A DNA stretch of 37,741 nucleotides from contig WRKR01000028.1 in the NCBI GenBank assembly GCA_009782175.1, positions 1 to 37,741 on the forward strand, in the 5' to 3' direction. The position numbers and the translations under genes are program-made. The notes under the pieces were generated by a model. The model had not been told where the DNA came from and ran no database searches. It saw nothing but the letters and a program-made list of their open reading frames with translations. This document shows positions 1 through 37,741 of the stretch, piece by piece; the stretch's first letter is position 1; every line of letters begins with the position of its first letter. The DNA is from Cystobacterineae bacterium (GTDB lineage Bacteria > Myxococcota > Myxococcia > Myxococcales > Myxococcaceae).

Positions 1-30
1 CAGTCCCGAGGGGAAGGCGCGATGAGCAAG

Positions 31-126
31 CTCCCTCCCCCCTCCTTTCCGTCATCAAGCTCCACCGGAGCTTGATGGTGGAGCTTGCTGACGGAAGGGT
101 GGAGGTAGGGAGTGCACTTAAGTGCA
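31..126. repeat. Long imperfect hairpin followed by a 14-bp palindrome
   Basis: The arms 31-66 and 77-112 are near-perfect inverted copies, about 36 nt each with a few mismatches, around a 10-nt loop. Directly after them is the perfect palindrome TGCACTTAAGTGCA (113-126). No T-run follows, so this is not a standard terminator. It lies downstream of the DUF3829 gene, which reads leftward. It could be a transcript-end structure or part of a mobile palindromic repeat. No reading frame in 1-341 looks like a gene. Confidence 0.7.
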
Positions 127-153
127 TTCCTTAAGCGAAACCGGAGCCCCAAC

Positions 154-313
154 GGAGCGGAGGGAATCATTTGAGAAAGCATGCTTTCTCAAATAATTCC
201 CGGAGCGGAGTAGACGAGCGAAGCGAGTCTCATGGAGCGGAGGGAATCATTTGAGAAAGCGTGCTTTCTCAAATAATTCCCGGAGCGGAATAGACGAGCG
301 AAGCGAGTCTCAC
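154..313. repeat. Two tandem copies of an 80-bp palindrome-containing repeat
   Basis: Units 154-233 and 234-313 are almost identical, differing at only a few bases. Each holds a roughly 40-bp imperfect palindrome (162-201 in the first unit) with a perfect 26-bp core in that unit, followed by a block with the partly self-complementary CGAGCGAAGCGAG. The arrangement resembles REP/BIME-like or MITE-like intergenic repeats. It sits just past the stop of the DUF3829 gene. No transposase is nearby. Confidence 0.75.
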
Positions 314-341
314 GAAGAGATCATGTCAAAGTGAAAGCGGT

Positions 342-1337
342 CTAGCGCAGGCTGTTGCTGGCTTCCACCATTGCGTTGTAGTTTTTGAGCAGTTTTTCGG
401 GGCTGCCCTCGACCATCCAATCGCCAGGAGTGCCCAGGAGAGATTTCTCGCTTGAGGTGTAGGGCGTCTTATCGCGCTGCCGTCGCCAAAGCTCCTTGGC
501 GGCATTGCGGAAGTTGTCCAGATTGTTTTCATACATGCCCCATAGAGTGGGCTTGTCGCCCGGCGCCTTGTCCATCTCGTTGATGGTTTTCTCAAAAGCG
601 TCGATTTTCTCGCTGGCCTTGGCAATATCGACCTTATCCTGCATCAACACGCGCATCAGCTCCTTCGCCTGAATCATACTCAAAAGGTGAAAGTAGGGCA
701 GATTTCGCCCACCTTCTTTTTCCATGCGCTGCAAGTGCGCTTGCTGCAGGACGTCGTTGGCGTTATCGAGCGCATCGGAAAACTGCCTGCTGGCGATAGT
801 GAAGGTGTTGGCCTGCTCGACCAGTGGTTTATGCAATGCCTTGCCCTTGGCAAAGCCATCGTCCTTATGGTTTTTGCCCTCATAATAAGTGTCGGCTTCG
901 TTGATGGTGGCTTGCAACGGTCCCAAACTGGCGGCAAATGCAGTGGCGGCCTGTTCGAGCTCAGGCATGGCGGGCGGCAGCCCCTTCGCTTGCTCGACGG
1001 CTTGCTGGCACTCTTCCGCGCCATTGACGCTATACAGGCCATAGACGAGGCCTTCCTTGCCCGTCGGACCGGTGTCCATATCCTTAACCCAGCTCGCATA
1101 GCGCTCGAGTGAACGTTGGAAGGACTCATCGGCGCGGTTATAGCACCCGATGTAGAGGTTGAGTTTTTCCTGCAATTTGGCCTCGGCAGTTTGAAGTGGC
1201 ACCGGAGCGCCAGCGGTGCCTGGCGCGGACGCATCGCCGGAGGAAGGGTTCTCTTTTTTGGGACAAGCCGACAACGCCAGCACAAGGGCGGAGGCAGCAA
1301 TCCATGCACCTGGAGAAAACATAAGACGGTAGGACAT
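342..1337 (-). CDS. DUF3829 (YiiG-like) lipoprotein
   Basis: The protein has 331 residues. A lipoprotein signal ends in the lipobox LSAC with the acylated Cys at residue 25, then a low-complexity Gly/Ser/Ala linker. The mature part matches my memory of DUF3829/YiiG proteins, including the segment Y-I-G-C-Y-N-R followed by S-L-E-R-Y-x-S-W and GPTGKEGL. The rest is helical. The function of the family is not established; it is expected to be anchored to a membrane on the periplasmic side. The ATG at 1337 is chosen because GGGGAGAGC lies just upstream and the signal peptide starts there; the frame stays open upstream to 1541 without a signal. It stands alone, followed by palindromic repeats. Confidence 0.82.
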   Translation of the reverse strand: MSYRLMFSPGAWIAASALVLALSACPKKENPSSGDASAPGTAGAPVPLQTAEAKLQEKLNLYIGCYNRADESFQRSLERYASWVKDMDTGPTGKEGLVYGLYSVNGAEECQQAVEQAKGLPPAMPELEQAATAFAASLGPLQATINEADTYYEGKNHKDDGFAKGKALHKPLVEQANTFTIASRQFSDALDNANDVLQQAHLQRMEKEGGRNLPYFHLLSMIQAKELMRVLMQDKVDIAKASEKIDAFEKTINEMDKAPGDKPTLWGMYENNLDNFRNAAKELWRRQRDKTPYTSSEKSLLGTPGDWMVEGSPEKLLKNYNAMVEASNSLR

Positions 1338-1538
1338 ATTGCTCTCCCCATAACAGAGAAACCATGGGGAGCAAATGTTAATTGTCATACATAAACCGAC
1401 AATAATATTTCCAGACCGTCGCGGATACGCAACTCGGAAAAACTCTTGAAACGTTTTTTCGTGTCCGTCATCCCTTTGCGCCTTCCAATATTTGCGCCCA
1501 CAACCACTCCCGCTGCAAAAAGGAGCACAACCCAACGC

Positions 1539-1602
1539 CAATGCTTTTTAAAAACAATGCTTTAAAAAAACAATGCTTTAAAAAAACAATGCTTTAAAAA
1601 AA
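1539..1602. repeat. 16-bp tandem array, 4 copies
   Basis: Unit CAATGCTTTAAAAAAA repeats with exact 16-bp period starting at 1539 (diverged), 1555, 1571 and 1587. It lies in the 365-bp gap (1338-1702) between the GLUG lipoprotein gene and the DUF3829 gene. Apart from this array and the terminator at 1646-1684, I see no gene in that gap. Confidence 0.9.
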
Positions 1603-1645
1603 ATGGGGTTGTCGGCGCTTCGGGTGTGGGTGTGCATTTGCAAAA

Positions 1646-1684
1646 CGGGCGTAGCACAGGTTTTTTGTGCCACGCCCGCTTTTC
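1646..1684 (-). terminator. Intrinsic terminator of the GLUG/efflux transcript
   Basis: The arms GGGCGTAGCACA (1647-1658) and TGTGCCACGCCC (1666-1677) form a 12-bp stem with one mismatch. A T-run follows in both directions (CTTTTT on plus; the GTTTTG side on minus is weaker). It is placed 25-60 nt after the stop of the GLUG lipoprotein gene, so it probably ends that leftward transcript. Confidence 0.7.
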
Positions 1685-1702
1685 TCGCTTTTTCTCTGCA
1701 GC

Positions 1703-4120
1703 CTAAGGAGCAGCCTGCACCGTGGGGGTTTGCACTCCGCCGACCTCACTCAAAATGGGCAGGTTGTTGGGGCCCCATTGCCAGAGGGTTTCGAAGTCGA
1801 AGCCCAAGCCTTTCCAGAAGTCTTCTGTGCCATAGGCCAGGGTGTCCAAACCATCCTTTAAGTCCGCAGTGGGCGCATAGGTGCTGTTGCCGTTGTCATA
1901 GTGGAGTACCATGTCGCTGCGTGCGTGGTTGTTTGTCAGGGAAGCAGCATGGACTCCCGACACGCGCCCGAGGGTGGTGTCGTTTTCTGTCAGCCAAATG
2001 CTTGCATTCAGCGCCACGCTGTTTTGCACTTCGCTGGCGCTGTTGCTGTGCCCCACGAGTCCGCCGACGGAAGAGGCGCCTTCCACATTGCCCGTGGCAT
2101 AGCTGCTCTGCACGGTGCCGGAATTCGCCCCCGCCAGGCCGCCGACATTTTCGTTGCCTTCCACATCGCCTGTGGCATAGCTGTTGTGCACGGTGGCGTT
2201 GACGTTGTTATTGGCCCCCACAAATCCGCCTACATTTTTGTTGCCTTTCACATTGCCTGTGGCATAGCTGCTGTGCACTGCGCTAAAGTTCGCTCCAATC
2301 AGTCCGCCCACCTGCTCGTTGCCTTTCACATTGCCCGTGGCATGGCTGTTTCGCAGGATGATAGTGCTGTTATTCCCCAAAAGTCCGCCTACATGGATGT
2401 TGCCTTCCACATTGCCTGTGGCATAGCTGTTGTGCACTTCGGTTTTGATTAGGACATTCCCCACCAGGCCACCCGCCTGGTGGGCGCTGCCTTTGACATT
2501 GCCTGTGGCATAGCTGTTGTGCACGGTGCTGATGGCGAGCATTCCAATGAGTCCGCCTACAGAGCCGTTGCCTTCCACATTGCCCGTGGCGTAACTGTCT
2601 TGCACGGTGTTGTTTTGGGAACATGTCCCCACCAGACCGCCCAGAAAGTTGTTGCCGCTGACGTCGACTTCGGCATAGCTGTTTTTCACTGTGCTGGCGT
2701 TAACATTCCCCAACAGGCCGCCCACAGAGAGCTGGCCTTTCACGCTGCCTGTGGCATAGCTGTTGTGCACGGTGCCGCCGGTGATGCTCCCCACGAGGCC
2801 GCCCACATTGGAAGCGCCTGTGACACTCACGTCCACAAGTCCAATGTTTTGCACCAGGCTGCCTTCGCCCAAACCGCCAAACATGCCCTGGTAGTTGATG
2901 TCAGGCTCGTCAATGACAAGGCCAGAAATGCTGTGGCCACCACCGTCAAAGCTGCCCGTGAATAATTTTAAATAAGCGCCGATGGCCGTCCAGTTGCTTG
3001 TCTCCGGTGGGACAGGTTTTTGAAGTTGAATGTCCTCCGTCAACCTATAGTGCAAAGCCAACCCACCCTCATTTGCAAAGTTTTGGAAGGCGTTGATGTT
3101 GGCTTTGTGCAGCGGAATGGCACGCGCTTTTGTCTGCCCATCCACAACGGCAACGTGGAGGGTTTGGGCTCCAGCCTCATATTCATGGCCCTCCGGAATG
3201 CCCACAAGGTGCAAGCGAAGCTCCGCAAAATTTTCAGGGAATTCGTCTTCTCCGTCATAGAGAGCGGTGAAGTTGAATGTTTTGCTGCCTTCTGCAAACG
3301 CTTCTACAGGAGGGCTCAACAGCAACCACGGCGCTTTGCCTATATTTTCCACTTGAAGCTTCACACCCTTTGCATGGGCAGGGCTTTCAAACCCCAAAAC
3401 CACAACGCTGAAGGTGGCGGAGCGCTCATGATATTCACCGTCTTCCATAGGGGAGAAGTAGAGGGTGTGGTGGCTTAACTCCATATGTAGGGGGAGCAGT
3501 CCATCCGCTGGAGGGTTTGTTGGAAGTGGCCTTAGTGCCAATTCCGTCCACTGCGCATAGACGACAAGCGGCATGTCCAAGGTGTATGCGCTGAAAAACG
3601 CCCCACTCCCGTCGGGCTCTGCATTCCAACCTGCAAATGCATACCCATCGCATGTGGGCGCTTCAGGAAAAGCGCCAAGGGCGCCTGAGGAGTTGAAGGT
3701 TTTGCTTGCAAACACCTCCGCGTCTTCTCCACAATTTCGCTCAAAAACCACTTTATAAACATCAGGTTCCTCCCAGGGCTCTGCCCCAGACTCTGCCCAG
3801 GGCTCTGCCCCAGACTCTGCCCAGGGCTCTGCCCCAGACTCTGCCCAGGGCTCTGCCCCAGACTCTGCACCAGGCTCTGCCTCAGGCTCTGCCCCACCCA
3901 CTCCACCGCCCTTAGAGGAGCAAGCACTCCACACCATACTCAAGGCCAAAAGGCCCAGCGCAAAACTTCTGGCGCTTTTGCTTCGCGGTGTTTGGGTGTG
4001 GCCACTCCTGCAGGAGGCGGCTTGTGTTTCAGCCCCAAGGTTGCCTTCAAACTTAAGGGGGTCCTTTCGCTCTAATTGTTCAAATACATTTTGCATCCTC
4101 AAGTTTAGCAGGTGGCGCAT
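1703..4120 (-). CDS. GLUG-repeat surface lipoprotein with InlB-type repeat
   Basis: The protein has 805 residues. In order: an unusually long basic N-terminal region, a hydrophobic core and lipobox WSAC (Cys 67), an acidic AEPWAESG linker encoded by a 24-bp repeat, a Listeria-Bacteroides (InlB B/Flg_new) repeat seen as FAGWNAEPDGSG...YAQWTE, a beta-rich middle, and about ten GLUG units (VGGLVG) alternating with nine NSYATG-type strands, which predict a beta-helix. GLUG proteins are typically surface adhesins or matrix proteins; the role here is inferred. The ATG at 4120 has AAGGAG 10 nt upstream. The gene follows tolC by 52 nt on the same strand, so it may share the efflux transcript, and ends before a terminator. 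Confidence 0.8.
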   Translation of the reverse strand: MRHLLNLRMQNVFEQLERKDPLKFEGNLGAETQAASCRSGHTQTPRSKSARSFALGLLALSMVWSACSSKGGGVGGAEPEAEPGAESGAEPWAESGAEPWAESGAEPWAESGAEPWEEPDVYKVVFERNCGEDAEVFASKTFNSSGALGAFPEAPTCDGYAFAGWNAEPDGSGAFFSAYTLDMPLVVYAQWTELALRPLPTNPPADGLLPLHMELSHHTLYFSPMEDGEYHERSATFSVVVLGFESPAHAKGVKLQVENIGKAPWLLLSPPVEAFAEGSKTFNFTALYDGEDEFPENFAELRLHLVGIPEGHEYEAGAQTLHVAVVDGQTKARAIPLHKANINAFQNFANEGGLALHYRLTEDIQLQKPVPPETSNWTAIGAYLKLFTGSFDGGGHSISGLVIDEPDINYQGMFGGLGEGSLVQNIGLVDVSVTGASNVGGLVGSITGGTVHNSYATGSVKGQLSVGGLLGNVNASTVKNSYAEVDVSGNNFLGGLVGTCSQNNTVQDSYATGNVEGNGSVGGLIGMLAISTVHNSYATGNVKGSAHQAGGLVGNVLIKTEVHNSYATGNVEGNIHVGGLLGNNSTIILRNSHATGNVKGNEQVGGLIGANFSAVHSSYATGNVKGNKNVGGFVGANNNVNATVHNSYATGDVEGNENVGGLAGANSGTVQSSYATGNVEGASSVGGLVGHSNSASEVQNSVALNASIWLTENDTTLGRVSGVHAASLTNNHARSDMVLHYDNGNSTYAPTADLKDGLDTLAYGTEDFWKGLGFDFETLWQWGPNNLPILSEVGGVQTPTVQAAP
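3774..3869. repeat. 24-bp coding minisatellite in the lipoprotein linker
   Basis: Four consecutive 24-bp units begin at 3774, 3798, 3822 and 3846, followed by shorter 12-bp relatives. Read on the minus strand they encode the acidic linker AEPWAESG just after the lipobox. Because 24 is a multiple of three, copy-number change would lengthen or shorten the stalk without breaking the frame. Confidence 0.88.
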
Positions 4121-4172
4121 GCGAATTCATCTCCTTATGCAAGGCAGGAGACAAACTTATATTTCTGCAACT

Positions 4173-5636
4173 TCAAGGGTTTATGTGTGGGAGTTGGGGT
4201 GGTGCTGCACCGAATTGTCCCATGGCCTTTAACAGCATCAGCCGAGCGAGTCGCACATTCAGCGCTTCCGTAACCACACCCAGCTCCGCGCCAGCGAGTG
4301 CAGTGTTGGCGTCGGTTACCTCAAGGTAGGTTGCAACTCCCGCGTCAAAGTTGTGCTTCACCAGCTCTGCTGATTTTCGTGCGAGCACTGCCGTCTTCTG
4401 TGCCGTCGCCAAGTTAACCTCGCTGGCATGCAACTCGGCACGCGCGCTGCGCAGCTCGTCATGCACTTTCTCCTCCACCGCGCGAAGCTGGGCCCTGGCC
4501 TCGGCAATGGCGGCACTTCTCTCGCGCAGCTGCGCCCCGCGCATGCCGCCGTCCAGGAGGTTCCACGAAACGCCGACGCCAACATTCCAGGTGGTTTTTC
4601 CGCCTGCAAAACCGGTGACGTTGCTCGTGTTGAAGTTGGCCGAAGCAACAATATTGGGCAAATAGCTGGCAATGGCGCCACTTTTCAAACCTTCGACGTA
4701 TTCGAGGTTTTTGCGTGCAGCGGCAACCTCGGGGCGAAGGCCGAGTGCGTTGAGAAGGGCCTCCTCTTCGGCCTGGGTGAGGTCCGCAGCAAAAATGGCA
4801 AAGTCCTCGTCACTTGCCTCGGAGGGGCGCTGCACCTTAAAATCCACCGGCCGGGCAAGCAGCGCGGCCAGGGCGCTTGTAGCGGAAACATAGGAGGCGC
4901 GGGTCCGCTCCAGGTATTGCTCCTGGTTTGCCCGCTCCTGGGCGGCACGCAAAACAACAATTTCTGCCACGGCACCGGCTTCAAATTGCGCTTGAGCGTC
5001 GCGCTCAAACCCGCGGCGGACTTCCAGCATTGCTTGTTGCACGTCGAGTGACTCGCGCAACGCCGACGCACCCAGGTAAGCGCGCGCCGTGCCAAAGAGT
5101 ATTTCGCGCCGTGCGCTCTCAACGCTCCATGTGGCACTCTCTTTAGCCAGCGAGGCGTTGCGGATGGCGATGAAAACTTCCGGAAGAATAATGCCCTGCG
5201 TCAACGACAACTGCGCTCCCCACTGGTTCTTCACCTGTATGGGTATTTCCATGGGGTTTATGCCGACGGCGACGAAATGTGTCGGAAGGCCCGGTGGGTT
5301 GTCCATCCCTTCGGGGCGACTTGAGTCAAAGGCTGGCCCCGTCTCCTGGCCCATGTCACGTACAATATAGCTGGTGGGCATGCTCAGCGTATATTCCTTC
5401 GAGTTTCGCGTATAGCCTCCCTGCCCTTTCAGCTGTGGCAAATAGGCAGAGCGCGCCTTGGAGGTGGCGGTGGCCACTTGAGAAAGCCTGGCACGTGCCG
5501 CAGACAAGTCCGGGTTTTGTTGCTGTGCCTCGGCAAGAGCCTGAGAAAATGTGAGCGTTGGAAGCGCTTCAAATGGCAGTTCTGCAGGCGGAGTCTGCGA
5601 GAAAACAAGTGTTACAAGGAGGGAAATGGCATTCAT
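4173..5636 (-). CDS. TolC-family outer membrane efflux channel
   Basis: An outer-membrane channel protein of 487 residues with a signal peptide (NAISLLVTLVFSQ). Two OEP domains follow, recognisable from LTFSQALAEAQQQNPDLSAA near the mature start, and from VGVSWNLLDGG with the helical hairpin near the C-terminus. The protein should trimerise and form the exit duct for the pump encoded just upstream. The ATG at 5636 is favoured over the GTG at 5645 because AGGTGA sits five bases before it, which places the GTG inside the ribosome site. It lies 53 nt after the RND gene, so a single tetR-adaptor-pump-channel operon is likely. The substrate cannot be read from the sequence. Confidence 0.9.
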   Translation of the reverse strand: MNAISLLVTLVFSQTPPAELPFEALPTLTFSQALAEAQQQNPDLSAARARLSQVATATSKARSAYLPQLKGQGGYTRNSKEYTLSMPTSYIVRDMGQETGPAFDSSRPEGMDNPPGLPTHFVAVGINPMEIPIQVKNQWGAQLSLTQGIILPEVFIAIRNASLAKESATWSVESARREILFGTARAYLGASALRESLDVQQAMLEVRRGFERDAQAQFEAGAVAEIVVLRAAQERANQEQYLERTRASYVSATSALAALLARPVDFKVQRPSEASDEDFAIFAADLTQAEEEALLNALGLRPEVAAARKNLEYVEGLKSGAIASYLPNIVASANFNTSNVTGFAGGKTTWNVGVGVSWNLLDGGMRGAQLRERSAAIAEARAQLRAVEEKVHDELRSARAELHASEVNLATAQKTAVLARKSAELVKHNFDAGVATYLEVTDANTALAGAELGVVTEALNVRLARLMLLKAMGQFGAAPPQLPHINP

Positions 5637-5689
5637 AAAAGTCACCTGAAGTGAAGTTTGTGGGTGGATGGGTTGCGCCGAATTTCGCC

Positions 5690-8600
5690 TCAGGAAGCCA
5701 GGGCTTCAGGCGTGGCGACGTTGGTTGTTGGCGCTTTGGACGAGGCCTTTTTGCGCACCTTGTTTTTCAATTTGGACATAAAGCCGTCTATGAGCGAATA
5801 GACGACGGGAACAATGAGGAGCGTCAGCACCGTCGAGCTTATAAGTCCACCTATGACGACGAGTGCCATGGGCATGCGCATGGCGGCACCGTCGCCCTGT
5901 GCCAGAAGCATGGGAACCATGCCCGCTATCATCGCAATGCTCGTCATCAAAATGGGACGCATCCGAATGGGTGCCGCCTCGAGCAGGGCCTCGTGGGCAT
6001 TCTTCCCTTCTTCACGCAGTTGCAAGGTGAATTCCACCAGCAGAATGCCATTTTTCACGACAACTCCCATCAACATAATGACGCCGATGAGGGCGAACAT
6101 GGAGAGTGCCTGTCCTGTCACCAAAAGTGCCGTCACGCCGCCGATGAGGGCGAAGGGGAGGGCAAGCATAATGGTAAAGGGGTGGATGAGGCTTTCGAAT
6201 TGTGCGGCGAGGATCATATAGAGAAGGACGACACCCAAAATAAGCGCCATGGCGAAGGCGTTGAGGGTTTTTCCCATCTCCTTTGAGGTACCAGCAAAAC
6301 CGGCACTCACCCCCTCTGGAAGCTTTGCTTCGACATGCTCTGCCAAATAGGCCATCCCCTCACCGAGGCTATAGCCTTGGGCAATATTGGCAAAGAGGGT
6401 TATTTCGCGCTGCTTGTTGAGGCGGTTTATTTGCGCAGGCCCCTCAGCGGGAACAATGTCGGCAATATTCCGAAGCTCAACGAGTTGCCCGCTGGAGGAG
6501 AGAATGGTGAGTTGCCCCAGGGCCTCTTTGGAGGAGAGGGTAGCGTCCGCAAGCCTAAGTTTCACGTCATAGGACTCGCCGCCTTCGCGAAAACTCATGA
6601 AAGCGTCGCGTCCGAGGTATGAGCGAAGCATGGCCCCAACCTGCCCTGCCACGACGCCAAGCTGCGCGGCCCTCTCCCGGTTTATTTGAACGTTGTATTG
6701 TGGTTTTCCCGCCCTATAATTCATGTCTACGTCTGTGAAGCCCGGGTTTTTCTGCATTTGCAAAAGCCCTGCCTCCGCGGCCGAAACAAGCGTCGCAAAC
6801 TCACTTCCGCGCAGTGCATATTCCACCTCACGCGCCCTCATGCCGCTGGAAGCTGCGGCGCCGTCCTGAATGCTTAGCCGCACACCCGGGCGAGGCGTCG
6901 GGAGACTTTCTCTTAGCTGAATTTTGAATGTCTCCTGGCTCAATGCCCTCTGCTTTACGGGGAGCAGGTTGACAATGAGCTCTCCCTTGTGCACCTCTTC
7001 CAAAGTCCCCCCGCCTGCGGTGGCGAAAGTTTCAACCACGCCTGGCATTTTTCGTACGTGCTCCGCAATAAGGGCCAACTCCTTCTCGGTGTCCTCGAGT
7101 GTTGAGCCTTGTGGAAGCTCCACCGCCACCGTCAGCGAGCTTGTGTCATTTTTGGGTATAAAGGAAATTTTGAGGAGTGAGGCAAGCCCCAGTGTCAGCG
7201 CCAGCACGCCTATGGCGCCGCACATGACGAGGCCTCGGTGGGCAAGCACTTTGGCGAGGATTTTTTTATAGAAGCTTTCAAGCCTCAAGAAGCTTTGCTC
7301 AAGCCATACTGAAACGCGGTTGGGGGTGGCATGGCTGACTTCCTTTAAAACGCGGCCTGAAAGCATGGGCGCCAAAGTCATTGAAACCGCATAGGAGATG
7401 AGGACGGCAACGGCGACGGTGACGCCGAATTGATAGAAGAATTGGCCAGCAATTCCATCCATGAAGGCGACGGGGATGAAGACGGCGACAATGGCCAAAG
7501 TGACGGCGAAGACGGCCAGAGCAATTTGTCTGACCCCCTCCAGTGCCGCCTGCATGGGGGGCTTCCCCTGCTCCAAGTGGCGGACAATGTTTTCAATGAC
7601 GACAATAGCGTCGTCAATGACAAGGCCGATGGAGAGGGTTAAGGCCAGCATGGTAATAATGTTGAAGGTGAAGCCAAGCAAAGCCATGACGGCGAAGGTG
7701 CCGATGACGCTGACGGGCAAGGAAATGGCGGCGACGAGTGTAGAGCGCGCGTTGCGAAGAAAAATAAGCACCACGAGGACGGCCAGAATTCCACCAAGAA
7801 GCATGTCCTCCTGGACGGCGAGGATGGAGGAGCGGATGAATGTCGAGTTGTCGATGATGGTTTTGACGACAAGGCCCTCGGGCAGTTGCGCATTCATATT
7901 TTCGAGTGAGGCCTTGACGGCTTCGGCGACTTGGACGGTGTTGGCGCCTGACTGTTTGCGCACGTTGAGGGCGATTGCCGCCCCAAAGTCCGAGCGGGCC
8001 AAGCCGCGCGCCTCTTGGGCGCCGTCAATGACTGCCGCCACATCTCGGACGCGCACTGGAGTGCCGCCTGGGCTGGAAATTATTATGTTTCCTATTTCTT
8101 CAACGCTTTGCGCTTCGGCGGCAAGCCTGACGACGAATTCCTTGCCCTCCTGCATTGCACGGCCACCAGGAATGTCGACGCTTTGTGCGGCGAGTGCTTG
8201 GCTCAAATTCCCTATGGAAAGCCCATGTCCGCGAAGGCTTTGTGGCTCGACAACAAGTTGAATTTCGCGCTTGCGCCCACCAACCACGTCGACGGAGCCT
8301 ACACCCACTTGTGCTTCCAGTGCTGGTTTGAGAATGTCTTCTGCGGCTCGCGTCAACGCCTCTATGGGAAGGGGGCCGGTGAGAGAGAGCATGAGGATGG
8401 GGGCAGAGTCCAAATCTATCTTCTCGACAACGGGCATTTCAACGTCCTTTGGCAAATTCCGAAGGGCGCTTTGGATGCGATCTCTCACGTCCTGGGCGGC
8501 GGTGTCGAGGTTGGTTTCAAGTTTGAAGAAAACAATGAGTTGGCTGACAGAGTCGAGGCTGATGGACTTAAGCTCATCCACGCCATTGAGGGAGGAGAGT

Positions 8601-8803
8601 GCGTCTTCGAGGGGTTTGGAGACATTTTTCTCCATGGACTCTGGGTCTGCCCCAGGCAATAGCGTCGTAACGGTGACGACGGGAATGTCAATATTGGGAA
8701 GCTGATCAACACCTATGCGTGGGAAGGAGACGAGGCCGAAGACGACGACGGCTGCCATCAGCATGCAAGTGAAGACGGGGCGCGAAATAAATGTTTTGAG
8801 CAT
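5690..8803 (-). CDS. RND efflux pump inner-membrane transporter (AcrB/HAE1-like)
   Basis: A 1037-residue proton-driven exporter of the normal family length. The N-terminus FISRPVFTCMLMAAVVVFGL is the first membrane helix, and PNIDIPVVTVTTLLPGADPE begins the porter domain typical of HAE1 pumps. TM4 carries the proton-relay pair in IDDAIVVIENI. The second half repeats the fold, with the terminal helix bundle ending in a basic tail. The MFP gene ends 36 nt upstream and tolC starts 53 nt downstream, giving a complete tripartite system in one operon. It may export hydrophobic drugs, detergents or a self-made compound. Confidence 0.93.
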   Translation of the reverse strand: MLKTFISRPVFTCMLMAAVVVFGLVSFPRIGVDQLPNIDIPVVTVTTLLPGADPESMEKNVSKPLEDALSSLNGVDELKSISLDSVSQLIVFFKLETNLDTAAQDVRDRIQSALRNLPKDVEMPVVEKIDLDSAPILMLSLTGPLPIEALTRAAEDILKPALEAQVGVGSVDVVGGRKREIQLVVEPQSLRGHGLSIGNLSQALAAQSVDIPGGRAMQEGKEFVVRLAAEAQSVEEIGNIIISSPGGTPVRVRDVAAVIDGAQEARGLARSDFGAAIALNVRKQSGANTVQVAEAVKASLENMNAQLPEGLVVKTIIDNSTFIRSSILAVQEDMLLGGILAVLVVLIFLRNARSTLVAAISLPVSVIGTFAVMALLGFTFNIITMLALTLSIGLVIDDAIVVIENIVRHLEQGKPPMQAALEGVRQIALAVFAVTLAIVAVFIPVAFMDGIAGQFFYQFGVTVAVAVLISYAVSMTLAPMLSGRVLKEVSHATPNRVSVWLEQSFLRLESFYKKILAKVLAHRGLVMCGAIGVLALTLGLASLLKISFIPKNDTSSLTVAVELPQGSTLEDTEKELALIAEHVRKMPGVVETFATAGGGTLEEVHKGELIVNLLPVKQRALSQETFKIQLRESLPTPRPGVRLSIQDGAAASSGMRAREVEYALRGSEFATLVSAAEAGLLQMQKNPGFTDVDMNYRAGKPQYNVQINRERAAQLGVVAGQVGAMLRSYLGRDAFMSFREGGESYDVKLRLADATLSSKEALGQLTILSSSGQLVELRNIADIVPAEGPAQINRLNKQREITLFANIAQGYSLGEGMAYLAEHVEAKLPEGVSAGFAGTSKEMGKTLNAFAMALILGVVLLYMILAAQFESLIHPFTIMLALPFALIGGVTALLVTGQALSMFALIGVIMLMGVVVKNGILLVEFTLQLREEGKNAHEALLEAAPIRMRPILMTSIAMIAGMVPMLLAQGDGAAMRMPMALVVIGGLISSTVLTLLIVPVVYSLIDGFMSKLKNKVRKKASSKAPTTNVATPEALAS

Positions 8804-8839
8804 GGAAATTCTCCTGAAGAAATTTTTCTGGCCTTGGGG

Positions 8840-9925
8840 TTATTGGATGACATGGAGAAGCTCGCCATCCTTGAGGCGCAGACTTGCGTCGGCGACAATG
8901 AGCATTTCAGGCTCAATTCCGCTCTCGACGCGGACGATGCCGGGCGTCACCTTCCTTATAGCGACTTGGCGGCGGGCAGCTTTGCCCTCCTGCACCACCC
9001 AGACGAAGCCTTCTTGGCCCTCTGCGTTGACGGCCTGCGCGGGGAGGAAGAGGCCGGCGAGCTTTGCGCCCTCTTTGGCATTCAACTCAAGCTGGATAAG
9101 TGCACCCGGGCGGACGGGGAGGCCGCCCGGCGTTGGCAGCACGTCGGCGATGAGAGACACTGTCCGGCTTGCCATGTCAACGGTTGCGCCAATGCTGGAA
9201 ACCTTCGCCTCGAATGCGCCGCCCGAAGCGCTGAGTGTGCCTCGGAGCACGCCACCCATGGGAATGCTGTCTACAACCGCCTCGGGGACTTGGACGCGCA
9301 CCTCAAGGGCCTCGGTGTCCACAAGGGTGAAGACAGCCGTGCCTGAAGAAATAAAGTCCCCGACATTTTTGCTTCGGCTTATAATAACACCGTCAAAAGG
9401 TGCTTTAATGGCGGTGTCGCTGCGCACCTTCTGGGCATTCTGCAGTGCTGCGGCCGCCTGGCCAACCTGTGCCGCAGCCTGGCGCAGCCCAATTTCCGCT
9501 TTCTCCAAGGTTGCATTCGGCACGCTGCCTGTGCTGGCGAGTTTGCGGGTGCGCTCTGCATCCATTTGCGCCCCGTCAAACGCCGCGTCGGCCGCCTCCT
9601 TGGCTGCATTTGCCTGGGCAAGGGCAATGGTGGCGTTCTTTAAGTCTATCTGCGCGAGCAGTTGCCCTTTTTTCACGCGCTCACCTACATTGACGGCCAT
9701 GTGCGTGAGTACCCCGCCGGTTTGCGCGCTGAGTGTCGCCTCTTTTTGGGAATAGACGGTGCCGGTTGCCAGCATTATTTCCGCGTCGAGTTTAGGCTGT
9801 GGCACCACAGCGCGCACACCCGTAGGGGCTTGGGCAACCGCGGCCGGCGCAGCGCTGGACTTTGAGCAGCCGGCCATACCAAGGGGGAGTATAGCGAGGA
9901 GAAAGCGTATATATTGTGGCTTCAT
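8840..9925 (-). CDS. RND periplasmic adaptor (membrane fusion protein), lipoprotein
   Basis: The protein has 361 residues and a lipobox GMAGC with Cys 20, so it is probably anchored in the inner membrane. It has the HlyD/AcrA layout: a lipoyl half (GGVLTHMAVNVGERVKKGQL), a coiled-coil hairpin (ATIALAQANAAKEAADAAFD onward), the second lipoyl half (IKAPFDGVIISRSKNVGDF), then beta-barrel and membrane-proximal parts. It links the pump to TolC. AAGGAG lies a suitable distance before the ATG. It follows tetR after a 103-nt gap containing a 16-nt inverted repeat. Confidence 0.92.
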   Translation of the reverse strand: MKPQYIRFLLAILPLGMAGCSKSSAAPAAVAQAPTGVRAVVPQPKLDAEIMLATGTVYSQKEATLSAQTGGVLTHMAVNVGERVKKGQLLAQIDLKNATIALAQANAAKEAADAAFDGAQMDAERTRKLASTGSVPNATLEKAEIGLRQAAAQVGQAAAALQNAQKVRSDTAIKAPFDGVIISRSKNVGDFISSGTAVFTLVDTEALEVRVQVPEAVVDSIPMGGVLRGTLSASGGAFEAKVSSIGATVDMASRTVSLIADVLPTPGGLPVRPGALIQLELNAKEGAKLAGLFLPAQAVNAEGQEGFVWVVQEGKAARRQVAIRKVTPGIVRVESGIEPEMLIVADASLRLKDGELLHVIQ

Positions 9926-9991
9926 TGTGGAACTCCTTTATGTGAATGCTGGGTGAATGTTTGACTTGTTTGGTTTTTTAGTCATTTGTAG

Positions 9992-10007
9992 GCGCACAAG
10001 TGTGCGC
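9992..10007. promoter_or_regulatory. Inverted repeat between tetR and the adaptor gene
   Basis: GCGCACAAGTGTGCGC has two 7-bp arms around AG. It lies about 70 nt before the adaptor start. No T-run follows on the minus strand, so it looks more like a protein site or an mRNA hairpin than a terminator. Confidence 0.35.
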
Positions 10008-10028
10008 TGTGGGGGTTAGAAGAAATGC

Positions 10029-10631
10029 CTAGGAAGCAGGGGTGGGGGCCGACATCAGCCCGCGAACAATCAGCTCAGAGAGGGTGTGGACTATTTGCTG
10101 GCAGTGCTCTTTGTCGTTGAAGAAGGCAGTGGAGGTAGTAACGACGGCGCCGAGAATGGCCTCGGATGTTATCTGCAGGTTTTCCATGTGGAAGACGCCC
10201 GCATCGCGGCCTTCGCACAGAATGCCCTGAAGGCTTTTGAGCGCACGTGCCCTATATTCCTCTATGACATTCATGCCTGCGCCGACCAACTCAATCATCC
10301 TCTCTGCGAATTCGAGACCTCTGGGTGCCCGCCCCATTTTGTTGGCGACTTGAAGCCGCTGATCCAACACATGGCAAAGGTACACGCGGAGTTTGCCCTC
10401 CGGCGCGCTTTCAGAGGCAAGCAGACCCTCGAGCACGGCGAAGCCACTGTTGATGTTTTGGCGCACCACCGCCTCAAAAAGCGCCTCTTTGCTCTCAAAA
10501 TGGAGATATACGGAGCCCTTGCCCACTTTGGCCCGCTGGGCAATCTCCTCAATAGAGGCCTTTTTGAAACCAAATTGGCCAAAAACCTCCATGGCGGCTT
10601 CCATCAACGTTTGACGAGCATTTGAACTCAT
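10029..10631 (-). CDS. TetR/AcrR-family repressor of the efflux operon
   Basis: The protein has 200 residues, the usual length for the family. The N-terminal HTH is clear: ARQTLMEAAMEVFGQFGFKK, then SIEEIAQRAKVGKGSVYLHF and ESKEALFEAV. The C-terminal helical ligand domain is not assignable to a known inducer class. It is the first gene of the minus-strand efflux run, so it probably represses its own transcription and that of the pump. The promoter and a palindromic site overlap its start codon, and there is no Shine-Dalgarno sequence upstream of the ATG, which suggests a leaderless message. Confidence 0.9.
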   Translation of the reverse strand: MSSNARQTLMEAAMEVFGQFGFKKASIEEIAQRAKVGKGSVYLHFESKEALFEAVVRQNINSGFAVLEGLLASESAPEGKLRVYLCHVLDQRLQVANKMGRAPRGLEFAERMIELVGAGMNVIEEYRARALKSLQGILCEGRDAGVFHMENLQITSEAILGAVVTTSTAFFNDKEHCQQIVHTLSELIVRGLMSAPTPAS

Positions 10632-10667
10632 GACTGGATTTATAAATCAGTCATTCAGTCATGTCAA
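10629..10667 (-). promoter_or_regulatory. Near-consensus promoter and TetR-type operator on the tetR start codon
   Basis: On the minus strand TTGACA (10667-10662), a 17-nt spacer and TATAAA (10644-10639) form a near-consensus sigma-70 promoter. Only seven bases separate the -10 box from the ATG, so transcription should start at or next to the A of the start codon. The DNA 10631-10653 is an almost perfect palindrome (TGACTG...CAGTCA around ATTTATAAAT, with one extra G). A further TGACTGA direct copy lies in the spacer. This fits an autorepression operator. Confidence 0.75.
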
Positions 10668-10701
10668 GCGGGCCCGTTTATTTTTTTTCCAAAATGCGCT
10701 T

Positions 10702-11085
10702 TCACTCCATAGCACACAAGTCTGGAGGATCTTCCAGTGCCAGCACCGCGTCGCAGTCGCCGGCTTCTCTGAGCTGTTTGGCAAATTCTTCAACCACAGG
10801 CCTATTCAGAAACTGACATCCATCCCCCTCTTCTCGCCATTCATCCCCGGTGACGCACAGCAGAGATATTTTTTCAATTTCCGCTGCTTGCTCTTCTTTT
10901 GACGCCCCCTCCCAATCGCCTTCTCCTTTGCCACAAGCAGACTGGCGCACCATTATCTCTACAAAAGCTTTGCAACTTCTAACCTCGTCAGCGTCAGTAT
11001 TCTCCTTGCAATCTTCATTCTGTTTGCACCCTCCACTCGCGCCTACCAGCAAGCACAAACAACCCAAAAATAAAATTTTTCGCAT
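10702..11085 (-). CDS. Small Cys-rich lipoprotein, function unknown
   Basis: The protein has 127 residues. A short signal (MRKILFLGCLCLLVGASGGC) ends in a lipobox-like SGGC with Cys 20. The mature part is acidic and contains several spaced cysteines (CKENT, RSCKAF, SACGKG, SLLCVT, DGCQF, GDCDAV, DLCAME), suggesting a disulfide-stabilised fold in the periplasm or at the surface. I do not recognise a family. Small lipoproteins of this style are frequent in Myxococcota-like genomes. The ATG at 11085 is chosen because the signal begins there; the frame continues upstream to 11121. The upstream gap holds a 13-bp tandem array. Confidence 0.7.
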   Translation of the reverse strand: MRKILFLGCLCLLVGASGGCKQNEDCKENTDADEVRSCKAFVEIMVRQSACGKGEGDWEGASKEEQAAEIEKISLLCVTGDEWREEGDGCQFLNRPVVEEFAKQLREAGDCDAVLALEDPPDLCAME

Positions 11086-11180
11086 TTTTCCCAGCGTCCT
11101 CTCTGCGCGAGTTCTGCACACCCACTTGTGGCGAGTGCATGTTATATCCTACACAATGCAACATCCATTCCGTATTAAAA

Positions 11181-11310
11181 CCATGCCACAAGAGCATGCC
11201 AAAAAACCATGCCACAAGACTATGCTACAGGACTATGCCACAGGACTATGCCACAGAACTATGCTACAGAACTATGCTACAGAGCTATTCTGCGGAATTA
11301 TGCTACACCG
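11181..11310. repeat. 13-bp tandem array, 10 units
   Basis: The unit, approximately CTATGCCACAGGA or CTATGCTACAGAA, repeats ten times without gaps. It lies in the 308-bp divergent gap 11086-11393 between the Cys-rich lipoprotein gene and the MORN-like gene. Because 13 is not a multiple of three, the open frame running through it is a by-product of the repetition. I see no gene in this gap. Confidence 0.9.
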
Positions 11311-11393
11311 CCACACACTCTTTGGTTTCCAACTCATCAAATAAACCCTTAACTAGAAGCCAGGCATATTCTTCCCTTATGGCTGGAGCCTAT

Positions 11394-12617
11394 ATGAAAA
11401 AAACCACCCTATTTGTGTTTCTTTGCGTCTCCTCTTTCGTGCATGCAAAGCCACAAAGCATTGTTTGCAATAGCCCCTGTTGTTGCGGTTTCACAGAGCA
11501 GAACGGCATAACGCTTTATGAAGACAAACCCGCCAATGGCGTGTTCAAAATTCATCACCCAGATGGCAACCTCATGCGTGAAATCTCTTTTTCAAAAGGG
11601 AAAAAACAAGGGGTTGAGAGACTTTTTTATAGCAATGGCATCATGGCAAGAGAGACGCATTATGTTCAAGGCATCCTGGATGGAAAGGACAAACAATACC
11701 ATCAAAACGGTGTCTTGGAACAAGAAACTCCCTATAAAAAGGGCTTAAAAGAAGGAATACACAAATATTATTCATCCGATGGCCAATTGCGCGAAGCCAC
11801 ACCCTATCTCAAAGGTGAAATGGAAGGAATACAAAAGACATATCATGGAAATGGACGGCTATCCAACCAATATCCATATAAGAAAAACAAAATAGATGGA
11901 ACAGCAAAGTCCTATAATCAAGAGGGACAGTTAACATGGATAAGCCCTCATCAAAAGGGAGAGCTTGAGGGAATGGAAAAAAAATATTACCGAAATGGTC
12001 AAGTGGAGCGCGAAACACCCTATATGCAAGGCAAAATAAACGGAACCGAAAAATCCTATTATGAAAACGGAAAGCTAGCCGCTGAGGTTTCTTATAAAGA
12101 AGGAAGACATGATGGGGCAATGAAATATTATTATGAAAACGGCCAACTCAGATATGAAATATACTATAATAATGAAGTTATAGAGGGGACAAAAAGAGAA
12201 TATAGAGAAAATGGCGCTTTAATAGAAGAGACTCCCTATGTTGCAGGAAAGAAAGAGGGAATAGAAAAAACATATGATGAAAACGGCACCCTGAAAAAGG
12301 AAATAGCCTATAAACAAGACGATATTTATTTTGAAGGTGGAATAGAAAGGAATTATGGCAAAGAGGGTGTTTTATTGCGCGAGCTTAAATATAAAACGGG
12401 AAGACCACAGCCCAGCTGGACAGAAACAAGGTACAGAGCCGACGGCAAGGCATGGATAAAACTGTGGATTGTCATGGGCGTTCCGCAGAGCGGAACCTGC
12501 TATGCCAAGGGAGGGCAAGAAAGGGCACTGTCCAAGGAAACATTGAAAGACTGGGCTTTTGGCCGCCCTTTGCACAGTGAATGTGAGATGCCGCCTGTGC
12601 AATGGGAAACAAAATAA
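11394..12617 (+). CDS. Secreted MORN_2/YwqK-type repeat protein
   Basis: The protein has 407 residues. A signal peptide (KKTTLFVFLCVSSFVHA) is followed by a Cys-rich patch (CNSPCCCGF) and about twelve repeats of roughly 24 residues with the pattern Y-x-N-G-x-L-x-x-E-x-x-Y-x-x-G-x-x-x-G. These are the MORN_2 repeats seen in YwqK-like proteins, which often act as antitoxin or immunity proteins against secreted toxins. No partner toxin is visible next door, so that role is unproven. The start at 11394 has GGAG six bases upstream. Base composition is more AT-rich than the flanking genes. The stop codon touches the 16-bp array that separates it from the Sel1 gene. Confidence 0.83.
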   Translation: MKKTTLFVFLCVSSFVHAKPQSIVCNSPCCCGFTEQNGITLYEDKPANGVFKIHHPDGNLMREISFSKGKKQGVERLFYSNGIMARETHYVQGILDGKDKQYHQNGVLEQETPYKKGLKEGIHKYYSSDGQLREATPYLKGEMEGIQKTYHGNGRLSNQYPYKKNKIDGTAKSYNQEGQLTWISPHQKGELEGMEKKYYRNGQVERETPYMQGKINGTEKSYYENGKLAAEVSYKEGRHDGAMKYYYENGQLRYEIYYNNEVIEGTKREYRENGALIEETPYVAGKKEGIEKTYDENGTLKKEIAYKQDDIYFEGGIERNYGKEGVLLRELKYKTGRPQPSWTETRYRADGKAWIKLWIVMGVPQSGTCYAKGGQERALSKETLKDWAFGRPLHSECEMPPVQWETK

Positions 12618-12696
12618 ATGGCAGCGCTAAACAATGGCAGCGCTAAACAATGGCAGCGCTAAACAATGGCAGCGCCAAACAATTGAAGTGCCAAAT
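12617..12696. repeat. 16-bp tandem array, about 5 units
   Basis: Unit AATGGCAGCGCTAAAC is repeated at 12617, 12633, 12649 and 12665 (one base changed), then a diverged copy at 12681. It starts on the last base of the stop codon of the MORN-like gene and fills most of the gap before the Sel1 gene. Rotated to CAATGGCAGCGCTAAA, it resembles the units at 1539 and 25961. Confidence 0.9.
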
Positions 12697-12727
12697 ATTG
12701 CACAAAAACCTACAACTCTATTCTGAC

Positions 12728-13888
12728 ATGAAAAACAAAAACAGTGAAAAACAACCTTGCTCTTGTTCTCCTTCCAAAACCCTATGGATAGCCATAACCG
12801 CCATATTGTCGGCAGCATGCCCTCTGCGCGTTGAGACGGCCAAGCCCTCTCCAAAGACAAATATGTTTAATACAAACATGTGCAATATAAGCCTTGTGGG
12901 TTCTGCGGGTGTGGATGAAGAGACATGGAAGCTTTGCCAAAAAGAGGCTGAGGAGGGACAAGCGGAGGCACAAGCTGTCCTGGGGATGCTTTATTTGGAA
13001 AAAAGCCAAAATGACAAAGAGACAGAACAGAATATTTCCACGGCGAAAGCAGTCCAATGGATGAAAAAGGCGGCCAACCAGGGCCAGGTGGAAGCGCAAC
13101 TCCTTCTTGGAATATTATATGCCCAAGGCGAAGCTGTTGCGGTGAAAGACATAGAAATGGGGTTCATGTGGCTTCAAAAAGCGGCCGAGCAGGGAAACGC
13201 GGATGCACAGGAGGAAGTGGCGAATGTGGTGCTTTATAGAGCTGCCACCGAAGCCACTCCCTCAACAAAGAGCAAGCGTTGCCGCAGAACCACCATGGAT
13301 GAAGACACCCTGGAAATGCGGGAAAAATGTCAACAGGCCGCAGCAAAAGGAGAGGTTGGCGCGCAATACTATGTGGGGTGGATGTATTATGTGGGCTATG
13401 GCGTTGCAGAGGATGCTGCACAGGCGCTCCAATGGTTTAAAAAAGCGGCCGAGCAGGGAAACCCGACAGCCCAATACTATGTTGCCTATATGTATTTGCG
13501 GGGAGAGGGCCTTGGGCCTGAGACAGACAACGAATATGCCCTGGCGATACGGACAGAGGAAGCCGTCAAATGGCTCACTCTCTCCGCACAACAGGGGGAT
13601 GCCTATGCACAATTCCACCTTGGAGGGCTCTATAAAAATGGAGAGGGTGTTGTGGAAGACAAGGCAGAAGCGACCAGGTGGCTGAGGTTGGCGGCGGAGC
13701 AAGGGCTGCCCAGTGCGCAATATACCCTTGGCAACATGTATTCCACTGAATTGTCCTCGTTTTATAGCGAGGAGGAGCGTGCCGGGAGGGACGAAGCAGA
13801 AGCGGCCAAGTGGTATAAAAAAGCAGCAGAGCAAGGGCATGTCTATGCGAAAGAAGCGCTCAGCAGAATGCGGCTCGACGTGGACTGA
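12728..13888 (+). CDS. Sel1-repeat (SLR) protein, probably exported
   Basis: The protein has 386 residues. The N-terminus is basic with a hydrophobic stretch (TLWIAITAILSAAC) that may be a signal peptide or a weak lipobox. Then come about eight Sel1-like helical repeats of the A-x-A-Q-x-x-L-G-x-x-Y type, for example AQYYVGWMYYVGYGV, AQYYVAYMYLRGEGL and AQFHLGGLYKNGEGV, each closed by A-x-x-W-x-x-x-A-A-E-Q-G. Such solenoids bind other proteins. No clear ribosome site precedes the ATG at 12728; an upstream in-frame ATG at 12650 lies inside the tandem array and is less likely. It follows the MORN-like gene on the same strand. Confidence 0.85.
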   Translation: MKNKNSEKQPCSCSPSKTLWIAITAILSAACPLRVETAKPSPKTNMFNTNMCNISLVGSAGVDEETWKLCQKEAEEGQAEAQAVLGMLYLEKSQNDKETEQNISTAKAVQWMKKAANQGQVEAQLLLGILYAQGEAVAVKDIEMGFMWLQKAAEQGNADAQEEVANVVLYRAATEATPSTKSKRCRRTTMDEDTLEMREKCQQAAAKGEVGAQYYVGWMYYVGYGVAEDAAQALQWFKKAAEQGNPTAQYYVAYMYLRGEGLGPETDNEYALAIRTEEAVKWLTLSAQQGDAYAQFHLGGLYKNGEGVVEDKAEATRWLRLAAEQGLPSAQYTLGNMYSTELSSFYSEEERAGRDEAEAAKWYKKAAEQGHVYAKEALSRMRLDVD

Positions 13889-14104
13889 ACGGGCCTGCAC
13901 GCTGCTTGCGTTGAGTGGCTCCGCCTCCTGGCCACCAACGAGGGTGCCCATGTGGCTCACCGGCGTGTCCTTGTTTTCGCCCATTGTGCAGCTTTCGGTG
14001 AGGACGGCACTGCCGAGGGCAATACCCTTGTGGTCGGCACTGAGCATAAAATTATAGCATTGCCTAATGCGGGCGGCGCTCCTCGTTGGCCTGGGCTTTG
14101 GGTT

Positions 14105-15211
14105 TTAGGGCGCATCGCCCAGGCATGTCTGCACTTGTGCACGCATGCCCTGCAAAAAATTCTCTTTTGAAAAGCGCATGGCATTCTCTTTGGCTTCTGT
14201 GGGCAAAAACCGCTTCTCCAATTCAGCAAATGCAAGCACGGCCCTCTCCAGTGAGGCTGCTGTGGGCTCTGCAAAAAACAACCCCGTTTTTGGCGTTATG
14301 GTTTCCAAAGCCCCGCCCCTGCCCAAAGCAATGACGGGGCGGCCACAAGCTTGCACCTCAATGGGCGTCAGCCCAAAATCCTCTTCACCTGGAAACACCA
14401 GGGCCTTGGCCGCATGCAGCAAAGCGGGTACTTCGTCCTCAGGCACCTGCCCCAACCAGCGTATGTTGCCGGGCAGGTTTTTTCTAAAGGCCGCCTCCAT
14501 TTGGCCGGAGCCCGCCACCCACAATGGAAGCCCCAAACGCCCAAAAGCCTCTATGGCCAAGTCCAGCCGCTTATAGGGGGCCAGGGCCCCAAAACACAAA
14601 AAATAGCCCCCCTGCCCTGAGTTTTCTACCGGCAACGGCAAAAAGCGCTCCAACTCCACTGGGGGATAAACCACACTGGCCTTCTGGCCATACAGCAACT
14701 CTACTTGCTTGGCTATATAATGGCTGTTGGCCACAAAGTGCGTCACTCTGCGGGCACTCTTTTTGTCCCAGCGCTGCAGAAAGGGGCGCAGGGTTTTGGC
14801 CGCAATGCGCAGGGGCAAGGAGGCGCGGCCTTTGCCAAAATAGTCATCAAAACGCGTCCACATATAGCGCAGGGGCGCGTGTATATAGCAAAGGTGCGGC
14901 ACGCCTTGGGGCACCGGAGCGGCTTTGGCTGCGCAGTGGCTGGAGGAAATAACCAGCTCATAACCTTTGAGGGAGAAGCGGCTTATGGCCAGGGGGAAGA
15001 GGGGCAAAAACATGCGGTGGCGTTTGCGTGCCCACGGCCGGTCCAAAAAACTGCTATAAACCTGCGCCCGCTCAACAGGCCCAGGCACGCTGCCCCTCTC
15101 ATAAAACAAAGTATATAACTTCGCCTGCGGAAACAACTCAAACAAGGCGTTTAACACCTTCTCTCCACCGCGGTAACTCACCAGCCAGTCATGTATAAAA
15201 GCAACTTTCAA
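14105..15211 (-). CDS. Family 4 glycosyltransferase
   Basis: The protein has 368 residues and the two-domain GT-B fold. The N-terminus KVAFIHDWLVSYRGGEKVL is the normal beginning for this subgroup of GT4 enzymes (WbaZ-like), and the nucleotide-sugar site E-x7-E appears as EEDFGLTPIEVQACGRP. The acceptor is probably a lipopolysaccharide or exopolysaccharide intermediate. The start is taken as the TTG at 15211: the family N-terminus begins exactly there and AGGAG lies six bases upstream. The longer frame to 15283 adds a low-complexity Ala/Gly stretch overlapping lptG. It is the last gene of the purH-to-lptG run, 19 nt after lptG, which supports an envelope role. Confidence 0.87.
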   Translation of the reverse strand: MKVAFIHDWLVSYRGGEKVLNALFELFPQAKLYTLFYERGSVPGPVERAQVYSSFLDRPWARKRHRMFLPLFPLAISRFSLKGYELVISSSHCAAKAAPVPQGVPHLCYIHAPLRYMWTRFDDYFGKGRASLPLRIAAKTLRPFLQRWDKKSARRVTHFVANSHYIAKQVELLYGQKASVVYPPVELERFLPLPVENSGQGGYFLCFGALAPYKRLDLAIEAFGRLGLPLWVAGSGQMEAAFRKNLPGNIRWLGQVPEDEVPALLHAAKALVFPGEEDFGLTPIEVQACGRPVIALGRGGALETITPKTGLFFAEPTAASLERAVLAFAELEKRFLPTEAKENAMRFSKENFLQGMRAQVQTCLGDAP

Positions 15212-15230
15212 CCCCTGCTCCTGTTTTTCC

Positions 15231-16343
15231 TCAAGGGGCCCCTGCCCTGCGGCCGCCGCTGCCCCGGGCATAATAACAGCCAAGGGCCCATGTCAACCCC
15301 CCCAAAAAGGCCACGGGGCCCCAGGCAGCCAAAAATGGCAATATGCGCTCCCCCACCACCAGGGCGCGGCCAACCACCATGCTCCCCCACAGCAATACGC
15401 TGACAAATACGCCTTCCATGAGGGCAAGCGTCAATTGCCCCTTGCGACCGGGGCGCTGCGTTAAAGCCACCGTCAACAAAGCCCCCAATGCCCCCATGAG
15501 GGGTGTTGCAAAACGGTTGTGCAAGGCCAAACTCAAGGCCGGCGTTGACAAGCCCACCTGGGCCCTCAATTGGCGCTGTGTCCACAGCGTCTTCAACTTC
15601 ATCCACTCCGGGCGCCCGGAGAGAATGCGAAAAGAGTCGGCTGAGCTTTGGGGGAAACGTATCAGCGCCACAGGCTCCGTCTGGGTTTCCATATGCCCAT
15701 CCCCCAAAAAACGTCTGAAGCTGAGGTCTGTCAGTTGCCAAACCTCTCCATGGCTATGCTTCATGGTTTCCGCGTCTATGCGCTCTAACATTTGGAAGGA
15801 AGGAGAGAGGCGAAATATGGACACATCCCTAAAACCACCTTCCTCCTGAGAGTTCATATAAAACATGGTGTTTTGAAGGTGGAACCATTGCTTGGGAATG
15901 AAATAAACCCCCAGCTTCCCGGAGCGCTTAAACCGGTGTACTTGTAGCTCATCCACCATGCGGCCCGCACGTGTCGCCACCTTCTCGTCAAAAACACACA
16001 GGCCAGCGGCAACACACAAAGCACACAGGCCTATGGGCGCATAAAATGTCCATGGGGAAGCACCCAATGCCAACATGGCTTTCACTTCACTGCGGTGGGC
16101 AAGCGCCGTAATGCTGCTTCCGCCTGCAAGCAACATCGCCACAGGGCACATTTGGCTTATGCACAGCAAAAACTTATTCCAATACATCAGCAGCACGTCT
16201 TCAAAAGGGCGTGCCAAATACATTTTGAGTTGATCTCCAAAGTCAATGACGAGGAATACTGCCACCAGGCCAAACCAAATGAGCAGCAGCATGTGCAAAT
16301 AACGCGCTGCCACATAACGGAATAAAATGCTGCCCACGCTCAC
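15231..16343 (-). CDS. lptG: LPS export permease LptG
   Basis: The protein has 370 residues with the YjgP/YjgQ layout: helices near residues 8-35, 60-85 and 100-120, a large periplasmic beta-jellyroll domain in the middle, and three C-terminal helices. The coupling segment HRSEVKAMLALGASP that contacts the LptB ATPase is plain. With LptF it extracts lipopolysaccharide from the inner membrane for the Lpt bridge. Its ATG overlaps the lptF stop by four bases, so translation is coupled. Which paralogue is F and which is G is by gene order and N-terminal style. Confidence 0.85.
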   Translation of the reverse strand: MSVGSILFRYVAARYLHMLLLIWFGLVAVFLVIDFGDQLKMYLARPFEDVLLMYWNKFLLCISQMCPVAMLLAGGSSITALAHRSEVKAMLALGASPWTFYAPIGLCALCVAAGLCVFDEKVATRAGRMVDELQVHRFKRSGKLGVYFIPKQWFHLQNTMFYMNSQEEGGFRDVSIFRLSPSFQMLERIDAETMKHSHGEVWQLTDLSFRRFLGDGHMETQTEPVALIRFPQSSADSFRILSGRPEWMKLKTLWTQRQLRAQVGLSTPALSLALHNRFATPLMGALGALLTVALTQRPGRKGQLTLALMEGVFVSVLLWGSMVVGRALVVGERILPFLAAWGPVAFLGGLTWALGCYYARGSGGRRAGAP

Positions 16344-17452
16344 AGCAGCCTTCCTCTCTCAATGTAGCGCCAGCCCACCAAAGCCGTCGCCAAAAAAATG
16401 AGGTTTGCCAAGTGGGCTCCAAAAGCAGCAGCCCAAACCCCCTCCTCGGCCATTGAAACGCCTATGCGCGCTAAAATATAATAGGCCACATAGGCCACCA
16501 ACGTAATGAGGCTCCCAATGGCCTTGCTGCCTCGCAGGTATCTAAAGGCAATGGCCAAACCTAAAATGGAAAATACCAAGGGCGCCACCCCCTGGGCCAA
16601 ACGCCAATGCCACGCAACATGAAAACGAAGTGCTTCTTTTTTGCTCCCCCTCTCTTTGGCCTCTTTGGACAAACGCTGCAAATCCTCCAGCGTATATTCA
16701 TCCAACGCACGCCCAAGGGAGTTTCGCTGAAAATATCCCCGGCCCAATTCCAAACGCAGCTTTCCCTCTTCAAAACGCGCCCATGGGTAGGAAGAAACAG
16801 AGTCATTGTGGATGTTGTGGATTTCTCCTTCCTTCAGGTGCAGCCAAATGGCTTCTTCTCCCTCAGGCAACTCCAGTCTGCCTTCTTTGGCATTCAACAA
16901 GCCCAAAGAGTCTTCTTGTCGAGTGTCATAAAGCCACAACCGCTTCCAATTCTGCTCGTCCACTTCATCGACAAAAAGCACATAGCGGGTTAGCTGATCA
17001 TAAAAAACACCTGGCTTAATGTCGCCGCGCAGGTTGCGTTTGAGCAGCTCGCTGGTCACATGCCATAAGTTGCGGGTGCTCCAGGGCAAGGCATAGGCCA
17101 AAGCGCCTGTCAGCAGCAAGGACAAGGCAAGTCCAAGGCCGATAACGCCCCATGCGGCACGCAAGGGGCTCAGGCCCAAAGCCTGCATGGCGCGGATTTC
17201 TCTGTCTTCATTCATGCGCCCTATCCCCAAAAGCAGGGCCAACAAAAAAGCGATGGGAATGGCTTGAATGAAAAACTGTGGCAAAAAAAAGAAGCCTATG
17301 GCTGCTAGATCTTCCAGCTGAATGGCTGAGCCCAAAAGCAAGTCCGAGCCACGCAAAAAAGCCATGCTAAACAACAACAACAAAAAAAACAAAAGCGCAG
17401 CCCCAAAAGGAAGGAGCGTCTCCACAAGCACATAACGAGAAAGGCGCCACAC
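16340..17452 (-). CDS. lptF: LPS export permease LptF
   Basis: The protein has 370 residues with the same six-helix plus jellyroll architecture as its neighbour. RLSRYVLVETLLPFGAALLF begins TM1, and the LptB coupling segment is MNEDREIRAMQALGLSP. Partner of LptG in lipopolysaccharide export. I place the start at the GTG at 17452, one base after the purD stop, which matches the usual LptF N-terminus. An ATG at 17524 has a better ribosome site (AGGAG, seven bases) but would overlap purD by 71 nt and add 24 residues that do not look like LptF. Confidence 0.85.
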   Translation of the reverse strand: MWRLSRYVLVETLLPFGAALLFFLLLLFSMAFLRGSDLLLGSAIQLEDLAAIGFFFLPQFFIQAIPIAFLLALLLGIGRMNEDREIRAMQALGLSPLRAAWGVIGLGLALSLLLTGALAYALPWSTRNLWHVTSELLKRNLRGDIKPGVFYDQLTRYVLFVDEVDEQNWKRLWLYDTRQEDSLGLLNAKEGRLELPEGEEAIWLHLKEGEIHNIHNDSVSSYPWARFEEGKLRLELGRGYFQRNSLGRALDEYTLEDLQRLSKEAKERGSKKEALRFHVAWHWRLAQGVAPLVFSILGLAIAFRYLRGSKAIGSLITLVAYVAYYILARIGVSMAEEGVWAAAFGAHLANLIFLATALVGWRYIERGRLL

Positions 17453-17453
17453 T

Positions 17454-18704
17454 TTAGAAGGCTTTCGCTCCAATATCGTTTCGGAAATGTTGCCCTTCAA
17501 AGCGAATTTTTTCCATGGCCGCATAGGCCATCTCCTGGGCCTTTGGCAGTGAGGAGGCTTGAGCGCAAACGCTCAGCACCCGCCCCCCTGAAACCCTCAA
17601 GCGCCCAAAGTCATTCTTCGCACCCGCCAAAAACACTTGGGCACCCAAAGCTTCTGCCTGGGCTATGCCAAAAATTTCGGCCCCCTTGCGTGGATCCGCA
17701 GGGTAGCCCTCCGCACAGGCCACAACAGCCACGCTCGCACCTGGCTTGCTTTTAAGTCGCGCTTGCCGAAGTTCCCCCTGGGCGCAGGCCAAGGCCAAAG
17801 CCAAAAAATCTTCATTCAACTGCAAGAGCAATACTTGTGCTTCAGGGTCGCCCAGTCTGCAGTTAAACTCCAATACTCTGGGCCCTTGCGGCGTCATCAT
17901 CAACCCCGCATAAAGCACGCCTTTAAAGGGCGTTCCCCTCTCTTTGAGCACATTCAAAACGGGAGGAAAAATGAGGCGACCCAACTCTTCCAACATGCTT
18001 TCTGACAATTGGGGCAAAGGGCTATAGGCTCCCATGCCTCCCGTGTTGGGGCCTTTGTCTCCATCCAGGAGGCGTTTGTGGTCTTGCGAAGCAGGCAACA
18101 ATGCAAAACGCTCTCCGTCACATATGGCCATTAAGGACATCTCCCAACCCTCCAACACCTCTTCTAACAAAAGCCTTTGCTTGCCCCCACCCAGCGCCCA
18201 CAACATGCGTACGGCGGCCTCTGCCTCTTGAGAGGTGCGGGCTACCACCACGCCTTTGCCTTGAGCCAAACCATCCATCTTCACGACGACAGAGCCCCAA
18301 CTGCGCGCGCGTGCAACCGCCAACTCCACCTGCTCAAACACCTCAAAGGAAGCGGTGGGCACACCTGCCTTCTGCATGCATTGCTTGGCAAAATGCTTGC
18401 TGCCCTCCAGTTGTGCCGCCTCTGCACTCGGCCCAAAAACAGCAATGCCTTCTTGTTGCAAAACATCCGCAACGCCTGCCACCAGCGGCGCTTCAGGGCC
18501 TATAACCACCAGTTGGACTTTCAGGCGTTTTGCCAGGCCCAGCACCTCCTGAGGGTGGGCTTCAGGTATTTCAAAGCAATGGGCAAGCCGAGCCATTCCG
18601 GGGTTGCCATTTGCAGCATAAAGTTTTTTCAGCAATGGGCTTTGGCTTAACTTCCAAGCCAAAGCATGTTCTCTAGCTCCAGAGCCCAGCAACAATATGT
18701 CCAC
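17454..18704 (-). CDS. purD: Phosphoribosylamine-glycine ligase (GARS)
   Basis: The protein has 416 residues, normal for bacterial PurD. It is an ATP-grasp enzyme making glycinamide ribonucleotide in purine synthesis. Signatures are LLLGSGAREHALAWKL at the N-terminus, KMDGLAQGKGVVVA (ATP site), QDHKR, NTGGMGAYSP and LEFNCRLGDPEAQ. The start is the GTG at 18704: it aligns with known PurD N-termini and has GGGAG seven bases upstream. The longer frame to 18731 adds nothing recognisable. It sits between the MJ0042 gene and lptF in one compact operon. Confidence 0.95.
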   Translation of the reverse strand: MDILLLGSGAREHALAWKLSQSPLLKKLYAANGNPGMARLAHCFEIPEAHPQEVLGLAKRLKVQLVVIGPEAPLVAGVADVLQQEGIAVFGPSAEAAQLEGSKHFAKQCMQKAGVPTASFEVFEQVELAVARARSWGSVVVKMDGLAQGKGVVVARTSQEAEAAVRMLWALGGGKQRLLLEEVLEGWEMSLMAICDGERFALLPASQDHKRLLDGDKGPNTGGMGAYSPLPQLSESMLEELGRLIFPPVLNVLKERGTPFKGVLYAGLMMTPQGPRVLEFNCRLGDPEAQVLLLQLNEDFLALALACAQGELRQARLKSKPGASVAVVACAEGYPADPRKGAEIFGIAQAEALGAQVFLAGAKNDFGRLRVSGGRVLSVCAQASSLPKAQEMAYAAMEKIRFEGQHFRNDIGAKAF

Positions 18705-18740
18705 GAAGAAACTCCCTCGGTTTGGAAGCACACAAACCCG

Positions 18741-19514
18741 TCAGCGCACCACAAAAATAACCAAAAACAAAAGAATGAAAAATATAACTGTCCCACAACC
18801 TATTAAAACCCAGCACAGCCAAAACCACACACCACGCCTTAAGGGAAGCGCTGCACTCACGGCGGCCTTCTGGAGGCCAAGGGCTTGAGAGGGAGCATGG
18901 GGGCCCTCAAATGCATAGGGTGGCGTATATTGAGTTGCCAAACCCTCTATTTCTTCCAATGGAGGAAGAGGGGGCTCAGCCACAACATAGGGAGTTGCCA
19001 TCTCATCTGTTGTTATGCTTTTCACCTCTTCTCGCGAAGCGGTATCCACCCTTGGAGGAGAGGGTTGTTTGGGCCTTAAGGGCAAATTTCGGCAAGACTC
19101 ACAAATTTCTAAAGCCTGATCAAACGAGTCTACAAGCACTCTCCCGCAGGACTGGCAAAAAACAACTGAAGAGCCAATAATGGTTTGTGTAGGTTGGAGC
19201 TCCCAGTCTTCCAGGGAGGACTTTTCAAATACCTGAGCTGCTGCCTCCTCTTTCAACTCGCTTCGCAAATCCGAAAAATCCAAATCCGCATCCTGCTGCT
19301 CAGGCGAAACTTCTTCAGAGGCCAGCGGGCTTGCTTCTGTGAGCAGCCCCACCTCGGCGGCACTTTCTTCTGGCCAAGGGAGGCTTTCATCCGACTTAGG
19401 CTGAATGAGCCTCACATGCTTGCAGCGCGGACATTGAACGCGCACGCTTCGCTCAGTCAGGTATTTGTCAGCGACACGAAAACGTGTCTGGCATTGTGAG
19501 CAGATGATGCGCAT
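18741..19514 (-). CDS. MJ0042-type zinc-ribbon protein with C-terminal membrane anchor
   Basis: The protein has 257 residues. Residues 1-40 form an MJ0042 zinc ribbon (CSQCQTRFRVADKYL...CPRCKHVRLIQP). An acidic linker follows, then a second pair of CxxC motifs (VFCQSCGRVL and ICESCRNLP) near the middle, a Pro-rich stretch, and one C-terminal membrane helix (VWFWLCWVLIGCGTVIFFIL). N-terminal MJ0042 domains are frequent in deltaproteobacterial regulators and gliding-related proteins; the function here is unknown. It begins 9 nt after purH and ends 36 nt before purD, so it is co-transcribed with purine genes. Confidence 0.8.
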   Translation of the reverse strand: MRIICSQCQTRFRVADKYLTERSVRVQCPRCKHVRLIQPKSDESLPWPEESAAEVGLLTEASPLASEEVSPEQQDADLDFSDLRSELKEEAAAQVFEKSSLEDWELQPTQTIIGSSVVFCQSCGRVLVDSFDQALEICESCRNLPLRPKQPSPPRVDTASREEVKSITTDEMATPYVVAEPPLPPLEEIEGLATQYTPPYAFEGPHAPSQALGLQKAAVSAALPLRRGVWFWLCWVLIGCGTVIFFILLFLVIFVVR

Positions 19515-19523
19515 AGCAAAACT

Positions 19524-21059
19524 TCAGTGTCGGAAATGCCGAACACCCGTAAACACCATGGCCAGGTTGTGCTCATCAGCCGCCGCGACTGTTTCTGAGT
19601 CCCTCAGAGAACCACCTGGTTGGACAATACAACTCGCCCCCGCCCTTGCAACCACATCTACTCCATCTCTAAAAGGGAAGAAAGCATCTGAAGCAACAGC
19701 ACAACCTTTAAGCTTTGCCCCTCCCTTTTCAGCCGCCCATTGGGCTGAATCCACGCGGCTGGTTTGGCCGCCACCAATGGCCAAGGTTTGAAAAGCATTG
19801 GCATAAACAATGGCATTGCTTTTGACATGCTTGCATACTTTCCAGGAAAACTTCAAGGCTTCCATTTCTTCCGGGGTTGGCGTGCGGCGCGTCACCACCT
19901 TCCAGTCTGCATGGGGTGCCCAAGCATCCCGGTCCATGGCAAGCAAGCCTCCAGAAATGCTGCGATAATCCACTTGCATGGGAGGGGTTTTGGCCCAAGC
20001 GCCTGTTTCCAGGAGTCGCAGGTTTTTCTTGGTTGCCAAAAGTGCCAAAGCCTCTGTGGAATAGGTGGGGGCAACCACCGCCTCTAAAAACAAGCTGCAA
20101 AGGCTTTGAGCGCAGGCCGCATCCACTTCGCGGTTTAGGGCGACAATGCCGCCGAAAGCAGAAAGCTCATCGGCCTCTTTGGCTCGTCTAAAAGCTTCTT
20201 CGAGGGTTGCACCGAGGGCAACACCGCAAGGGGTATTGTGTTTGACAATGACGGCAGCAGGCCCTTGTGGAAATTCCAAAACGGCGGACAATGCCGCATC
20301 TATGTCCAGCAGGTTGTTATAGGAGAGGGCTTTGCCTTGCAGCACTCGGCTGAAGGCGGTGCTGGGTCCATCGGGCTGAATTTTTGAGCGATAGAAGGCG
20401 GCACGCTGGTGGGGGTTTTCGCCATAGCGCAAGTTTTGGGCTCTCTCAAAAGAAAGTGCCAAGGTTTCAGGAAAGTCTTCCTCGTCGCGCTTTTGCATCC
20501 ACGTGGCAATGGCCGCATCATAAGCCGCCGTATGCTCAAAAGCCCTGCGCTGCAAATAAGCGCGTGTCGCATGGCTTAGCCGGCCTTGGTTTTCTTCCAG
20601 CTCCTTGAGCACCCGAGAGTAATCCGCAGGGTTGGTCAACACCATAACGTTTTGAGCATTCTTCGCTGCGGCGCGGATCATCGCCGGGCCGCCCACATCA
20701 ATCTGCTCAAGCACCTCCTCTGGGGGAGCGCCTTTCAAAACCGTTTCGACGAAGGGATAGAGGTTGACGGCCAACAAGGCAATGGGGCTGATGCCATGAG
20801 CGAGCATTTGGGCGCAGTCATCCTCTCGCTCTGGCCTGCCCAAAAGGCCGCCATGAATTTTGGGGTGCAGTGTTTTCACGCGGCCATGGAGAATTTCGGG
20901 GCTTTGTGTGTGCTCAGCAACGGCAACAACGGGAATTTGGGCTTTGCTCAAAGCCTCAAAAGTGCCGCCTGTAGACAAAATTTTATAGCCCAGGCGAACA
21001 AGCCTTTGGGCCAGGGGCACCACGCCTTCTTTGTTTGAAACACTCAGCAGAGCCAACAT
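19524..21059 (-). CDS. purH: Bifunctional AICAR formyltransferase / IMP cyclohydrolase
   Basis: The protein has 511 residues, full length, and catalyses the last two steps of IMP synthesis. The N-terminal MGS-like cyclohydrolase domain is seen in LLSVSNKEGVVPLAQRLVRL, ILSTGGTFEAL and GRVKTLHPKIHGGLLGR. The transformylase domain shows YGENPHQRAAF, AVIVKHNTPCGVALG (active-site Lys-His) and the C-terminal FTGVRHFRH. GGGAGA precedes the ATG. It is the first gene of the purH to glycosyltransferase run, so its promoter is probably in the 115-nt gap 21060-21174; no convincing -35/-10 pair was identified there. Confidence 0.96.
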   Translation of the reverse strand: MLALLSVSNKEGVVPLAQRLVRLGYKILSTGGTFEALSKAQIPVVAVAEHTQSPEILHGRVKTLHPKIHGGLLGRPEREDDCAQMLAHGISPIALLAVNLYPFVETVLKGAPPEEVLEQIDVGGPAMIRAAAKNAQNVMVLTNPADYSRVLKELEENQGRLSHATRAYLQRRAFEHTAAYDAAIATWMQKRDEEDFPETLALSFERAQNLRYGENPHQRAAFYRSKIQPDGPSTAFSRVLQGKALSYNNLLDIDAALSAVLEFPQGPAAVIVKHNTPCGVALGATLEEAFRRAKEADELSAFGGIVALNREVDAACAQSLCSLFLEAVVAPTYSTEALALLATKKNLRLLETGAWAKTPPMQVDYRSISGGLLAMDRDAWAPHADWKVVTRRTPTPEEMEALKFSWKVCKHVKSNAIVYANAFQTLAIGGGQTSRVDSAQWAAEKGGAKLKGCAVASDAFFPFRDGVDVVARAGASCIVQPGGSLRDSETVAAADEHNLAMVFTGVRHFRH

Positions 21060-21174
21060 GCTTTTCTCCCATGCAAAGCAATGCTCGGCATCTAGCGCGC
21101 AATTCTCCTTCGAGCAAGTGAAAGGGTGCTTTTTGAGCGTTCAGTTCACCTCTGCAGGGTTTTCACTTGAGGCA

Positions 21175-21690
21175 CTACAGGCCATCATCGGTTGCTTCTC
21201 GCAACTTGAGAAGGCCTTGTGTCTCCACCTGGCGAATGCGCTCACGCGTCAAATTCATAATTTCCCCTACTTCTTCCAGGGTAATTCCACCCTTTTCAGC
21301 CACATCCAACGCACAGGTATATTGGAGCTCCGTAATCTCCTTATCCGGAAAATTAAGCTTCACAGAGCCTGTCTCCGGGTTGACGTCCAAATAGAGGTTG
21401 TGCTTGCAGGAAACAAAAAGGCATGGACGCGGGGCATTCACACAATCCGCGCGCGTCCTTGGACGTTTGCTTTCAATCTCATGCAGCAAATCCAATTCTT
21501 CTTCATTCCACTGCCCAGCCAAGCGCTTGCGACGAAGCTCTCTGGCCATTTCTTTGCGAGACATTGTTTTAGAGCGTTTTCTTGCTTCAGGCATTTCCAG
21601 AGAATGCTCTGCTGCAAGCTCGTCTATTTTTGCTTCATTCATTGCATTCGCCTCAGAGGTATCATCTGCGCTGTTTATATATTTATCCAT
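21175..21690 (-). CDS. Sigma-region-4-like HTH regulator
   Basis: The protein has 171 residues. An acidic N-terminal region is followed by a basic segment ([17 protein letters not shown]), a Cys-containing patch ([21 protein letters not shown]) and a C-terminal HTH like sigma-70 region 4 ([31 protein letters not shown]). Proteins with this Cys patch plus region-4 HTH are, from memory, conserved in myxobacteria and relatives as sigma-factor-like DNA-binding proteins. No region 2 is present, so it is not a complete sigma factor. The start is uncertain: ATG at 21690 is chosen; ATG at 21642 has a slightly better GAGG site. The cysteines could bind metal. Confidence 0.78.
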
Positions 21691-21978
21691 CAGCTTAGGC
21701 TGCCAATAGCTCAACACTCCATACCCAGAGTTGCCGCACCTCTTAGGGAAAAAACCCTGCGCACCCAACAAAATAACTGGCAAAAGCGCGCAAGGCTTTC
21801 AATCTCTTTTTTTGACGATCATAGCATGCAAAAACCACCCCGAATGCCGATCGAAACCCACAAAAACACCTCAACAATTTTCTGTGTTTTCTGCTCAAAA
21901 AAACAGATGTACGATCGGCCTTGGCCCCAGCGGCACAAACGGCGATCGCCCTCACAAGAAAAAAGGGGAGGGAGGCCT

Positions 21979-22015
21979 AAAAAAACCCCCACACCATAGA
22001 ATAGTGTAGGGGTTT
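21979..22015 (-). terminator. Intrinsic terminator after dnaK
   Basis: On the minus strand ACCCCTACAC and GTGTGGGGGT pair with one mismatch around a 9-nt loop, followed by a run of Ts (21985-21979). It lies 20-55 nt past the dnaK stop. The rest of the 344-bp gap 21691-22034 contains no gene; it must hold the promoter of the sigma-4-like gene and has several GATCG sites, including the palindrome GGCGATCGCC at 21941-21950. Confidence 0.85.
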
Positions 22016-22034
22016 CATTTGGCAAATATTTTGC

Positions 22035-23942
22035 TCAGCTGGGTTTAAATTCCGCGTCCACCACATCTTCTTTGGGTGTTTCTATGGGCTCTGCCTGGCT
22101 GCCTGGCGCGCTTGAAGGGGCTTCGGGTTGTGCGGTTGGGGTGGCTGCAGCTTTATACATTTCTTCTGCTGCTTTATGGCCTATGGTTTCGAGTTTTTTG
22201 GCAGCCTCACCAATGGCTGCTTTATCGTTGCTTTCGCGTACTTTCTCAAACGCTTTGAGTGCTGCCTCTAACTCTTCTGCGGTGGTGTTGGAAAGCTTGT
22301 CTCTGCTCTCTTGGAGCAGCTTCTCCAGTTTATAATAGAGGTTTTCGGCGTTGTTTTTTTCTTCAACCAAAGCTCGGCGCTCTTTGTCTGCTGTTTCGTT
22401 GCTTTTGGCTTCTGTCACCATGCGCTCCACTTCATCTTTGGAGAGGCCTGAGGAGTGCGTAATGGTGACTTTGGCCTCTTTATTTGTCGCCTTGTCTTTG
22501 GCCGTCACATTCAAAATGCCGTTGGCATCAATGTCGAAGACAACTTCAATTTGCGGAACACCTCGAGGGGCAGGGGGAATTCCCGTCAATTGAAAGCGGC
22601 CCAAGGACTTGTTGTCGCTTGCCATGTCTCTCTCGCCCTGCAGAATGTGGATTTCCACCTGGCTTTGGCTGTCTGCCGCTGTGGAAAAAACTTCTGACTT
22701 GCGTGAGGGAATGGTGGTGTTGCGCTCAATAAGCCGCGTAAAAATGCCGCCCAAAGTTTCCACGCCCAGAGAGAGCGGCGTCACATCCAGGAGCAAAATG
22801 TTTTTCACCTCACCGGATAAAACTCCCGCCTGCACAGCTGCGCCCACGGCAACCACCTCGTCGGGGTTTACGGTGCGGTTGGGCTCTTTCCCAAACAGCT
22901 TGCGCACAGCTTCTTGCACCGCGGGAATGCGTGTGCTTCCGCCGACCAAAACCACTTCATTCAACTCACTCACCTCTATGCCGGCATCCTTTGCGCACTT
23001 TTTGCAAGGCTCCAAACTTCTGGCTATCAAATCCTCAATCATCGTCTCAAATTTTGCGCGAGACAACTTCACATTCAGGTGCTTGGGTCCCGAAGCATCC
23101 GCTGTGAAAAACGGCAGGTTAATATCCGTCTCCATCGTGCTTGAAAGCTCAATTTTGGCCTTCTCCGCAGCCTCCTTCAAACGCTGCAACACCATCTTGT
23201 CTTTGGAAACATCAAGGCCTGTGTCTTTTCTGAATTCAGCAATAAGCCAGTCCATAATGCGCAGGTCGATGTTGTCGCCACCCAAGTGCGTATCCCCGTT
23301 GGTGGCCAACACTTCAACCGTCCCTTCGCCTATGTCCAAAATGGAAATGTCGAAAGTCCCTCCGCCAAAGTCATAAACGGCAATTTTCTCGTTGGACTTT
23401 TTGTCTAAACCATAGGCAAGCGCGGCTGCCGTCGGCTCATTCACAATGCGGCGTACATTCAGTCCCGCAATTTCACCCGCATCCTTGGTGGCCTGACGTT
23501 GCGCATCATTATAATAAGCAGGCACCGTAATCACCGCATCCGTCACCTTCTCACCCAAATAATTTTCTGCCGCTCGCTTGAGCTTCAGCAAAACCTGCGC
23601 CGAAATTTCCGGCGCGCTGTATTGCTTCCCATCCACTTCCACCCGAGCGTCCTGGTTGGGGCCTGCCGCCACCTTATAGGGGACCAGCTTCGTCTCCTCC
23701 GCAACCTCGTCAAAACGACGTCCCATAAAACGCTTAATGGAATAAATGGTACGCTCAGGGTTGGTGATGGCTTGGTTTTTTGCAACCTGCCCCACCAAGC
23801 GCTCCTGCTCTTTGCTAAAAGCAACCACCGAGGGCGTCACGCGGTTGCCTTCCTCATTGCTCACAACTTTTGCCTCGCGACCTTCCATAACGGCCACCAC
23901 ACTGTTGGTCGTTCCAAGGTCAATTCCAATAATTTTGGCCAT
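22035..23942 (-). CDS. dnaK: Hsp70 chaperone DnaK
   Basis: The protein has 635 residues, standard length. The nucleotide-binding domain starts with [19 protein letters not shown] and contains [31 protein letters not shown] and [14 protein letters not shown]. The interdomain linker is [11 protein letters not shown]. The substrate domain follows, and the C-terminus ends in [10 protein letters not shown]. It folds nascent and stress-damaged proteins with DnaJ and GrpE, which are not adjacent here. GGAG precedes the ATG by seven bases. It appears monocistronic, with a terminator at 21979-22015 and a possible promoter and inverted repeat at 24003-24046. Confidence 0.98.
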
Positions 23943-24002
23943 TTATGGTCTCCAAAACAAAACGGTTAACCCAGCTGTTGCTCGCCAGGTGAATTTAGAG
24001 GA

Positions 24003-24046
24003 ACCTAACCAGCGACTTGAGGCTGTCAAACCTTTCTTCGCTGGTT
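24003..24046 (-). promoter_or_regulatory. Putative dnaK promoter with a non-CIRCE inverted repeat
   Basis: Nine-base arms AACCAGCGA (24007-24015) and TCGCTGGTT (24038-24046) are perfect inverted copies separated by 22 nt. Between them lies a minus-strand TTGACA (24030-24025), and 16 nt further is TAGGTT (24008-24003), a weak -10, which overlaps the left arm. No CIRCE element (TTAGCACTC and its inverse) and no clear sigma-32 promoter was seen before dnaK. The site could control dnaK, the divergent kinase gene, or both. Confidence 0.45.
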
Positions 24047-24143
24047 TTAAAGCCCATGGAGCCTCTTTTTGTTCTTTTGTATGCCCTTTTCTTTCAAACG
24101 CCTCCAATTCTCTTCAACTTCTCCCGTTGCATTCCTCACTTCC

Positions 24144-25238
24144 ATGGCAAAAATTCCCACCCTGTCATGCGCGCCACCCCGGACGCCCCCCACTGCTTTG
24201 TCCCCAGCTGTTTTGTCCCCAGCTGTTTTATTAAATGGCAATGCACGTGGTGTCACCCCCTCCACTTTAAAATGCATTGCTCAGGCACTGCCCGAGGCCC
24301 ATGTTTCCCTCTCCCATAACTTCAGTGAAGCACATGAAATAGCAAGAAAAATCCTCACCCACTCCCATGCTCCGGTTTTGTTCGGAGGGGGTGACGGCAC
24401 CTTCATGGGCTTTCTAGAGGCCTTCCTTAAGGCTTCAAAACAACTGGGAAAACCTCTTCCTGAGCTGGGGCTTTTGCGTTTGGGCACAGGCAACGCCATT
24501 GCACGGTGGGCAGGGCAAACGCGCGGGGGGAAACACGCCCTGCTCCAGGCTTTGGCGCACATATCCGCGAAAAACAAAAGGAGTTATAAAAACTTAAACC
24601 TCGTCGAGGTGGAGGGGCGCATGGCACCTTTTGCGGGGGCGGGGCTGGACGGGAAGTTGCTCGGGGACTATGTGCGTTTTAAGGAGCGCTCTTCCCAAAA
24701 ACCATGGAAGCGAGTGGCCAGCGGAATGAAAGGCTATCTCACCTCAGCAACCTTTCAAACCATTCCCTACTATTTGAAGCACTCTACTCAAACCCACTGT
24801 CAAATACAAAACCTGGGAGAAACAGCCCACCGGGTCCACCCTGACGGAAGCCTGGGGCCCCGCCTGCCCAAGGGGGCCTTGCTTTATGAGGGAATGGCCA
24901 GCATGGTGGCTGTAGGCACCATCCCTTTCTATGGCTATGGCATCCGCATGTTTCCCTTTGCGGAGTTGCTGCCTCGCGGCATGCACTTGCGTATACTCCA
25001 TTTAAGCTCCATTCCCCGCCTGCTGCTCAACTTGTACCCCCTGTGGAAAGGCCGCTGGTTTCCTCAAGGAATGTATGACTTTGTCGTCGACAACGTCATG
25101 CTCTCCTGTGCTAAGCCCATGGCTTGCCAAGTGGGTGGAGATGCTGTGGGGGAGCGCACCCGCATGCAGCTGAAGCTTTCTGAAATTTCCATCCCCCTCA
25201 TTCATTTTGGCAACAAGGCTGCTGCGTCCACGCTTTGA
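24144..25238 (+). CDS. Diacylglycerol/lipid kinase catalytic-domain protein
   Basis: The protein has 364 residues. The DAGK catalytic domain is shown by the nucleotide loop FGGGDGTFMG and the following LLRLGTGNAIAR, preceded by VLLNGNARGV in place of the usual N-P-x-S-G. The C-terminal half has the beta-sandwich pattern of YegS/DgkB-like lipid kinases (GRMAPFAGAGLDGKLLGDY). It probably phosphorylates a membrane lipid or sphingoid-like base. The ATG at 24144 is chosen because the sequence before it, back to 24069, looks like leader; there is no good ribosome site. Near the N-terminus a 15-bp duplication encodes LSPAV twice. It is divergent from dnaK and convergent with the methyltransferase-like gene. 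Confidence 0.8.
   Translation: MAKIPTLSCAPPRTPPTALSPAVLSPAVLLNGNARGVTPSTLKCIAQALPEAHVSLSHNFSEAHEIARKILTHSHAPVLFGGGDGTFMGFLEAFLKASKQLGKPLPELGLLRLGTGNAIARWAGQTRGGKHALLQALAHISAKNKRSYKNLNLVEVEGRMAPFAGAGLDGKLLGDYVRFKERSSQKPWKRVASGMKGYLTSATFQTIPYYLKHSTQTHCQIQNLGETAHRVHPDGSLGPRLPKGALLYEGMASMVAVGTIPFYGYGIRMFPFAELLPRGMHLRILHLSSIPRLLLNLYPLWKGRWFPQGMYDFVVDNVMLSCAKPMACQVGGDAVGERTRMQLKLSEISIPLIHFGNKAAASTL
24197..24226. repeat. 15-bp perfect tandem duplication inside the lipid kinase gene
   Basis: Unit TTTGTCCCCAGCTGT occurs twice in tandem (24197-24211 and 24212-24226), giving the duplicated peptide LSPAV near the N-terminus. The copies are identical, so the duplication is probably recent. Confidence 0.85.
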
Positions 25239-25279
25239 GGGCAGCTCTAAAAACCGGCCTGGCTTAGGCCTTTGGGGCC

Positions 25280-25921
25280 TTAGGTTTCACCCTCTTCGGC
25301 CAGCAATGTCGCCGCAACAAGTGCATAGGCGGTGAGAAGCAAGTCCCTCTCGGTTATGCCCTCTTGTGCACCCAGCTCTTGGTGCAGGGCCTTGCTGCTT
25401 TGGCCCTGGGGGACAAAGGGCTGGCACTCAAAATACATGCTTTCAAAACCCAAGCCACGCAGCTCATAGAGCAACTCATTGGGCGTCCAAAGGGGCCCCT
25501 CCCACGCCTTCTCCCAAAGCTCTGAAACCTTCTGCAGGCGTACAGGCCAAGCCAACAAGAGGCTGCCTGGACAAGAAAGTTTGCTCAAAAGCTTCTTCAA
25601 CTCTTCCATGGGAATGCCGCAGACATTGCGAAGCACCAAAGCATCTATGGGGGGCCATTCCCTCAAAGCTTGCTCCCGCTCTTCCCAGAGCGCGGCCTGC
25701 GTGTTGAGCTCCAACTTGGCCGCTAAGGTTTGGCTCCGCTTCATCTGCTCAGCCGACATTTCCAGGTGAAAAAGCTTCATTCGCAAAAGCTTTGCCAACT
25801 CAAAGCTTGACAGGCTTGGGCCAAGCTCAAGCACCGTCATTCCGGGAAACCACAGCAATTCTCTGGCAAGTTGTTCTAGTTTGTTCGGCCCATCAAACCA
25901 GTCTCCCTGCTTCATAAGCAC
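25280..25921 (-). CDS. Methyltransferase-like protein (class I SAM fold, weak)
   Basis: The protein has 213 residues. The pattern GMTVLELGPSLSSFELAKLL resembles motif I of class I SAM-dependent methyltransferases, followed at the right distance by an acidic strand end (LFHLEMSAEQMKRSQTLAAK) and IDALVLRNVCGI as motif IV. The glycine-rich loop is unusual (G-P-S in place of G-x-G), so activity is uncertain. The substrate is not predictable. Starts at 25921 and 25915 are both possible. It is separated from phoH by a 19-bp tandem array. Its stop is 41 nt from the lipid kinase stop, and GC-rich inverted segments (GGCCT/AGGCC) at 25257-25280 may act as a shared terminator. Confidence 0.6.
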   Translation of the reverse strand: MLMKQGDWFDGPNKLEQLARELLWFPGMTVLELGPSLSSFELAKLLRMKLFHLEMSAEQMKRSQTLAAKLELNTQAALWEEREQALREWPPIDALVLRNVCGIPMEELKKLLSKLSCPGSLLLAWPVRLQKVSELWEKAWEGPLWTPNELLYELRGLGFESMYFECQPFVPQGQSSKALHQELGAQEGITERDLLLTAYALVAATLLAEEGET

Positions 25922-25960
25922 CTCGGCATTGTCGTCTTCATCCTATCATCCTTCTCTCAC

Positions 25961-26188
25961 CACGCAGCTGCTAGAGCAACACGCAGCTGCTAAAGCAACA
26001 CGCAGCTGCTAAAGCAACACGCAGCTGCTAAAGCAACACGCAGCTGCTAAAGCAACACGCAGCTGCTAAAGCAACACGCAGCTGCTAAAGCAACACGCAG
26101 CTGCTAAAACAACACGCAGCTGCTAAAACAACACGCAGCTGCTAAAGCAACACGCAGCTGCTAAAACAACACGCAGCTGCTAAAGCAA
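25961..26188. repeat. 19-bp tandem array, 12 units, entering the phoH stop codon
   Basis: Unit CACGCAGCTGCTAAAGCAA repeats exactly twelve times with rare G/A changes (units with AAAACAA or CTAGAGCAA). The last unit (26170-26188) contains the stop codon of the phoH-type gene. There are no spacers of differing sequence, so it is a minisatellite and not a CRISPR. The centre CAGCTG of each unit is palindromic. Confidence 0.95.
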
Positions 26189-27505
26189 ATTAGCAGCCAA
26201 TTCAGCCAGGGGGCTGCGTTCTCCTTTGGACAAGCTCATGTGCCCTGCAATGGACTCTTGGCGAAAACGACGTACCACATGCACCAAACCATTGTTGGTT
26301 GAGTCCACATAGGGGTTGTCAATTTGGTATGGATCTCCCGTCAAAACAATTTTGGTCCCCTCCCCTACACGAGAAATAATGGTTTTGGCCTCATGTGGCG
26401 TCAGGTTTTGCGCCTCATCCACGAGAATAAACTGCTGTGGAATGGAGCGCCCGCGGATATAGGTTAACGGCTCTATTTGAAGAATGCCTAAATCAAACAA
26501 CTCCTGGGAGCCTCTGCCCTCTCGCTTGTCCCTGGAAGAGAGGTTTAATAAAAATTCCACGTTGTCAAAAATAGGCTGCATCCACGGCGTGAGTTTTTCT
26601 TCAATGTCCCCGGGCAAAAAACCAATGTCCCTGCCCAAGGGAAACACCGGGCGAGAAACCAGGAGTTTTTGAAACTTGCCCTCTTCTGTCACTTTTTGCA
26701 GCCCTGCAGCCAAAGCCAACAAGGTTTTTCCTGTGCCGGCTTTGCCCACCACCGTCACCAGTTGCACCTCGTCGCACAGCAGCAAATCCAAAAGGTAGTT
26801 TTGCTCAAGGTTCCTCGGGCGGATTCCCCAAATACCCTCTTTGAGGCTTCGAGAGAGCGGCAGCAAAGCACCCCGCTTCAAGTCATAACGCCCCATAGAG
26901 GTGTGCATGGGGTTGGTTTTGTCGCGCAGCTGAATATATTCATTGGGTGAAAACAAACCGCCCTCCAAAAGCCTCAACTCAGCTCCAGGTTTCCAAAACG
27001 CGTCCACCTGGGCTCCATCCACCTCCATAAAAGTGTGTCCGGAATAAAGCTCCGCAATTTCTGTCTTGTCCGGCTCAAAATCCTCAGAGCGGAGCCCCAA
27101 GGCATCCGCTCGAATGCGCAAGTTAATGTCTTTGGAAATAAATGTCGTCAGCTCAGGAGGCCAAGCGGCTTTCACTTCCATGGCCGCACTTAAAATACAA
27201 TGGTCCATGCTGTTGCTGGTGCCCCATGCAGACAACAAACTCCCTTGCAGCATCCACACTTGTACAACCCCGCCCTGCTCTGTGGGCACACCTTCTGTCA
27301 ATGAGCCTCTTTGCCTGAGCAGATCCAACTCGCGGGATACTGCCCTGGCATTCCTTCCCAACTCAGACATGTCCCTTTTGAAGGTGTCCAATTCCTCAAT
27401 AACAAAAATAGGAATAACCACACGGTTATTCCCAAAAGCATGCAGCGCGTGGGCGTCATGCAGCAAAACATTGGTGTCCAAAACAAAAATCTTCTTCGTC
27501 TGCAA
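26180..27505 (-). CDS. PIN-domain/PhoH-family ATPase (YlaK/PhoH2 type)
   Basis: The protein has 441 residues. The N-terminal PIN nuclease domain (about 1-150) shows KIFVLDTNVLLHD, IEELDTFKRD and a distal TFISKDINLRIRA. The C-terminal PhoH domain (about 240-441) has Walker A in VVGKAGTGKTLLALAAG and Walker B in FILVDEAQNLTPHEA, with LTGDPYQIDNPYVD. PhoH2 proteins couple RNA unwinding and cleavage; the cellular role is poorly known. The last two codons and the stop (Leu-Leu-stop) lie in the 19-bp array, so the gene end has been captured by the repeat. It starts 12 nt after greB. Confidence 0.92.
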   Translation of the reverse strand: MQTKKIFVLDTNVLLHDAHALHAFGNNRVVIPIFVIEELDTFKRDMSELGRNARAVSRELDLLRQRGSLTEGVPTEQGGVVQVWMLQGSLLSAWGTSNSMDHCILSAAMEVKAAWPPELTTFISKDINLRIRADALGLRSEDFEPDKTEIAELYSGHTFMEVDGAQVDAFWKPGAELRLLEGGLFSPNEYIQLRDKTNPMHTSMGRYDLKRGALLPLSRSLKEGIWGIRPRNLEQNYLLDLLLCDEVQLVTVVGKAGTGKTLLALAAGLQKVTEEGKFQKLLVSRPVFPLGRDIGFLPGDIEEKLTPWMQPIFDNVEFLLNLSSRDKREGRGSQELFDLGILQIEPLTYIRGRSIPQQFILVDEAQNLTPHEAKTIISRVGEGTKIVLTGDPYQIDNPYVDSTNNGLVHVVRRFRQESIAGHMSLSKGERSPLAELAANLL

Positions 27506-27517
27506 AATATAAACCCC

Positions 27518-28006
27518 TTATTCCGAAGGGTAGCTAATGGACAAAATACACAACTCCCATTCTCCTTTGGGAACAAATACTGTCAAAACATCCCCTACTT
27601 GTTTTGATAATAAAGCCTGCCCAACAGGCGAGCTGATGCTGATGCGCCTCAGCTTCGCATCGGTTTCATCAGCCCCCACCAGCTCGAAGGTGTGGGAGGC
27701 TCCCGTCTCTACATCCTCCGCCACAACCCTTGCGCCAAAAAAAACACGTGTCTTGTCCTCGGTATGTGCAGGGTTTATTATCTGCAGGCTGTCCAAGCGT
27801 TTGCCCAAAAAACGCAGACGTCGATCGATTTCTGCCAGCCGCCGCTTGCCATAAATATATTCTGCATTTTCAGAGCGGTCGCCCTGTGCTGCAGCTTCAG
27901 AAACCTCTCGCGTCACCTGCGGCCTCTCCACATGCAAAAGCGCTCTAAATTCTTCTTTCAGGGCGGCAAAGCCCCCGGGGGTAATATACATTTTGGGCTG
28001 ACTCAC
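27518..28006 (-). CDS. greB: Transcript cleavage factor GreB-like
   Basis: The protein has 162 residues. The N-terminal coiled coil carries VSEAAAQGDRSENAEYIYGK and RRLAEIDRRLRFLGKRL, with the D and E tip residues needed for RNA cleavage by RNA polymerase. The C-terminal FKBP-like domain shows VFFGARVVAEDVETG and ISISSPVGQALLSKQVGD. The spacing and the RRLRFLGKRLDSL segment favour GreB over GreA. It rescues backtracked RNA polymerase. It is upstream of the phoH-type gene by 12 nt, a likely operon. Confidence 0.9.
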   Translation of the reverse strand: MSQPKMYITPGGFAALKEEFRALLHVERPQVTREVSEAAAQGDRSENAEYIYGKRRLAEIDRRLRFLGKRLDSLQIINPAHTEDKTRVFFGARVVAEDVETGASHTFELVGADETDAKLRRISISSPVGQALLSKQVGDVLTVFVPKGEWELCILSISYPSE

Positions 28007-28165
28007 AAGCTTATTCTACGCACATTTTCAATGGGCTATTGGTTGAAAAAACCTGGCTTCGTTGAGGATTCTCCCCCAAAGAGCACGGCAGCTTTCTGCG
28101 GGCACATGAAAAAGGCAAAAAAGGTAGTTGACGTGGGCGAAAAAGACAGCCAAAAAAGCCGCCAC

Positions 28166-28238
<73 letters not shown>

Positions 28239-28282
28239 TGAGAGTTGGTTTCTTGAAGCTTCACCAGGTTTCATAAACTGTC

Positions 28283-28332
28283 AAAAAAACCCCGGAAGCG
28301 CTCAGTATTCAAGAGGCTTTCGGGGTTTTTTC
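28283..28332 (+). terminator. Intrinsic terminator after tRNA-Lys
   Basis: CCCCGGAAGC (28290-28299) pairs with GCTTTCGGGG (28316-28325) with one mismatch, with seven As before and six Ts after, so it can act in both directions. It lies 45 nt past the tRNA, inside the element, and separates tRNA transcription from the integrase promoter. Confidence 0.85.
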
Positions 28333-28357
28333 TTGTCTTGAGGCGTCATGAGCCATC

Positions 28358-28391
28358 TTGACAGCGCACTAAAAGTTGGGTAACCGTTACC
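28358..28391 (+). promoter_or_regulatory. Putative integrase promoter with operator-like palindrome
   Basis: TTGACA (28358-28363), a 17-nt spacer and TAACCG (28381-28386) could be a promoter with a weak -10. The palindrome GGTAACCGTTACC (28379-28391) covers the -10 region, and a half-like GTTACC recurs at about 28416. This would fit repression by the integrase or the AlpA regulator. The integrase ATG is at 28454. Confidence 0.45.
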
Positions 28392-28453
28392 TGGATTTTG
28401 GCAGAAAAATTTTCAGTTACCTTGTTCGTCTTCCGCCAGTCACGAAAGTCCAT

Positions 28454-29677
28454 ATGGCCAGCAAGTTTTTGCTTTCGGACCTCCAAGCAAAGGCTCTCAA
28501 GCCTGGAGAGAAACGCAAGCGCCTCAAAGACGGGGGTGGCCTCTTCCTGGTGGTTTCTCCTTCGGGAGCGAAGTGGTTTGAGTTCCGCTATCGCTTTTGT
28601 GGGCGCGAAACGTCCATCGGTTTAGGTGGCTACCCTGAAACCTCGCTTGCCGAAGCCAGAATAAAAGCCGACGACGCCCGGAAGAAACTCAAGGACGGGG
28701 AAAACCCTTCTGCTGAAAGAAAGGCCGTCAAAGTCTCTGGAATGACTTTTGCGGAAGCTGCCGAAAGCTACCTCAAGACGCGCCAAGAAAGCGGACTCAA
28801 AGACACGAACGGAATCAGGCTGAGGCTTCAAAAGCATGTCTTTCCAGCCCTTGGAAAAATGCCTCTGAAAAGCATTAGCACTCCGCAAGTTTTGGAGGCC
28901 GTGCTGGCCATCAAAAAAAAGCGTGAAGAAATGGCGAAGCGATGCCGGACCTATTGCAACCAAATTTATCAGCACGCCATTGTCAGAGGCTGGACCGACA
29001 AAAACCCCGTGAGAGAGCTTGAGAGGCTCCCTGAGCTGAGAAGGGCCACGCCAGTGAAACACCAGCGAGCCGTCAAAACACCGGCAGAATTGGGCATGCT
29101 GTTGGCGGACATAGAAACGATTGGTCACACGCTGATTGGCAAGGCGTTGAAGTTGGCTCCGCACGTTTTTGTTCGAGCCTCGGAATTGGCGGGAATGCAA
29201 TGGACAGAGGTGGACTTCAAAGAATCTCTTTGGCGGATTCCTGCCGAGCGCATGAAAATGCCGACGCCGCATTTGGTGCCATTGAGCCGCCAAGTGAAAA
29301 AGCAGCTTGACGCGCTGCGTGAACTGACAGGCTGGGGACCTTGCGTTTTCCCTGGAAGCAATGGGGGGCAGGCACCCATCAACCCTGAAACTTTTCGAAT
29401 CACTTTAGGCCGCCTCGGCTATGGCCCCAAGGCTCTCGTCAATAGCTCGCACCACGGTTTTCGTTCTGTTGCCGCAACATTTTTGAGAGAGAAGGGTTTT
29501 GAAGGCGCATGGGTTGAGGCCCAGTTGGCGCACCAAAAAAGAGACAAAGTACAGGCCGCCTATGACTTCACGCAATACATTCCCCAGCGAAAAAAAATGA
29601 TGCAGTCGTGGAGCAATTATTTGGACAAGTTGAAAAATGAAGCCGCCAGGGGTGACAATGTTGCTGGGACTGGTTGA
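28454..29677 (+). CDS. P4-type tyrosine integrase
   Basis: The protein has 407 residues. The N-terminal arm-binding domain (DUF4102 type) shows LLSDLQAKALKPGEKRKRLKDGGGLFLVV and GLGGYPETSLAEARIKADDAR. The core-binding domain is near 100-190. The catalytic domain shows the first Arg in VFVRASELAGMQWTEVDF, the H-x-x-R box HHGFRSVAATFL, and the nucleophile region AAYDFTQYIPQRKKMM. It recombines att sites in tRNA-Lys. The ATG at 28454 is chosen to match family N-termini; the frame opens earlier, at a TTG at 28376. The stop overlaps the next gene by 17 nt. Confidence 0.93.
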   Translation: MASKFLLSDLQAKALKPGEKRKRLKDGGGLFLVVSPSGAKWFEFRYRFCGRETSIGLGGYPETSLAEARIKADDARKKLKDGENPSAERKAVKVSGMTFAEAAESYLKTRQESGLKDTNGIRLRLQKHVFPALGKMPLKSISTPQVLEAVLAIKKKREEMAKRCRTYCNQIYQHAIVRGWTDKNPVRELERLPELRRATPVKHQRAVKTPAELGMLLADIETIGHTLIGKALKLAPHVFVRASELAGMQWTEVDFKESLWRIPAERMKMPTPHLVPLSRQVKKQLDALRELTGWGPCVFPGSNGGQAPINPETFRITLGRLGYGPKALVNSSHHGFRSVAATFLREKGFEGAWVEAQLAHQKRDKVQAAYDFTQYIPQRKKMMQSWSNYLDKLKNEAARGDNVAGTG

Positions 29678-30476
29678 GCAGGTCTGCTGCTGGTTGGTAC
29701 GGGAGGGTCATGAACTCAATGACCGCGAGTGCTTCGACCTCGTGGAGTCGCTTGACAATATCAATGCAGTTCAAGAATGCCCGGCCTGGAAGGATATTCA
29801 ACTCTCGCCTCATCCAAGTCTTGGAACACCTGGCAACCGCTGGCGTATGGCTCAACAGTTGTTTCATCGCCTGCTAGATGCTGAAGACCCCCGTGGTATA
29901 TTAATGGCAGTGGTTGCGGCAACCTACCAATGGGACAAGCCCGAAAAAGAGAAGGTGTTGGGGGTGCCCATTAAATCCCCCGACTTTTTCCCTAAGTCCT
30001 TTTGGCCACTCTACCTCGATAGCTTACTGCTTCAGGAGGACAAGGCCCGTGAATATTGCTGGGCCAACAAATATCCGCAAACCCACCAACTGAAAGGGTA
30101 TCCGTACAGAGACAACCCATCGCATTCGCAACCTCAACGAGCCGCGCCACCAATGAAGGATAACGTTGTTACCCGGGCCGCAGCGGCAGGCGAAGTCAAG
30201 ACTGGCAGCAACAAAGACAAACCTCGCATTGAGGCGACAAGAAAAGCCTGCGAGCAAGTCAGACAGGAAATTGAACATGAAGTCAGGCAAGAAAATGCTG
30301 AGCAGTGGCGCCACATGTTTCTCGTGAATGGAGTACCTAAAACCAACCAGAACAGATTCAAGCAAGCCGTGAGCGCTCTCCTAGATGAAATAAGACCGCA
30401 CCGAGACACCTTGCGGGACGAGTGGAAAAAAGTACCCAAGGAGCTTGTGCACAACGGAAGGCCGCCGGACCAATAA
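29661..30476 (+). CDS. Unrecognised 271-aa element protein
   Basis: I do not recognise this protein. The first half is mixed and rich in Trp, Cys and aromatic residues (EQVCCWLVREGHELNDRECF; SPDFFPKSFWPLYLDSLLL). The second half is charged and helical, with a likely coiled coil (ATRKACEQVRQEIEHEVRQE) and a basic C-terminus. No signal peptide or membrane segment. The ATG at 29661 is chosen because GGGGTGA lies just before it; 29637 is an alternative. It overlaps the integrase end by 17 nt, so it is probably translated with it. The slot between int and alpA is often used for cargo in P4-like islands, which makes an accessory or defence role possible but unproven. Confidence 0.6.
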   Translation: MLGLVEQVCCWLVREGHELNDRECFDLVESLDNINAVQECPAWKDIQLSPHPSLGTPGNRWRMAQQLFHRLLDAEDPRGILMAVVAATYQWDKPEKEKVLGVPIKSPDFFPKSFWPLYLDSLLLQEDKAREYCWANKYPQTHQLKGYPYRDNPSHSQPQRAAPPMKDNVVTRAAAAGEVKTGSNKDKPRIEATRKACEQVRQEIEHEVRQENAEQWRHMFLVNGVPKTNQNRFKQAVSALLDEIRPHRDTLRDEWKKVPKELVHNGRPPDQ

Positions 30477-30506
30477 AAAGCCTGCGAAAAAAAGGCTGCG
30501 AACAAC

Positions 30507-30526
30507 AAGTCTGCGATCGCGGACTT
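30507..30526. promoter_or_regulatory. 20-bp palindrome upstream of alpA
   Basis: AAGTCTGCGATCGCGGACTT is palindromic except for one pair. CTGCGA occurs three times in 30482-30516. It lies in the 131-nt gap before the AlpA gene and could be an operator for AlpA or part of an origin. Confidence 0.4.
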
Positions 30527-30566
30527 CATACTTTCTTCGCGCTCAAAACATGACCTCTACTGGACG

Positions 30567-30595
30567 GTCAGGGCAATTCATGCCGTGACTTTTTA
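30567..30595 (+). terminator. Hairpin with T-run just before alpA (terminator or attenuator)
   Basis: GTCAGGGCA and TGCCGTGAC pair around ATTCA with one mismatch (30567-30589), followed by TTTTT. It ends 13 nt before the alpA start, and the ribosome site GAGGAG directly follows the T-run. It may end the integrase transcript or attenuate read-through into alpA. Confidence 0.5.
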
Positions 30596-30607
30596 GAGGA
30601 GCTCTAC

Positions 30608-30814
30608 ATGAGCGAAAGAAGACTTTTAGCAAGAAAAGAAGTTTTAAATCGTCTCGGCGGCATCAGCAATTCGACGCTGAATCGGATGATTCTCCGGGGT
30701 GCATTTCCCCAAGGCCTGCAAATCTCTCAGCGCAGGGTGGGCTGGCCTTCCCATGTGGTGGACGAACACATTGAAGGGTTGGCCCAAGCGCAAGCCCCCA
30801 TCGGTGAGAAGTGA
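30608..30814 (+). CDS. AlpA-family regulator / excisionase-like protein
   Basis: The protein has 68 residues and is a single winged HTH of the phage AlpA type: RKEVLNRLGGISNSTLNRMI, then RGAFPQGLQIS and the conserved VGWPSHVVDEHIE. In P4-like islands AlpA proteins control integrase expression or aid excision. GGAG precedes the ATG at a good distance. It ends 9 nt before the primase gene, so both are read together. Confidence 0.88.
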   Translation: MSERRLLARKEVLNRLGGISNSTLNRMILRGAFPQGLQISQRRVGWPSHVVDEHIEGLAQAQAPIGEK

Positions 30815-30823
30815 GGGCCAACC

Positions 30824-33541
30824 ATGTCAGAAAATAAAACGCCGCCGGACAATGCCAACGGCGAGGAAACCGCAGAACGTGAAGCAACAATACAAAAGCT
30901 TTTGCCAGAGCTCAACGGCAAAACAGTTTTGGAAGCAGCGTTGGCCTATGCAAAAAGCGGCATTCCTGTTTTCCCTTGCAATCCGACAACCAGAGCGCCG
31001 CTAACATCGAACGGGTTCTATGGTGCAACGACGGACGAAAACCAGATTCGCGCATGGTGGAAAAAACACCCCAACACCCTCGTGGGAGTTCCAACTGGGA
31101 GCCGTTCTGGATTTATCACTCTGGATGTTGACCGCAAGAATGGCAAGGACGGTTTTCAATCACTCGCTGAACTCATGTCTAAGCATGGTGTGCAGCTGCC
31201 GCAAACAAGAACGCGCTCAACCCCACACGGAACGCACTTCGACTTCAAAAATGCAGATGGGATTCGCAACAGTGAATCGAAGCTTGGGCCTGGGTTAGAT
31301 GTTCGCGGCGAAGGGGGTTATATCATCGTTGCTGGAAAGACCTCCGAGGGTGAATATGTCGAAACAGACCATAGCGAGGTTGCAGACCTTCCAGAGTGGT
31401 TTTCTGAAGAAATAAAAGAGATAGAAAATCGCAAAAAACAAAAACGCCACAACTCAGCCGCGCAACCAACCGACAGAACGCTTGGCATGCCGCCTTATGT
31501 CAAGGCTGCTATTGACGCGGAACTTGCCCGGCTGACCTCTGCTCAAGAAGGAACCCGCAACTCGACATTGAACGCTGTGGCTTTTTCTCTTGGGCAGTGG
31601 GTGCCAGAGTTTTTGTCTGAATCAGAGGCACGTGACATGCTCCTTCAAGCGGCGCTGGCATGCGGGCTTGGAGAAAATGAAGCGCGCAAAACAATCGAAA
31701 GTGGCTTGGTTGCCGGTATGCGTGAACCTCGACAAGTGCCAGAGCAGGAAAAAAGCAACAACGCAGCCGACAGCGCCGACACATCCGACGATTCTACAGA
31801 AGCCGTGACGAATTCTCGTTTTCTTCCCACGCCACCGCCTGTGCCTTTGGAGGTTTTCCCGGATGATGTCCAAGATATGCTTAAAGAAGCTGACACTGCA
31901 TTCGGTGTCCCCATTGAAATTCCTGTGGCGTGCTTTATTGGTTCGTTGTCTGCGCTCCTGGGGCAGTCAAGACTCATCGCCATAAAAGACTCTTGGGGTG
32001 AAGCAGCCAACTTGTGGCTTGTCATTGTAGCCCCAAGCGGTGTTGGGAAAAGCCCAGCGCAGAAAGAGTTCTTCAGGCCGTTACACCGCCTTGAATACTC
32101 GACGAAACTCGAACATGACAAAGCCTCTGAGAAGTATCTGGAGGACCTTGCCGACTATAACGAGGCGAAGAAAGCAGCGTCGAAGAAGAGGGCTAAAGGG
32201 AATACTTTGGGGAGTATTTTTAAAGTTCCAGACAAACCCGAAAGGCCGACGCTGAAGTTGGCCACGCTGAACGACTTCACCGCCGAAGCACTGGCCGACG
32301 CGCTCAACGAGAACCCCAAGGGAGTGATGGTTTCCGTGGATGAATTGGCCGCGTTTCTCTTTGGATTGGACCGATACACCAACGCCAAGGGTGGATTCAA
32401 GGCTCAACTTCTGGCCACTTGGAGCCGAGGGCACTGGAGAACGAGCCGCTCCAGCAATCGCGCAAGGAATATTTTCGTTCCGAGTGCCTGCCTGTCCATT
32501 CTCGGGGGAATTCAACCGGGGATGCTGAGCCGAGTCTTTGAAGGCGGGGTGGGCGGAGTTGACGAAGAGTCCGGTTTTCTCCCCCGGTTTTTGTTTATCC
32601 GTGCCGTTGCCGAAGCTCCGTCATATTGGAGTAAGCAAGCTTTCTCTCAAACCTCCAAAGACTTGTTGGAGCGCATTACCGATGCCATGTGGCAATGGGG
32701 GGTGTCTGCAGATGGCGAAGGCATACCCGTTCCCGTAAGCGAGGAAGCCAGAGCGCGTTATGTGGCTTGGTATGACGAAATAGCGCGGGAAGCGTTCATT
32801 GCTCGAAATGCGGCCCCGCTCCGAAAACTGCAAGCTCATGCCCTGAGGCTTTGTCTTCTGTTGCATTGCCTTGATTCAGCTCTTGGTGGCAGTGACGGCC
32901 TGCACCCTGTGACTGAAGACACCATGCGCCGTGCTTTGCTTTTGGCGGATTGGCTGAAGGAGCACCAACGGCAATGTTGGCAACTCTTCAACCAAGAAAA
33001 AGCGAAAAAGCAGGCTGACCCTATTGAACGTGCCGTCATGGCCGTTGCGGTAGCCGAGGCTGCCAGCATTGAAGCGAGTGGGTGGCAAGTCGGCAACGCA
33101 GACTTTTACCCTCTTGTGAGAAAGAGAATGGACATGCCGAAGTTGACAGAGGAGACAATTGGCAAGGCCTGTTCTCGCCTGGGGTTGAAAGACATCAAAA
33201 TTGGCCCAAAACGGTTGAGGGGGTGGAGACTAACACCCGAGCTCATAAAATCCTTCAGAGCAACCGTCTCACCTGTCTCAACTGACTCAACTCATTGTGG
33301 CACAAATGGTTTTGAGCGAGACAGTAGCGGCTCTGAACCGCCTCAACCGTCTCACCCTTCTCTTCCAGGGCGAGACAGTAGAGACAGTGGCGAAATAGAA
33401 CTGACTCACGAAAAACAAGATAAATACCAAAGTATTGAGTCAGATGAGACGGTTGAGGCGGTTGCTGCGGAGGGCAATTCGGAATTCAAGGCCCCAACCC
33501 GCCCCGCCCAAAACACTCTGCCTGACCGGGCGAGGCCATGA
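30824..33541 (+). CDS. PrimPol (AEP) primase fused to DUF3987 helicase-like domain
   Basis: The protein has 905 residues. The N-terminal bifunctional primase/polymerase domain (about 35-190) has the metal pair D101/D103 in FITLDVDRKNG, the His motif STPHGTHF (H138) and GLDVRGEGGYIIVAG. A PriCT-like linker follows. The DUF3987 ATPase part has Walker A APSGVGKS at 403-410 and MVSVDELAAFL as the likely Walker B region. The C-terminal 80 residues are Ser/Thr/Glu-rich and variable. It should start and unwind the element's own replication. It overlaps the next gene by four bases (ATGA). Confidence 0.9.
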   Translation: MSENKTPPDNANGEETAEREATIQKLLPELNGKTVLEAALAYAKSGIPVFPCNPTTRAPLTSNGFYGATTDENQIRAWWKKHPNTLVGVPTGSRSGFITLDVDRKNGKDGFQSLAELMSKHGVQLPQTRTRSTPHGTHFDFKNADGIRNSESKLGPGLDVRGEGGYIIVAGKTSEGEYVETDHSEVADLPEWFSEEIKEIENRKKQKRHNSAAQPTDRTLGMPPYVKAAIDAELARLTSAQEGTRNSTLNAVAFSLGQWVPEFLSESEARDMLLQAALACGLGENEARKTIESGLVAGMREPRQVPEQEKSNNAADSADTSDDSTEAVTNSRFLPTPPPVPLEVFPDDVQDMLKEADTAFGVPIEIPVACFIGSLSALLGQSRLIAIKDSWGEAANLWLVIVAPSGVGKSPAQKEFFRPLHRLEYSTKLEHDKASEKYLEDLADYNEAKKAASKKRAKGNTLGSIFKVPDKPERPTLKLATLNDFTAEALADALNENPKGVMVSVDELAAFLFGLDRYTNAKGGFKAQLLATWSRGHWRTSRSSNRARNIFVPSACLSILGGIQPGMLSRVFEGGVGGVDEESGFLPRFLFIRAVAEAPSYWSKQAFSQTSKDLLERITDAMWQWGVSADGEGIPVPVSEEARARYVAWYDEIAREAFIARNAAPLRKLQAHALRLCLLLHCLDSALGGSDGLHPVTEDTMRRALLLADWLKEHQRQCWQLFNQEKAKKQADPIERAVMAVAVAEAASIEASGWQVGNADFYPLVRKRMDMPKLTEETIGKACSRLGLKDIKIGPKRLRGWRLTPELIKSFRATVSPVSTDSTHCGTNGFERDSSGSEPPQPSHPSLPGRDSRDSGEIELTHEKQDKYQSIESDETVEAVAAEGNSEFKAPTRPAQNTLPDRARP

Positions 33542-33870
33542 ACGCGGAAGAACACATTGTGAGCATGGCCGTTCACCTTGCGGGCCATTATGGACTAACC
33601 TTGAGCATTGAAGACGGCGAGCTTCTCTTGGATGGCCTGCAACAACTCTCTCTCAAGGACAGAGCCCACGCCTTGCACCTCGCCCGAGAAAACCGGCTTC
33701 CCATTCTGGCGGAAGTGACAAGAGCAGGAGGCACGCTTAGCAACCCATACGTGGCGCACTACCGCGCTACCTGCCCCGACTACTGGCAAGGCTGCGAGTC
33801 TTGCCCGGACGCCACCCCTGCGAAGCTGGACTTCTGCCGACGCCATCCCATCTTGGAGGTTGAAGAATGA
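33538..33870 (+). CDS. Small TubC-N-like protein with Cys cluster
   Basis: The protein has 110 residues. Residues 10-62 resemble the TubC N-terminal docking fold (GLTLSIEDGELLLDG, then RAHALHLARENRLPILAEV), often seen in small proteins next to primases on islands. The C-terminus has a Cys/His cluster (CPDYWQGCESC ... DFCRRH) that may bind zinc or iron-sulfur. It overlaps the primase stop by four bases, so translation is coupled. It possibly assists the primase; this is inferred from position only. Confidence 0.68.
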   Translation: MNAEEHIVSMAVHLAGHYGLTLSIEDGELLLDGLQQLSLKDRAHALHLARENRLPILAEVTRAGGTLSNPYVAHYRATCPDYWQGCESCPDATPAKLDFCRRHPILEVEE

Positions 33871-33895
33871 GGCAGGCCAGCGGGTCCTCCCTGAC

Positions 33896-33926
33896 GGGGT
33901 GGCGAGTGCGGGCAACTCGCGACCCC
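33896..33926 (+). promoter_or_regulatory. Stable hairpin in the leader of the HTH gene
   Basis: GGGGT-g-GCGAGT pairs with ACTCGC-g-ACCCC around a 7-nt loop, an 11-bp stem with one G-G opposition. No T-run follows. It lies between the TubC-N-like gene and the small HTH gene and may modulate read-through or mRNA stability. Confidence 0.5.
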
Positions 33927-33967
33927 CACCGCGTAGGTTTACAAACAATTTTGAAGAGGTTGACAAC

Positions 33968-34192
33968 ATGAGTGAAAAAATTTCAGCGGCAGAAGTGGCA
34001 CGGCGGCTGGATGTTACGCGGCAGGCAGTCAGCAAAGCCGTGAGGGCCGGGCGGCTGTTTTCATGCGGGAGAGGAAACAACGGGCGAGCGCTCTATGACT
34101 GGAACGAAGTCCAGCAGACATTTTTCCCAGAGCCCGCTCAAGTGTACCGCTCACCTTTTTGCAACAGGGGTGGACGGCCAAAGCAGAAATAA
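33968..34192 (+). CDS. Small HTH DNA-binding protein
   Basis: The protein has 74 residues. The helix-turn-helix is ISAAEVARRLDVTRQAVSKAVRAGRLF, followed by a wing-like GRGNNGRALYDWNEVQQTF and a basic end (CNRGGRPKQK). It resembles MerR/Nu1-type winged helices of phages and islands. The ATG at 33968 has GAGG upstream; the longer frame from 33860 adds a Pro/Arg-rich stretch that is hairpin sequence. Its closeness to the folded region 34270-34459 makes that region a plausible target. Copy-number or transcription control is possible. Confidence 0.75.
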   Translation: MSEKISAAEVARRLDVTRQAVSKAVRAGRLFSCGRGNNGRALYDWNEVQQTFFPEPAQVYRSPFCNRGGRPKQK

Positions 34193-34269
34193 CGCTGCTC
34201 AAAAAATTTAGTTCCCAGAACATCCGAAGAAGGCTATGGTCATCTCGCTGCAGAGTTTTGTAGCTGGGC

Positions 34270-34459
34270 CTAGTAAACCCATTTAGTATTACATTATCAA
34301 CGAACGGAGAGAAGCCTTGCCGGCGGACCTTATCTCTTCGTTCAGCGTGTCTCACCTTTGGCGGTCCGGGTGAGGAACCGCAGGGTTCGCCGGTTTTTCG
34401 TTGATAATGTGCCGGATTTACTAGCTCATTTGGGCCGCCGTTTTTTTTGGCTCAAATGA
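34270..34459 (+). other. Highly folded non-coding region (possible origin or structured RNA)
   Basis: No gene fits in 34193-34493. Nested inverted repeats are present: CTAGTAAA (34270-34277) with TTTACTAG (34417-34424); ACATTATCAACGAA (34291-34304) with TTCGTTGATAATGT (34397-34410), 14 bp perfect; CCGGCGGACC (34320-34329) with GGTTCGCCGG (34384-34393), ten pairs with one G-U. Inside, GCGGTCC and GGAACCGC (34361-34381) compete with GAACC/GGTTC. A further 11-pair hairpin (34426-34436 with 34449-34459) has eight Ts in its loop. The fold could be the element's replication origin, a small RNA, or a leader for the following genes. Confidence 0.7.
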
Positions 34460-34493
34460 AACTGCCTGGCCTCTGCAGCATGGGAGGCTGGAC

Positions 34494-34922
34494 ATGTACG
34501 AAGAAGAGAATCTGAACAGATTAGACGAAGGCGCGTGCCTGGAGTTGTATGCCACCTATAAGCTCCTGGATTGTTTGCAGGAGGCGCATTTCTCGGATGC
34601 CGACAATGTGCGCCAGCGCGTCTTAGTCCTCACTGCGTTGCCTGGGGGGCTCGGCTGGCTGACAGACATTTTCACGGTGTTGACAGACGCTATCCGTGCC
34701 AAGGAGCGCGCATGTGTAGAGCAACATTTGGCGGCGCTTGTTGAAATGCTGAATGAGTCCATTGCTGAAGCCCAAAGTCTGGAGGCCCCTCCTGAAACCG
34801 TGGTGGAAGCGCCGTGCCCCGCCACAGTTGTCTATTTCACGGAGTCAGCCCCGCCCTCCGCTCCTGTGGCCTCTTGTATTTCAAGGGCGCCTTCTCTTTG
34901 GTTTGGTGCCCACCACATTTGA
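34494..34922 (+). CDS. Helical small protein, family copy 1 (novel family)
   Basis: The protein has 142 residues and no signal peptide. Residues about 18-95 are helical and align with the next gene's product: LLDCLQEAHFSDADNVRQRV and HLAALVEMLNESIAEAQSL match LDWLQDKGFEDAARLHEKI and QLTPIAQFLDEVIAQERAL, with a two-residue gap. The C-terminal 45 residues are Pro/Ala-rich and less conserved. I do not recognise the family. GGGAGG lies six bases before the ATG. It begins 35 nt after the folded region and ends 7 nt before copy 2, so the two are probably co-expressed. Confidence 0.7.
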   Translation: MYEEENLNRLDEGACLELYATYKLLDCLQEAHFSDADNVRQRVLVLTALPGGLGWLTDIFTVLTDAIRAKERACVEQHLAALVEMLNESIAEAQSLEAPPETVVEAPCPATVVYFTESAPPSAPVASCISRAPSLWFGAHHI

Positions 34923-34929
34923 GGCCTGC

Positions 34930-35337
34930 ATGCTTGCACAACTGAGTGAAGAAGAGAGGGCACTTGTGGCCCGGGAGTTCGACAATGCGGAGCGTATTTT
35001 GGATTGGCTTCAGGACAAGGGCTTTGAGGATGCTGCCCGTTTGCACGAAAAAATTCGGATTTTGGTAATAGTGTCAAAAGGGCGCCATTTGGCAAAGCTT
35101 GTGACGAAGCTTGAAGAGGCCGTCAACTCTGTGCAGGGAGGGGAAGGCGAGGCGAGGCTTCAGCTGACGCCCATTGCTCAGTTTTTGGATGAGGTTATTG
35201 CCCAGGAAAGAGCGCTGTCCGGCGAGTTGAGCGAGCTCATGGAAAGCTTGTTGGAACCCTATGCATGGCAAGCTCAGTCTTCGGCCACCAAGGAGGCCGC
35301 GCTTGAGGGGGCTGAAAGCACCAAGGAGGGAAAATGA
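34930..35337 (+). CDS. Helical small protein, family copy 2 (novel family)
   Basis: The protein has 135 residues, all-helical by pattern. A core of 91 residues from LQDKGFEDAARLHEK to EPYAWQAQ aligns without gaps to the chromosomal protein at 37106-37570, with about 35 identical residues by hand count. Shared marks are LQ-x-x-GFE-x-AA-x-L-x-EK, KLEE, EA-x-L-x-L, A-x-F-x-D and EP-x-A-x-x-AQ. The function is unknown; there is no catalytic-looking motif, so binding or oligomerisation is more likely than enzymatic activity. GAGG precedes the ATG at 34930. Its stop overlaps the start of the 33-aa membrane protein (ATGA), indicating coupled translation. Confidence 0.75.
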   Translation: MLAQLSEEERALVAREFDNAERILDWLQDKGFEDAARLHEKIRILVIVSKGRHLAKLVTKLEEAVNSVQGGEGEARLQLTPIAQFLDEVIAQERALSGELSELMESLLEPYAWQAQSSATKEAALEGAESTKEGK

Positions 35338-35435
35338 GCGATAGAGGCCGAGCAGTGAAGGCGGTGGTGTTTTTGCTTGGCGCTTTTTTGGTTTCTCTCT
35401 TTATTGGCATGCAGCTTGGCAACAAAGCTTTTTAG
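35334..35435 (+). CDS. 33-aa single-span membrane micro-protein
   Basis: A very short gene. The product begins MSDRGRAVKA, has one membrane helix (VVFLLGAFLVSLFIGMQLG) and ends NKAF. A strong AAGGAGG ribosome site sits four bases before the ATG, and the ATG overlaps the stop of helical copy 2, so it looks translated. Positive residues before the helix suggest the N-terminus stays in the cytoplasm. It could be a toxin, holin-like or anchor protein for the helical partner. The stop context TTT TAG G would also allow a +1 shift into the next frame, which encodes a basic tail. Confidence 0.6.
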   Translation: MSDRGRAVKAVVFLLGAFLVSLFIGMQLGNKAF

Positions 35436-35454
35436 GTGGCGTGAGGAGGTGCCG

Positions 35455-35580
35455 GTGGAGGCAGCACTACTGCGCGAGGGGTTTTTTGTTTTGGTGGGTG
35501 TCAAATGGTTGTGCTATCCGTCAGGAGAAGAAACGAGGTTGGCAAAACGCAGGAGACGGAAAAGAGGTAAGCGCAGGTAA
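35455..35580 (+). CDS. 41-aa protein with hydrophobic patch and polybasic tail
   Basis: The frame starts at GTG 35455 with AGGAGG five bases upstream. The product is short: an acidic/hydrophobic first half (EAALLREGFFVLVGVKWLCY) and a strongly basic end (RLAKRRRRKRGKRR). It may bind nucleic acid or acidic membranes. The same frame is open upstream through the 33-aa gene, so it could instead be the tail of a frameshifted 81-aa membrane protein. No family recognised. It is the last possible gene before attR. Confidence 0.4.
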   Translation: MEAALLREGFFVLVGVKWLCYPSGEETRLAKRRRRKRGKRR

Positions 35581-35629
35581 CTTGAAATTTATCCAATTAA
35601 CCTATCAATATGAAATGGGTTATTTTCCT

Positions 35630-35646
35630 GTTCGAGTCCCTCTCGA
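35630..35646 (+). other. attR core
   Basis: GTTCGAGTCCCTCTCGA is an exact copy of 28218-28234 in tRNA-Lys. It marks the right end of the element, 100 nt before the stop of the rhomboid gene, which reads toward it. Confidence 0.85.
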
Positions 35647-35746
35647 GCCTTTCTCAAGTGCGCATAGGCTTTTGCCAACGCGGTTTTTTAAACCCGGCTC
35701 ACCTTTTGGACATGTCGGCCAAGCCGAGCAAGGCACACCAACATTT

Positions 35747-36889
35747 TTAATCAGCTGAATGAAAGGCTTTATTTTCCCGTTCAAATTCTGGAGGGCTGTG
35801 GAAGAGCAGCGAAAAGCGCGCGGACCGTTGGCTGACAAAGAAGGCCAAGCCAATGCCGGTGAGCAGGCCAGAGAGGTGCGCAACCCAAGCGATGCCAGGA
35901 GCTTCCTGCAGCGCCATTGCCGCTTGGTAGACAAGCTGGAGGAGCACGAATAGCAACAGAGGAATAGGCCACACCCAGATGAAGGGAGCACGCCTGGGGA
36001 GGATAATGTAGAATGTGATGATTATCCGCGCCCTCTGCTGAAAAATGGCCGAAGCACCAATCAGCGCGGAGATGGCGCCGCTTGCTCCACCCACCAAAAC
36101 CCCCGGCGCCGTGAAAAGCCCCTCAATGAGCAAGCTAAGCGGACCGGAAACAATGAACGCGCTCAGCAGCCAAAATCGCCGAAGTCGCTGTTCCATCGCG
36201 TCCCCAAAGAGCAGGAGGAACCAAACATTGCTCAGCAGATGGAGGAAGTCGAAGTGGATGAAATTCGCCCATAGGAGCTGCGTTGCGCCAGCTCCAGGGG
36301 TCCATGCCAACGCAAGGGGGCCAAACTGCTCGGGCCAGGCTTCGCCTGCCAAAAAGACAAGCACCAGAAACGTGGCAAGAGACCATGTCATCCAGGGCAG
36401 TCGGTTTCTATCGACACGCTCCAGCATGGGAATGCACAACAAGGCAAGCAGTTTCTGGCCAAAGCTCAGCTGGGACCAATGCGAGGGGGAGGAGGACGGC
36501 TTTGCCAAATCCGCAGCCAGTTCCTTTTTCTCCGTGGAGGAAAGGGTTCCAAATGCCTTCTGTCTCTCTATACGCTTCGCGATCATCTGCAAGCTGCGCC
36601 TATCCACCCGGTCTGCCCAATAGCGATTGCACACCCCGCAATATTCCACCCACCCGTCCAAGCCCCCTATCCTCATGGGCGTCATCAGCCCCTCGCAATC
36701 CGGGCAACGGTAACTCTTCGCAAAAGCACCGGACTTCTCCCGCGTCTCAACGCTCAAAAACTCCAAAGCCCCCTCTGCCATGGCTTCCATCTCCTCGGGC
36801 GTCATCCATGCCGATTCGCAGACTCTACAAGTCAATATGCCATCTGGCCCGGGCGAAAGTTTTCTTGGGTGCTCAATGCAACGGCTCAT
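35747..36889 (-). CDS. Rhomboid-family intramembrane protease with N-terminal zinc ribbons
   Basis: The protein has 380 residues. The N-terminal 95 residues hold Cys pairs CRVC (21/24), CPDC (62/65) and CGVC (84/87) plus Cys 4, enough for zinc ribbons. The rhomboid domain (about 165-355) shows HFDFLHLLSNVWFLLLFGD, the serine loop GGASGAISALIG (S270) and the helix AHLSGLLTG (H338), so the Ser-His dyad is intact. It cleaves membrane proteins within the bilayer; the substrate is unknown. The start at 36889 has GGAGG four bases upstream; the longer frame to 36922 is less likely. Its 3' end lies next to the element's right end. Confidence 0.88.
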   Translation of the reverse strand: MSRCIEHPRKLSPGPDGILTCRVCESAWMTPEEMEAMAEGALEFLSVETREKSGAFAKSYRCPDCEGLMTPMRIGGLDGWVEYCGVCNRYWADRVDRRSLQMIAKRIERQKAFGTLSSTEKKELAADLAKPSSSPSHWSQLSFGQKLLALLCIPMLERVDRNRLPWMTWSLATFLVLVFLAGEAWPEQFGPLALAWTPGAGATQLLWANFIHFDFLHLLSNVWFLLLFGDAMEQRLRRFWLLSAFIVSGPLSLLIEGLFTAPGVLVGGASGAISALIGASAIFQQRARIIITFYIILPRRAPFIWVWPIPLLLFVLLQLVYQAAMALQEAPGIAWVAHLSGLLTGIGLAFFVSQRSARFSLLFHSPPEFERENKAFHSAD

Positions 36890-37105
36890 AAACCCTCCAA
36901 CTGTTGTAGAAAATATGCTCACGTCGACATGTGCTTGTCTAGCTGCCCCCTCGCTTCCTTAGCCTCTTTCGCATCCTGCTCAGTATCCGCTCCGTGCCGC
37001 TCGCAGATGCATTGCCCAGGCTTGCGGGCGCTGCTGGGGCGCAATATTGCTTGCTCATGAGCTAAATTTGCCCGAGGGACTTTTGTTTTGTTTTGCTTTC
37101 CCCCC

Positions 37106-37570
37106 TCACTCCAGTGGACTTTTCCCATATAAAAGGGTTGTTTTTTTGGGCCTGGGCTCTTCTGTATTTGAGGGGGAAATGGGAGAGGAAATTGAAATGG
37201 AAGCTGAAGCTTCAACTGAAGCCATGGTTGAAACCACAGCTGAAGCCTGAGCATGCGCTGCCTTTGGCTCCCACAAATTTTGGAGGAGCAGCCCCAACTC
37301 TTTGGCATATTGCGTTTTTTCAACAATGGCGTTGTCTACAAACTCGGCAAGCGCCATCAAGTGTAGCGTTGCCTCAGGTTGTCCTCTGTCTGCAAAGCGT
37401 ATTGTTTCTTCCAACTTCTTTCCTATTTTTTCTGCATAGTGCGCGCCGGATATTGCGGCCAAAGCTTCAAACTTTTCTCTCAACAAAGCAGCGCCCTCGA
37501 AGCCTCTGTTTTGGAGGCGCTTCAGCATGACTATTATAGCTGCTATATTTTCATTCTCAGTTTTGTGCAT
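37106..37570 (-). CDS. Helical small protein, family copy 3 (chromosomal side)
   Basis: The protein has 154 residues. The core LQNRGFEGAALLREK to EPKAAHAQ aligns gaplessly over 91 residues with element copy 2 (about 38% identity by hand). The C-terminal 50 residues are Ser/Ala/Glu-rich and probably disordered. The ATG at 37570 has GAGGG four bases upstream. It lies outside the att-bounded element, beyond the rhomboid gene, and 54 nt after a gene that enters from the window edge. It may be a resident counterpart of the element's proteins or a leftover of an older insertion. Confidence 0.75.
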   Translation of the reverse strand: MHKTENENIAAIIVMLKRLQNRGFEGAALLREKFEALAAISGAHYAEKIGKKLEETIRFADRGQPEATLHLMALAEFVDNAIVEKTQYAKELGLLLQNLWEPKAAHAQASAVVSTMASVEASASISISSPISPSNTEEPRPKKTTLLYGKSPLE

Positions 37571-37624
37571 GACGCCCTCGGCGCAAGAGAAAAAAAACAA
37601 CTCACGTTGCCTCTAAAAAAAGTT

Positions 37625-37741
37625 TCAACTCCAGTGAGGAGAGCCCTGAAAAGTTTCTGCAGCTCCCCCTTGTTTGGATTCATTTAAGCGTTCTGTGAGC
37701 TCGGCCCACATGGCGTCCATTTTCTCTTTGGGTATTTCCGT
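37625..37741 (-). CDS. C-terminal end of a gene cut by the window edge
   Basis: An open minus-strand frame runs from the window edge to a TGA at 37625, giving 38 residues (EIPKEKMDAMWAELTERLNE, then a Gly/Ser/Pro-containing tail). It is on the same strand and 54 nt before helical copy 3, so they may be in one operon. Too short to name. Confidence 0.4.
   Translation of the reverse strand, partial: TEIPKEKMDAMWAELTERLNESKQGGAAETFQGSPHWS

Follow-up and report, generated by a model that had tools for sequence, protein, structure and literature searches.

The window, that is, the whole 37,741-nt stretch of Cystobacterineae DNA analysed here, contains at positions 34270-34459 what is, by sequence and predicted structure, a C4-type antisense RNA together with its target leader. 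Very probably, the region 34212-34460 controls a small operon: a leader carrying the targets a1 and b1 is followed by a C4 RNA with matched a' and b', an arrangement best read as autogenous antisense silencing of the downstream cassette, on the pattern of P4 CI/seqA and P1 C4/a1b1. Three things can be read from the nucleotide sequences themselves: the C4 fold, the targets in the leader, and the way these co-vary over 33 copies in three genomes. Most catalogued C4 and CI RNAs come from Proteobacteria and the phages of that group. What we describe is a known kind of RNA in a new arrangement: amplified, provided with individually matched leaders, placed before cassettes without known family, and located outside the groups in which C4 has been catalogued.

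A strong fold with competing states

No gene is evident at 34193-34493, between the end of an HTH gene (34192) and the ORF start at 34494. A previous reading of this DNA, made from the letters alone (hereafter the sequence-only reading), had noticed more pairing at 34270-34459 than chance would give, and RNAfold bore this out: the minimum free energy (MFE) is -74.0 kcal/mol compared with -53.5 ± 4.2 kcal/mol in 200 dinucleotide shuffles (z = -4.93), none of which folded as well. The minus strand likewise folds strongly (z -5.1), because the region is an inverted repeat. Three nested stems are present as that reading had proposed, with lengths of 8, 15 and 13 bp instead of the 8, 14 and 10 pairs it had counted:

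34270-34277/34417-34424: outer nested stem, 8 bp (RNAfold), identical to the a1/a' pairing
34290-34304/34397-34411: middle nested stem, 15 bp (RNAfold), identical to the b1/b' pairing
34319-34331, plus strand, partner 34382-34394: inner nested arm, 13 bp with G-U (RNAfold), strong in some copies only
34426-34459, plus strand: 3' hairpin, 12 bp (fold); its 5' arm also serves as the 3' arm of C4 P1

Folded alone, 34360-34439 adopts the C4 cloverleaf at -40.3 kcal/mol. When the leader and the C4 RNA are folded as separate units, they reach -69.5 kcal/mol versus about -74.1 kcal/mol for the nested fold, and with a gap of just 4.6 kcal/mol the two are competing states, both plausible. The 3' hairpin and the C4 fold exclude each other, since the hairpin's 5' arm doubles as the 3' arm of P1. 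The fold at 34270-34459 is thus real without being a single rigid RNA. Given that a1/a' and b1/b' form the stem arms at P1-like spacing, the nested fold is the antisense-target pairing within one molecule.

The innermost nested stem was rejected as a general feature, since only some copies have it in strong form (cis -15.8 versus trans -14.3). So was the 3' hairpin as a universal switch; it is clear in most copies of the window's own genome (G000) and weak in many copies of two same-genus genomes (G085 and G086).

The antisense RNA matches the C4 family

At gathering scores, an Rfam scan of the window returned tRNA only and nothing at the fold. The C4 match surfaced only in the E-value mode of the scan: cmscan placed RF01695 (C4 antisense RNA) at full length on 34354-34445 with 38.4 bits and E 6.9e-6, below the gathering score of 45. 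The parts of the RNA are as follows:

34360..34439, plus strand: C4 antisense RNA (cmscan RF01695; local MFE equal to the C4 consensus fold; P1 covariation in 36 copies)
P1: stem closed by GGCGGTCC/GGGCCGCC
34375-34388: P2, GAACC-GCAG-GGTTC
P3: CCGG..CCGG, with b' in the loop; a' lies in the 3' single strand

The local MFE structure of 34350-34445 equals the consensus, a P1/P2/P3 cloverleaf that leaves a' and b' unpaired. The GGCGGTCC/GGGCCGCC pairing, initially taken for a pseudoknot, is its P1 stem. This stem begins with GGC; the C4 family is characterised by RNase P processing at a GG motif, to about 77 nt. Across 36 copies, seven of the eight P1 positions are paired throughout and the remaining one in 34, the other two showing G-G cells. 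Double changes of the G-C to A-U type convert GGCGGCCC/GGGCCGCC to GACGGCCC/GGGCCGTC and to GGTGGCCT/AGGCCACC. Compensatory changes among homologues, whose absence the sequence-only reading had named as evidence against its proposal, are abundant in the C4 stems as well as in the a/b pairings, and so do not refute it.

A leader with the targets a1 and b1

Upstream of the C4 RNA, the following elements can be placed:

34212..34240, plus strand: promoter-like TTCCCA-17-TATGGT, weak, upstream of the leader
34247..34264, plus strand: leader hairpin I (GCTGCAGAGTTTTGTAGC; leader fold), by position the first hairpin of the Rfam c4-a1b1 / isrK models seen in paralogue L048
34265..34281, plus strand: leader hairpin II, TGGG...CCCA, with a1 in the loop (leader fold); the same hairpin occurs in the c4-a1b1 model on L048
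34270..34280, plus strand: target a1 (CTAGTAAACCC), pairing with a' at 34414-34424; the outer 8-bp stem of the sequence-only reading
34290..34304, plus strand: target b1 (TACATTATCAACGAA), 15 bp with b' at 34397-34411; previously recorded as a perfect 14-bp arm
34302..34343, plus strand: leader hairpin III (GAACGGAGAGA...TCTCTTCGTTC; fold), overlapping the end of b1, where L048 has the isrK terminator-like hairpin

A stricter promoter scan returned no consensus promoter upstream of the window leader; many paralogues in G085 and G086 carry TTGACA-17-CTTAAT or similar at the corresponding place. The leader of L048 matches isrK (RF01394) with 33.9 bits (E 7e-6; cut-off 50) and c4-a1b1 with 24.5 bits, and the window leader matched neither model in the Rfam search. 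Phage P1 served as a control for the spacing: its annotated a1 and b1 precede the C4 start by 88 and 74 nt, those of the window by 90 and 70 nt. No convincing second target of the a2/b2 or seqC kind was found within 1.2 kb downstream of C4 in any G000 copy. Two of the three functions ventured in the sequence-only reading, a regulatory RNA and a leader controlling the cassette, pointed in the right direction: the region carries the RF01695 match, and target leader and C4 together lie upstream of the cassette.

Loops and targets co-vary across copies

In the window, a' and b' are complementary in cis to a1 and b1 of the same operon region. Predicted duplex energies were compared over 33 copies with a leader target, using 20,000 permutations. 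The combined a+b duplex amounts to -24.2 kcal/mol with a copy's own leader (cis) versus -15.0 kcal/mol with the leaders of others (trans), which 0 of 20,000 permutations reached, a count that is not a strict probability because the copies are related by descent and the energies are predicted. The own leader was the best target for 29 of the 33 copies (15 of 16 within G000, 14 of 14 within G085). Pairing of a' alone is unspecific, with the own leader best in 9 of 33, and most of the specificity is carried by b.

The combination of a' and b' differs in all 37 of 37 copies, and the C4 stems stay paired through compensatory changes. Closely related copies share 90% of their scaffold and 66% of their loops (57% expected for shuffled loops). 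The C4 cores of C35_33497 and C31_463 even have identical scaffolds at 47% loop identity, each matching its own leader.

Comparison with known C4-type systems and a proposed mechanism

The closest relatives are the C4 RNAs of phages P1 and P7 (RF01695; a1/b1 RF03163), with which the window shares the cloverleaf with a' and b', the upstream a1 and b1 at nearly equal spacing, and, as in P1 immI, a small gene downstream (icd in P1, a helical protein here). In contrast to P1, where b complementarity spans 7-8 nt, it reaches up to 15 bp here; and unlike in P1/P7 immI, no a2/b2 accompanies the ribosome site downstream of the G000 copies (within 1.2 kb), nor was an icd or ant homologue found. With P4 CI/seqA the window has in common an antisense RNA beside its leader target and a satellite-like island encoding an integrase and a primase, whereas it has an upstream target only, lacks a seqC-like site downstream, and carries another replication protein and cassette.

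Passages of PMC5320573 describe P1/P7 C4 as processed by RNase P from the operon transcript, with a'/b' pairing to the target mRNA. For the P4 CI RNA, passages of PMC4825925 report premature termination via pairing with seqA and seqC, and processing from the very leader that CI targets. The same passages present IsrK as a structural homologue of seqA and, for IsrK / STnc1160 of Salmonella prophage Gifsy-1, an order that resembles ours: a hairpin leader, a processed RNA in IsrK, then a small ORF (PMC4825925). The window leader differs in having no isrK match, and no anrP or antQ was found.

High copy number has a precedent in Acinetobacter baumannii, whose Group 1 C4-like sRNAs are described in passages of PMC5320573 as present in 21 copies in one genome, variable in their a' loops, processed and highly expressed. 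The many C4-like copies in one genome are a shared trait, and the surprise of a multi-copy C4 is limited accordingly; here, by contrast, a' and b' co-vary with cis leader targets, small helical proteins lie downstream, and the lineage is unrelated. Cis-matched, mutually distinct antisense-target pairs do not figure in the consulted passages of this literature.

By analogy, the transcript would start near 34246, and RNase P plus trimming would release a free C4 RNA of about 80 nt, which could then pair in trans with a1/b1 on new transcripts of its own locus. Pairing would alter the leader such that transcription halts before the cassette, as with P4 CI RNA on seqA, or expression might be lowered otherwise. 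Because no two copies share an a'/b' pair, silencing by a given C4 would be expected to stay mostly confined to the cassette of its own locus, or to an element that arrives with the same leader (immunity). Since no second target lies near the cassette, leader attenuation seems likelier than a direct block of the ribosome site; with neither a2/b2 nor seqC downstream of the G000 copies, a P1-style block of this kind is not indicated.

A multicopy family in one genus

RF01695 matches number 19 in G000, three of them above the gathering score (45.2-45.8 bits), and 15 and 3 in G085 and G086, respectively, with the best (49.1 bits) in G085. This gives a total of at least 37 C4 units in three genomes, nearly all with loops matched to their own leader and most of them ahead of a small helical protein. 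No C4 match was returned from 93 other genomes of the family or 192 other genomes of the phylum (wider sample), where stricter filters can lose weak matches. Sampled paralogues adjoin housekeeping genes (secA, trxB, gpsA, mnmA, gatB, tsaD, ychF). The gene neighbourhoods of three cassettes of G000 and G085 are only loosely alike, and their specificities differ.

The island and its cassette

The copy in the window lies within a 7.4-kb island that extends from a tRNA-Lys to a 17-bp repeat of the tRNA 3' end and encodes integrase, AlpA and PrimPol:

28218..28234, plus strand: left attachment repeat, the tRNA-Lys 3' end
28376..29677, plus strand: tyrosine integrase of the island
30608..30814, plus strand: AlpA-type regulator
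30824..33541, plus strand: PrimPol-DUF3987 replication protein of the island
34494..34922, plus strand: cassette gene 1, 142-aa helical protein without known family
34930..35337, plus strand: cassette gene 2, 135-aa helical protein, paralogous to cassette gene 1
35630..35646, plus strand: right attachment repeat, GTTCGAGTCCCTCTCGA

One or two small helical proteins, falling into four main sequence clusters, follow most C4 copies. The tested cassette proteins gave nothing above cut-off in Pfam, PHROG and NCBIfam and nothing in a defence library, and the A-type protein was not found in named genomes. The 142-aa protein is predicted to form a helical bundle (three-sequence alignment; pLDDT about 90 over residues 11-90), and a structure search of PDB and BFVD gave no significant hit. 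Relatives of the PrimPol among viral contigs, genome contigs and related genomes are distant, apart from one paralogue in the same genome.

Part of another cassette, comprising a complete B-type and a partial A-type protein, lies on the minus strand at 37106-37741 and is truncated where the contig stops. Several contigs of this genome stop within a cassette of this type, and contig breaks in these genomes fall beside cassettes as well as within them. A second tRNA-adjacent island (L100:6513-11759) encodes an integrase together with a DUF3987-like protein that shares 43% identity with the window PrimPol; it has a sub-threshold int-alpA RNA match (30.1 bits, 8054-8128) and no C4 match.

What the antisense locks may guard

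C4 and CI, through which phages P1 and P4 silence themselves, act as immunity RNAs in P1, P7 and P4, a classic case of RNA-based phage immunity. The window island, in which att repeats enclose the C4 copy along with integrase, AlpA and PrimPol genes, may accordingly be a live P4-like satellite carrying an immunity module, the other copies representing the remains of earlier integrations whose immunity types have diversified. We put this forward tentatively: no integrase was seen beside the other copies, the sampled ones are flanked by housekeeping genes, the second PrimPol island lacks C4, and no capsid or packaging gene was identified in the window island. A type I-like toxin-antitoxin (addiction) function, with C4 silencing a growth-inhibiting small protein and each copy having its own antitoxin specificity, seems to us rather doubtful. 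It would fit the one or two small proteins without known family after most copies, the unique specificity of every copy, and phage P1, where icd lies directly downstream of c4, is under its control and inhibits cell division, as does P4 kil. However, the cassette proteins match no known toxin or other family, and several cassettes encode two proteins.

Two further readings were weighed. The nearby PrimPol gene and the strong inverted repeats had led the sequence-only reading to consider a replication origin, recognised by the PrimPol-helicase. This found no support and is very improbable: sampled paralogues occur without a nearby PrimPol, the second integrase/DUF3987 island has no C4 element, and the co-variation follows C4 antisense-target logic while tolerating G-U pairs, as RNA would. 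Long inverted repeats without a gene also characterise retron msr-msd and integron attC sites, an identity to which we give next to no credence, as the region instead has a specific Rfam match to C4. That no reverse transcriptase or integron integrase lies nearby had already been remarked and was confirmed for the tested island genes, whose products are the integrase, AlpA, PrimPol-DUF3987, HTH and others without known family.

Beyond the C4-type control region itself, a small-genome genus may have converted the C4 immunity RNA of phages into many antisense locks that are orthogonal to one another, with 37 distinct loop pairs across three genomes. Most of these locks would guard one or two small helical proteins at places among housekeeping genes, and together they would form an addiction or immunity network whose scaffold changes far more slowly than the co-diverging loops and targets. 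One genus of another lineage offers dozens of naturally occurring pairs of antisense and target built on a shared scaffold. Since near-identical scaffolds bear unrelated loops, the specificity rules of C4 and a possible avoidance of cross-talk between paralogues are directly testable with existing pairs. Recurrence under a C4 lock also points to small-protein families.

Divergent copies and flanking repeats

Two orphan copies, C12_31292 (L038) and C56_9874 (L044), have a C4 without a matching leader target; a search for exact targets elsewhere in the assembly matched only their own complementary strand. These C4 RNAs are possibly decayed or trans-acting. At L045 (C15:58334), the 5' P1 strand of the C4 and the leader are swapped for unrelated sequence; its loops almost match those of C31_35080, whose leader is a possible target of L045. 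In L036 and L037, a 91-aa ORF comes after the helical protein, about 460-490 nt past C4, and reads like an ArsR-type helix-turn-helix regulator. Many C4 copies are immediately preceded by arrays of short GC-rich hairpins with A-runs between them; the arrays also occur at contig ends (first or last ~500 bp of the contigs, L029-L045), and G085 has similar repeats.
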